A model generated the notes under the pieces. The model worked only from the letters and a program-made list of their open reading frames with translations. It had not been told where the DNA came from and did not search any database. DNA of 35,542 nucleotides, from positions 1-35,542 of the forward strand of contig CALRHL010000012.1 of the NCBI GenBank assembly GCA_943359455.1. Reading direction: 5' to 3'. The position numbers were made by a program, and so were the translations under genes. Below, in pieces: positions 1-35,542 of this stretch. The stretch's first letter is position 1, and every line of letters starts with the position of its first letter. This stretch comes from Candidatus Uhrbacteria bacterium RIFOXYB12_FULL_58_10. GTDB taxonomy: Bacteria > Patescibacteriota > Patescibacteriia > UBA9934 > GWF2-40-263.

Positions 1-1112
1 ACTCGGCCGTCGCAATACTTTCCGATCATCGTTGTCACACGTGCGGTTAAATTTCCAACTCCGTTCGCAAGCTTTGATGCATAGACGGCAGAAAATGTTG
101 CGCGTGAAAAATCTCCGTCATCATAGGCAGGAAGTGCTCCAAGTAAATAGTATCGTGTTGCATCTGTTCCGAATTCTGAAACGAGGTCATATGGGTTCAC
201 GACGTTGCCCAGAGACTTCGACATTTTTTGTCCTTCGGATGTAATAAATCCGTGGATAAAAATCTGTCGCGAAAGCGGAAGTCCTGCCGATAGTAACATC
301 CCCTGCCACATGGCAGATTGCTGTCTCAGATTGTCTTTTCCTGCAACTTGAACGGCAGGCCAAAACGTCTGAAATGAACTCGTTTCGTCAGGCCAACCGA
401 GAGTAGAAATATAATTGACGAGCGCGTCAAACCAAACATACATCACCTGCTCTTCGTCACCTGGAACAGCAACACCCCATGGCATCTTTGATTTGAGACG
501 AGAAATGCTGAAATCTTGCAATCCTCCAGCGACAAAATTTCGAATCTCCGTGAGGCGATTTTCTGGAACAACAAAGTCTGGATGCGCCGCGTAATGATCA
601 AGCAAGGCTTGCTGATATTTAGACCATCGAAAGAAATAATTTTCTTCTTCGATCAGTTCAAGAGTCATGTTCGGGTGAACAGGACATTTCCCTTCCATCA
701 GTTCTGAATCGGTCTTTTCCAATTCACACCCTACGCAATATTTCACCTTGTATGTTTTTTTGTAGATATCGCCAGCATCTGCACACCGTTTCCAAAATTC
801 TTGTGCTGCAACAATGTGATGCTCATCTGTCGTTCGAATAAAATTCGTGTACGTCAAGTTGAGTGCCTGTTTCAATCCATCAAACTTCGCGGCATAGCCG
901 TCGCAATACGTTTTTGGATCGAGCCCCGCTTCCTTGGCTTGATTCCAAATTTTCATTCCATGCTCATCCGTTCCTGTATTAAAAATGACATCGTCTCCAA
1001 GTAATCGTCGGTAACGCGCAATCGTATCGGCCTGAACGATTTCAAGAGCAAACCCAATGTGCGGGTCGGCGTTGACGTATGGAAGAGTCGTTGTTAGGTA
1101 GAAATTGGGCAT
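1..1112 (-). CDS. metG: methionyl-tRNA synthetase, N-terminal part (cut by window edge)
   Basis: Class I aminoacyl-tRNA synthetase that charges tRNA-Met in the cytoplasm. Translated on the minus strand from the ATG at 1112 it begins MPNFYLTTTLPYVNADPHIG, with the HIGH-type ATP-binding motif HIGF at residues 18-21. A zinc knuckle (CVGC, then KCPVH) follows about residue 125, and the KMSKS signature lies in GQKMSKSLGN near residue 297. About 370 codons are present; the C-terminal anticodon-binding domain lies outside the window. The start codon lies inside the last 19 bases of rsmI, so translation of the two is probably coupled. The single-knuckle zinc domain fits the short bacterial MetRS type. 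Identity is secure; only the 3' end is missing. Confidence 0.96.
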   Translation of the reverse strand, partial: MPNFYLTTTLPYVNADPHIGFALEIVQADTIARYRRLLGDDVIFNTGTDEHGMKIWNQAKEAGLDPKTYCDGYAAKFDGLKQALNLTYTNFIRTTDEHHIVAAQEFWKRCADAGDIYKKTYKVKYCVGCELEKTDSELMEGKCPVHPNMTLELIEEENYFFRWSKYQQALLDHYAAHPDFVVPENRLTEIRNFVAGGLQDFSISRLKSKMPWGVAVPGDEEQVMYVWFDALVNYISTLGWPDETSSFQTFWPAVQVAGKDNLRQQSAMWQGMLLSAGLPLSRQIFIHGFITSEGQKMSKSLGNVVNPYDLVSEFGTDATRYYLLGALPAYDDGDFSRATFSAVYASKLANGVGNLTARVTTMIGKYCDGR

Positions 1113-1798
1113 AACACAATCACAAATTCACCTTTCATACTAGTCTTTTTCAACTGTTCTGTCACTTCCGCTGCGGTTCCCCGATAAATCGTTTCATACA
1201 TTTTTGTCAGCTCTCGACAGACCACCAATTTTCTCTCAGAGTTTTTTACTCCCATTGCTTCTCGCATCGCCTCATCTATTTCCCCTAACGTTTTCAAAAT
1301 ACGATGGGTGCTCTCATACATCACAATGGTACTTTCAATCGCCGCCACCCGTTTAAAAAACGACTGTCTTCCTTTTTTGTGTGGGGGAAACCCAAGAAAG
1401 ACGAATTCGTCTGCTGGAAATCCTGAAACAGACAGAGCGGCGATGACGGCAGATGGACCTGGAATGGGGACGATCGCGACATCTGATCCGAACTCATTCA
1501 CAACGGCCTCAACCAGCATTCCACCTGGATCAGAAATTCCCGGCGTTCCAGCGTCCGTAACAAGCGCGAGCGACTTCCCTTCACGCAACATCGCAAGAAT
1601 TTCGTTCGTTCGTTTTGTATCAGAGTGCTGATGGTATGCCACAAGCGTCCGGCGAATCCCATACGCCGCAAGTAACTTCGAAGTCACTCGTGTATCTTCG
1701 CATAAAATCGCATCAACCAACCCAAGCGTCGCTTTCCCGCGCTCGGTCATATCTGACAAATTTCCGATCGGTGTCGCAACAATATAGAGAGTTGGCAT
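1094..1798 (-). CDS. rsmI: 16S rRNA 2'-O-ribose C1402 methyltransferase RsmI
   Basis: SAM-dependent methyltransferase that modifies the ribosomal P site (2'-O-methyl of C1402). The protein starts MPTLYIVATPIGNLSDMT at 1798, directly after the upstream stop; the frame stays open further 5' but that extension lies inside the DUF3179 gene, so the internal ATG is preferred. Tetrapyrrole-methylase hallmarks are the ATPIGNL start, LCEDTRVTSKLL, SLALVTDAGTPGISDPG and IPGPSAVIAALSVSGFP. It is 234 aa against about 280 in E. coli: the sequence ends after the core domain at GEFVIVLCPIST, so the small C-terminal domain is absent. It sits between the DUF3179 gene (2-nt gap) and metG (19-nt overlap). Confidence 0.95.
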   Translation of the reverse strand: MPTLYIVATPIGNLSDMTERGKATLGLVDAILCEDTRVTSKLLAAYGIRRTLVAYHQHSDTKRTNEILAMLREGKSLALVTDAGTPGISDPGGMLVEAVVNEFGSDVAIVPIPGPSAVIAALSVSGFPADEFVFLGFPPHKKGRQSFFKRVAAIESTIVMYESTHRILKTLGEIDEAMREAMGVKNSERKLVVCRELTKMYETIYRGTAAEVTEQLKKTSMKGEFVIVLCPIST

Positions 1799-1800
1799 AA

Positions 1801-2805
1801 TTATGGGAGTTCGTAGAGCACAATACTCTGAAACGCTGCGGCTTCGAGAAACCAAAATGATGATTCGATCGAAAGAAGTTCTCCATCTTTTTCATCCTCT
1901 TGCTGATACACTTCCACAGCTTCAAGATCTTCATTATACCTGACGATAAACGATAGACCTCCCACCTCTTCCTTCACTTCCTTCGCCTTTATCAGACGAT
2001 CGAGCGGAAACACATATCGGGTTACCTCCCCCAACCCCTCCTTTACAAGGAGAGGGGACAGCCCATACACAATCGTTTTTGCTGGTAATCGATCGTCGTA
2101 GGATGTGAGTGGATACCAAATTGCTTGCGTGGATAAATAATTGTCGTAAGGATCACGTGTGTAATCACGATCGGCTCCCGTCTCGCGCGATAGCACCTGT
2201 CCATTTGGATAGTTCAACTTCCATACATCCCAAGACATAACGGACGAAGGATAGCGCTTCAAAAACTGTCCATCCGCTTCCCCCAAGACGGCGCGACCAA
2301 GAATCTGACTCCAGAATGAACTCGTCTTTGTATCAATCATGAGAAGATTATTGTTCCAAACATTTTCTGAAACATGAAACAACGGTCGTTCGCTCATCTC
2401 GCTCAGATCAAACACAGATCCTGTGAACGTCAACGGAGCGTACGTCACGACGATCGGCCGATCGTCGAAAAGATCATTCACCACCTGATGCCAGACGAGC
2501 AACTGATACGGATAAAAACGATGCTTCCCTCCCACTTCAACATCCAATCCAAACCCATCATCATTCAAATACACATCTGCCGCGCCAACGGATTCGAATT
2601 GAGGATTATCGATCGAAGGCACCGCCCCAGCCATCATCCCCGTCGGAACAAAATCTGTCTCAACCTCCCTCTCGGCCTCCTGGCCTAAAGCCTCACGGCC
2701 TTCCCTCTCAACCGGAACTCGATAATACCAATGCATCCCGTACAGCATTAAAGCAACGGCACACCCAAATCCCCCTGCAATCAAGAAGCCAGTTGTACGT
2801 TTCAT
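1801..2805 (-). CDS. DUF3179 family membrane-anchored protein
   Basis: 334 aa, function unknown. An N-terminal membrane segment (residues 7-27) puts the rest outside the cytoplasm. Family features: FYPYQLLVWHQVVND (97-111), RPIVVTYAPLTFTGSVFD (116-133) and DYTRDPYDNY (214-223), which match the DUF3179 pattern. The usual Cys pair of that family (YCPLCGTG) is replaced by YAPLTFTG, so any Cys-based metal or redox role seems lost. Two stretches look like repeat-derived insertions: residues 33-47 (VEREGREALGQEAER) and 249-261 (LSPLLVKEGLGEV), the latter between IVYG and YVFPLDRL, where relatives run straight through. First gene of the DUF3179-rsmI-metG operon, with a promoter at 2820-2847. Confidence 0.85.
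   Translation of the reverse strand: MKRTTGFLIAGGFGCAVALMLYGMHWYYRVPVEREGREALGQEAEREVETDFVPTGMMAGAVPSIDNPQFESVGAADVYLNDDGFGLDVEVGGKHRFYPYQLLVWHQVVNDLFDDRPIVVTYAPLTFTGSVFDLSEMSERPLFHVSENVWNNNLLMIDTKTSSFWSQILGRAVLGEADGQFLKRYPSSVMSWDVWKLNYPNGQVLSRETGADRDYTRDPYDNYLSTQAIWYPLTSYDDRLPAKTIVYGLSPLLVKEGLGEVTRYVFPLDRLIKAKEVKEEVGGLSFIVRYNEDLEAVEVYQQEDEKDGELLSIESSFWFLEAAAFQSIVLYELP
2024..2058. repeat. palindromic repeat, family A, inside the DUF3179 gene
   Basis: Core CCCCTCCTTTACAAGGAGA, an imperfect palindrome preceded by a C-rich tract. It belongs with the copies at 33246-33278 and 34448-34487 and more distantly with 32529-32572. It is read in frame here as LSPLLVKEGLGEV. Confidence 0.75.
2671..2709. 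repeat. GGCCT-type repeat, family B, inside the DUF3179 gene
   Basis: Contains GGCCTCCTGGCCTAAAGCCT followed by CACGGCC. Related tracts lie in pepA (6162-6200), dnaX (34231-34315) and between genes (7222-7251). Encodes about residues 33-47 of the host protein, between the membrane anchor and the domain. Confidence 0.6.
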
Positions 2806-2819
2806 ACGGGTCGAGTACC

Positions 2820-2848
2820 ATGATAGCGTAAATCAGTAGGAATACAAT
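2820..2848. promoter_or_regulatory. overlapping divergent promoters (DUF3179 operon / sod)
   Basis: Minus strand: TTGTAT (2847-2842), 16-bp spacer, TATCAT (2825-2820), 14 bases before the DUF3179 start. Plus strand: TACAAT at 2843-2848, only 5 bases before the sod ATG at 2854; if real, the sod mRNA is leaderless. Its -35 box is poor. Confidence 0.5.
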
Positions 2849-2853
2849 CTTTT

Positions 2854-3351
2854 ATGTCATTTGAAGCCAAAAATTTTGATGGATTAATCGGAACTTCTGG
2901 ATTCAGCGAGATCATGCTGAAAAATCATTTCACCCTGTATCAGGGCTATGTAAAAAATGTGAACACACTCCTAGAACAAGGAGATCCTGGACGACGTTTC
3001 GGATGGGAATTTAATGGGATGCGTTTGCATGAATTGTATTTTGAAAATATGAGAAATGGCGGAGCTGGGTCGCCCCCTGATCAGATTGCTCCTCTCATGG
3101 ATGCTTTCAAAACGATCGGCATGATGCGTGGAATCGGATGGGTCGTCTTATACCTCGATAGACAATCTGGTAAGTTGTTAAACGTCTGGATCAACGAACA
3201 CGACGTCGGACATCTTGCTGGTTGTACCCCACTTCTCGTCATGGACGTTTTCGAACACGCATACATGACCGACTACGGCATCAAACGCGCAGACTACATT
3301 TCTGCCTTCATGAACGCAATCGACTGGAACGTCGTCTCCTCTCGACTATAA
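2854..3351 (+). CDS. Fe/Mn-type superoxide dismutase, divergent
   Basis: Converts superoxide to hydrogen peroxide and oxygen; probably cytoplasmic, as no signal peptide is seen. 165 aa, shorter than the usual 190-210. Expected metal ligands can be read in order: His25 (KNHFTLYQGYVKNVN), His59 (EFNGMRLHELYFENM), and Asp131 with His135 in LLVMDVFEHAYMTDYG. The first-ligand helix is one residue shorter, between the His and the YV pair, than in E. coli SodB. The FNGMRLHE form and shortened loops match what I recall of CPR SOD-like proteins. Upstream is a possible leaderless promoter. The next gene, 34 bases on, is a peroxiredoxin that would remove the peroxide made here. Metal preference cannot be called. 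Confidence 0.87.
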   Translation: MSFEAKNFDGLIGTSGFSEIMLKNHFTLYQGYVKNVNTLLEQGDPGRRFGWEFNGMRLHELYFENMRNGGAGSPPDQIAPLMDAFKTIGMMRGIGWVVLYLDRQSGKLLNVWINEHDVGHLAGCTPLLVMDVFEHAYMTDYGIKRADYISAFMNAIDWNVVSSRL

Positions 3352-3385
3352 TTTCTATTTTCAATTTCCATAATTTCCATCTCCT

Positions 3386-3916
3386 ATGCTCAGAATTTCC
3401 CAACCCGCCCCACCCTTCTCCAACATCCCCGCCTACAAAAAAAACACAGACGGATTCACCAAAATCAGTCTGTCTGACTACACAGGAAAATGGCTTGTTT
3501 TCTTTTTCTACCCACGCGACTTCACCTTTATTTGTCCGACCGAGTTGAAAGGATTCTCTACACATCGCTCAGAATTTACCGCGCTCAACGCAGAAATTCT
3601 CGCTGCCTCAACCGATTCTGAATGGAGCCATAAAAACTGGTTCGAACGCGACTTGCCTGACGTTGATTACCCTATCCTCGCTGACAACACCCATGCGATA
3701 AGTGAAGCGTACGACGTCTATAATCCAACGGACGGTCTTGCAGAACGCGGAACATTCATCATCGATCCAACTGGTCTTGTCCGCTATGCCCTCGTCAGCT
3801 CTGGATCAGTCGGTCGCTCCGTCTCCGAAACGATCCGCGTCCTCAAAGCATTACAGTCAGGCGAGCTATGTCCCGTTGAGTGGAATACAGGCGAAAAAAC
3901 GCTAGGGAAAGCGTAA
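3386..3916 (+). CDS. AhpC/Prx1-type 2-Cys peroxiredoxin
   Basis: Thiol peroxidase reducing H2O2 and organic hydroperoxides. 176 aa. The peroxidatic Cys50 lies in FYPRDFTFICPTEL, the resolving Cys162 in GELCPVEW, and the family motif ASTDSEWSHKNW lies near residue 75. C-terminal GEKTLGKA resembles the tail of typical AhpC. Follows sod by 34 bases on the same strand, giving an oxidative-defence pair. The window has no AhpF; possible reductants are the glutaredoxin-like protein at 4863-5093 or thioredoxin encoded elsewhere. Identity is secure; the reductant is inference. Confidence 0.94.
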   Translation: MLRISQPAPPFSNIPAYKKNTDGFTKISLSDYTGKWLVFFFYPRDFTFICPTELKGFSTHRSEFTALNAEILAASTDSEWSHKNWFERDLPDVDYPILADNTHAISEAYDVYNPTDGLAERGTFIIDPTGLVRYALVSSGSVGRSVSETIRVLKALQSGELCPVEWNTGEKTLGKA

Positions 3917-3990
3917 TTTCATAAAATACACGTAATCAAACTCATACCTGATCGTTGTAACAAGCGAATTATTCAATAACAAAATTTTCT

Positions 3991-4833
3991 ATGAAACGAC
4001 AGATTTATCTCTCAACTTTCACTTTACTCACTGTACTCGCTCTCACCGGCGCTGGATGTTCGACAGCAAACACATCGCCATCGGAATCAGCTAGCTACAG
4101 CAAACCAGCCGCGATAACAAAAACTCCGACAACAACGAAGACTCCGGTCGTACCAAAAGAAAAAATTGCAACATTTACCCCTCCAACAAGTTGTACAAAA
4201 ACTGGGACGGTTACTGTCAACATGACAAATGAACAAAACACAACATTCGATGTTCTCCTAAACGGAGAAATAGTCAAATCTTATACATTTGAAGGAGAGC
4301 ACTACCTTGAACAAATGGAAACGATTACAGGAATGACATTCCTTGCGTCTCGTCCAAGTGGACTTGGTGGATATATTCCGTATGGAGCAATGGGTGCGTA
4401 CATCGGAGTTGACCACTGCACGGGTGCAATCACGGAAGTCAATCCATCAAACGAACCACAGCATAACGGAATGTCGTTACAGGATCTTTCTGATAACGGA
4501 TCACTTGCCGCATTTGCTTACGCGGTAAACGGAACGACCGCAACTGTCGGAATTATCAATGTTGGTACGGCCACGAGCCCATATACTTCCCCTTCTACAT
4601 GGACCATTCCAGGCACTTGGGAGTTTGTCGGGACAACAACATTTAATAAAGACGCAACCAAACTTGCGGTCGCGGTCGCGACAGGACCTGATGTAGAAAC
4701 ATCTGCTGTCTACACGCTTGACCTCACAACAGGTGTGTTCACCAAGGTCGCTGAAAATCCAACTGGTCACCTTTACGTAAACAGCTGGAATGACGATGGA
4801 ACGATCAATTCAAGTACAACCGCTCAAGAGTAA
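3991..4833 (+). CDS. secreted lipoprotein of unknown function
   Basis: 280 aa. The N-terminus MKRQIYLSTFTLLTVLALTGAGCS is a lipoprotein signal with lipobox LTGAGC, so Cys23 should be lipidated and the protein tethered outside the membrane. A Thr/Ser/Pro/Lys-rich linker (about 25-60) is followed by a beta-rich domain. Two Cys remain in the mature part (SCTKTG near 63 and DHCTGA near 138) and could form a disulfide. The second half (SAVYTLDLTTGVFTKVAENP) looks like beta-propeller or WD40-like blades, but there are too few for a full propeller. No family is recognised. It ends at a shared terminator facing the glutaredoxin gene. Confidence 0.8.
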   Translation: MKRQIYLSTFTLLTVLALTGAGCSTANTSPSESASYSKPAAITKTPTTTKTPVVPKEKIATFTPPTSCTKTGTVTVNMTNEQNTTFDVLLNGEIVKSYTFEGEHYLEQMETITGMTFLASRPSGLGGYIPYGAMGAYIGVDHCTGAITEVNPSNEPQHNGMSLQDLSDNGSLAAFAYAVNGTTATVGIINVGTATSPYTSPSTWTIPGTWEFVGTTTFNKDATKLAVAVATGPDVETSAVYTLDLTTGVFTKVAENPTGHLYVNSWNDDGTINSSTTAQE

Positions 4834-4846
4834 CAATCCCAATTCA

Positions 4847-4885
4847 TAAAAAGGCACTGGATTTAAATACCCAGTGCCTTTTTTA
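4847..4885. terminator. bidirectional rho-independent terminator
   Basis: Stem GGCACTGG / CCAGTGCC with A-run before and T-run after, so it serves both converging genes. The last codons of the glutaredoxin gene (KKALGI) are encoded in one arm. Confidence 0.88.
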
Positions 4886-5093
4886 ATTTCTTTTCATCGT
4901 ATCCAATAAGTATCTCATCCCCTATCTCAATCACTGGCACGCCCATTTGGCCTGTTTTTTTGATCATACGATCGGCAGCGTCGCTGTCAGCTGAAACATC
5001 GATGTCAGTGAATTTCACCTTGTGCTCAGCAAGAAATTTTTTTACCAGTTTGCAATACGGGCAGGTCGGGGTTGAGTAGACGGTCACGGTCAT
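4863..5093 (-). CDS. glutaredoxin-like thiol-disulfide protein
   Basis: 76-aa thioredoxin-fold protein starting MTVTVYSTPTCPYCKLVKKF. The redox motif is Cys11-Pro-Tyr-Cys14, and the cis-Pro loop is GVPVIEIGD near residue 53. Length and sequence fit the NrdH/YruB-like group that takes electrons from thioredoxin reductase or glutathione-like systems. The gene lies 80 bases downstream of the ferredoxin-like gene, across a repeat hairpin. Its 3' end forms part of the terminator. It may act with the peroxiredoxin encoded nearby on the other strand; that is inference from proximity. Confidence 0.9.
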   Translation of the reverse strand: MTVTVYSTPTCPYCKLVKKFLAEHKVKFTDIDVSADSDAADRMIKKTGQMGVPVIEIGDEILIGYDEKKLKKALGI

Positions 5094-5106
5094 AGGAAAT
5101 TGTGAT

Positions 5107-5172
5107 TATGGTGATTGAGGTTGTTAAGGTTGTTGAGATGGTTAATAACCTCAACAACCTCAATCACCTTAA
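5107..5172. repeat. long imperfect hairpin of GGTTGTTGAGG-type repeats, family F
   Basis: The left arm has GTGATTGAGGTTGTT and GGTTGTTGAG; the right arm has CTCAACAACCTCAATCACC. The arms pair over most of their length around a TTAATA-type loop. The 17-mer TCAATCACCTTAATCAC recurs at 33028-33044 inside the NUDIX-CobO gene. It separates the ferredoxin-like and glutaredoxin genes. Confidence 0.7.
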
Positions 5173-5451
5173 TCACTCCGTAACCTGGCTCACAATCTCT
5201 GGAATATCTTCCTCCGTTACTTGTCCGAGCCAAATATTATCCGGCATAATCACGACGGTGGCACCTGTTGTACAGTTATCGAGACAGCCAGATTTCGAGA
5301 CACGAACGTCGGTCGTGACAGCCTTGATGGCTTCTTTAATCTTCTTGTGAAGCTCGACCGCATTTTTTTGAGCACAACACTCCGTCCCATCCGCCCGTTC
5401 ATTCGTGCAGACGAGAATTAGTTTTCGAAATTTTCTTTGAGCTTCGATCAT
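5173..5451 (-). CDS. thioredoxin-like [2Fe-2S] ferredoxin
   Basis: 92 aa. The cysteines follow the thioredoxin-fold ferredoxin layout: Cys15 (ILVCTNER), Cys25-Cys26 (TECCAQ), and Cys56 with Cys60 in SKSGCLDNC. This is the family of shethna-type ferredoxins and NuoE-like C-terminal domains that hold a 2Fe-2S cluster for electron transfer. The start ATG shares ATGA with the pepA stop, so translation is probably coupled to pepA. Redox partner unknown; the glutaredoxin gene lies downstream on the same strand. Confidence 0.85.
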   Translation of the reverse strand: MIEAQRKFRKLILVCTNERADGTECCAQKNAVELHKKIKEAIKAVTTDVRVSKSGCLDNCTTGATVVIMPDNIWLGQVTEEDIPEIVSQVTE

Positions 5452-6926
5452 ACACTTTTCAAATACTCAATCAACGTTCTCACCCCATGTCCTGTGCCAC
5501 CTTTTGGCGTATAGGCGTTGACTTGCTTTTCTGCAAACGCAGGACCAGCAATATCGAGATGGACCCAAGGGATGCCTGCGACGAATTCTTGGAGTAATAA
5601 TCCAGCCGTGAGTGAACCACCCCAGCGTGGGGCGTCGTTTTTATAGTCAGCAATGTCTGTCTTGATTAGTTCTTTGTAATGTTCAGGCAACGGTAACTCC
5701 CACATGTTCTCGCCGGCTTCCGCGGCCGCGGCAAGAACTTTTTTCCCGAGCGTAGGATTATTTGTCATGAGTCCAGTGAACTCTTCGCCAAGGGCAACAA
5801 CACACGCTCCGGTCAACGTAGCAAGATCGATAATCACATCTGGTTTTTGTTTTGTTGCGTATGTGAGTGTATCTGCAAGCGTCACACGACCTTCCGCATC
5901 GGTATTTTTAATCTCGATCGTTTTTCCATTCATGATGGTGACGACATCTCCAGGACGGATTGCCTTCCCCGATGGCATATTTTCAACCGCGCCAAAAATA
6001 CCGTGTACTTCCGCGTCGGGTGCAAGTTTATCAATGACAGAAAAAACTCCAAGCACTGCTGCCGCTCCAGCCATGTCGCACTTCATTGTTTCCATCGAGT
6101 TCGCGGGCTTCAATGACAATCCGCCAGAGTCAAACGTCACCGCCTTCCCAACCAGCGCAATCCTCCGTGCCTCCCGGCCTCCCGGCCTCCTGACCTTGGG
6201 CTTGTACGTCAAATGGACAAGAAACGGCTCATGCTCCGATCCTTGTGAAATCCCAAGCAAACCGCCGGCTCCCATCTTTGCGAGCTGTTCGCGATCAAAA
6301 ACTTTGAGCTTAATCGAACCCTTCCCCTTTGCAATTGCTTTTGCAGAATCAACCAAATCTTCTGGTCGCATATGCGCGGCAGGAGTGTTCACTAAATTGC
6401 GAGCCAAAATCGTTCCGTCCGCCTCGAGTTCTGCACGTATAAGCTGTTCACTCGCTGTCCGCGCCAATCGCACATCGTCTGTAACAAGCTCAAATACATT
6501 TGGAGATTTCTTTTCGTCATCTTTTTTATATCTTCCAAAAGAATAATCCGCCAATCGAATCCCTTCAACCATTGCATGCGCGGATCCAAACAAATCGCAC
6601 ACCACGGATTTTGCCCCAACCGATTTTGCCGCTTTCAATACACAGGCTCCTGCCTCACGGGCATTTTCGTCGGTAAACTTTTTCTTTTCTCCAAGTCCGA
6701 GCAAAACAACGCGCTTTGCGTTCAACAAACCACTCGTTCGAATCATTAAAACAGACCCAAGCTTTGGCTTGAACCCTTCCTCCTTACAAATCGTTTCAAT
6801 CAGACCATCCAGCGCTTTATTCACCATCAATGATGTTCCGCTTAACTTTGTATCAAGAAACTGACTGATAATGAGAACGTCTGATTTTTCCTCTAAAATA
6901 TTTGCTTTGCGAATTGAAATTGTCAT
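5448..6926 (-). CDS. pepA: leucyl aminopeptidase (M17 cytosol aminopeptidase)
   Basis: Di-metal aminopeptidase that trims N-terminal residues in the cytoplasm; normally a hexamer. 492 aa, normal family length. The catalytic domain shows Lys261 and Asp266 in VGKAVTFDSGGLSLKP, Asp284 in MKCDMAGAAAV and the signature NTDAEGRVTLADTL (341-354). The N-terminal macro-like domain is ordinary. Residues 245-255 (VRRPGGREARR) lie just before the first metal-binding strand and are encoded by a family B repeat; relatives usually have only a few lysines there. ATGA overlaps link it to the membrane protein upstream and the ferredoxin downstream. The insert is at the surface-loop side, so activity is probably kept. 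Confidence 0.96.
   Translation of the reverse strand: MTISIRKANILEEKSDVLIISQFLDTKLSGTSLMVNKALDGLIETICKEEGFKPKLGSVLMIRTSGLLNAKRVVLLGLGEKKKFTDENAREAGACVLKAAKSVGAKSVVCDLFGSAHAMVEGIRLADYSFGRYKKDDEKKSPNVFELVTDDVRLARTASEQLIRAELEADGTILARNLVNTPAAHMRPEDLVDSAKAIAKGKGSIKLKVFDREQLAKMGAGGLLGISQGSEHEPFLVHLTYKPKVRRPGGREARRIALVGKAVTFDSGGLSLKPANSMETMKCDMAGAAAVLGVFSVIDKLAPDAEVHGIFGAVENMPSGKAIRPGDVVTIMNGKTIEIKNTDAEGRVTLADTLTYATKQKPDVIIDLATLTGACVVALGEEFTGLMTNNPTLGKKVLAAAAEAGENMWELPLPEHYKELIKTDIADYKNDAPRWGGSLTAGLLLQEFVAGIPWVHLDIAGPAFAEKQVNAYTPKGGTGHGVRTLIEYLKSV
6162..6200. repeat. GGCCT-type repeat, family B, inside pepA
   Basis: CTCCCGGCCTCCCGGCCTCC is a tandem of CTCCCGGC units, read in frame as VRRPGGREARR. 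See the related tracts at 2671-2709 and 34231-34315. Confidence 0.65.
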
Positions 6927-7228
6927 ACAGCAAAACCGTACACGATCGGAAGCGTCATGGCAATAAAGATAAGGGTGGAGACAAGGAAGGTGTGATACGC
7001 ACGGTCGCGATGACTGCTACAGTCACGTCCTTTACAAAAGGCGAGAGAAAAGAAAAAAATGATCGCGTAGACGGATGCGACGAATAGATAAAGGGACTCG
7101 AGCGAGTCGATAAGATTGGATCGATACCAGATAAGGTTAAGAATCCAGGCGGTATGAAGAGATGCTGACGCCGCAAGAAGCGCGGCGACGGCGACGGATT
7201 CGTGGATGCGAGATTTGAAAAAAGGCAT
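6923..7228 (-). CDS. small membrane protein, unknown
   Basis: 101 aa with three likely membrane segments: residues about 10-32 (SVAVAALLAASASLHTAWIL), 43-63 (SLYLFVASVYAIIFFFSLAF) and 80-100 (FLVSTLIFIAMTLPIVYGFAV). A short charged loop CKGRDCSSHRDR holds two Cys. No family recognised. Its stop overlaps the pepA start (ATGA). The start codon lies in a run of AAGGCTT-type repeats (7222-7251), with no clear ribosome site. It probably forms one transcript with the 164-aa membrane protein upstream. Confidence 0.7.
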   Translation of the reverse strand: MPFFKSRIHESVAVAALLAASASLHTAWILNLIWYRSNLIDSLESLYLFVASVYAIIFFFSLAFCKGRDCSSHRDRAYHTFLVSTLIFIAMTLPIVYGFAV

Positions 7229-7251
7229 AAGGCTTAAGGCTAGAAGGCTAA
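7222..7251. repeat. AAGGCTTAAGGCT-type tandem repeat, family B-like, intergenic
   Basis: AAGGCATAAGGCTTAAGGCT then AGAAGGCTAA: four AAGGC(T/A) units that overlap the start codon of the 101-aa membrane protein and fill the gap to the gene upstream. Confidence 0.6.
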
Positions 7252-7742
7252 ATCATGGATTCAATCGCGATAACAATTGTGGCGATGAGGGATATTCCTG
7301 AAGCAAATGAAACAGAATTTCTATAATCGCGAGCGTGTTTTTCTGCGATGCGTTCGTGATAAACAGAAAGGACAAACAGTGATGTTGTGCTCAGAAGAAT
7401 TGGAAGCATGATTAGGAGGCGCCGGTGTGTTGCGGCTGCAAGCGACAGTGCCGCTGTTTGCTCGGTCACAATCGAGTTAACACCTGCTCCCATCATATCG
7501 ACAATCACGATTCCAACGACACCGAGCAACGAAACCGCAAGTGTTCCAAACAAAATACGCGCAATCGGAGGATGGTGATGCACAAGCAACGCAAGCGTCG
7601 CCGAAGCCGTAAGAGTCACCATACTTACTCCTAGAAGCACAGATGTAGGATCAAGGTTGAACATATTATTGACAGTATAGCACAATTCAAGTAACATTTC
7701 AGCTATATTCATATAAAATGCAAAATTTAGGAAGTCCTCCAT
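7248..7742 (-). CDS. membrane protein, unknown
   Basis: Up to 164 aa with about four hydrophobic segments (roughly residues 32-55, 60-82, 108-128 and 143-163). His-rich loop VHHHPPIARI near 54. No family recognised. Three starts are possible: 7742 (inside the simple repeat), 7709 (MNIAEM) and 7664 (MFNLDP). The first membrane segment begins right after 7664, so the shorter forms are credible, and GGAGG lies between the first two. Downstream is the 101-aa membrane protein in the same direction. Reality of the gene is likely; its 5' end is uncertain. Confidence 0.6.
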   Translation of the reverse strand: MEDFLNFAFYMNIAEMLLELCYTVNNMFNLDPTSVLLGVSMVTLTASATLALLVHHHPPIARILFGTLAVSLLGVVGIVIVDMMGAGVNSIVTEQTAALSLAAATHRRLLIMLPILLSTTSLFVLSVYHERIAEKHARDYRNSVSFASGISLIATIVIAIESMI

Positions 7743-7764
7743 TTTACATTTTACATTTTACATT
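7741..7764. repeat. ATTTTAC tandem simple repeat, family E
   Basis: ATTTTACATTTTACATTTTA: three tandem units between divergent genes. The same unit occurs as a hairpin at 22932-23003 between rplJ and rplL. Confidence 0.7.
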
Positions 7765-7774
7765 CTGACTATCT

Positions 7775-7924
7775 ATGGGAATGAGAAAAAAAATTCGACT
7801 AATGTGGAAGAAGGACCGTCAGGTCAATCTTGCTGATCAACGCAAAGCAAAAGCAATTCGTCTCACCAAAGCAGGATCCACCACGACAAAAGTTGGTTCC
7901 AAGGCGAGTGCTGCCAAGATCTAG
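7775..7924 (+). CDS. small basic protein, unknown
   Basis: 49 codons starting MGMRKKIRLMWKKDRQ and ending VGSKASAAKI, strongly basic (about a third Lys/Arg), 16 bases before the rlmN start. A second ATG two codons in could be the true start. The composition resembles a ribosome- or nucleic-acid-binding peptide, but no family is recognised. The frame differs from rlmN, and the long upstream extension of the rlmN frame overlaps it, so only one of the two can be real here. I favour this small ORF plus the later rlmN start at 7941. Confidence 0.45.
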   Translation: MGMRKKIRLMWKKDRQVNLADQRKAKAIRLTKAGSTTTKVGSKASAAKI

Positions 7925-7940
7925 AGTCAATACCTCGCGT

Positions 7941-9008
7941 ATGCGTAAGGAGCAGTTCAACCAATTGTTTCCCGACACGCCTGCTTACCGCTGGAAACAG
8001 ATTGAGCAGGCGTTTTTCGTTCCGACCATTTTATCATGGGATGGGGTGACTTCGCTTTCAAAAGAAATGCGAGCGAGACTTGTGGATGTACCGTTTATGT
8101 CCGTGACGGCTAAGCAGGTAATGGTCAGTGCAAAGAAAGATACGCACAAAGCCTTGCTTGAACTGGGTGACGAACAAGTCGTCGAATCTGTTCTCATGGA
8201 AAACGCACGTGGTGACTGGACGATCTGCGTTTCCTCACAGGTCGGCTGTGCCATGCGCTGCGGTTTTTGCGCCACAGGAAAAATGGGCCTAAAGCGATCG
8301 CTTACGGCGGATGAGATTGTGGATCAGTACAGATTCTGGATCCAATACCTAACACCAACCCCCATCCCCCAACTACCAACGAGCAACCCCCAACGTATCA
8401 GCAACATCGTCTTCATGGGCATGGGCGAACCACTTGCAAACTACATAAACGTCCGAGATACACTCAACACCTGGCTTACCTACACCGATATTGGAAAAAC
8501 ACGCATCACCGTTTCAACGGTCGGTGTTCTTCCCCGTCTTGAACAAATCTTGACCGACAAAGACTGGCCACATGTCCGCCTTGCTGTTTCGCTTCACTCT
8601 GCGATTGCAGAAACACGCAAACAAATTGTCCCAACGTCGTACGATGATTTTCTTCCAAAACTTCAAGACTGGGCGCGACGGTATTTGAAATTGCTCGGCA
8701 ATCGTCGTCATCATCTGACGTTCGAATATGTAATGCTCAAAGATGTAAATGACACTGACGAACACGCACGCGCTCTCTCCACATTCGTTCACTCGATCGG
8801 AAACGTTCGCTGCAATCTCATTCCCTACAATCTAACCGACTGCGAATTTTCTCGAAGCGAAGACAGTCAAATCGCAAAATTTCTTTCCATTCTAGAAAAA
8901 TCAGACGTTGTTGCGACGCGTCGAAAAACCATGGGCGACGACATAGCCGCGGCATGTGGACAGTTGATTGTGTTATCAAAAAAACCAAGGGATCAAACCC
9001 TCGGCTAG
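7941..9008 (+). CDS. rlmN: dual-specificity 23S rRNA/tRNA A2503/A37 methyltransferase RlmN
   Basis: Radical SAM enzyme that methylates C2 of A2503 in 23S rRNA and A37 in some tRNAs. 355 aa from MRKEQFNQLFP. The radical SAM cluster is Cys103-x3-Cys107-x2-Cys110 (VGCAMRCGFC), followed by the GMGEPLANY motif. The methyl-carrying Cys near the C-terminus is Cys339 in MGDDIAAACGQL. Residues 138-151 (TPTPIPQLPTSNPQ) are not part of the usual fold and come from a family D repeat, placed between the cluster loop and the GEP strand. The frame is open upstream to 7830, but that part overlaps the small basic ORF and lacks family similarity. Confidence 0.95.
   Translation: MRKEQFNQLFPDTPAYRWKQIEQAFFVPTILSWDGVTSLSKEMRARLVDVPFMSVTAKQVMVSAKKDTHKALLELGDEQVVESVLMENARGDWTICVSSQVGCAMRCGFCATGKMGLKRSLTADEIVDQYRFWIQYLTPTPIPQLPTSNPQRISNIVFMGMGEPLANYINVRDTLNTWLTYTDIGKTRITVSTVGVLPRLEQILTDKDWPHVRLAVSLHSAIAETRKQIVPTSYDDFLPKLQDWARRYLKLLGNRRHHLTFEYVMLKDVNDTDEHARALSTFVHSIGNVRCNLIPYNLTDCEFSRSEDSQIAKFLSILEKSDVVATRRKTMGDDIAAACGQLIVLSKKPRDQTLG
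8351..8394. repeat. CAACTACCAAC/CCCCCAAC repeat, family D, inside rlmN
   Basis: Contains CCCCCAACTACCAAC and CAACCCCCAAC, the reverse complement of the units at 19264-19326 at the end of the tsaB-like gene. It is read in frame as TPTPIPQLPTSNPQ. Confidence 0.7.
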
Positions 9009-9026
9009 TGAAAGACGGATAAACCG

Positions 9027-9056
9027 TTGACATTTTTGCTTTATGTATGCTACGAT
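9027..9056 (+). promoter_or_regulatory. sigma70-type promoter
   Basis: TTGACA (9027-9032), 18-bp spacer, TACGAT (9051-9056). It precedes the unknown gene at 9084, which also has a near-perfect ribosome site AAGGAGGG at 9072-9079. Confidence 0.75.
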
Positions 9057-9083
9057 GCGATCAGTTCTTTCAAGGAGGGAGCT

Positions 9084-9566
9084 GTGCCACAAGAAACATT
9101 TTTTCAGTCTGTTATCATCGTCCCAGATGTCACATCTTTTCAACTGCTCGGCCGGATCATGCCGAGGATTTCCAATGTCGAGATTGATCCTGATTTTGAT
9201 GAATGGGATTTCATTGGAGAGACGCGAGGGAAAACATTTGAAGTGATCATCTGGAAACCAAACACGCACACAACGCCTCGAACGGTCCTTCCACAGGAAT
9301 GCAACGGATACGAAGCGATGACCGCTCCGTTCCTTGCATGGCTGATCGAAAACCAACCAAAGGGTTGGTATGCTTCACAAGTTCCTCGAGAAATGCGTTT
9401 CAAACACCCAAGCTGCTCTGCACGAGTCATGCCTCATGCGGTCCCGATGTACACCTGTGCAAATGGAAAAACGCAATTCAATCTGATCAATCCACCGTAT
9501 CCTTGGTACCCCTGGTTTCACTTCGCCTTGTTCCGCGAAATGCCGAGCAGGCAAGTCACACCTTAA
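9084..9566 (+). CDS. unknown protein with strong promoter and ribosome site
   Basis: 160 aa starting at GTG 9084 (VPQETFFQSVIIVPDVTSF). The start is chosen because AAGGAGGG ends 4 bases upstream and the longer reading would begin inside the promoter. Soluble, with a proline/aromatic-rich tail (INPPYPWYPWFHFALF). Three Cys are spread out: PQECNGYE, PSCSARV, MYTCANG. No family recognised. Stand-alone unit with its own promoter (9027-9056) and terminator (9571-9596), like the other plus-strand accessory genes. Its ribosome site is much stronger than those of the surrounding housekeeping genes. Confidence 0.75.
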   Translation: MPQETFFQSVIIVPDVTSFQLLGRIMPRISNVEIDPDFDEWDFIGETRGKTFEVIIWKPNTHTTPRTVLPQECNGYEAMTAPFLAWLIENQPKGWYASQVPREMRFKHPSCSARVMPHAVPMYTCANGKTQFNLINPPYPWYPWFHFALFREMPSRQVTP

Positions 9567-9570
9567 ACTC

Positions 9571-9596
9571 ATCAACCTTCTCTGGTTGATTTTTTT
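9571..9596 (+). terminator. rho-independent terminator
   Basis: Stem ATCAACC / GGTTGAT, 6-base loop, then TTTTTT, a few bases after the stop of the unknown gene. Confidence 0.9.
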
Positions 9597-9683
9597 ATCT
9601 GACAATACAACGCTGTAGCACGGACGTGATATTTTCCTCTTTGCGGGAAATGAATTTTTCCTCTCGGTGTATCCTGCCGAGAT

Positions 9684-9956
9684 ATGGAGAACATCATTAT
9701 GTCCCAAAAGGAGAATGAACGAGTGAAGGTGGTCCGTGACATCCTGGCTGGCCGCCGCACGCAAGTTGGTGAAGCAAAGCGTCTAAAGGTGACGACGAGG
9801 TGTATCCGGTACTGGATGGAATCCTTTGAAGTAGACGGGGCGGAGGGCCTCGTCCACGGGAATCGTGGAAAGGAGAGTCCACGTCGCGTTCCGGACAAAG
9901 AGCGCGAGGAGATCGCCTCGCTCATCCGGAACAGCTACGATCTGACCGTCACTTAG
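9684..9956 (+). pseudogene. ISNCY-type transposase, N-terminal helix-turn-helix remnant
   Basis: 90 codons: the N-terminal DNA-binding region of an ISNCY/IS481-like transposase. Helix-turn-helix around RRTQVGEAKRLKVTTRCIRYW, then the usual linker EGLVHGNRGKESPRRVP and REEIASLIRNSY. The catalytic DDE domain is missing: after SY the frame runs into the palindromic repeat at 9940 and stops (DLTVT). Full-length relatives have about 400 residues. The HTH piece could still be made and bind the element's ends, but this is more likely debris. The start could be 9684 or the ATG six codons later. Confidence 0.8.
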
Positions 9957-10086
9957 AGACGGTCAAAACAACGATGATAAAAATACATTTAAATCACCCT
10001 GTAAAATAACAACGGAATCACAAGACAAACATCAAAAACAATCTGACCGTCACTAAGTGACGGTCAGATCTAAGTGACGGTCAGAT
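9940..10086. mobile_element. nested 147-bp MITE-like element
   Basis: Perfect 18-bp terminal inverted repeats: ATCTGACCGTCACTTAGA at 9940-9957 and its complement at 10069-10086. Next to the right end is a further 29-bp palindrome (10041-10069) made of the same 14-base arm. The interior is AT-rich with no ORF. It truncates the transposase remnant, so it arrived after that element. Confidence 0.7.
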
Positions 10087-10176
10087 ATCGTGGCGACCTG
10101 AAATAACGAACCGGAAAAATTCATTTCCCTGGCAACAGGAAAAATTCACTTCCCGTTGACACTGACAATACAACGC

Positions 10177-10205
10177 TTGACGCAAAGAAGATAATCCGAT
10201 ACAGT
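10177..10205 (+). promoter_or_regulatory. promoter for leader ORF and ABC exporter
   Basis: TTGACG (10177-10182), 17-bp spacer, TACAGT (10200-10205). The -35 box begins on the last base of the right-hand copy of the 16-bp direct repeat, so insertion of the element landed just upstream of this promoter. Confidence 0.65.
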
Positions 10206-10226
10206 GATTCTCTTAACAAACCCACT

Positions 10227-10343
10227 ATGTCCAACGCACAGACGTACAATGCAACGGTCGCTCGATTCCAGGCATGTATTGCCGTGAATCTTGTTTCTTG
10301 TGTCCGAATGGACGGGTTTTCTCTGTTTTTGAAATCACGCTAA
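10227..10343 (+). CDS. possible 38-aa leader peptide upstream of ABC exporter
   Basis: 38 codons, MSNAQTYNATVARFQACIAV then NLVSCVRMDGFSLFLKSR, starting about 15 bases after the expected transcription start and ending 65 bases before the exporter start. Two tandem hairpins follow directly. The arrangement (promoter, short ORF, hairpins, well-marked main start) is that of a leader peptide that senses ribosome stalling, as known for antibiotic-resistance ABC and erm genes. No ribosome site is obvious before it, and the peptide matches nothing I recognise, so it may be chance. Confidence 0.4.
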   Translation: MSNAQTYNATVARFQACIAVNLVSCVRMDGFSLFLKSR

Positions 10344-10345
10344 GG

Positions 10346-10389
10346 CTTGATAGTCAAGACCAGTGCAAAGCCCGGACAAACCGGGCTTT
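10346..10389 (+). promoter_or_regulatory. tandem hairpins in the exporter leader, possible attenuator
   Basis: First hairpin CTTGA-TAG-TCAAG (10346-10358), second AAAGCCCGG-ACAAA-CCGGGCTTT (10367-10389), a 9-bp perfect GC-rich stem. A broken T tract (CAACTTTTG) follows. It lies between the 38-codon ORF and the ribosome site GGAGG at 10400-10404. Confidence 0.55.
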
Positions 10390-10408
10390 CAACTTTTGTG
10401 GAGGTAGC

Positions 10409-12184
10409 GTGTTCCTTTCATTTCTCAAGGACTTCGAGACGTTGATTCGGCCGTTTATCCCGAAAATTCGGAGGGCGGCTGGGTGGGTGGTTTTGCTTCA
10501 GCTTGGGGCGATGTGCGAACCGTACATGACGATGCAAATCGTAAATGTTGTTGTCGAACATGGGGTGGCTTCTGAAGCGATGATTGAGCCTTTGTGTGGC
10601 TTGATGCTCACGATGCTCATCTTTCTTGGGTTCGTAAACATCGCGAAGAATCGATTCATTCGCGATGTGTGGTTGCAAATCGAACATGATCTACCGCTGC
10701 TTGGTGGAACCAAACTGCTGTCGCTTCCTTACGTGTATCATCAGACCGAAAACACAGGGCTCATCGTCGGGAAAATGGTGCGAGGTGTGACGCGAACTGG
10801 TGAGATTGTCGGAATCTTTCTGTTTGAGGTGTTTCCGCTTCTTACACAAACCATTGTCACGGCAACTCTGCTCATGTACTACAGTCCAAGGTCTGCCTTG
10901 ATCTTTGTGCCTGTGTTCCTCGTGTTTGTAACGATCACGGCGATCGTGAAACTCAAGTGGGCACCGTATCGCATCAAGCGGCACAAGCTCGATACGGTCG
11001 CGGACGAAATTCTTGGGCAGGCAGTGATGAACGTCATGACGACACAAGCGTTCGCTCAAGAATCGCGCGAGTTAAATCGTGTTCGAATGATCCGTGATCG
11101 AATCATTGACCTGGCTCAACCAGAATTTCATGCATACGACCAGAATGATTTTGTTCGAAATGCGTTGGTCTCGGTCGGTCGTGTCGGTGTGCTCTATGTC
11201 TGTGCAAAAGCAACGTACACAGGCACATTCTCTTTAGGTCATCTCGTGTTCGTCGTCACGCTTGCGGAAAAAGTGTTCATCAATTGCTATCGTATCGGGG
11301 CAATTTTCGACCGTGCGATGGAAGCCGTAGACGCCGTACACGAGATCAACCAAATTCTCGCGGAGCCTGATACGGTTCCTGATCCAGAGCATCCGGTCAC
11401 TGTCCCACGACGGCTTACCGGGTCGATCAAGATCAATGCGATCTCCTATGCCTATCGTGGCAAGCGCGATGGAAAAGAATATCGATCGACACATCTTGCG
11501 CTCGACCAGGTCACGCTCGAAATTCCCGCTGGGTCTGTTGTCGCCGTCGTAGGTGAGTCCGGAAGTGGAAAATCTACCCTTGCGAAACTTCTTATCCGTT
11601 GTGATGATCCGACATCAGGTACCATTACGATGGATGGCATCGATCTTCGACACATGCGCAGAAATGACTTACGCCGACAGTTCGGATATGTTCTGCAGGA
11701 GGTCGAAATCTACGATCTGTCGATCTCACAAAATATCGCATACGGTAGACCAGATGCAACGCAAAGCGAGGTCGAACAAGCCGCGCGACTTGCGAATGCT
11801 CATGAGTTTATTATGCGACTCGAAGAAGGATACGAAACGAAGGTCGGAAATCGTGGACTCAAACTCTCTGGTGGTCAACGGCAACGTGTTGGCATTGCCC
11901 GAGCCTGGCTCATCGATCCGCCTGTCATCATTCTAGACGAGGCAACGTCAAACGTTGATGTCGAAAGCGAGTTGAAAATTCAACAGTCCATGGAACGAAT
12001 GCGACACGGTCGCGCCATGATCATCATCGCGCATCGCCTCTCCACGGTGAGAAATGCCGACTTCATCGTGGTCATGCATAACGGCTGCATTGAAGAGATT
12101 GGCACGCATACAGAACTGCTTCGAGAGAATGGGATCTACCATCGTCTGGTAAATATCCAAACACACGAAGCCGCGATTACCTAA
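10409..12184 (+). CDS. ABC exporter, fused membrane and ATPase domains
   Basis: Half-transporter of the type I exporter class (MsbA/LmrA-like), probably a homodimer in the cytoplasmic membrane moving a lipid, peptide or drug. 591 aa from GTG 10409, chosen for the GGAGG 4 bases upstream; the frame extends to 10274 without similarity. The membrane domain covers about residues 20-315. The ATPase domain has Walker A GESGSGKST (382-390), signature LSGGQRQR (486-493), Walker B VIILDEATS (506-514) and the H-loop AHRLS (541-545). It ends at a strong terminator. Its own promoter and structured leader suggest regulated expression. Substrate cannot be inferred from the sequence. Confidence 0.93.
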   Translation: MFLSFLKDFETLIRPFIPKIRRAAGWVVLLQLGAMCEPYMTMQIVNVVVEHGVASEAMIEPLCGLMLTMLIFLGFVNIAKNRFIRDVWLQIEHDLPLLGGTKLLSLPYVYHQTENTGLIVGKMVRGVTRTGEIVGIFLFEVFPLLTQTIVTATLLMYYSPRSALIFVPVFLVFVTITAIVKLKWAPYRIKRHKLDTVADEILGQAVMNVMTTQAFAQESRELNRVRMIRDRIIDLAQPEFHAYDQNDFVRNALVSVGRVGVLYVCAKATYTGTFSLGHLVFVVTLAEKVFINCYRIGAIFDRAMEAVDAVHEINQILAEPDTVPDPEHPVTVPRRLTGSIKINAISYAYRGKRDGKEYRSTHLALDQVTLEIPAGSVVAVVGESGSGKSTLAKLLIRCDDPTSGTITMDGIDLRHMRRNDLRRQFGYVLQEVEIYDLSISQNIAYGRPDATQSEVEQAARLANAHEFIMRLEEGYETKVGNRGLKLSGGQRQRVGIARAWLIDPPVIILDEATSNVDVESELKIQQSMERMRHGRAMIIIAHRLSTVRNADFIVVMHNGCIEEIGTHTELLRENGIYHRLVNIQTHEAAIT

Positions 12185-12189
12185 CCCTT

Positions 12190-12221
12190 CCCGGCCCGAC
12201 ACGCGTCGGACCGGGATTTTT
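12190..12221 (+). terminator. rho-independent terminator after ABC exporter
   Basis: CCCGG-C-CCGAC / GTCGG-A-CCGGG stem with ACGC loop, then ATTTTT. Confidence 0.92.
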
Positions 12222-12240
12222 AATTCTGCCTGTCTCATTT

Positions 12241-12267
12241 CCATTCCGGCTCTTAGAGCCGGAATGG
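12241..12267. repeat. isolated REP-like palindrome (core CCGGCTCT/AGAGCCGG)
   Basis: Perfect 13-bp arms (CCATTCCGGCTCT and complement) around one T. The core is shared with the REPs around the transposase at 23.8-24.5 kb, about 11.5 kb away. A half copy (CCGGAATGGC) follows at once. It sits between a terminator and the next promoter. Confidence 0.75.
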
Positions 12268-12277
12268 CCGGAATGGC

Positions 12278-12306
12278 TTGACAGACCGTGGATTTCGCAG
12301 TACGAT
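12278..12306 (+). promoter_or_regulatory. sigma70-type promoter
   Basis: TTGACA (12278-12283), 17-bp spacer, TACGAT (12301-12306). The same -10 sequence occurs in the promoter at 9051. Confidence 0.78.
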
Positions 12307-12348
12307 CGGTTCTGGCTGGTGTTCAACATTAACCTTACGGATGGAGAA

Positions 12349-13173
12349 ATGACTCTTACCTATGCGGATTTGATGGGGTGGAAGGAAGGTTTGGAACTGT
12401 TTCAACTCACTCACGACAAACTCTTGCTTCCATCAAAAGTAAAGGATTTACTCCCTATCGGTGCTACACGAAAAGTCATGAATGACTACTTCGATGGGCA
12501 GAGATTTCAGGGAAATCCGCTGATGGTGGTTCGAGAGATCGAGGACGACTCGCATCCAGCCATGACTGCCCTACGTCGTGGATCATTCCTTACCGGAGTT
12601 GCTTCGAAACGTCAGCATCAAAATGGAAGATTTGCGGTAATCGATTCAGCGCGTGTTGCAACAACCGGACTGAAGTACTTTACTCGTGCATTTCTCTTCC
12701 TCCATCAAGATGACTTCTTTCGCATTTTCAGCGCGGCGGATGTTAAAAAAGAGCTCTTCTTGCATCATACACTTGCGGGAGCGCTTTCAGAAGCTCATGT
12801 GGCGACGCTTGTCATCAAAGCTGGATTCACGATTCGCTTCCCAACGACAGAAGAAGACCTTTTGTTCGGAGTTGACTGGATCATTCCATTCAACGATGAG
12901 TCGTGTGGGATCGTACTCCAAGTCAAAAGTCATGTCGAAGCATCCGGTGTTGAGTTCATAGCTATCACAGAGGAGACCGTTCGTAATCCCCCAAATGGCA
13001 CGAACCTCTTCCGAGATATCTGGTCAAAAACTCAAGGGTTCAATGACGCGTACAATGTATCTTACTCTCCCGTCATTGCCTACGTCGTGAGTGTGAGCGA
13101 TCGACGATTCCATTTCGATCGACTAGGCAACGTCGAGGCCACTCGCCAATTCCTCGCTTCCCTCGCTACTTGA
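12349..13173 (+). CDS. PD-(D/E)XK nuclease-like protein, unknown role
   Basis: 274 aa from the ATG at 12349 (MTLTYADLMGWKEG); a GTG at 12319 would add ten residues but begins only about 6 bases after the expected transcription start. The C-terminal half carries a plausible restriction-endonuclease-fold core: Glu148 (ALSEAHVATLVIKAGF), Asp176 (LLFGVDWIIPF) and Gln191-x-Lys193 (GIVLQVKSH), i.e. E...D...QxK in the usual order, with a hydrophobic strand before each. The N-terminal half is unlike anything I know. No methylase or specificity gene is adjacent. It could be an orphan restriction or DNA-repair nuclease, or a defence protein with the N-terminus as sensor. Own promoter and terminator. 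Confidence 0.6.
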   Translation: MTLTYADLMGWKEGLELFQLTHDKLLLPSKVKDLLPIGATRKVMNDYFDGQRFQGNPLMVVREIEDDSHPAMTALRRGSFLTGVASKRQHQNGRFAVIDSARVATTGLKYFTRAFLFLHQDDFFRIFSAADVKKELFLHHTLAGALSEAHVATLVIKAGFTIRFPTTEEDLLFGVDWIIPFNDESCGIVLQVKSHVEASGVEFIAITEETVRNPPNGTNLFRDIWSKTQGFNDAYNVSYSPVIAYVVSVSDRRFHFDRLGNVEATRQFLASLAT

Positions 13174-13189
13174 CAGCGAGGTTTTTATT
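13161..13189 (+). terminator. rho-independent terminator overlapping the gene end
   Basis: CCTCGCT / AGCGAGG stem, then TTTTTATTTT; the stop codon of the nuclease-like gene is in the loop. Confidence 0.88.
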
Positions 13190-13237
13190 TTCTGTAAGAT
13201 CGGATAAAATGCTTTTATAATTCATTAACAATTCACT

Positions 13238-13564
13238 ATGAATCTCCGATTCGATATACCTAAAGGACAACCAACTTCTCCATTCGACGCACCGGAACCA
13301 CCTTTGCATCTAAAAAAGGCTGTTGAAGTTGATGAGGCTGTTGAAGTTGATGAGGAATTTGAGAATAATGATAAAAATAAATCTTTGGAGCATGCAACAA
13401 CACTCATTCACGCGGAGGACAAAGGTATACAGGTTGTTGACATCAAAGATGAAGATCACACAGGGCTTGTAGACATCAAAGCCGAGGATCTCACACCACT
13501 TCCAATGGGCGACGAAGATGACGAACCAATCGAAGCGTTGCCAGCAGAGGAGGAAGCAGCCTAA
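13238..13564 (+). CDS. small acidic, probably disordered protein
   Basis: 108 aa, very rich in Glu/Asp (pI clearly acidic), with low-complexity repeats: KAVEVDEAVEVDEEFE from a 15-base tandem repeat at about 13320-13352, and VVDIKDEDHTGLVDIKAEDL, a second degenerate duplication. No hydrophobic core or membrane segment. A -10 box TATAAT (13216-13221) lies 16 bases before the ATG, and a bidirectional terminator follows, so it appears to be a real single-gene unit. Function unknown. The 15-base repeat resembles the GTTGAAG/GTTGTTGAG tracts at 5107-5172, so part of this protein may also be repeat-derived. Confidence 0.6.
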   Translation: MNLRFDIPKGQPTSPFDAPEPPLHLKKAVEVDEAVEVDEEFENNDKNKSLEHATTLIHAEDKGIQVVDIKDEDHTGLVDIKAEDLTPLPMGDEDDEPIEALPAEEEAA

Positions 13565-13567
13565 TAA

Positions 13568-13600
13568 AAATTCGGTCCGACGTATATCGGACCGAATTTT
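13568..13600. terminator. bidirectional terminator
   Basis: AATTCGGTCCGA / TCGGACCGAATT stem with A's before and T's after, between converging genes. Confidence 0.9.
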
Positions 13601-13601
13601 A

Positions 13602-14423
13602 TTAATCTGCAAGTTGATAGGTAATGGAAACGTTGAGCGTCACTTCGTTTGATCCAGCGTACATGTCTGGTGAAGCTCCTCCCATACCCCGCATGTCAGA
13701 ACGGACATAGTCGTAGTACGGGGTTGGATATCCGCTATCGGACCATTCGCTGTATCCAACAACTTTTTTCAAACGCACCCCAAGTGTTTTTGCGAGCGCT
13801 TGTGCTTTTTCTGAGGCGTCAGCTATTGCTTTTCCGCGCGCGGCATCTTTCAAAACAGACGGATCATCGATCGTGAAGTTCGGTCCAGAAATATTTGTTG
13901 CACCATTTTTTCCTGCGGTATCAAGGACCGTTGAAATTCGAGACGTGTCGCGAACTTTTACGGTGACGTTTTGGCTGACCACCCATCCACCTGCTTCGTA
14001 CATTTCTGTTTCTGGATTATAAATATTGTTTTCGTACACGTTGTAATTCGCTGTTTGAATATCCTCTTCCAAAATACCAGTTGCGATCAACCGATTGACA
14101 AGTGTATTCATGGTGTCAGTGTTTTGCTGCTGTGCCACGGCGACCGTTCCTCCTTTTGTTTCGATACCCATACTCACGGTTGCGATGTCAGGTGTTCCCA
14201 TTACCTTCCCTTGCCCATCGATCGTGATTTGATGTTCAAATGGTTCAGGTTTTCCAATTTCAGCTGTTTCACGAATGGATTGTCCTGTCTTCACCATGAG
14301 AAACACGATGAGAAACGACAGAACAAGCAAGAGAGCGAGAGCAAACGGCTTATTTTCATTCCATTTCGGCCAAGGTGAAATAATGGTTTGTGATCCAGAT
14401 AAAGATTTTATTGGTGTCGGCAT
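13602..14423 (-). CDS. SIMPL (DUF541) domain membrane protein
   Basis: 273 aa. One membrane segment (about 28-46, FALALLLVLSFLIVFLMV) anchors an external SIMPL domain that begins ITIDGQGKVMGTPDIATVSMGIET and ends YAGSNEVTLNVSITYQLAD. The family includes BP26/OMP28 and YggE and is linked to oxidative stress and envelope function, without a defined activity. The YPTPYYDYVRSDMRG insert before the last strand is Tyr/Gly-rich. Last gene of the long minus-strand operon, 17 bases after the DUF475 stop. The GGGGGA upstream of the start may be a ribosome site. Confidence 0.9.
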   Translation of the reverse strand: MPTPIKSLSGSQTIISPWPKWNENKPFALALLLVLSFLIVFLMVKTGQSIRETAEIGKPEPFEHQITIDGQGKVMGTPDIATVSMGIETKGGTVAVAQQQNTDTMNTLVNRLIATGILEEDIQTANYNVYENNIYNPETEMYEAGGWVVSQNVTVKVRDTSRISTVLDTAGKNGATNISGPNFTIDDPSVLKDAARGKAIADASEKAQALAKTLGVRLKKVVGYSEWSDSGYPTPYYDYVRSDMRGMGGASPDMYAGSNEVTLNVSITYQLAD

Positions 14424-14440
14424 ATTCCCCCATCTAGTAC

Positions 14441-15367
14441 TTAGTTTATTTTTTCCATTCTAACATGCTTCACGGATTTCCACCAAAAGTATCCGATCAC
14501 GGTGAATGTGACGACAGGAGAAAGCCAGTGTGGGATATGAAAACCGAATGCATCGAGAAGCATGATCGTTCCTAAAACAAGAACGGAATACATGGCGCCA
14601 TTTTTTAGGAAAACGTATTTCTTAATGCGATCAATGTTCCCAATCGTCAGTTGACGAACGACGATCGCACCGAGTCCGTTTCCAAGTAAGATAAGTGGAA
14701 CAGAAAGCGTGAAGGCAAATGCACCGAGAACGCCATCGATCGAAAATGTCATGTCGATAATTTCAAGATACATGATTTTTGCAATATCACTCATGTTTGA
14801 AGACCCAGAAAGCATCTGTTGTTCAGCCTGTTCTGCGTTTTGTTTGAATCCATGGGTGATAAAAAACGCGGTCGAACCTACGACGGCTCCAAACGCCATC
14901 ATTGGATTTGTATCGATCGCATTCCAGACAATAAAGGCGAGAAGAATAGAAACGATCGCATAAAACCAAACACCTTGACGTTGAAGAAACTCTTCTCCGA
15001 TAAGCCCAAACGTTTTTTTCTCAAGGAACAGCCAATGAAAAAAAAGAAAAACAAGAAAGACCCCACCGCCTGCAAGCAAAATGGGAGCAGATGCTTCAAT
15101 AGCCTCGATGACGTGCGGATCGTTTGAAAATGTCGCGGTGAGTGATCCAATCACTCCAAGGGACGGATTCACCACGTACACAATAAGCCACGGAAGAATT
15201 CCACGGACGATGAATACGGCAAACAAAATCCCCCAAAACAAAAACCACTTGCGCGCCTTCTTTCCCATCGTATGCAACACTTCTGCATTGATGATCGCAT
15301 TATCAATACTTGAGATTGTTTCAAAAAGCATCAATCCGACAACGGTCAAGAGCATCGAGAAAAACAT
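14441..15367 (-). CDS. DUF475 / TerC-superfamily membrane protein
   Basis: 308 aa with about eight to nine membrane segments. Two acidic membrane motifs mark the TerC/LysE-like superfamily: FETISSIDNAIINAEVL (residues 15-31) and DMTFSIDGVLGAFAF (about 206-220). These Asp residues are thought to bind metal during export (Mn2+ for some TerC relatives). The start lies 3 bases after the cohesin-gene stop. Metal export, perhaps Mn2+ or Ca2+, is inference from the family. Confidence 0.88.
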   Translation of the reverse strand: MFFSMLLTVVGLMLFETISSIDNAIINAEVLHTMGKKARKWFLFWGILFAVFIVRGILPWLIVYVVNPSLGVIGSLTATFSNDPHVIEAIEASAPILLAGGGVFLVFLFFHWLFLEKKTFGLIGEEFLQRQGVWFYAIVSILLAFIVWNAIDTNPMMAFGAVVGSTAFFITHGFKQNAEQAEQQMLSGSSNMSDIAKIMYLEIIDMTFSIDGVLGAFAFTLSVPLILLGNGLGAIVVRQLTIGNIDRIKKYVFLKNGAMYSVLVLGTIMLLDAFGFHIPHWLSPVVTFTVIGYFWWKSVKHVRMEKIN

Positions 15368-15370
15368 AGA

Positions 15371-16654
15371 TTACGAAGTTCGTTTTGAAAGACGAGTAAA
15401 CTCCTTTTCAAGAGTAGATTCTACTCGTTTAAGAGAAAGTTGCAACATTTTTTGTTCTTGCTTTTCTTTTGTTGTCAATTTTAGATGGCTTGATTTTATT
15501 TTTAGATCGGAAAGACGAACTTCTAGATCTTTGCGTAAGAGAGCAAACGCGTGATGAAACTGATCGTGTGAAGTTTTAAGATCCAGACGAACCAGACCAT
15601 GACGATGCCGTGTTGCGCTTGCGAAGGCAAACAGACTGAGTAAAATCATGATTCCTCCACACAGAGCAATAAGAGCCATGTTGAGCGTTGATACGCGTAA
15701 TGCTTGGAATGCGGTTGGGAAACCGACGACTGCAGGATCGTTCTGAGTTGGTATTTCGAAGAACTGAGGTTGAGTTTCTACGACAGGTGGAATCAACTCA
15801 ATCGTTTCTGGAACAACTTCGACGGGAGCCAGTATTTCTTCTGGACCGACCTTAAATGCAAAATGTGTTATTGGCCCCCACCCTGCGGAATTTTTTAGAC
15901 GAATGTGAAAATACCATTCTCCTTCTTCAACATCATGGTAGGTGTATTTTCTAAACAGTCCATCTGACCGAGTCCCAGGGTCGGTATCTGCAACGTGATC
16001 ACCAAATATATTGACATCTGTTACCTCTTCAGAAAAATCCCAGGAAAATACCACGTCGCTTGCTGGGTAAAATTTTGTTGGATCTGGATGTGTGGAAGAA
16101 GTCACGACGGGAGCGGGAGGAACGGAAACAGACAAGGCGGCAGGTGTTGAAGAATTTTGCGAGGCGAACGCTGTTCCAATTACAAACATGGCTCCACCCA
16201 TTGAGGAAACAATATTTGATCCTGTTCCGTCATTTGCAAGAATAGACCCATGGTCGAATGTTACACGTGCAATTCCAGAATCAATAGCCGAAAATATCAC
16301 GGTAAAAATAGTGCCGCCTGACCCTGTAAATCCTGGAGAAAATAGGACACCTTCAAAATTGATCGTTCCTGAGCTGTTTGAATATGTTGGTTCCTGTGTC
16401 CAAAATGTAAGAATTGATTCTGCCTTAGAAATACTGCTCACGGCTAAAACATCAGACGAAAAATTAATCATTCCGGAAACAGCATTAATCGCTGTGTCGG
16501 ACGAGACAGAAACCGTGAGAGCGATCGTCGAGCCTACCGTGTAATTTCCCGTTGTTGGAGAGACGTTGAGAGTGGCAGCAGATGCGTGGACAGCCGAAGT
16601 AACTGTTCCGAAAAGGAACAGGACGAGGATTGGAATGTAAAACACCTTCTTCAT
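15371..16654 (-). CDS. surface protein: cohesin-like domain, Ig/FN3-like domain, membrane anchor, coiled coil
   Basis: 427 aa. Signal peptide (1-25), cohesin-like beta domain about 28-165 (LNVSPTTGNYTVGSTIALTV, INAVSGMINFSSDVL, GGTIFTVIFSAIDSGIARVTF), Pro-rich linker, Ig/FN3-like domain 183-272, a long Pro/Glu linker, membrane helix 324-346, then a charged cytoplasmic helix (355-427) likely to form a coiled coil. So an external binding module is joined across the membrane to an internal helical arm. Its start overlaps the stop of the preceding small membrane protein by ATGA; that partner also has a charged cytoplasmic helix, so the two may pair. The cohesin could bind a dockerin-like ligand; none is certain here. 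Confidence 0.82.
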   Translation of the reverse strand: MKKVFYIPILVLFLFGTVTSAVHASAATLNVSPTTGNYTVGSTIALTVSVSSDTAINAVSGMINFSSDVLAVSSISKAESILTFWTQEPTYSNSSGTINFEGVLFSPGFTGSGGTIFTVIFSAIDSGIARVTFDHGSILANDGTGSNIVSSMGGAMFVIGTAFASQNSSTPAALSVSVPPAPVVTSSTHPDPTKFYPASDVVFSWDFSEEVTDVNIFGDHVADTDPGTRSDGLFRKYTYHDVEEGEWYFHIRLKNSAGWGPITHFAFKVGPEEILAPVEVVPETIELIPPVVETQPQFFEIPTQNDPAVVGFPTAFQALRVSTLNMALIALCGGIMILLSLFAFASATRHRHGLVRLDLKTSHDQFHHAFALLRKDLEVRLSDLKIKSSHLKLTTKEKQEQKMLQLSLKRVESTLEKEFTRLSKRTS

Positions 16655-16995
16655 AAAATATCTTCTAAGACCGCTTGCTCGGTTGCTTCTAAATCTTTGC
16701 GGATCTTTTTTATCAGTTGACCTTCTGTTTTTGTCAGTGGACGAGCAAAGCGTAAGTCGCGATGGAGAACTTCGAAGCGATTGTGAATATCACGAAGATC
16801 TTCGGAGGAAATTCCTTTGCCTCGCACATGGTGATGCTGACGTTTTCCGAAAAATTTTCCTGACGAAAAGAGGAAAATCGCAACGACAAATAAAATGAGC
16901 GCGAGAAGAATCGCTCGAAGAGAAACGGACGCCAGTTGCAGCAAGCAAAACATCGGGATACCGAAGTATTCCCGTGAACACGAAGACGAGAGCAA
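16651..16995 (-). CDS. small membrane protein with cytoplasmic helix, possible frameshift at 5' end
   Basis: Up to 114 aa. A strong membrane helix (about 24-45, LRAILLALILFVVAIFLFSS) is followed by HHHVRGKGISSEDL and a charged helical tail. Stop overlaps the cohesin-gene start (ATGA). The 5' end is doubtful: an overlapping frame starting at 17020 gives MSRFFTSFVALVFVFTGILR, a good signal peptide, and joins this frame only if a one-base shift occurs around 16930-16960. So the native protein may be signal peptide plus this membrane part, broken by a real frameshift or a sequencing error. Alternative internal start at 16953 (MFCLLQLASVS). No family recognised. Confidence 0.55.
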   Translation of the reverse strand: MLSSSCSREYFGIPMFCLLQLASVSLRAILLALILFVVAIFLFSSGKFFGKRQHHHVRGKGISSEDLRDIHNRFEVLHRDLRFARPLTKTEGQLIKKIRKDLEATEQAVLEDIL

Positions 16996-17080
16996 CGAAG
17001 CTCGTGAAGAATCGACTCATAGTACTTCTATTCTAACAAAAATAGTGCTCAGTAGCGAGCAGTATTTGTGGATAACATTC

Positions 17081-18574
17081 CTAATTTTTCCGAATTTTCT
17101 TCGTGACGTTAAACCCAAGATATTTTCCAAGCATTAATCGTGTCTGCGCATCAATTGCAGGAAGTGCTCCGAACAAAATAAAGGTAATAGGAAGCAGTGC
17201 CCATTGCAGAATCATCATCACCCACGCATGTTTACGAACGGCCTTTGGGCGAGGAGGTAATAAAAAGAGTGACATCAATCCCGAAACAAAAACTCCGATC
17301 ATGGAAAGACGCATGAGCCACTCAAGGGTAAACGGTGCAGTTTGCACAAGGGCATTTGGCGAATTGCTTGTCACGTACAACGGCAACCAACCCAAAATAA
17401 AAATCAACAGTGGGGCGGCGGCCCATGTATACATTCCTTCCATGTGATTAAACAGGTATTTAAATTTTGCCGCGCGAGAAATTTTTGGATGCTTGGGAAA
17501 CTGATCAATCATATACGGCAAATGTTCCACTCCCCATGCCCAGCGACGCATTTGTTTATAAAGCGCAATAAGAGCGGCGTAATACGTTTGACCAGAAACC
17601 GTGTCCATCGAAACCGGCATAAACATCGGCGTCACACGATAGTTTCCTTCATAATGTAAAAAGGCTTGCATAAAAATCCGCGAGTCCTCCGTGACGATAT
17701 CTTTTTGCCAAAATCCAACGTCTTTAAGCATCACCCACGGCATTGAATGGGAGGAGAACGTCCAAAGTCGTTCTGGTCTCGCAAGCTCTGTCAGAATCCA
17801 GAACGTTGTTCCAAACGCCGCAATGCGAACAGGAGCGGGTGTTGTCCATATATTGTTGGCAAAAAGAGCGACTGGTTGATAGGACGTACGAAGTGGTTGG
17901 TCTACTGTAGTGTAAAGATAGCTAAGATAAGCGAAATATTGAGGATGGACAACTGTATCTACATCAAAACAGGAAACAACGATCTGATCATCAGGAATCT
18001 CTGGACAGTCACGCGAGAGGATTTCAGCGACCTGCTTTCCAGAATGATGCAAATTAGACCCCTTCCCTGGAACTTCGTCTGGCTGATTCATCGGATGCTC
18101 GGTCACGATAATTTTTTGAAAGACCGTTCCAAATTCCCTCCGCACGAGTTCTGCATTTTTTTGAAAGTGAACGGAGTCTCTTTGTTCACCCGCCAAGACA
18201 ATCATCAACCGATCATTTGGAAAGGCGCAATCGCGAATCGAGCGAAGTGTTCCGCGAATAATGTCGATGTGTTCCTGATACGTGGGAAGAAAAATAAGGT
18301 GATAAATGTTTTGAGACGCAGGAATCGTCGCGAGTTTACTCAACCAATCTGTCGCGATCGTTGTGCGATACGATTTCCACGCGCCCATGAGATGAACGAC
18401 GAAATACAAAACGCGAAATAACCAAAATAAATCAAAGATGATGATGAAAACAATGACCCAAACCGGCACGACAAATGACAATAAAATCGAAAGCCCCAAG
18501 GTGAGCCAAAATAGCAAACCTTGGAGCATTTCCCAAAATCGATGTGTTCCGTAACGATAACCGTCCCCGCTCAC
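17081..18574 (-). CDS. membrane glycosyltransferase family 2
   Basis: 497 aa, inverting sugar transferase with membrane helices at both ends (about 18-62 and three to four after 385). The cytoplasmic GT-A domain starts at LIFLPTYQEH (about 94) and shows the DxD metal site FDVD (203-206), the TED catalytic-base motif (295-297, VTEDSR) and QMRRWAWG (341-348), matching the QxxRW motif of processive synthases such as cellulose and hyaluronan synthase. It may make or export a surface polysaccharide; sugar and acceptor are unknown. Start lies 6 bases after the stop of the preceding TM-helix protein. Confidence 0.88.
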   Translation of the reverse strand: MSGDGYRYGTHRFWEMLQGLLFWLTLGLSILLSFVVPVWVIVFIIIFDLFWLFRVLYFVVHLMGAWKSYRTTIATDWLSKLATIPASQNIYHLIFLPTYQEHIDIIRGTLRSIRDCAFPNDRLMIVLAGEQRDSVHFQKNAELVRREFGTVFQKIIVTEHPMNQPDEVPGKGSNLHHSGKQVAEILSRDCPEIPDDQIVVSCFDVDTVVHPQYFAYLSYLYTTVDQPLRTSYQPVALFANNIWTTPAPVRIAAFGTTFWILTELARPERLWTFSSHSMPWVMLKDVGFWQKDIVTEDSRIFMQAFLHYEGNYRVTPMFMPVSMDTVSGQTYYAALIALYKQMRRWAWGVEHLPYMIDQFPKHPKISRAAKFKYLFNHMEGMYTWAAAPLLIFILGWLPLYVTSNSPNALVQTAPFTLEWLMRLSMIGVFVSGLMSLFLLPPRPKAVRKHAWVMMILQWALLPITFILFGALPAIDAQTRLMLGKYLGFNVTKKIRKN

Positions 18575-18580
18575 ATGATC

Positions 18581-19258
18581 TTATTTTTCACTCGTTAAAT
18601 CACGGCGGAGTTTATCAAGGCAACGCGTGGCGTGATCCCGTCCTCCAAGTCCGAACGCGAGTCCACCTGCAAGAGCAAGCATCGCGACAAGTCCCGTAAA
18701 TAATGTATTGATAAGTCCAGGGGCAATTTGCAGTTGAACGAGCGCTGCCATAAACGAAAACAGGAGAATCGCCCACTTTGCAATTCCAGAAAGAAAATCT
18801 GCACTGGCAAGTTCTGCGGCTTCGACCGTTGTTTTTACAACATTACGCACGAATGTCGCGAGCAAAATTCCCGCAAGCAAAATAATCACCGCAATGATAA
18901 CATTCGGAATGTACGTAACAACTTCAGATAAGTAATCCGTAACCTGGTCCCAGCCGAGAATGTCTGTCGCCGCGACAAGAGCGACGATGATAAGAAACCA
19001 TCTCACAATCCATCCAAGAAGTTTCCCAACATGAAGTCGGATTCCAATTTTTTCAAGAGAGACTTTCACCTCCAGTTTCGCAACGAGATCGTCGATACGC
19101 AGAAGCTGAATGACTTTTATGACAACGGTCTGCAAAACAGAAGCGATAATCATTCCGATAAGGAAAACGAGAATGGCTCCAAGAACATTTGGAAGGTACG
19201 CGACGATGCTGTCCCAGAGTCCAAGAACGGAACTTTGAATGATGTCAACGGCTTGCAT
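18581..19258 (-). CDS. TM-helix (MscS-related, Pfam TM_helix type) membrane protein
   Basis: 225 aa. Two copies of a pattern of amphipathic start plus membrane helix are visible: IVAYLPNVLGAILVFLIGMIIASVL near 18-42 and VVTYIPNVIIAVIILLAGILLATFV near 112-137, the YLPN/YIPN repeat of conserved TM-helix proteins near mechanosensitive channels. A last hydrophobic part ends LAGGLAFGLGGRDHATRCLD, similar to the pore-lining start of MscS proteins, but no cytoplasmic MscS beta domain follows. Likely a small channel-like membrane protein. It lies between tsaB and the glycosyltransferase. Confidence 0.8.
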   Translation of the reverse strand: MQAVDIIQSSVLGLWDSIVAYLPNVLGAILVFLIGMIIASVLQTVVIKVIQLLRIDDLVAKLEVKVSLEKIGIRLHVGKLLGWIVRWFLIIVALVAATDILGWDQVTDYLSEVVTYIPNVIIAVIILLAGILLATFVRNVVKTTVEAAELASADFLSGIAKWAILLFSFMAALVQLQIAPGLINTLFTGLVAMLALAGGLAFGLGGRDHATRCLDKLRRDLTSEK

Positions 19259-19263
19259 AGGAT

Positions 19264-19326
19264 TGGGGGTTAGGAGTTAGTAGTTAGTAGTTGGGGGTTG
19301 GTAGTTGGGGGTTGGTAGTTGGAATT
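19264..19326. repeat. tandem GTAGTTGGGGGTTG repeats, family D
   Basis: About four units of TAGTTGGGGGTTGG with shortened TTAGTAGTTAGTAG units. The inverse of the tract in rlmN (8351-8394). Encodes the C-terminal tail and stop region of the TsaB-like gene. Confidence 0.75.
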
Positions 19327-19704
19327 TGTAATGTGTGGTGGGCGGTTATAGGTAGGAATAGCGAAGGGGGTGGATTTTTTTACGTCGATCTGGTTTATGA
19401 TTTCATCCAGAGGGAGATGGTCTGGATTCTCAATCGGAATGACAGGGATCTGTTTCGCAAACGCAATCGTGTTCGCGATGACGGTGGAGATACGACTGGA
19501 GGTGAATGACCCAGGTCCTGTCACAACGGCGATGGCGCTGAGTTCAGACGGTTCAATTCCCCACTCTCTCATGGTTAAGTCAACTGTGGATAAGTACTGT
19601 TCTGGACTGGCGCTGACGGTTTGATGAGCAACAAGAACCCCGTTCTGAACCCGCCCGATCGAAAGAAAACCGATATCTTGTCCACAAATCAACAACATCT
19701 CCAT
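19270..19704 (-). CDS. tsaB: TsaB-like protein, truncated, repeat-derived tail
   Basis: TsaB is the TsaD partner in making t6A37 of tRNA. The N-terminal ASKHA subdomain is recognisable: GQDIGFLSIGRVQNG, SPEQYLSTVDLTMREW and VVTGPGSFTSSRISTVIA (about 61-78; usual GPGSFTGLRIG). It is only 144 aa against 210-230: the second subdomain is gone, and from about residue 118 the sequence is YNRPPHITNSNYQPPTTNPQ and more Thr/Asn/Gln/Pro from the family D repeat. GS instead of GL in the motif also departs from consensus. Either a minimal CPR TsaB with a repeat tail or a gene truncated by the repeat. It starts 3 bases after the regulator upstream. Confidence 0.75.
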   Translation of the reverse strand: MEMLLICGQDIGFLSIGRVQNGVLVAHQTVSASPEQYLSTVDLTMREWGIEPSELSAIAVVTGPGSFTSSRISTVIANTIAFAKQIPVIPIENPDHLPLDEIINQIDVKKSTPFAIPTYNRPPHITNSNYQPPTTNPQLLTTNS

Positions 19705-19707
19705 GTA

Positions 19708-20319
19708 TTATACCTTTACTCGGTCAATCATCACAATCTTTTCTCCTTCAAGAATCGAAAACAAAAATCGATCTGTCACCTGTCGTCGATACAAAAATTC
19801 TTCTTTTGGCATGAGAGTGTAGTTAATTTCATGCCCCATTTCACTTTCGCACTGCGATACAACTTTCTGGAGCGCTTTTTGATCAACGGTTCCAACAATC
19901 AATATATCCGTCGGAAGATCAGAAACCCCAACAAAACGACCGGTAAACGCCAAATACGCAATTTCCCCTTTTTCATCAATCTCTTGAACAAGATTATTCT
20001 TCAAGAAAATGCTCGATTTTGAAAAAAGTGAACGTAAATCTTCAAAAAGCACGAATTTCGGATTCACGATGTAAAACTTCTTCTTTTCCCCAAGTCTTGC
20101 TACTGTTTTTGAAACGGGTTGGTCTATTTTCTCAATAATAATGCCTAATTCAACTAGATTCTGTAGTTCGCGTCGCACAGAGTTTAATTGAGCATCGATC
20201 CTTCTTGTGAGTTCGCGTACAAAAAAAGCCTGCTCAGAGTGCTGCAAAAACAGGGCAAGCAGGCGAGCCCGTGTCTTTGAACCAAACAACTGTTCAAGTT
20301 TAAATCCCTGGTTGTTCAC
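19708..20319 (-). CDS. winged-helix regulator with nucleotidyltransferase-like domain
   Basis: 203 aa from GTG 20319, with AGGAGG about 11 bases upstream. Residues about 8-65 form an ArsR/MarR-like winged helix (GSKTRARLLALFLQHSEQAF, FVRELTRRIDAQLNSVRREL). The C-terminal part (AYLAFTGRFVGVSDLPTDIL then IVG) resembles a minimal nucleotidyltransferase domain, but the usual GS...DxD catalytic pattern is incomplete, so it may be a binding fold only. This domain pairing is common in CPR genomes. As first gene of a long operon, with a divergent promoter, it may control both directions. Confidence 0.75.
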   Translation of the reverse strand: MNNQGFKLEQLFGSKTRARLLALFLQHSEQAFFVRELTRRIDAQLNSVRRELQNLVELGIIIEKIDQPVSKTVARLGEKKKFYIVNPKFVLFEDLRSLFSKSSIFLKNNLVQEIDEKGEIAYLAFTGRFVGVSDLPTDILIVGTVDQKALQKVVSQCESEMGHEINYTLMPKEEFLYRRQVTDRFLFSILEGEKIVMIDRVKV

Positions 20320-20338
20320 AGATGGGACAATCCTCCTG

Positions 20339-20384
20339 TTGCAGTGGATGAACGATTGTATATAATGTACTCAACATGAGACAA
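20339..20384. promoter_or_regulatory. face-to-face divergent promoters
   Basis: Plus: TTGCAG (20339-20344), 16-bp spacer, TATAAT (20361-20366) for the gene at 20402. Minus: TTGTCT (20384-20379), 16-bp spacer, TATACA (20362-20357) for the regulator at 20319. The -10 boxes overlap, so the two promoters should exclude each other, and the regulator could act here. Confidence 0.65.
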
Positions 20385-20401
20385 ACGCGCAATGCCTGTG
20401 T

Positions 20402-22495
20402 ATGAACCCTTATTTGAAGGCCGCGAAGCTGAAGGAGGAGTCAGTTGATCGGAAACATGTCAATGAAACCGCACTTCTTCCACTTGATGGACGTGAAGGG
20501 TATGTTTTTTTCATGATCGATATTCGTGGAAAAAATACGAATCCAACGGAACTCATCTCCATTATCACCGAGCACAGCGAACGTCTTGCAAACTCCGTTG
20601 GAAAAGATGCAAATGTTCAGCATCGGTTTGAACAATTCTTGAGTGCATTGAATCAAACGCTCTCTGAACGTGTGATCAACGGAGATTTTTCTGTTCCCAT
20701 CGAACAGTTAAACGCACTCGTTGGAATTGTGTCTGCACACGAAATGTTTTTGTCTGGAACAGGAGATCTTGTCGCATTATTTTTACATCGAACACAAGAA
20801 CAACGTTATCAAGTGTTCAACCTATTTCGCAGCATTCAAACAGAACAAGCACTTCCAAATTGGGAAAAAGCGTTTGCCGTTGTCCTCGATGGGGATATCA
20901 CCGCCGGCGACGTATTTTGTGTGTCTAATAAAGATATCGGGCGACATATTTCACAAGAAGAGTTGAATTCAATTCTTTCAACACTTCCCCCAACAAGTGC
21001 CACAGAAAAAATTCGGCAATATTTTCCAACAAACACAGATTTATCTCTCATTATTGTGCAATCAACCGAAGACCAGATGATTCGTGAAGAATTTGCACAG
21101 CCGCTTGCAAGTGTTTCCATCAATGAGCTCGATCGTACAAAAACGGAAACACGAAAGCTTCTGGAAGATCAAAAACCAACACCTTCTACAAAATTATTCG
21201 TCAAAATGACACGAATGATAGTAAAAACGGCTTGGAAATTTGCAACACGTCATATCCGAGCAGGCATGCAAGCAACGGTCAAATTCACCCGAAAAGAACA
21301 GCGTGAACGTGCAATCAATACGGTCAAAACAACGACCGATGCACGCATTCGACAATTCATTGCGACCTATAAAGGTCTCCCAAAATCGTCCAAAACTCTT
21401 GCCCTTGCAGGTGTTGGGATCGTCATTGCACTTCTGGTTGGTATTTCCGTTTTACAAAATGCACAGGCGCGATCTGCCGAAGTTGCGGCATATGATTCCC
21501 TCGTAAAAAAAGTTGAAGACACGATTGAGAAGGCAGGTGGAGCTATTATTTATAAGGATGAGACACAGGCACGTAAACTCTATACAGAAGCGCTCGCACT
21601 CGCCACCGCCCTTCCACAAGAGACAGAGGAGCGCCTCGCGCAATCAAAAAATCTGATCGGAGAAATTAATAATGCGTTTGATACCTTGAGACATCTCGTA
21701 AATATTCCGGCGCCAAATCTTGTAGCTGAACTGGGATTTACCGATGGATCGACGGGAAAAACAGTTTTCTCAAATGAGGGATTGATATACGTACTTTCTT
21801 CAAATAAACAGCTGTCTCTTCTTGATCTCGCAAAAAAAACATTCACGTCTCTTGAAACAAAAGATGGAGGTTCAGGAATTCCCCTTGAAACAACAACGGA
21901 AGATGGAACCATTCTGGTTTTAGACGACCGACCTGGTGTCACACGACTCGACCTTTCAAATGCACAAATGCAACTGACAAATGTTAAGCCAATCGAAGGG
22001 ACACGATGGACAGATATTGCGCTTTATAACAGTAAATTATACGTGATTGAACCGAAATCCGGTCAGCTTATCCGATACAACCGCGCAGGAAATGATTACG
22101 ATGGCGGAACACGTTGGATAAAAGCACTCTCAACAGATTTGTCAGATGCCGTCAGTCTCACGATTGATGCAACCGTTTTTGTGCTCAAACAAAACGGCAA
22201 AATTGTACGGTTTGTGAGTGGTTCCGAAGTCGGATGGACACAAGCGAGCGTCGATCCTGTTGTAACGAGCGCGTCAGACATCTGGACAAATATAGACAGT
22301 GCGTACGTGTATGTTTTGGAACCAGCGACTCAAAGACTTATTGTCTACAAAAAAGAAGGAGGATCACTTGTCACCCAATATCGTTCAGATGCCTTCACAG
22401 GCGTAACCGATTTCCTCGTCGATGAACCAAGTAAAACGATCTATTTTCTCGTTGGCACAAAACTTTTTTCTATCAGTGCAAGTCATTTGAAATAA
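20402..22495 (+). CDS. membrane protein with PP2C-like N-terminal and beta-propeller C-terminal domains
   Basis: 697 aa. The cytoplasmic N-terminal part (1-240) has a layout like PPM/PP2C phosphatases: YVFFMIDIRG, HEMFLSGTGDLVALFLHR (113-130) and AVVLDGDITAGDVFCVSNKDIG (159-180), but the metal-binding Asp set is not convincing. A basic linker (265-315) leads to one membrane helix (332-352), a short helical segment, then an external domain (about 430-697) of repeated blade-like units (GLIYVLSSNKQLSLLDLAKK, SKLYVIEPKSGQLIRYNRAG, SAYVYVLEPATQRLIVYKKE), probably a beta-propeller. It could sense something outside and signal inside. Own promoter and strong terminator; catalytic activity unproven. 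Confidence 0.65.
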   Translation: MNPYLKAAKLKEESVDRKHVNETALLPLDGREGYVFFMIDIRGKNTNPTELISIITEHSERLANSVGKDANVQHRFEQFLSALNQTLSERVINGDFSVPIEQLNALVGIVSAHEMFLSGTGDLVALFLHRTQEQRYQVFNLFRSIQTEQALPNWEKAFAVVLDGDITAGDVFCVSNKDIGRHISQEELNSILSTLPPTSATEKIRQYFPTNTDLSLIIVQSTEDQMIREEFAQPLASVSINELDRTKTETRKLLEDQKPTPSTKLFVKMTRMIVKTAWKFATRHIRAGMQATVKFTRKEQRERAINTVKTTTDARIRQFIATYKGLPKSSKTLALAGVGIVIALLVGISVLQNAQARSAEVAAYDSLVKKVEDTIEKAGGAIIYKDETQARKLYTEALALATALPQETEERLAQSKNLIGEINNAFDTLRHLVNIPAPNLVAELGFTDGSTGKTVFSNEGLIYVLSSNKQLSLLDLAKKTFTSLETKDGGSGIPLETTTEDGTILVLDDRPGVTRLDLSNAQMQLTNVKPIEGTRWTDIALYNSKLYVIEPKSGQLIRYNRAGNDYDGGTRWIKALSTDLSDAVSLTIDATVFVLKQNGKIVRFVSGSEVGWTQASVDPVVTSASDIWTNIDSAYVYVLEPATQRLIVYKKEGGSLVTQYRSDAFTGVTDFLVDEPSKTIYFLVGTKLFSISASHLK

Positions 22496-22498
22496 AAA

Positions 22499-22530
22499 AG
22501 TCGGTAGTCAACAACTACCGACTCCTTTTT
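22499..22530. terminator. bidirectional terminator
   Basis: AGTCGGTAGT / ACTACCGACT 10-bp stem, CAACA loop, A-run before and T-run after; between the propeller-protein gene and rplL. Confidence 0.93.
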
Positions 22531-22928
22531 TATTTGATCGCTCCTGTTGCACCTGCATCTGTAATTTTCTTCAACGTTTCTTCTGCGGTAGCTTTGTCCA
22601 CGCCCGTTTTCACCACTTTTGGCGCACCATCGACGAGATCCTTTGCTTCTTTCAAACCAAGACCAGTGATTTCGCGCACCGCTTTGATCGCGTTAATCTT
22701 GTTGTCTCCTGCGGCAGTGATTTCAACGTCGAACGATGTTTTCTCTTCTGCGGCAGCGGCAGCAGCTGGAGCAGCGGCCATCATCATGGCTGGAGCGGCA
22801 GCAGAAACACCAAACTTATCTTCGAGTACCTTCACAAGTTCAGAAAGGTCGATCACGGACATCTTTTCTATTTCAGACACAAGCGCCTGAAACTTCGCTG
22901 GAACTTCAACTTTCGTTTCGTCGGACAT
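22530..22928 (-). CDS. rplL: 50S ribosomal protein L7/L12
   Basis: Ribosomal stalk protein that recruits translation factors; binds L10 as dimers. 132 aa: N-terminal dimer domain ([20 protein letters not shown]), Ala-rich hinge (about 47-61) and the conserved C-terminal domain [40 protein letters not shown]. Downstream of rplJ across a 76-base gap filled with ATTTTAC-type repeat hairpin. rpoB does not follow; the opposite-strand gene does. Confidence 0.98.
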
Positions 22929-22931
22929 AAG

Positions 22932-23003
22932 AATGTAATGTTAAATGTAAAATGTAAAAAGTTATGAATTTCTTACTTTTTACATTTTACTTTTTACTTA
23001 ATT
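22932..23003. repeat. ATGTAAA-type repeat hairpin between rplJ and rplL, family E
   Basis: TTAAATGTAAAATGTAAAAA pairs with TACTTTTTACATTTTACTTT around GTTATGAATTTCT. The same unit is tandem at 7741-7764. It lies in the rplJ-rplL gap and could fold in the mRNA. Confidence 0.7.
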
Positions 23004-23004
23004 T

Positions 23005-23529
23005 TTAGGCCACTTTCTTCTCCTTGATCGCTCCAAGCACCATGACGAGGCCACGCAGGTTACCTGCGAGTACATTCACGAAGCCTGATACAGGAGCGTT
23101 GAGTGTGCCGACCAATTGACCGAGCAGTTGATGTTTGCTTGGAAGCGTAGCGAGTTTTTTTACAGATTTGGCATCCATGAGTTTTCCCTCAAGAATTCCA
23201 CCAATCATTTGAATCGCATCACGCTTTTTTCCAAACTCCGCCATGAGTTTTGCCGCAGAAACTTCATCATTGAATCCGACGGTCGTGAGAATACTTCCCT
23301 CAAGCCCTGCGATATTCACATCAAGCCCTGCTTCTTTGAGTGCACGTTCGAGCAATGTTTTTTTTGCCACGAACGACTTTACTCCTTGTTCTTTCCCTTT
23401 CGCACGAAGCGAGTCAGCATCTTCCATCGTGTATCCACCAATGGATGTAAACACCGCTGCTTTCATCGTACGAAAATGATTCGCAAGCTCAGAAATAATC
23501 TCCTGTTTTTGAGCACGTGTCTTTGGCAT
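23005..23529 (-). CDS. rplJ: 50S ribosomal protein L10
   Basis: Base of the ribosomal stalk; also the usual translational repressor of its own operon. 174 aa from MPKTRAQKQEIISELANHFR at 23529. The frame stays open to 23685, but that part is the RNA leader, not protein. Conserved stretches: AAVFTSIGGYTMEDADSLRA, KSFVAKKTLLERALKEAG, and a C-terminal helix region LLGQLVGTLNAPVSGFVNVL that binds L12. Followed by rplL. Confidence 0.97.
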   Translation of the reverse strand: MPKTRAQKQEIISELANHFRTMKAAVFTSIGGYTMEDADSLRAKGKEQGVKSFVAKKTLLERALKEAGLDVNIAGLEGSILTTVGFNDEVSAAKLMAEFGKKRDAIQMIGGILEGKLMDAKSVKKLATLPSKHQLLGQLVGTLNAPVSGFVNVLAGNLRGLVMVLGAIKEKKVA

Positions 23530-23664
23530 ACTTTTTCGACCTTTAGGGTGAACAAAAAATCCTGCAACCAAAGCGCAGAATTCGATAAAAAGTGACAATT
23601 TCACCTCTGTACCTCGACAGGACTTACCTCTTTCGAGCACCTGTTTTCTACGGCTTAAGTTGTT
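23530..23664 (-). ncRNA. ribosomal protein L10 leader (autoregulatory mRNA structure)
   Basis: 135-base 5' leader between the promoter and rplJ. In mRNA sense it contains ACAGGTGCTCGAAAGAGGTA then AGTCCTGTCGAGGTA; ACAGG pairs with CCTGT around an internal region, and the AGTCCTGTCGAGG segment resembles the conserved core of known L10 leaders. Further on, a small GTGA/TCAC hairpin precedes TTTTT. L10-L12 binding here would repress translation of the operon; this is family knowledge, the match is by eye. Confidence 0.65.
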
Positions 23665-23670
23665 GACGGA

Positions 23671-23699
23671 AGTATAGAAGATCACGGTTGCCCTGTCAA
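23671..23699 (-). promoter_or_regulatory. strong promoter of the rplJL operon
   Basis: Minus strand TTGACA (23699-23694), 17-bp spacer, TATACT (23676-23671): near consensus. Confidence 0.85.
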
Positions 23700-23710
23700 G
23701 AATTTACCGT

Positions 23711-23791
23711 TGCCCGGCTCTACCGTTGCCCGGCTCTGAGAGCCGGGAGTGCCCTGTAAACATTGACGCTCCCGGCTCTCAGAGCCGGGAG
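23711..23791. repeat. REP doublet downstream of the transposase gene
   Basis: Half copy GCCCGGCTCT (about 23712-23721), full palindrome CCCGGCTCTGAGAGCCGGG (23729-23747), spacer TGCCCTGTAAACATTGACG, then a second palindrome with core CCCGGCTCTCAGAGCCGGG (23769-23791). The same doublet with nearly the same spacer is at 24528-24596. Confidence 0.88.
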
Positions 23792-24468
23792 AAAGTTAGT
23801 TCTTCTTCGCCAAAGATACGTGAAGCTTTTAAGTACTGCAGATACACTTCTGGGGTTGAAAACCAATACTGGACAGCTTCTCTATCAACGACCGGGAGTC
23901 GTGGACTTCTTCCTATATAGACACCATGACTTGACCACGGATAATTATTTAGAACTTTTTCTGCTACTGTCCAATCAAATTCATTGTTATTTCGCCAGTC
24001 AATACTTGTTCGATCAAGCACATTGAGATGAATATATCTCGGAAGTAACTGCAAATGCTCTTCAAAATCAATCGGTTTAGCTTTAAATGAATTCTCCCAC
24101 AGTCTTCCTTTGCGTCCATGTTTCAGATTAAAATAGTTCGCATATCCCATACCAAGACGATGGAGAAATTTAGAAATGCCATCTGGAAGAATCTGTTGAA
24201 GTAAAAGGTGAAAATGATTGTCATTCAAACAAAATGCCAGAATTGAGACAAACGGTTTCCTCCCAAACGATAAGATTTCATGTCCAGCGAGCAAAAATTC
24301 TCGATCGACGAACCTTCCACCTGGATGAACAAAATTTTCATCATTAAATAGATACATGGATTCATAAAAACGCTCAAAGTCGTAATAATCCAAAAACACT
24401 TTACGCTTATCAACGCCGCGATTGTAGACATGATAGTAATCACCAGAAACAAATGGTTCTCGAATCAT
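23779..24468 (-). CDS. REP-associated tyrosine transposase (RAYT, Y1_Tnp / TnpA-REP)
   Basis: HUH single-strand DNA transposase of the domesticated RAYT group, which nicks and spreads REP hairpins. 229 aa. N-terminal motif YYHVYNRGVDKRKVF, the metal-binding HFH (85-87 in FCLNDNHFHLLL), and the catalytic Tyr in MGYANYFNLKHGRKGRLW (Tyr109, or Tyr112). It is flanked on both sides by REP doublets in the same orientation. The stop codon TGA lies inside the nearest REP palindrome, whose first half encodes the last residues FSRL. It looks intact and may be active; chromosomal REP copies such as 12241-12267 fit its action. Confidence 0.92.
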   Translation of the reverse strand: MIREPFVSGDYYHVYNRGVDKRKVFLDYYDFERFYESMYLFNDENFVHPGGRFVDREFLLAGHEILSFGRKPFVSILAFCLNDNHFHLLLQQILPDGISKFLHRLGMGYANYFNLKHGRKGRLWENSFKAKPIDFEEHLQLLPRYIHLNVLDRTSIDWRNNNEFDWTVAEKVLNNYPWSSHGVYIGRSPRLPVVDREAVQYWFSTPEVYLQYLKASRIFGEEELTFSRL

Positions 24469-24527
24469 AGATAGTTGAGTCTAATCGATTTCAAACAACC
24501 ACTCCCATCCAGGGAACGACCGGCTCG

Positions 24528-24596
24528 ACACTCCCGGCTCTCAGAGCCGGGAGTGTCCTGTAAACATTGACGTTCCTGGCTCTGAGAGCCGGGAAC
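24528..24596. repeat. REP doublet upstream of the transposase gene
   Basis: Palindrome with 14-bp arms, core CCCGGCTCTCAGAGCCGGG (24528-24556), spacer TGTCCTGTAAACATTGACG, then an imperfect palindrome GTTCCTGGCTCT/AGAGCCGGGAAC (24572-24596). Further half-like GAGAGCCTGGAAC and a short hairpin ACAGGGTATGTCCCTGT follow to about 24660, so the 210-base gap before murF holds only repeats. Confidence 0.88.
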
Positions 24597-24690
24597 AGGA
24601 GTCTGAAACAGGGTACTGAGAGCCTGGAACATGGGTCTGAAAACAGGGTATGTCCCTGTCTGCTCAGACTGAAGTGAAGGACGGTGATCT

Positions 24691-25965
24691 TTATGTTTCG
24701 AGCCAAGTTCCGTACTGGCGGACGAGGAGGTTTTTGGCTTGGGTGGGCTGAGCGAGGATGTCTTTTACGGCTTTTTCCATGCGAGAGGATTGGGAGCCTT
24801 TTATTAAAATCACGTCGCCTTGTTTTACGTTGAAATCTAACCATCGACCAGCTTCCGTCGAATCTTTGAAATAGTGAATGTGTGTTTCATCCATCCCAGC
24901 TTCGATAGCTCCACGGCGAATATCGAGAGCCTCTTCGTTGACACAGACGAGGATATCAGCGACTTCTGCGGCGTGTAGGCCGAGGAGACGGTGTTCATCT
25001 TCGCTGTAACGACCAAGTTCGGCCATTTTACCGAGAACGGCGATACGGCGGCCTTGCTGGACGGGACTAAAGTCCCTGAGAACGTCCAGGGCGGCCGACA
25101 TGGAAGCTGGGGCCGCATTGTATGTGTCGTCGAGCAAGAGAGTACCTTTGATGCCAGCGAGTGGACGCATTCGTCCAGCTTGCGGTTGGAGTGTTGCAAG
25201 TCCAGTCACGATTTCGTCAGTTGTCATGCCAAGCTGTTTTCCAACCGCTACAGCCGCCAATGCGGCGTACACTTGACCGCGTCCGAGCAAATTTGGAAGA
25301 ACAACAGGTGTGCGTTCCTCGTATAAACACAGATCAAAGCGCGTCGCACAACGATCCATGTAAGCATCCGTCTGATAATTTTCTACTCGAACGTCTGCGT
25401 CAGAATTAAATCCATATGTCACGGTGAGACAATCCGTACGCTCCGCCATAACAAGTGGTTCGTCGACATTCAAAAACGCGACTCCGCCAGATTTCATTCC
25501 GCGTACGATCTGACCTTTTTCTTTGGCAAGATCTTCCACAGACGTAAAAAACTCTGCATGAACAGGAGTCACTGCGGTCAAGACAGAAATGTCCGGCGGT
25601 GCAATCTGACAAAGGTATGAGATATCACCAGGGTGGTCGAGTCCGTATTCGAGGACGAGAATCTGAGGATAGGAAGTAGCGTGTAGCGTGTAGCGAGTAG
25701 CGATTGCTTTCCGGAAAACTTGAAGCCAGCCAAAAATAGATTTTCCTCCACTTTTTTCTCCAATAATCGTGAGAGGGACACCGAACTCGTTGTTGTAGTT
25801 TTCTGATGGCGAACGCACAGAAAATTTCGTACTCAAAACCGCTGCGATCGCATTACGCGTCGAAGTCTTTCCTACCGAACCTGTCACAGCTACGACCGTT
25901 GGGCGGTGCTTATGAAGGATTTGTTTCGCGAAATACGCAAGAAGAGACTGAATGAGTTTTTTCAT
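24691..25965 (-). CDS. murF: UDP-N-acetylmuramoyl-tripeptide--D-Ala-D-Ala ligase
   Basis: Last cytoplasmic step of peptidoglycan precursor synthesis. 424 aa. ATP loop VTGSVGKTSTR (28-38), substrate motif SENYNNEFGVPLT (55-67), central-domain motifs VLEYGLDHPGDI and TAVTPVHAEFF, and the C-terminal-domain signature LLDDTYNAAPASM near 283. Residues 89-99 (ATRYTLHATSY) are encoded by a tandem GTAGCGTGTAGCG repeat and sit just before the VLEYG strand, where relatives have only a short turn. Start overlaps the PBP stop (ATGA). The substrate specificity (MurF rather than MurE) rests on the overall motif set and DTYNAAPASM. Confidence 0.93.
   Translation of the reverse strand: MKKLIQSLLAYFAKQILHKHRPTVVAVTGSVGKTSTRNAIAAVLSTKFSVRSPSENYNNEFGVPLTIIGEKSGGKSIFGWLQVFRKAIATRYTLHATSYPQILVLEYGLDHPGDISYLCQIAPPDISVLTAVTPVHAEFFTSVEDLAKEKGQIVRGMKSGGVAFLNVDEPLVMAERTDCLTVTYGFNSDADVRVENYQTDAYMDRCATRFDLCLYEERTPVVLPNLLGRGQVYAALAAVAVGKQLGMTTDEIVTGLATLQPQAGRMRPLAGIKGTLLLDDTYNAAPASMSAALDVLRDFSPVQQGRRIAVLGKMAELGRYSEDEHRLLGLHAAEVADILVCVNEEALDIRRGAIEAGMDETHIHYFKDSTEAGRWLDFNVKQGDVILIKGSQSSRMEKAVKDILAQPTQAKNLLVRQYGTWLET
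25671..25704. repeat. tandem GTAGCGTGTAGCG repeat, family H, inside murF
   Basis: AAGTAGCGTGTAGCGTGTAG then CGAGTAGCG: four TAGCG units, read in frame as ATRYTLHATSY on the coding strand. Confidence 0.7.
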
Positions 25966-27716
25966 AATCGTTCTGGCGGAATCTCAAAATACTGTAGCAG
26001 AAACTTTGCGATCTCACCAAACAATGGCGCAGCGGTGGACTCTGCCCACTTCACATCTTTTGGATTATCGATACGCACAACCATCGCAAACTTCGGAGCA
26101 TTCACCGGACCAAACCCTGCAAATGAACCTATCGTCACATCTGCATCATATCCACCTCCACTTGCAACCTGCGCCGTCCCAGTCTTTCCCCCAATATAAT
26201 ATCCATCAACCCCCGCGCGTTTCCCATGTCCGTTTTCAATAACGGACACAAGCATCGCCCCAATCAACCGCGCAGACTTCGCCTGCAATACCCGACGCAA
26301 CTCCTCAGGTTCTCTCACCTCGTGCGTCCCATCAGATTTTACAACATCCTCAACAATATACGGCTTCATCATCACCCCATCATTTGCAATCGCCGCATAC
26401 GCCGTCGCCATCTGCAACGGCGTTGCCGTAATCCCCTGTCCAAACGATGCGGTTGCCGAATAAATTTCCTGTCCCAAATCGAGCGCAGCAATTGTCCCTG
26501 GCATTTCTGTTTCTAATTCCAAACCTTCTCGCACCCCAAACCCAAAATTTTTCACATACTCCACAAACTTGTCCATTCCCATTTGACGCATCGCAAAAAC
26601 CATTCCCGTATTCACCGAATCCTCAAGCACCTGTGTCATGTTGATCACTCCATAAACTTTTAACTCAGCGTTATTGAGCGGTTGGGGCCATCCATCAACT
26701 AACACGGAACCCGTGTCTTCAAATGTTGTCACAGGAGTCACGGCTCCCGCATCAATCGCAGAAGCCATCGTGATAGGTTTAAAAATGGATCCAGGCTCGT
26801 ATGCTTCAAAAATTGCAGGATTATTGAACGTCTCGATCTTCTCCACTTCGTTAAACGCATCAGGTTCAAAATCGGGTGAACCACACATCCCCAAAATCTT
26901 CCCCGTTTGAGGTTCAATAATCACCACACTTCCACCGTCTGCCCCATGTTTCAAAACGGCGGCATGCAATTTTTCACACGCAAAATACTGAATCGTTCGA
27001 TCAATCGTTAACACCACATCCGATCCATCAACCGCAGGTTCAATCGAACGCTCTCCGATCGAAATTAACCGCCCTGCAATGTCACGCTCAGACCGTAAAA
27101 ATCCTGGCGTCCCCGTCAGCTCATCATTAAAGTATCCCTCGATACCGTACTTTCCAGACAACGTTCCATCTTCAGACGATCCAACAAATCCAACCACATG
27201 CCCACCCAACCCTTCTTCTGGATACAACCGACCTTCTTCGCGAATATAGTGAATTCCAGGAATATCAAGCGCAATGAGTTCCGTCAAAAAATCCTCCGTG
27301 ACCCCACGTGCAATCGGTTCATACGGATCTCGTTTATTCTTAATCCGATCTTCGAGCGCATTGATTTGATCATCGTCATAGCCAAACAACTTCCCAACTT
27401 TTTCCGCGGCATCATCTGCATCAACAATATTGCGCGGATCGGCATACACGCGAGCCACTTGCTGAACCGTCGCAATCGGCACAAGCGATTCGTCCTTCAT
27501 GTCATGAATAAGAATATCCCCACGCGATGGATACAGCTCACGAAAAATTTCATGCTGACCGGATGCAAGCGCTTTATACGTTTCATAATCAAGAATCTGA
27601 AGAATCGCGAGCTTCCCAACAATCACGACGGCAAACAAAACCATCCCATACCGAAATGCATTCAGGCGCCATGAGAAATCGGTGGAGTGAGTTTTATGAT
27701 GCCAAGATCGTTTCAT
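25962..27716 (-). CDS. ftsI: class B penicillin-binding protein (FtsI/PBP2-like transpeptidase)
   Basis: Cross-links peptidoglycan, probably at the division septum. 584 aa: N-terminal membrane helix (22-42), dimerisation domain, then transpeptidase domain with Ser310-x-x-Lys313 (EPGSIFKP), SVN (367-369) and KTGT (511-514). SGKYGIEGYFNDELTGTPG (187-205) is typical of class B PBPs. Overlaps murF by ATGA; preceded 2 bases away by the Ca-binding-repeat membrane protein. The ftsI-murF order is that of the division and cell wall cluster. FtsI is preferred over PBP2/SpoVD because of murF, but the paralogs are hard to tell apart. Confidence 0.92.
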   Translation of the reverse strand: MKRSWHHKTHSTDFSWRLNAFRYGMVLFAVVIVGKLAILQILDYETYKALASGQHEIFRELYPSRGDILIHDMKDESLVPIATVQQVARVYADPRNIVDADDAAEKVGKLFGYDDDQINALEDRIKNKRDPYEPIARGVTEDFLTELIALDIPGIHYIREEGRLYPEEGLGGHVVGFVGSSEDGTLSGKYGIEGYFNDELTGTPGFLRSERDIAGRLISIGERSIEPAVDGSDVVLTIDRTIQYFACEKLHAAVLKHGADGGSVVIIEPQTGKILGMCGSPDFEPDAFNEVEKIETFNNPAIFEAYEPGSIFKPITMASAIDAGAVTPVTTFEDTGSVLVDGWPQPLNNAELKVYGVINMTQVLEDSVNTGMVFAMRQMGMDKFVEYVKNFGFGVREGLELETEMPGTIAALDLGQEIYSATASFGQGITATPLQMATAYAAIANDGVMMKPYIVEDVVKSDGTHEVREPEELRRVLQAKSARLIGAMLVSVIENGHGKRAGVDGYYIGGKTGTAQVASGGGYDADVTIGSFAGFGPVNAPKFAMVVRIDNPKDVKWAESTAAPLFGEIAKFLLQYFEIPPERL

Positions 27717-27718
27717 AG

Positions 27719-28924
27719 TTATCCCCCAAGTCCAAATCCAAACAATGTCCCTTCTCCACGCGGATTTTTTCCGCTCAATATTTCTTCACCATCACTCTTT
27801 CCATCTCCGTCACAATCAAAAACGTTTGGATCGGTTCGATAAAATGCTTCGACAATACTTGAAAGACCATCGCCATCAGGATCGTCATTTGTTTCTGTCT
27901 TCATAACCGGAAGAGTTGCTACATCATCCACAACGATTGTTTTCGTCAAATCACGAAGTTCGGACTGTTCAAGTGTCCCAAGAATCGATCGAGCGATCGA
28001 TGCAAACGAGATAGATTTTTTTGGCACATGTCCAATAAACACCGCATTAAAATCGGACAATTCTATAATCATATCCACAGGAATCAACGTATGTTTTTCT
28101 CCTTCCACCACACCTGCCGCCTGCAAACGATAGAGGAGGTGATCCTCGACTCCAATCCAGACGCGGATCGTCAAATTATCCAGTGCACTCGCTTGCGTTT
28201 CAACAAGCACACGGTCGGAATCATCAATCTCGCGTCCTTCGGTTTGCCGAATCATCTCGAGTAAAAATGTACGAATCGCATCTGGATCAAAAATCAGATC
28301 AATAATCCGCATTTCCCGGTCATCGATCGTGTCTGTGAGTTCATCATAGTTTATGAGAAAAATATCTGCGTCGGCAAGAAGATCACGGAAGGCGGAAATT
28401 AATACACTGGACTCAAAATTCTGATCCCTAGATCCTCCCTCAAATCCCCCTGGAATATCGAGCCCAGGTATCACACTTCCCCACGCGGGCAATTCATTCT
28501 TTGCAACTGAAATCCATGTCTCATTTGAAAAATCAAATCCTTCAATGTCAGGACCTGGCGGTGCATATGTAAGATAGTTCGTTCCATCAATCGTTCGAAT
28601 CTCTCCGGACAAATCGATATATTCCTTCGCTCGACTCACACGAAACACGCGAAACTTTGTTTCTTGTTGAAGTCCAGACGCGTGAGACAAATCAATCGGA
28701 CCAATCGTGTGCACCGTCGTCGTCGTTCGCTCCCGCCCTTCCCCACGTGTCCAGCTAAACGCCGACCGCTCATGAACCGACTGAACCTGAGACATGGCCT
28801 GAAGCATCCGCCTGATTTCATCCCCAGGATGGAATTTCATAAAGACAATCCACATCGCCGTAAGTAGCGCAAAGATAAAAACAACGCCACCGATAATAAC
28901 CCATAAACCACGATGTCCATTCAT
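27719..28924 (-). CDS. membrane-anchored protein with C-terminal thrombospondin-3/dockerin-like Ca-binding repeats
   Basis: 401 aa from MNGHRGLWVIIGGVVFIFAL. The start at 28924 is chosen because the membrane helix begins at once and the longer frame would run through the -10 box. A large external domain of unknown fold (about 40-335, includes IDGTNYLTYAPPG and WIGVEDHLLYRLQ) ends in NDDPDGDGLSSIVEAFYRTD and DCDGDGKSDGEEILSGKNP, two DxDxDG calcium loops. The stretch PGGFEGGSRDQN is encoded by a C/T-rich tract and may be another repeat insertion. The gene takes the place an ftsL-like gene often has before ftsI. Confidence 0.7.
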   Translation of the reverse strand: MNGHRGLWVIIGGVVFIFALLTAMWIVFMKFHPGDEIRRMLQAMSQVQSVHERSAFSWTRGEGRERTTTTVHTIGPIDLSHASGLQQETKFRVFRVSRAKEYIDLSGEIRTIDGTNYLTYAPPGPDIEGFDFSNETWISVAKNELPAWGSVIPGLDIPGGFEGGSRDQNFESSVLISAFRDLLADADIFLINYDELTDTIDDREMRIIDLIFDPDAIRTFLLEMIRQTEGREIDDSDRVLVETQASALDNLTIRVWIGVEDHLLYRLQAAGVVEGEKHTLIPVDMIIELSDFNAVFIGHVPKKSISFASIARSILGTLEQSELRDLTKTIVVDDVATLPVMKTETNDDPDGDGLSSIVEAFYRTDPNVFDCDGDGKSDGEEILSGKNPRGEGTLFGFGLGG

Positions 28925-28932
28925 ACCAGAAC

Positions 28933-28938
28933 AGTATA
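28933..28938 (-). promoter_or_regulatory. -10 box giving a probably leaderless mRNA
   Basis: TATACT on the minus strand with only 8 bases to the ATG at 28924. A -35 box is poor; a hairpin GCACC/GGGTGC (about 28943-28958) lies where it should be. Confidence 0.45.
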
Positions 28939-28968
28939 CCACGCACCATGTAGGGTGCATGGTAAACC

Positions 28969-28995
28969 AAAAGACGGCCACTTTGGCCGTCTTTC
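28969..28995. terminator. terminator after the DUF4178-like gene
   Basis: AAAGACGGCCA / TGGCCGTCTTT perfect stem, 2-3 base loop, A/T-rich flanks. Confidence 0.85.
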
Positions 28996-29000
28996 AAAAT

Positions 29001-29450
29001 CTACTCCACCATCACAACATCATCCTCGCCAACAAGTGATCCAATAAACACGAGCTTGTTTCCGGAATTTTCGTTGTGAACGAGGCGAATGGTCTCCCCA
29101 TCGTCTGCTTCATAATCGGAGAACGCATATCGCTCATCGCTTTCTATTTGAGCATCACCCTCGACAGATGTCACAGACCCAACGTCTTCGTAACTGAATT
29201 CGAAGTCTTTTCCCGCATAGCCAACCGTTTCATTCTCTGGCTCAATTTCGTCCTCAAGCAAGCGGAAATAGGTGAGCTCTTCATCATCCGGCGAAACACT
29301 GATCATTCCACCATTTGAACTAAAAAGCCAGTAACGCGCTTCGCCCCCTTCGAGCTCAATCGTCGCTTTTCCAGAAAAAGTAAATGGTTCGTTCGCAACC
29401 ATGAGTTCAGCGTTTTGAAGTACATTGGTGAGTAAGTCTTTGATTTTCAT
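29001..29450 (-). CDS. DUF4178-like protein
   Basis: 149 aa, soluble, very acidic, almost all beta. FTFSGKATIELEGGEARYWL, ETVGYAGKDFEFSYEDVGSV and VEGDAQIESDERYAFSDYEA follow the strand pattern I associate with DUF4178 proteins (domain of unknown function, often near SpmA-like or membrane-remodelling genes). No catalytic residues seen. Own promoter (TTGTCA/TATAAT at 29511-29484), whose -35 box is shared base for base with the divergent promoter of the RGG-tailed protein. Confidence 0.55.
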   Translation of the reverse strand: MKIKDLLTNVLQNAELMVANEPFTFSGKATIELEGGEARYWLFSSNGGMISVSPDDEELTYFRLLEDEIEPENETVGYAGKDFEFSYEDVGSVTSVEGDAQIESDERYAFSDYEADDGETIRLVHNENSGNKLVFIGSLVGEDDVVMVE

Positions 29451-29483
29451 AAGAAAAATGAACGATTACTTATAATAAATCGG

Positions 29484-29533
29484 ATTATACAGCACGTGCG
29501 TAGATTGACAAGAAGCGTTTTTTGTGCTATAGT
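29484..29533. promoter_or_regulatory. divergent promoters with overlapping -35 boxes
   Basis: Plus: TTGACA (29505-29510), 17-bp spacer, TATAGT (29528-29533). Minus: TTGTCA (29511-29506), 16-bp spacer, TATAAT (29489-29484). The seven bases TTGACAA serve both. Confidence 0.75.
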
Positions 29534-29616
29534 AATGATCCGATTCTGCGCTCATTTCCGAGCACAAATTGGCTGCCCAATCCCGGGTATCGTTGAATTT
29601 TCCTGGAGTTTTCATC

Positions 29617-30321
29617 ATGGACGCGATCGCTTTGTACAAGGGGTTCGCCCCTGTCGTTTTGTGCGATGATTTCGAAGCGTTGATCAAAGGCCAAACGGCC
29701 AAGTACGAGTACAACGTTCCGACCAAGGGAACGGATGTGCTCCACGTCGCCGCGTACGTTCTCCACAAGTGGGAAAATGCGGTTGTGCGAACCAACTCCG
29801 GCATCACCTTCACGGAAATGCCTGCCAAGGGGAATGCCCCGGAGTACATCTTCGCCAAGGCACACGGTATGGCAATCCATCTCACTGGTGGCCTGAAGTC
29901 CAACGAGCTGATCGGTCCTGTGACCGTCGAGCTGCGCGTGAAGGTAGCCGAGCCGACGAACCGCCCCGAGTTTGACGAGGAAACGGGTGAAGAAAACGTC
30001 GTCAAGCGTAGTTACGAGTTCGTACTCGAGGTTTCTCCCGGAACGAGTTCGGAGAAGACAGGAAACCTCTTCATCGAACGCGCCGGAGCACCAGACGCTG
30101 TCGTCTTGAACGCCAACCGCAACCTGTGGGTCAACCGCGGGGTGTGCGTGAAGGCGGTTCCGGACGGATACGTTCCGCCGACCAAAACCGAACTTCGAGA
30201 ACGCGCTGGAGAGCGTGGCCGTAGCCGGGACGATTTTCGGCACGACCGTGACCATCATGGAGAGTTCGGCGGATACGGTCGAGGCGGCGGACGCGGGCGT
30301 GGCGATTTCAACCGCTGGTAG
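29617..30321 (+). CDS. unknown protein with RGG-type C-terminal tail
   Basis: 234 aa from ATG 29617 (MDAIALYKGFAPVVLCDDFE), chosen for CTGGAG 8 bases upstream; a 5' extension to 29569 is open. A folded beta-rich part (1-190) is followed by a basic, low-complexity tail (about 195-234): RERAGERGRSRDDF, RHDRDHHGEFGGYGRGGGRG, RGDFNRW. RGG/GRG tails in bacterial proteins commonly bind RNA or single-stranded DNA, so a nucleic-acid role is likely, but no family is recognised for the body. Strong promoter, 84-base leader with small hairpin ATTGG/CCAAT. A long opposite-strand frame over the same bases lacks start signals and is rejected. Confidence 0.75.
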   Translation: MDAIALYKGFAPVVLCDDFEALIKGQTAKYEYNVPTKGTDVLHVAAYVLHKWENAVVRTNSGITFTEMPAKGNAPEYIFAKAHGMAIHLTGGLKSNELIGPVTVELRVKVAEPTNRPEFDEETGEENVVKRSYEFVLEVSPGTSSEKTGNLFIERAGAPDAVVLNANRNLWVNRGVCVKAVPDGYVPPTKTELRERAGERGRSRDDFRHDRDHHGEFGGYGRGGGRGRGDFNRW

Positions 30322-30354
30322 ACCGCGGACAGTCAAGGAGTCTCTGACCCCCTG

Positions 30355-30399
30355 ACGCAAGACACCCTTCGGGGCAGCTCTGCGTTGGGGGGTGTTTTG
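30355..30399 (+). terminator. terminator-like structure with interleaved stems
   Basis: Stem 1 ACGCA (30355-30359) / TGCGT (30381-30385) and stem 2 ACACCC (30362-30367) / GGGTGT (30390-30395) followed by TTTTGTTT. The stems interleave, so they either exclude each other or form a pseudoknot. Confidence 0.55.
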
Positions 30400-30491
30400 T
30401 TTATACGAATGATCCTGCGAACAACAAATCGGCTACATATCTTACAAATGGCTACGGATTGCGACAAATATCTCGTAAGCTCTGGAATCAA

Positions 30492-30520
30492 TTGACGGTT
30501 AGGGATTTTTTTGCTATGCT
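30492..30520 (+). promoter_or_regulatory. sigma70-type promoter
   Basis: TTGACG (30492-30497), 17-bp spacer, TATGCT (30515-30520); serves the MYG1/DHH-like gene, with ribosome site AGGAGA before its ATG. Confidence 0.75.
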
Positions 30521-30556
30521 GTTTGGTCGTTTCTTTTCACGACAACAGGAGAAAGC

Positions 30557-31564
30557 ATGGGTCCTTTGAAACCCAGAAAACGGATTATTGTTTCGCACAT
30601 TCCGGAACATGCGGACGAAATGTTGGCGGAATGGATTTTTCGGAAGTACGGTCAACGACGGTTTGCGTGGGATGAACGTAATCCAGTGCAGACGCTCTAT
30701 GCCACTTCTGATGAGGAAGTTCTTTCATTCATCGGTGGACGTGAAGCGGATTGTGTTGTGATCGGCATGCTCGGATACGACTACAATGGCCCGAAGGGTC
30801 TCACGATCTTTGACGAGCACGGCAAAAATGGTCGTATGCCGAACACGACGTCTGCAGACCTTGTCGCCAAATACCTCGGTGTCAGCCATCTTCCAGAACT
30901 AAAAATGTTGCTCGACGAAATCCGAAAAGCGGACACACAGTCGGGACAGCAACAGCTCGAACTTGGCCAGCTTCTCAAAGTGATGGCAGGCTATGGAACG
31001 TTGCATGTAGACGAGATGACCTCATTCATCTTCGCGGCATTCGACGCGTACCATGCGCGAGCTGTGGAATTCAACGAGACATGCGCTCATGAGTTTCAAA
31101 AACATGGGGTGATGGAAACGCTGAACGGATTCAAAATCGCATTCGTTGAAAGCGATCTGCGTTCCATGAATGGGTGGTGTCGTAGCAAAAAAGGTGCAGA
31201 CATCATCGTGCAGATGAGACAAAACGGTTCTGTGCAAATGTTCATTCGAACGACGGAACGAAATAAAGCGGGTGTGTGTGCCATTGCACGTGCAATCATG
31301 CAGGCCGAATTTGACCACGCGGCAAACCTAAACGTGGAATTGGTAGACCTAGTGGAACAGTTCGATAAGATCGTCGCGTCAGGAAAAGGCCGCGATCTCC
31401 CGGGAGCTGAGCACTGGTACTACTTCCACGAAGCCGGACAGTTGCTCAACGGCTCCACAACGCATCCGAACATCAGGCCAACGGAACTATCACGTTCCGA
31501 AATCGCCCGCGCCGTTCGGAAAGGACTGTCATCAATCCCTCCACTCACCAAAACCACTCAGTAG
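30557..31564 (+). CDS. MYG1/DHH-like phosphoesterase-family protein
   Basis: 335 aa. Three points match the MYG1 (UPF0160, DHH-superfamily) scheme: a His/Asp N-terminal metal site IIVSHIPEHADEMLAEWIF (11-29; compare THxGxFHxDE), VVIGMLGYDYNG with FDEHGKNG (67-92; compare VDVGGxYD ... DHHQ) and TTSADLVAKYLG (97-108; compare SSAGLVYKHFG). The C-terminal part (GVCAIARAIMQAEFDHAANL ... HEAGQLLNGSTTHPN) resembles the matching region there. MYG1 is a 3'-5' RNA exonuclease in eukaryotes; activity here is inference, and one His of the DHH motif is Glu-His. Own promoter, ribosome site and terminator. Confidence 0.6.
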   Translation: MGPLKPRKRIIVSHIPEHADEMLAEWIFRKYGQRRFAWDERNPVQTLYATSDEEVLSFIGGREADCVVIGMLGYDYNGPKGLTIFDEHGKNGRMPNTTSADLVAKYLGVSHLPELKMLLDEIRKADTQSGQQQLELGQLLKVMAGYGTLHVDEMTSFIFAAFDAYHARAVEFNETCAHEFQKHGVMETLNGFKIAFVESDLRSMNGWCRSKKGADIIVQMRQNGSVQMFIRTTERNKAGVCAIARAIMQAEFDHAANLNVELVDLVEQFDKIVASGKGRDLPGAEHWYYFHEAGQLLNGSTTHPNIRPTELSRSEIARAVRKGLSSIPPLTKTTQ

Positions 31565-31581
31565 TCTGAGTGGTATTTTTT
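31553..31581 (+). terminator. rho-independent terminator
   Basis: ACCACTCAG-TAGT-CTGAGTGGT then ATTTTTT; the stop codon of the MYG1-like gene is in the structure. Confidence 0.93.
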
Positions 31582-31588
31582 GGTCTAT

Positions 31589-31750
31589 TAGACCTGTTGC
31601 TGTATAAGCTCCAGCCCAAAATGTCATATTTCGCCAAACTCTCGGTAAAATATTTTAAGCTTAGCTTAGGCTAAACAAAAAATATTTTACCGTCGACTTT
31701 GTCTGAAATCTGCCATTTTGGATCAAGGAGCTTATACAGCAACAGGTCTA
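31589..31750. mobile_element. 162-bp MITE with perfect 24-bp terminal inverted repeats
   Basis: Ends 31589-31612 and 31727-31750 are exact inverse copies (starting TAGACCTGTTGCTGTATAAG). Further inverted matches lie inside: GGTAAAATATTTT against AATATTTTACC, and AAAATG against CATTTT, so most of the element can fold into one long hairpin. CTAT flanks both sides (31585-31588 and 31751-31754), a likely 4-bp target duplication. No ORF. It abuts the hicA stop codon (31751-31753). Confidence 0.88.
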
Positions 31751-31966
31751 CTATGTGATGAAGTCATCCATGTTCAGTCCTGACTGTCGCATGATCGATC
31801 GAAAAGTACCAAACGGGATTTCCTTGCGATTTGCAGGGACAATGACCACACGTGATGGAGAACCAACTTTTCGAAATTTTTCATGACTTCCTCTTGTTGA
31901 AACAAAAACGAACCCGTGTTGTAACAGGATCGTTTCAATTTCTTTCGATGACAAAAATTTAGACAT
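31751..31966 (-). CDS. hicA: HicA mRNA interferase toxin
   Basis: 71 aa. Small dsRBD-like ribonuclease that cuts mRNA; neutralised by HicB. Pattern SSKEIETILLQHGFVFVSTR then GSHEKFRK, with the catalytic His (His28) in GSHEKF, and IPFGTFRSIMRQSGLNMDDF typical for HicA ends. Overlaps the end of hicB by 8 bases, so it is translated from the same mRNA after the antitoxin. Its stop codon is directly against the MITE, possibly within the duplicated target. Confidence 0.92.
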   Translation of the reverse strand: MSKFLSSKEIETILLQHGFVFVSTRGSHEKFRKVGSPSRVVIVPANRKEIPFGTFRSIMRQSGLNMDDFIT

Positions 31967-32177
31967 GTTGGAATGAACACGCTACCAGCCGTGGCATTCG
32001 AATACGCGAAACGTGTGGTCGTGGAGTATCCTCAAAATAAAGTGAAAGTGCCTCATCTAGATTTTTTTGAGCCTCTTTTCTTGTTTTCCCAAAACTAGAC
32101 ACATCAACATTCAGACACTGAGCAACATAATATTTATCTTCTTTCCAAATAATATTGTGGAGTGAAATGCTTCTCAT
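31959..32177 (-). CDS. hicB: HicB antitoxin
   Basis: 72 aa. Partial RNase-H-like fold that masks HicA: NIIWKEDKYYVAQCLNVDVS, SFGKTRKEAQKNLDEALSLY. The usual C-terminal DNA-binding domain (HTH or RHH) is missing or very short (RPHVSRIRMPRLVACSFQHV), so it may not repress its own promoter, or relies on another protein. Order antitoxin then toxin. Promoter TTGTAT/TATACT ends 9 bases before the ATG, giving an almost leaderless mRNA. Confidence 0.88.
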   Translation of the reverse strand: MRSISLHNIIWKEDKYYVAQCLNVDVSSFGKTRKEAQKNLDEALSLYFEDTPRPHVSRIRMPRLVACSFQHV

Positions 32178-32186
32178 AGTACATTT

Positions 32187-32215
32187 AGTATATTCTACCT
32201 CCTATACAAATACAA
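32187..32215 (-). promoter_or_regulatory. hicBA promoter, near-leaderless
   Basis: Minus strand TTGTAT (32215-32210), 17-bp spacer, TATACT (32192-32187), 9 bases before the hicB ATG. It overlaps the end of the methyltransferase gene. Confidence 0.6.
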
Positions 32216-32752
32216 CTTCGACTTCCCTTCCACTTCATCCACCACCAATGGCTCCCAACCTTCGATCGGCCAGACATATGTGACAACGCGGGTGCCAGGG
32301 CGGAGTTCCGCTTCGAGCTTTGGTCGGATTTTTTCATATGTTTCTGGCATAAGAAACATGTACACAGCATCAACATCGCGCAAATCGTAATGAAACGCAT
32401 TTGCAAGAATAAATTTAACGTTCCACGTCCGCGACAGGATGCGACGGATATTTGCGATGAGATATTGCAAGAGAGAAAGCTCGAGACCTGTTCCAACGAG
32501 ACGCGAATTACCGCGAGGAAGCGTGTTACCCCCTCCTAGCTCCCCCTTTAAATGGGGGAGAGACAGGAGGGAGAGAATAACCCTCCCGTCTCCACATCCA
32601 AGCTCAACAAATTTCTCTCCATCCTGAAGCGCGAGCAGTTTTTTCAGACGATCAATATCCCCTCGAAACGTCGGAACCCAAGGCGCCCCAGATGCCGCGG
32701 CGTAGGCGAGGGAAAAAAGTAAGATAAAAAAAATGATCCAAACAAATGTCAT
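32195..32752 (-). CDS. membrane-anchored class I SAM methyltransferase-like protein
   Basis: 185 aa. N-terminal membrane helix (about 3-20), then DRLKKLLALQDGEKFVELGC and GDGRVILSL: the SAM-binding glycine loop is ELGCGDG (50-56). Post-motif strands include VKFILANAFHYDL and ADAVYMFLMPETYEKIRPKL-like text (DVDAVYMFL), and YVWPIEGWEPLVV near the end. Residues 63-80 (LSLPHLKGELGGGNTLPRGN) break the strand order between motif I and the acidic residue of motif II (TGLEL) and come from a palindromic C-rich repeat. Substrate unknown. Lies between hicBA and tRNA-Pro. Confidence 0.8.
   Translation of the reverse strand: MTFVWIIFFILLFSLAYAAASGAPWVPTFRGDIDRLKKLLALQDGEKFVELGCGDGRVILSLLSLPHLKGELGGGNTLPRGNSRLVGTGLELSLLQYLIANIRRILSRTWNVKFILANAFHYDLRDVDAVYMFLMPETYEKIRPKLEAELRPGTRVVTYVWPIEGWEPLVVDEVEGKSKLYLYRR
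32529..32572. repeat. palindromic repeat, family A-like, inside the methyltransferase gene
   Basis: CTCCCCCTTTAAATGGGGGAG perfect-core palindrome (CTCCCCCTTT / AATGGGGGAG), flanked by CCCTCCTAG and ACAGGAGGG as an outer pair. Read in frame as part of SLPHLKGELGGGNT. Confidence 0.75.
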
Positions 32753-32774
32753 AAATATATCGAGCGGAGCTCGA

Positions 32775-32850
32775 TGGTCGGGCTGGCGGGATTTGAACCC
32801 ACGGCCTCTTCGTCCCGAACGAAGCGCGCTACCATCTGCGCCACAGCCCG
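32775..32850 (-). tRNA. tRNA-Pro (anticodon CGG)
   Basis: 76 bases with encoded CCA. Acceptor CGGGCTG / CAGCCCG, D arm with GGCGCAGATGGTAGCGC, anticodon stem CTTCG/CGAAG around TTCGGGA (anticodon CGG, codon CCG), T arm GTGGGTTCAAATCCCGC. Single tRNA between the methyltransferase and the NUDIX-CobO gene. Confidence 0.95.
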
Positions 32851-32878
32851 ATAATTTGGAATATTATCCAAGATAGCA

Positions 32879-33880
32879 CTAATAATCAAGTCCTTCTCTT
32901 GCTTTCACTCCTGAATAAAAATAGTGCTTACGGAGTTTCATCTCAGTTACAAGATGCGCGCGGTCAAGAAAGGCGTCAGGGGCGTTGCGGCCAGTGAGAA
33001 TCAGCTCTGTCTGATCCGGCTTCTGGTCAATCACCTTAATCACCTCACTCACCTCTAACAAACCAAGATCAACCGACGAATTAATCTCGTCCATGACCAC
33101 GAGATCGTACCCGTCCAGAAACATTTTTTTCACTTCTATCAGACCGCGCTCTGCTTCGTCTTTGTCGATCTGCTGGATGGAAAAATCAAAACGATTTGTA
33201 ACCGGATCGATGCGGTCGCGACCAGTCGGGACGTAGCGCAGATAACCACCCCCTACCCCTCCTTGAAAAGGAGGGGAGAACTTGTATAAAATGAGTCTTT
33301 CAAAATAATGCGTGTCCCCTCCTTTGTCAAAATACACAATCCCAACTTTTTTTCCAGCTCCAAGTGCGCGGATCGCTGAGCCGAGACCGGCAGTTGTTTT
33401 TCCTTTGCCGTTTCCTGTAAAAACTTGTACAAGTCCGTACCCTTGTCGACCCTTAATCGCCTCATCTGCCGCGACAACGATCCCTTCTGACTTCCGATAC
33501 GCTTCCAAAACTTCGACAACAGGTGGATGCGCATCTTTTGGAAATGCTTGACGCGGGTCGATCCAAATACAAGATCCATGCTCATCAGACAAGACAATCT
33601 CAACATCCAAAACTGGCACAACATAAAATACACTTGCGACTGGTTCAGGTGGAGTCCCCTTATACGGATACACTCCAACAAAAAATGGCCGTGCCTTTGC
33701 CGGGTCAACCGTAACACCTGTTTCCTCTCTTAACTCACGAACAAGCCCTTCCAACATATTCTCCCCTTCATCCATCCGTCCCCCAGGCAAATCCCATCTA
33801 CCATCTCTCAACATCATGATCAAAATTTTCCCATGAGGATTTACAAGAACGGCTTTATTCGATACTTGCATTTTGTGCAT
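32879..33880 (-). CDS. NUDIX hydrolase fused to CobO/BtuR-like cobalamin adenosyltransferase
   Basis: 333 aa from ATG 33880, just after the dnaX stop; the longer frame runs into dnaX. Residues about 5-135 are a NUDIX domain with the box GGRMDEGENMLEGLVRELRE then ETG (33-55). From about 146 a CobO/BtuR-type ATP:corrinoid adenosyltransferase follows: P-loop GNGKGKTTAGLG (156-167), DLVVMDEINSSVDLGLL and TELILTGRNAPDAFLDRAHL. The CobO half is near full length, ending KAREGLDY. Residues 202-213 (SPPFQGGVGGGY) come from a family A repeat inside the domain. This fusion is unusual; roles in B12 salvage and nucleotide clean-up are family inference. Confidence 0.85.
   Translation of the reverse strand: MHKMQVSNKAVLVNPHGKILIMMLRDGRWDLPGGRMDEGENMLEGLVRELREETGVTVDPAKARPFFVGVYPYKGTPPEPVASVFYVVPVLDVEIVLSDEHGSCIWIDPRQAFPKDAHPPVVEVLEAYRKSEGIVVAADEAIKGRQGYGLVQVFTGNGKGKTTAGLGSAIRALGAGKKVGIVYFDKGGDTHYFERLILYKFSPPFQGGVGGGYLRYVPTGRDRIDPVTNRFDFSIQQIDKDEAERGLIEVKKMFLDGYDLVVMDEINSSVDLGLLEVSEVIKVIDQKPDQTELILTGRNAPDAFLDRAHLVTEMKLRKHYFYSGVKAREGLDY
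33246..33278. repeat. palindromic repeat, family A, inside the NUDIX-CobO gene
   Basis: Core CCCCTCCTTGAAAAGGAGGGG, preceded by ACCACCCCCT. All but one base of the shared GATAACCACC... to GGAG stretch equals the dnaX copy at 34448-34487, and both are read in the same frame as SPPFQGGVGGGY. Confidence 0.88.
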
Positions 33881-33884
33881 AGTT

Positions 33885-35408
33885 TTAGACAACAGATCCT
33901 CCAAACGCCCCAAGTAAATCTTCGACGACAACTTCCATCTCCTTCTTCACATGTTTTGCTTTGATACGAACAGAACGGCCAAGGACGCGAGTGAACACCT
34001 GTTCGAGGAGCTTTCGATTTTTGTCTTGATTGATCGCGTCCACATAAACGGGATACGCAAAGGACATTTCGATTGCGTCACCATCGACGGCGGAAACTTC
34101 TCCTGTCTGAACAACCATTGGGAGCGTTGCGTTGCATTCTTTAATCTGCTGAAAAACTTCCGGCCATTTGCGTCGAACATCTTCGAGATCGAGGACTGGC
34201 ACGGTGCCGAGGGCGGTGGAGACAGAAGAAAGGCCGAGAGGTTTTAGGCCGAGAGGTTCGGAGGGAGATTCTGTATTTTTTCCTCCAGGCCTAAAGCCTA
34301 ATGCCTCAAGGCCTTTTTCCTCCACCTGTTCTTTTGGGTCGTCATGAACGCGACATGCCTTTATGATGGCTAATTCAAGTGGGAGAGAGATGATTTTTGC
34401 ACTCCGCATCTGTCTGCGCGCTTCGAGGAGGGATTCGATCAGCAACGGATAACCACCCCCAACCCCTCCTTGAAAAGGAGGGGAGTTTGTCTGAGGGAGA
34501 AACGAAGTCATCATCTTGTCTCGCAGCTGTGCAATCACATCTTCGACAAAATATGGAAGGTCGAGGCCTTGTTCTTGACCGTCCTTAACGATCTTGAGTG
34601 ACTCAGATCTGTCAGAACGAATCAACGCCGCAACAAATGCATCGACGAGCAACGCATTTGTCGCGGGCAAGACAAGAGATGCTTCGTTCATCGTAATCTT
34701 TATATTCCCTGAGCGTGTCGAAGGGCCTGCAAGTCCAAGCACCTGTCCGAGCATACTCTCTGCATCGCGCAACCCTCCATCAGCATGTCTCGCAATTTCA
34801 ACGAGCACGTTTTTATCAACAGAAATTTTTTCTTGTTCAACGATCTTTTCCAATCGTTCCAAAATTACCTCAACAGACAATCTCTTAAAATCAAACCGCT
34901 GACAGCGACTGATAATTGTTGCAGGGACTTTGTGCGTTTCTGTTGTTGCTAAAATAAATAATGCATGCGCTGGAGGCTCTTCCAGTGTTTTCAAAAGCGC
35001 ATTAAAAGATGATGTCGAAAGCATGTGTACCTCATCGATGATGTACACTTTGTATTTCAATTTATTCGGAGCAAACCGAACACTCTCAATAATATTCTCT
35101 CGTACACTCTCCACGCCTGTGTTCGACGCGGCATCAATCTCGCAGATATCGAGTGCAGAACCTTTGGCGATTTCAAGGCAGGGTGAACAAGATCCGCAAG
35201 GCTCCCCGTCTTGATTCTTCTCACAGTTCACCGCCTTCGCAGTCAGCCTCGCCACAGTCGTCTTTCCAACTCCACGTGGACCTGTTAACAAATACGCATG
35301 CGAAATCGAACCAGTGGCGATCTGGTTTTGTAGCGTCGTTTTCACATGATCCTGCCCTGTCACATCCGCAAACGTGGCAGGACGATATTTGCGGTAGAGG
35401 ACTTCCAT
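33885..35408 (-). CDS. dnaX: DNA polymerase III subunits gamma/tau
   Basis: Clamp-loader ATPase. 507 aa: Walker A GPRGVGKTT (43-51), zinc Cys62, Cys71, Cys74, Cys77 (CEKNQDGEPCGSCSPC), Walker B IIDEVHML (123-130), sensor 1 LATTETHK, and SRCQRFDF. The AAA+ core is intact to about 225. After it three repeat-derived peptides occur: GPSTRSGN (228-235), NSPPFQGGVGGGY (308-320), and EKGLEALGFRPGGKN with EPLGLKPLGL (364-393). The last lies in a linker before the C-terminal tau-like domain; the other two are in domain III. Starts 2 bases after the stop of the upstream partial gene; the NUDIX-CobO gene follows 4 bases later. Confidence 0.95.
   Translation of the reverse strand: MEVLYRKYRPATFADVTGQDHVKTTLQNQIATGSISHAYLLTGPRGVGKTTVARLTAKAVNCEKNQDGEPCGSCSPCLEIAKGSALDICEIDAASNTGVESVRENIIESVRFAPNKLKYKVYIIDEVHMLSTSSFNALLKTLEEPPAHALFILATTETHKVPATIISRCQRFDFKRLSVEVILERLEKIVEQEKISVDKNVLVEIARHADGGLRDAESMLGQVLGLAGPSTRSGNIKITMNEASLVLPATNALLVDAFVAALIRSDRSESLKIVKDGQEQGLDLPYFVEDVIAQLRDKMMTSFLPQTNSPPFQGGVGGGYPLLIESLLEARRQMRSAKIISLPLELAIIKACRVHDDPKEQVEEKGLEALGFRPGGKNTESPSEPLGLKPLGLSSVSTALGTVPVLDLEDVRRKWPEVFQQIKECNATLPMVVQTGEVSAVDGDAIEMSFAYPVYVDAINQDKNRKLLEQVFTRVLGRSVRIKAKHVKKEMEVVVEDLLGAFGGSVV
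34231..34315. repeat. GGCCT-type repeats, family B, inside dnaX
   Basis: AGGCCGAGAGGTTTTAGGCC and CGAGAGG (34231-34259), then AGGCCTAAAGCCTAATGCCT and CAAGGCC (34287-34313). Two units with a non-repeat centre, read in frame as EALGFRPGG and PLGLKPLGL. Confidence 0.7.
34448..34487. repeat. palindromic repeat, family A, inside dnaX
   Basis: GATAACCACCCCCAACCCCT, then CCTTGAAAAGGAGGGGAG. Near-identical twin of 33246-33278; read in frame as NSPPFQGGVGGGY. Confidence 0.9.
34706..34728. repeat. CCCTGAGC..CGAAGGG repeat, family I, inside dnaX
   Basis: TCCCTGAGCGTGTCGAAGGG, a short imperfect palindrome of a kind seen widely in bacterial genomes; read in frame as GPSTRSG. Confidence 0.6.
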
Positions 35409-35410
35409 AA

Positions 35411-35542
35411 TTATTTTCTCACAACATTCTCAACAGCCGCCCATACAGATTCTCTTGACTTCGGTAACAGAATGATAGCCTCATCACCCGCGTCGGCCTT
35501 AAAAAAGCTCATGCTGGCTGGGAGTACTTTATACGTCATTTC
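35411..35542 (-). CDS. C-terminal end of an unknown protein (cut by window edge)
   Basis: An open minus-strand frame enters from the right edge and stops at 35411, 2 bases before the dnaX start. It reads EMTYKVLPASMSFFKADAGD, EAIILLPKSRESVWAAVENV and VRK. The Met at the second visible codon could even be the start, giving a 42-aa protein, but more likely this is the tail of a longer gene in the dnaX operon. No family recognised from this part. Confidence 0.6.
   Translation of the reverse strand, partial: EMTYKVLPASMSFFKADAGDEAIILLPKSRESVWAAVENVVRK

What the first reader, a model, noticed from the sequence alone, without database searches (positions are those of the whole stretch)
31585..31754. 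162-bp hairpin-forming MITE exactly against the hicA stop codon
Perfect 24-bp inverted ends, internal inverted matches and a CTAT duplication mark a recent non-autonomous insertion between the MYG1-like terminator and hicBA. Its right end touches the toxin's stop codon, so the toxin mRNA 3' end is now a long hairpin that could alter its stability.
Basis: seen in the sequence. Interest (0 to 1): 0.55.

Follow-up and report, generated by a model that had tools for sequence, protein, structure and literature searches.

The report
Widespread jumping hairpin beside toxin gene
The hairpin beside the toxin gene is a 160-base non-coding mobile element, one copy of a family scattered through many ultra-small bacteria, that sits against the gene's stop codon about as often as chance predicts.

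Summary
The 24-bp perfect ends and the hairpin are real. The element proper is 31590-31749 (160 bp). It is a MITE: a second full copy (154/160 identical) lies on contig C1, a 29-bp deletion derivative on C2, and two related copies are cut off at contig ends. A model built from 43 elements finds the family in 60 of 380 genomes of the class (training genomes included). The ends match an IS5-family insertion sequence whose transposase was recognised in only 4 of 380. One occupied/empty comparison exists, left side only. Lying against a stop codon is not unusual: 49 of 125 elements, 49.7 expected. Two things remain odd. Both full copies in this genome sit on 3' ends of two hicA genes that do not match each other by tblastn. 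And among divergent relatives the two arms change together (26 of 31). The effect on hicA mRNA is untested; the terminator scan found none in the element.

The parts
31590..31749 (.). MITE, 160 bp, ends AGACC...GGTCT, near-palindromic
   Evidence: complete match to family model 1-158, E 8.4e-19 (this copy is one of the model's 43 training sequences)
31590..31612 (+). left terminal inverted repeat (23 bp perfect)
   Evidence: its 22-mer GACC..CTCC also at C1 and C2 of the genome
31727..31749 (-). right terminal inverted repeat (23 bp perfect)
31587..31589 (.). left copy of 3-bp target duplication, ATT
   Evidence: register set by 82 family members
31750..31752 (.). right copy of target duplication, ACT (one mismatch); overlaps two bases of the hicA stop codon
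31643..31692 (.). inner AT-rich hairpin with tip around GCTTAGCTTAGGC
31751..31966 (-). hicA toxin gene (71 aa), stop codon one base from the element
   Evidence: Pfam PF07927 E 3e-15
31959..32177 (-). hicB-like antitoxin gene (72 aa)
   Evidence: Pfam DUF7387 E 1.8e-6; position before hicA
31553..31574 (+). terminator-like stem-loop after the upstream gene, just left of the element

Best explanation
[quoted passage not shown] It has no gene of its own and was moved by a transposase acting in trans on the AGACCTGTTGC ends, duplicating a 3-bp A-N-T target. In compact genomes A-N-T sites lie often at gene ends. The element also carries its own stops: the target T plus AG makes TAG, and the frame AGA CCT GTT GCN TAA reads R-P-V-A-stop, so landing at or just before a stop codon is tolerated. 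Shown: copies, ends, duplications, related autonomous elements, one left-side empty site, genes ending inside the ends. Inferred: trans-mobilisation of this particular copy (no matching transposase was found in this genome), and any effect of the 3' hairpin on hicBA mRNA, the most plausible being protection of its 3' end.
For: Second full copy and 29-bp deletion derivative in the genome; ATT/ATT duplications at C1 (read) and C2. Two contig-end copies match the model, E 4.3e-4. 35 contig stretches with paired ends in the public genome collection, 25 of them with Patescibacteria lineages in the record title. Identical 3-bp duplication 30 of 48 and 44 of 82. Autonomous elements with the same or similar ends: L061/L116 1023 bp, L118 1040 bp, L120 1021 bp; transposase Pfam DDE_Tnp_4 E 2.7e-28. 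Two of three inspected cyanobacterial homologues have like ends on both sides. Left flank in G008 is 81% identical up to 4 bp before the G026 element, which is absent there. Genes ending inside the ends: C1 hicA and an L017 ORF, an L113 ORF.
Against: No transposase of this type in the window's genome or 58 relatives. NCBIfam IS5 models score below their cut-offs (75.5 of 140; 32 of 110). Window duplication has one mismatch. A second end class (43 of 125 elements) shows 0 of 43 duplications in this register. No two-sided empty site, and none at all for the hicA copies. Coevolving arms are more than a decaying MITE needs.
Confidence: 0.9

Rival explanations
1. The hairpin is a mobile but selected RNA element: it moves as a MITE, and is kept because its transcript protects, processes or attenuates neighbouring mRNA, here of the toxin.
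For: 114 of 125 elements are 158-164 bp long (partly by construction, since the search pattern admitted about 149-179 bp and the model has 158 positions); own arms match better than any swapped arm in 26 of 31 elements under 70% identical; interior without the ends folds at z below -3 in 37 of 54; both full copies in this genome at hicA ends, same orientation.
Against: No bias to 3' ends (49 of 125, 49.7 expected) or to gene orientation (p 0.94). Copying one arm from the other during replication would also keep arms matched. RNAalifold finds consensus pairs in the ends only. 17 of 54 interiors do not reach z -3.
Confidence: 0.2
2. The element is a transcription terminator or RNA gene that belongs to hicBA.
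For: Two of five hicA genes in the genome have it.
Against: The other three hicA genes lack it; among 17 small ORFs abutting elements only these two are recognisable hicA (the others were judged by eye, not scanned); no terminator-like site in the element (a scan that allows loops of 3-8 only); no Rfam family reaches its threshold there.
Confidence: 0.03
3. The two hicA placements reflect a real preference or retention at toxin loci, not chance.
For: Both full copies lie at hicA ends whose sequences do not match each other; roughly a thousand genes and five hicA make that rare by chance (estimate, not a call).
Against: Noticed after the fact; none of the other elements with a small abutting ORF shows a recognisable hicA.
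Confidence: 0.2

Closest known systems
ISDge6 (Deinococcus geothermalis, IS5 family, ISL2-like; PMC7674623, passages seen)
   Same: Ends AGACCtGCTGCGAAA...; 3-bp direct repeat; DDE transposase; reported to have inserted into a pigment gene
   Different: 1,122 nt and autonomous; direct repeat TCA, not A-N-T
IS5-family element L061 (G101) and cyanobacterial homologues (Leptolyngbya, Stanieria plasmids)
   Same: Same or similar ends; L061 flanked by ATT/ATT
   Different: About 1 kb with a transposase (299 aa in L061); the interior was not seen to be shared with the MITE (by eye, no call made for it)
Other palindromic bacterial MITEs: ERIC and Correia (recalled), RUP (named in the abstract of PMC3049150, listing), Nezha (named in the reference list of PMC10969869, passage)
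   Same: Short, non-coding, near genes, moved in trans (recalled)
   Different: Not compared by sequence here

Membership tests
MITE | short, no own transposase | tested here: met
   160 bp, too short to hold a transposase gene
MITE | several copies in the genome | tested here: met
   two full, one deletion derivative, two cut by contig ends
MITE | target-site duplication | tested here: met
   family: 44 of 82 identical; window copy itself ATT/ACT, one mismatch
MITE | autonomous parent with the same ends | tested here: met
   L061, L118, L120 in other genomes have the same or similar ends; no such transposase in own genome
MITE | empty site | tested here: inconclusive
   left side only for the G026 member; none found for the hicA copies
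IS5 family, ISL2 group | DDE transposase of IS5 type | tested here: inconclusive
   DDE_Tnp_4 over cut-off; NCBIfam IS5 models hit below cut-off
IS5 family, ISL2 group | 3-bp duplication and ISL2-like ends | tested here: met
   compared by eye with ISDge6 text in PMC7674623. A-N-T as the usual ISL2 target is recalled, not from a call
intrinsic terminator | stem followed by T run | tested here: not met
   (consensus scan)

The most novel reading that the evidence does not exclude
A class-wide mobile hairpin of nearly fixed 160-bp size whose two arms coevolve under selection, so that a transposable element acts as a portable RNA or single-strand DNA structure in Patescibacteria, with the two hicA copies as instances kept because they tune a toxin mRNA.
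Probability: 0.18. Interest if true: 0.65.

Novelty: new member of a known kind. Interest (0 to 1): 0.4.

Why it matters
It gives Patescibacteria, few of which are cultivated, a described family of small mobile elements with ends, target and likely parents. The family is far commoner than the transposase recognised for it (60 against 4 of 380 genomes; the two searches differ in kind and threshold), and the coevolving arms make a testable case of structure kept in a non-coding mobile element. Searches for a report of it: 'miniature inverted-repeat transposable' with 'candidate phyla radiation' gave 0 papers; 'mite' with 'patescibacteria' gave 16, and 'patescibacteria' with 'insertion sequence' and 'transposase' gave 11, none about such elements by title or start of abstract (listings only, papers not read). 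Supplements and most subscription papers were not searched.

Tried and rejected
TA-only (IS630/mariner-like) target: first suspected because TA flanks the copies; replaced by A-N-T after flank statistics. Bias to stop codons: 23 of 48 against a null fraction of 0.387, p 0.12 (19 of 48 against 0.321, p 0.17 with longer ORFs); in the larger set none. Phage origin: the one viral match of a 19-mer lies in what looks like a phage structural gene, judged by eye, and may be chance; the paired-end pattern found 0 in viral contigs. Exact 22-mer in genome contigs: 0. RNAalifold on the sequence alignment recovered only the ends, so the model R1 carries 16 pairs. Orthologous hicBA sites in the genus: not found. 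A blastn-type search of the class with the window element gave 10 of 380 genomes; of its 9 foreign matches, L015, L016, L019, L020 and L021 show no such ends on inspection and were dropped, L018 looks like a member but fell outside the end cut-off. For A1, 43 of 54 elements were used; 11 with large insertions or unclear fit were left out. In some searches entries became 129 after removing duplicates and 125 after dropping 4 near locus ends. The Fukatsuia element L098 fits neither orientation (98 against 97); it was left out of A1 but not out of the flank counts. The model was not run on genomes outside the class, so its limit to this group rests on the record titles alone.

Full report
OBSERVATION. 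Between a 335-aa gene with a terminator-like stem-loop (31553-31574) and hicA (31751-31966, minus strand, Pfam HicA E 3e-15) lies a near-palindrome. The hicA-sense strand folds at -92.1 kcal/mol, z -14.3. The element proper is 31590-31749, 160 bp, with 23 bp of perfect ends from AGACC, or 24 with the flanking T/A.

COPIES IN THE GENOME. The genome (1.07 Mb, 44 contigs) holds a second full copy at C1:42624-42783, 154 of 160 identical. At C2 there is a 29-bp derivative that keeps both outer ends and is flanked by ATT/ATT. Contigs C21 and C22 each end inside a related copy, 146 of 146 bases alike, matching the model at E 4.3e-4 and cut by the contig end. A single end lies at C1:34256.

FAMILY. 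The end pattern TAGACCTGTTGCNTAA with up to one mismatch occurs in 37 of 380 class genomes (scattered matches of the reversed control pattern occur too). Paired ends about 160 bp apart were found in 35 contig stretches of the public genome collection (the window's own genome may be left out there). 25 of the 35 record titles name Patescibacteria lineages (Staskawicz-, Falkow-, Moran-, Magasanik-, Komeili-, Azambacteria, Parcubacteria or Patescibacteria group), 8 say only bacterium or uncultured bacterium, one Lysobacteraceae, one Fukatsuia. A profile model from 43 elements matches 60 of 380 genomes of the class at E<=0.001 (50 of 319 good ones; 54 of 291 genera); genomes that gave training sequences are counted, E-values are rough. 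114 of 125 elements are 158-164 bp long, median 160, partly because the search pattern and model favour that size. Two classes of ends occur: AGA-type at both ends (82 of 125) and others (43 of 125), 33 of which begin with GGG, as GGGTCTGTCGCC.

TARGET. In the AGA class the three bases outside each end are identical in 44 of 82 (shuffled mean 16.0, maximum 28), and 51 of 82 have A-N-T on both sides. In the first set it was 30 of 48 (shuffled 13.4, maximum 24); one of the 18 non-identical rows, L007, was a one-base edge error of mine and reads ATT/ATT. The other class gives 0 of 43 in this register; its target was not worked out.

PARENT. G101 carries a 1023-bp element with ends TAGACCTGTTGCGTATTAA, flanked by ATT/ATT, and a 299-aa transposase. 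Pfam DDE_Tnp_4 E 2.7e-28; NCBIfam IS5 models below their cut-offs. Relatives at E<=1e-10: 4 of 380 class genomes, 6 places. Of the four other places inspected, L118 and L120 have same or similar ends, L117 and L119 showed none; L121 was not inspected. None was found in the window's genome and 58 relatives. 95 plasmid records have homologues, all under 60% identity, the best listed 44.7%, from Acinetobacter, Deinococcus, cyanobacteria and others; two of three inspected cyanobacterial ones have similar ends on both sides. ISDge6, an ISL2-like element of Deinococcus geothermalis, has ends AGACCtGCTGCGAAAcaAGGGGC and a 3-bp repeat (PMC7674623, passages). No genome was found that holds both a recognised parent and an AGACCTGTTGC hairpin shown to share its exact ends: the six G101 hairpins read have GGGTCTGTCGCC-type ends, and the G367 hairpin has AGACCTCTTGC/AGACCTTTTGC ends.

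EMPTY SITE. The element in G026 (L069) is missing in G008 at the matching place: the left flank is 81% identical and the match ends at base 737, the element starting at 742; G008 has its own copy elsewhere. The right flank is not syntenic. For the two hicA copies no orthologous site was found: the left gene has no match in the four genus siblings searched, and downstream of rpoC the siblings G003 and G004 show other genes in the stretch held.

POSITION. Of 125 elements 49 have a gene 3' end within 30 bp, 49.7 expected at A-N-T sites of the same loci; 5' ends 36 against 39.0; within 15 bp 40 against 34.8 (p 0.17); 2 of 125 lie fully inside an ORF (genes were called as long ORFs, not annotated). 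Neighbour orientation is as expected (80 tandem, 20 divergent, 13 convergent of 113; p 0.94). So sitting on a stop codon is ordinary here. The ends supply stops: C1 HicA ends ...RSVAV, an L017 ORF ...RPVAL and an L113 ORF ...RPVA inside the element. Both full copies of this genome stand at hicA ends, in the same orientation, although the two HicA proteins do not find each other by tblastn at E 0.01; three other hicA genes of the genome lack it. I cannot tell chance from retention.

STRUCTURE. Interiors without the ends fold at z below -3 in 37 of 54 (median -4.1). Among 31 elements under 70% identical (from 115 of length 156-164), the two arms of one element match with median score 17.5, swapped arms 1.0; own is best in 26 of 31. 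Paired fraction 0.633 against 0.571 in permutations (maximum 0.598), double changes 190 against 114 (maximum 151). The permutations do not keep relatedness. This shows arms that change together; it does not tell selection from arm-to-arm copying.

VERDICT. A MITE of the IS5 family (ISL2 type), a new family of a known kind.

Noticed in passing
window 33245-33274, 34452-34481, 2024-2053 (minus strand): A GC-rich palindromic repeat read in frame as PPFQGGVGGG (SPCKGGVGGG in one); the first two lie inside long ORFs, the third was not checked; perhaps another small mobile repeat.
   Followed up: partly
G000 contigs C21 and C22, last 146 bases (L059, L060): Both contigs stop inside identical copies of a related hairpin, so the element probably broke the assembly.
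   Followed up: partly
L184-L189, L224-L227 and others: A second class of about 160-bp hairpins with GGGTCTGTCGCC-like ends, no duplication in the A-N-T register; target and parent unknown.
   Followed up: partly
L073 896-1113: A family member of 218 bp that holds an inner stretch beginning GGGACTGTTGCCGAATA, like the ends of the other class; possibly a nested insertion.
   Followed up: no
window 31959-32177: The hicB partner matches only Pfam DUF7387 (E 1.8e-6) and no NCBIfam model at E<=0.001.
   Followed up: no
   Followed up: no

Follow-up and report, generated by a model that had tools for sequence, protein, structure and literature searches.

The essential DNA-replication gene dnaX, encoding the gamma/tau subunit of DNA polymerase III, carries four repeat pieces belonging to three families (one of family A, one of family B and two of family C), all in frame and free of stop codons, in the 35,542-nucleotide Candidatus Uhrbacteria contig that we analyzed as a whole (hereafter the window). 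Very probably, A and B are REP-like mobile palindromes that were inserted in frame into a living, single-copy dnaX and are translated, with the C pieces being AGGC-phased arrays in an unconstrained linker. A preliminary description of this DNA had proposed three distinct repeat families, all in frame and all located beyond residue 225. Both statements hold, as the families recur in the genome far above reversed-pattern controls and the pieces occupy residues 228-234 (B), 309-320 (A), and 366-376 and 385-393 (C).

The coordinates of the dnaX open reading frame (33885..35408, minus strand; 507 aa) were confirmed exactly. Its product matches the DnaX equivalog TIGR02397 in the N-terminal part (394 bits) and shows the AAA+ clamp-loader fold in a Foldseek comparison with the E. 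coli clamp loader (E 2e-32); judged by DnaX, the best named relative is a Candidatus Uhrbacteria genome. A homology search of the 1.07-Mb assembly returned a single full-length dnaX. The second match was a HolB-like paralogue, and the third was spurious, corresponding to a family A repeat. Past the inserts, the C-terminal domain is preserved, with 82% identity to its counterpart in a congener, which argues that the reading frame is in use, and the elements are apparently translated straight through into the protein. We also considered a programmed frameshift at the A6 run of the linker (GGAGGAAAAAAT), which was discarded because runs of six or more A occur throughout the dnaX genes of relatives.

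The family B palindromic element (ATTCCCTGAGCGTGTCGAAGGGCC; 34704-34727, plus strand) encodes GPSTRSG on the minus strand and represents a net insertion of 21 bp. Its 19-mer (≤3 mismatches) occurs at 16 sites in the genome, versus none for the reversed pattern. In the alignment of CPR DnaX proteins, which the preliminary description had proposed as a check, B forms a clean insertion of +7 residues without counterpart in the 25 relatives, none of which has more than one residue at this site. Aligned with E. coli gamma, the gap opens precisely at the B position, and in the DnaX proteins of 50 diverse bacteria it holds no residue in 39 cases and one in 11, so that the native conservation in distant species named beforehand as the counter-evidence was not found for B. 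The element lies in a short loop behind the final helix of the AAA+ lid, domain II (AlphaFold pLDDT 80-88); the domain names II and III follow the E. coli structure. The AAA+ core had been described as untouched, which is correct for the nucleotide-binding/NTPase domain, but B touches the edge of the lid (residues 182-224 according to Pfam).

A lone B unit folds into a 4-bp stem only, and one inverted B pair exists in the genome (C8:30120/30152). The copy in dnaX terminates in ATT and does not show the terminal CGTC tag, 8-9 bp stem and 3-nt tail of CGTC-REPs; CGTC is carried by one genomic copy (L042). B also lies within further genes here (read as DusB, LeuRS, ASADH and a glycosyltransferase), where its PELVEG or PSTSSG frames are used; further reading frames are used in other CPR genomes. 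The exact B 17-mer was present in 67 of 287 sampled Patescibacteria genomes and its reversed control in none, while a literature search with the B core sequence retrieved unrelated papers only. In another CPR genome (L261:1500), B is found in frame (PSTSSG) in an apparent uvrB, a gene named by eye; uvrB of Rickettsia conorii is also struck by REPs (PMC3733652). In one CPR genome (G176:C1:3896-3984), the exact B 17-mer stands four times in tandem with a 24-bp period, which is divisible by three.

The family A element of dnaX is a single REP-like unit (TCCCCTCCTTTTCAAGGAGGGGTTGGGGGTGGTTAT; 34449-34484, minus strand) of 36 bp, contributing 12 codons (peptide SPPFQGGVGGGY). It lies in the loop joining the domain III helices 284-303 and 319-334, with a mean pLDDT of 62 for residues 311-320. 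The distance from LRDKM to LEARR is 28 residues here versus 15, 17 and 19 in three congeners, and this gain of +13, +11 and +9 fits a 12-codon unit within a loop that itself varies. A second copy, which shares 97% identity and the reading frame, is an insertion of +11 aa in the neighboring nudix-cobO gene (33242..33277, minus strand); for cobO, the congeners L272 and L278 are 11 residues shorter, and the A unit is absent from all readable relatives. Within the window we also identified a diverged A-like unit (LPHLKGELGGGN; 32525..32562, minus strand) in a methyltransferase-like gene and a variant (SPLLVKEGLGEV; 2020..2057, minus strand) in the gene at 1801-2805 that is read in another frame than the dnaX copy. 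The latter gene is a second multi-repeat gene of the window, as it also holds a family C array (2675-2701).

Genome-wide, the A core 17-mer (≤2 mismatches) matched 29 sites versus 1 for the reversed pattern, and a single unit folds into a 9-bp stem with a 3-nt loop (z -3.4), in line with the multi-copy stem-loops of 20-40 bp that characterize REP/REPIN sequences. Eight head-to-head pairs at 37-46 bp spacing correspond to REP/REPIN dimers, and paired units fold into one long DNA hairpin (z = -9.8). Intergenic A copies are REPIN-like, comprising two inverted units with their GGTGGTTA tails outward; genic copies are single units. The units end in GGTGGTTA(C/T), several bases away from the stem, and the pair termini read GTAACC...GGTTAC, without the GTAG (or GTGG-like) tetranucleotide that stands beside the stem in the GTAG super-family of REP/REPIN sequences. 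Counts from one search of relatives for the family A pattern are lower bounds, as the spacing that it used suits part of the family only. At G000:C41:3271-3944 (L022-L024), A units, some whole and some partial, form a cluster that also contains the repeated AGGAACGTGAGGATTGAAAAGGAGGGG and may be an array in expansion.

Both family C arrays of dnaX lie on the minus strand in the linker. The first consists of AGGC units in a 7- or 8-bp phase (34282-34315; GLEALGFRPGG, residues 366-376), and the second is a 15-bp tandem with CCTCTCGGCCT (34231-34256; PLGLKPLGL, residues 385-393), a unit that recurs in other family C sites. The C pattern gave 48 genome matches versus 9 for the reversed pattern, with sites counted twice, once per strand, because the pattern is partly palindromic. 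For residues 361-400, AlphaFold returned a mean pLDDT of 41-46, and the linker as a whole stays below 50, consistent with disorder. Alignment of this hypervariable linker fails even among members of the genus, so C in dnaX is not demonstrable as an insertion. The proposal of several independent insertions is thus well supported for A and B, which are lineage-specific and absent from relatives, and plausible for C. The sites had been placed in domain III and the linker, which is correct for A and C, respectively, but not for B at the end of domain II. The suggested structure prediction put A and C in low-confidence or disordered segments. In pepA (leucyl aminopeptidase; window 6169-6188), a C array encodes RRPGGREA, and the protein is ~5 residues longer than a solved relative immediately ahead of the conserved LVGK..TFDSGG motif. 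A C match in a triosephosphate isomerase-like gene appeared native in length and was discounted as a chance hit.

By a rough estimate, four sites in one gene exceed chance: ~0.06-0.09 were expected from the density in the other genes of the 435-kb sample, and P(≥4) x 385 genes amounts to ~2e-4 to 1e-3, in a simple Poisson calculation for a gene that was preselected for repeats and includes soft C sites. The gene-level statistics are based on the window and a further 400 kb of stretches; the pattern searches covered the whole genome. Among 29 other DnaX proteins of the group, the linker contains an A-type element in L094 (same genus), an A-like one in L079 and a B-type one in both L081 and L101, which indicates that the linker was struck repeatedly by different elements. 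As for an enrichment of A/B elements in the relatives' dnaX, the counts (4 in 45 kb versus 2 in 80 kb of flanking DNA) are suggestive only.

Two RAYT-like Y1 proteins are encoded in the genome, both flanked by palindromes. The one in the window (23779..24468, minus strand) lies between palindromes at 23729-23790 and 24533-24594 that are distinct from A, B and C; one resident RAYT is flanked by GACCGTCACTAAGTGACGGTC (family D) and the other by CCCGGCTCTSAGAGCCGGG (family E). Beside these two genes and 30 Y1-transposase loci of relatives we found other palindromes or none, but neither A nor B. Hence, among these loci, no transposase could be linked to A, B or C, and a cognate RAYT flanked by the same repeat, as known for REP/REPIN sequences, was not found for A and B. 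Published CGTC repeats are likewise without a linked transposase (PMC3733652, Table 1). We infer that A and B would be mobilized in trans by HUH-type single-strand transposition. Both are open in 5/6 reading frames, whereas family D is closed in 5/6 frames and intergenic at 12/12 sampled sites, as selection on translated inserts predicts. An inverted family D pair, 101 bp apart, lies at 9937-10070 of the window; the same repeat flanks the RAYT on contig C6.

Taken as in-frame insertions, A and B as short palindromic REP-like elements would become part of the DnaX product, and the C segments would be short AGGC-phased arrays within a linker already free of constraint. Survival in the gene would be favored by lengths that are multiples of three (A, 36 bp; B, 21 bp net), by mostly open frames, and by sites in loops or the disordered linker, and the added peptides are presumably near-neutral for function. 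On sequence evidence, A and B in dnaX and A in cobO appear to be intragenic palindromic elements in the sense used for Rickettsia, being in frame, stop-free and missing in orthologues. With congeners only ~67% identical, neither a target-site duplication nor an exact empty site was readable.

Could the segments instead be native DnaX sequence that resembles repeats by coincidence? Drift could yield anything at the C sites, since the surrounding linker is hypervariable in all relatives, and the repeat-like stretches of ligA and rnhB match native-length segments. However, we consider this quite improbable, as the near-identical second copy of the A unit lies 1.2 kb off in an unrelated gene and its core recurs across the genome, the B site is empty in every other DnaX examined, and the 50-bacteria DnaX and cobO comparisons refute it for A and B. 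Short-read assemblers can be misled by 36-bp repeats, yet misassembly of this metagenome-derived genome at short repeats is exceedingly improbable: the frame and homology of dnaX run on at both sides of each element, which makes a chimera unlikely, and one open reading frame would need several separate errors.

Removal of the elements after transcription, by splicing or translational bypass, would leave them absent from the protein. Bypassed or excised coding segments exist in principle, and the elements form hairpins when folded. Still, every genic copy examined is in frame and stop-free, neither of which removal would need, and the stop-rich resident family D was never found within genes at the sampled sites, making this very improbable. 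The elements might also provide a selected function, for DnaX or for genome maintenance, by changing clamp loading, by acting as mutators or through a regulatory mRNA hairpin. Many intragenic REPs lie in replication/repair genes and mutator effects have been proposed for them (Di Nocera et al. 2013, PMC3733652), and in our data dnaX is over-represented and B occurs in the apparent uvrB of L261. We regard a selected function as unlikely, because the inserts vary among relatives, occupy loops or a disordered linker, and are also carried by metabolic and translation genes (LeuRS, ASADH, cobO).

Rickettsia palindromic elements (RPEs) are the classical case of protein-coding palindromes. As in dnaX, these palindromes are read in frame within essential proteins, in a host-dependent bacterium with a small genome, and several families share this property; their sequences are, as far as known, unrelated to the 21-36 bp elements described here. 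Moreover, RPE-1-bearing R. conorii proteins are expressed in vivo (cited in PMC3733652), whereas translation of the dnaX inserts is predicted from sequence. Di Nocera et al. 2013 (PMC3733652) described intragenic REPs of two families, GTAG and CGTC; as here, these are palindromes of 20-40 bp, single or in head-to-head dimers, with some in coding sequence. They are often found in replication and repair genes, as well as tRNA-related genes, at proposed sites in flexible linkers or loops that correspond to ours, and were suggested either to have inserted neutrally in loops or to act as mutators. In contrast, A, B and C in dnaX are without GTAG/CGTC ends and combine three families in one gene, and CPR is not among the phyla named in that work. 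REPIN/RAYT systems (TnpA-REP; PMC3116915, PMC8266576) resemble family A in layout, with two inverted units separated by a short spacer, and this genome in having two RAYT-like Y1 proteins, each between palindromes, but the palindromes beside the resident RAYTs are D and E rather than A, B or C. Intragenic REPs, including those in replication/repair genes (PMC3733652), and RPEs were already known. What this genome adds is their occurrence in CPR, three families crowded into one gene, and families that have neither a GTAG/CGTC tag nor, among the loci examined, a partner RAYT.

Palindromic elements within protein-coding sequence, previously described in Rickettsia and in free-living bacteria, are thereby extended to CPR, whose genomes are minimal, so that an insertion often strikes an indispensable gene. 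A single gene here documents several insertion events and flags loops that tolerate added peptide, pointing to a possible route by which short DNA parasites turn into new protein segments. For annotation, SPPFQGGVGGG, PSTSSG and PELVEG peptides are to be expected in CPR proteins and should not be taken for domains.

Less probably, the Patescibacteria palindromic families (A, B and relatives) might be adapted to genic life: they would be small, divisible by three in length, open in most frames and without a transposase of their own, would sometimes overwrite codons at constant length, and would have dnaX and other replication/repair genes as recurrent hosts. Genic repeats without length gain, namely C in ligA and a family E palindrome in rnhB, are left unexplained by simple insertion; such copies may reflect insertion followed by trimming, replacement of native codons or, for some, chance. 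The NAD-dependent DNA ligase gene ligA (L118:6494-8500) contains two C arrays (RGLRPEGLRPVG; GLKPKASRP) with no, or next to no, net length change relative to the E. coli ligase. In rnhB (ribonuclease HII; L108:12460-13059, G000:C1:92866), a perfect palindrome of the 22-bp class and family E type (ATTCCGGCTCTAAGAGCCGGAAT) occupies a region of native length (IPALRAGM; in a solved relative, SPAKRERL). This looks as though the repeat had taken the place of native codons and had not lengthened the protein.
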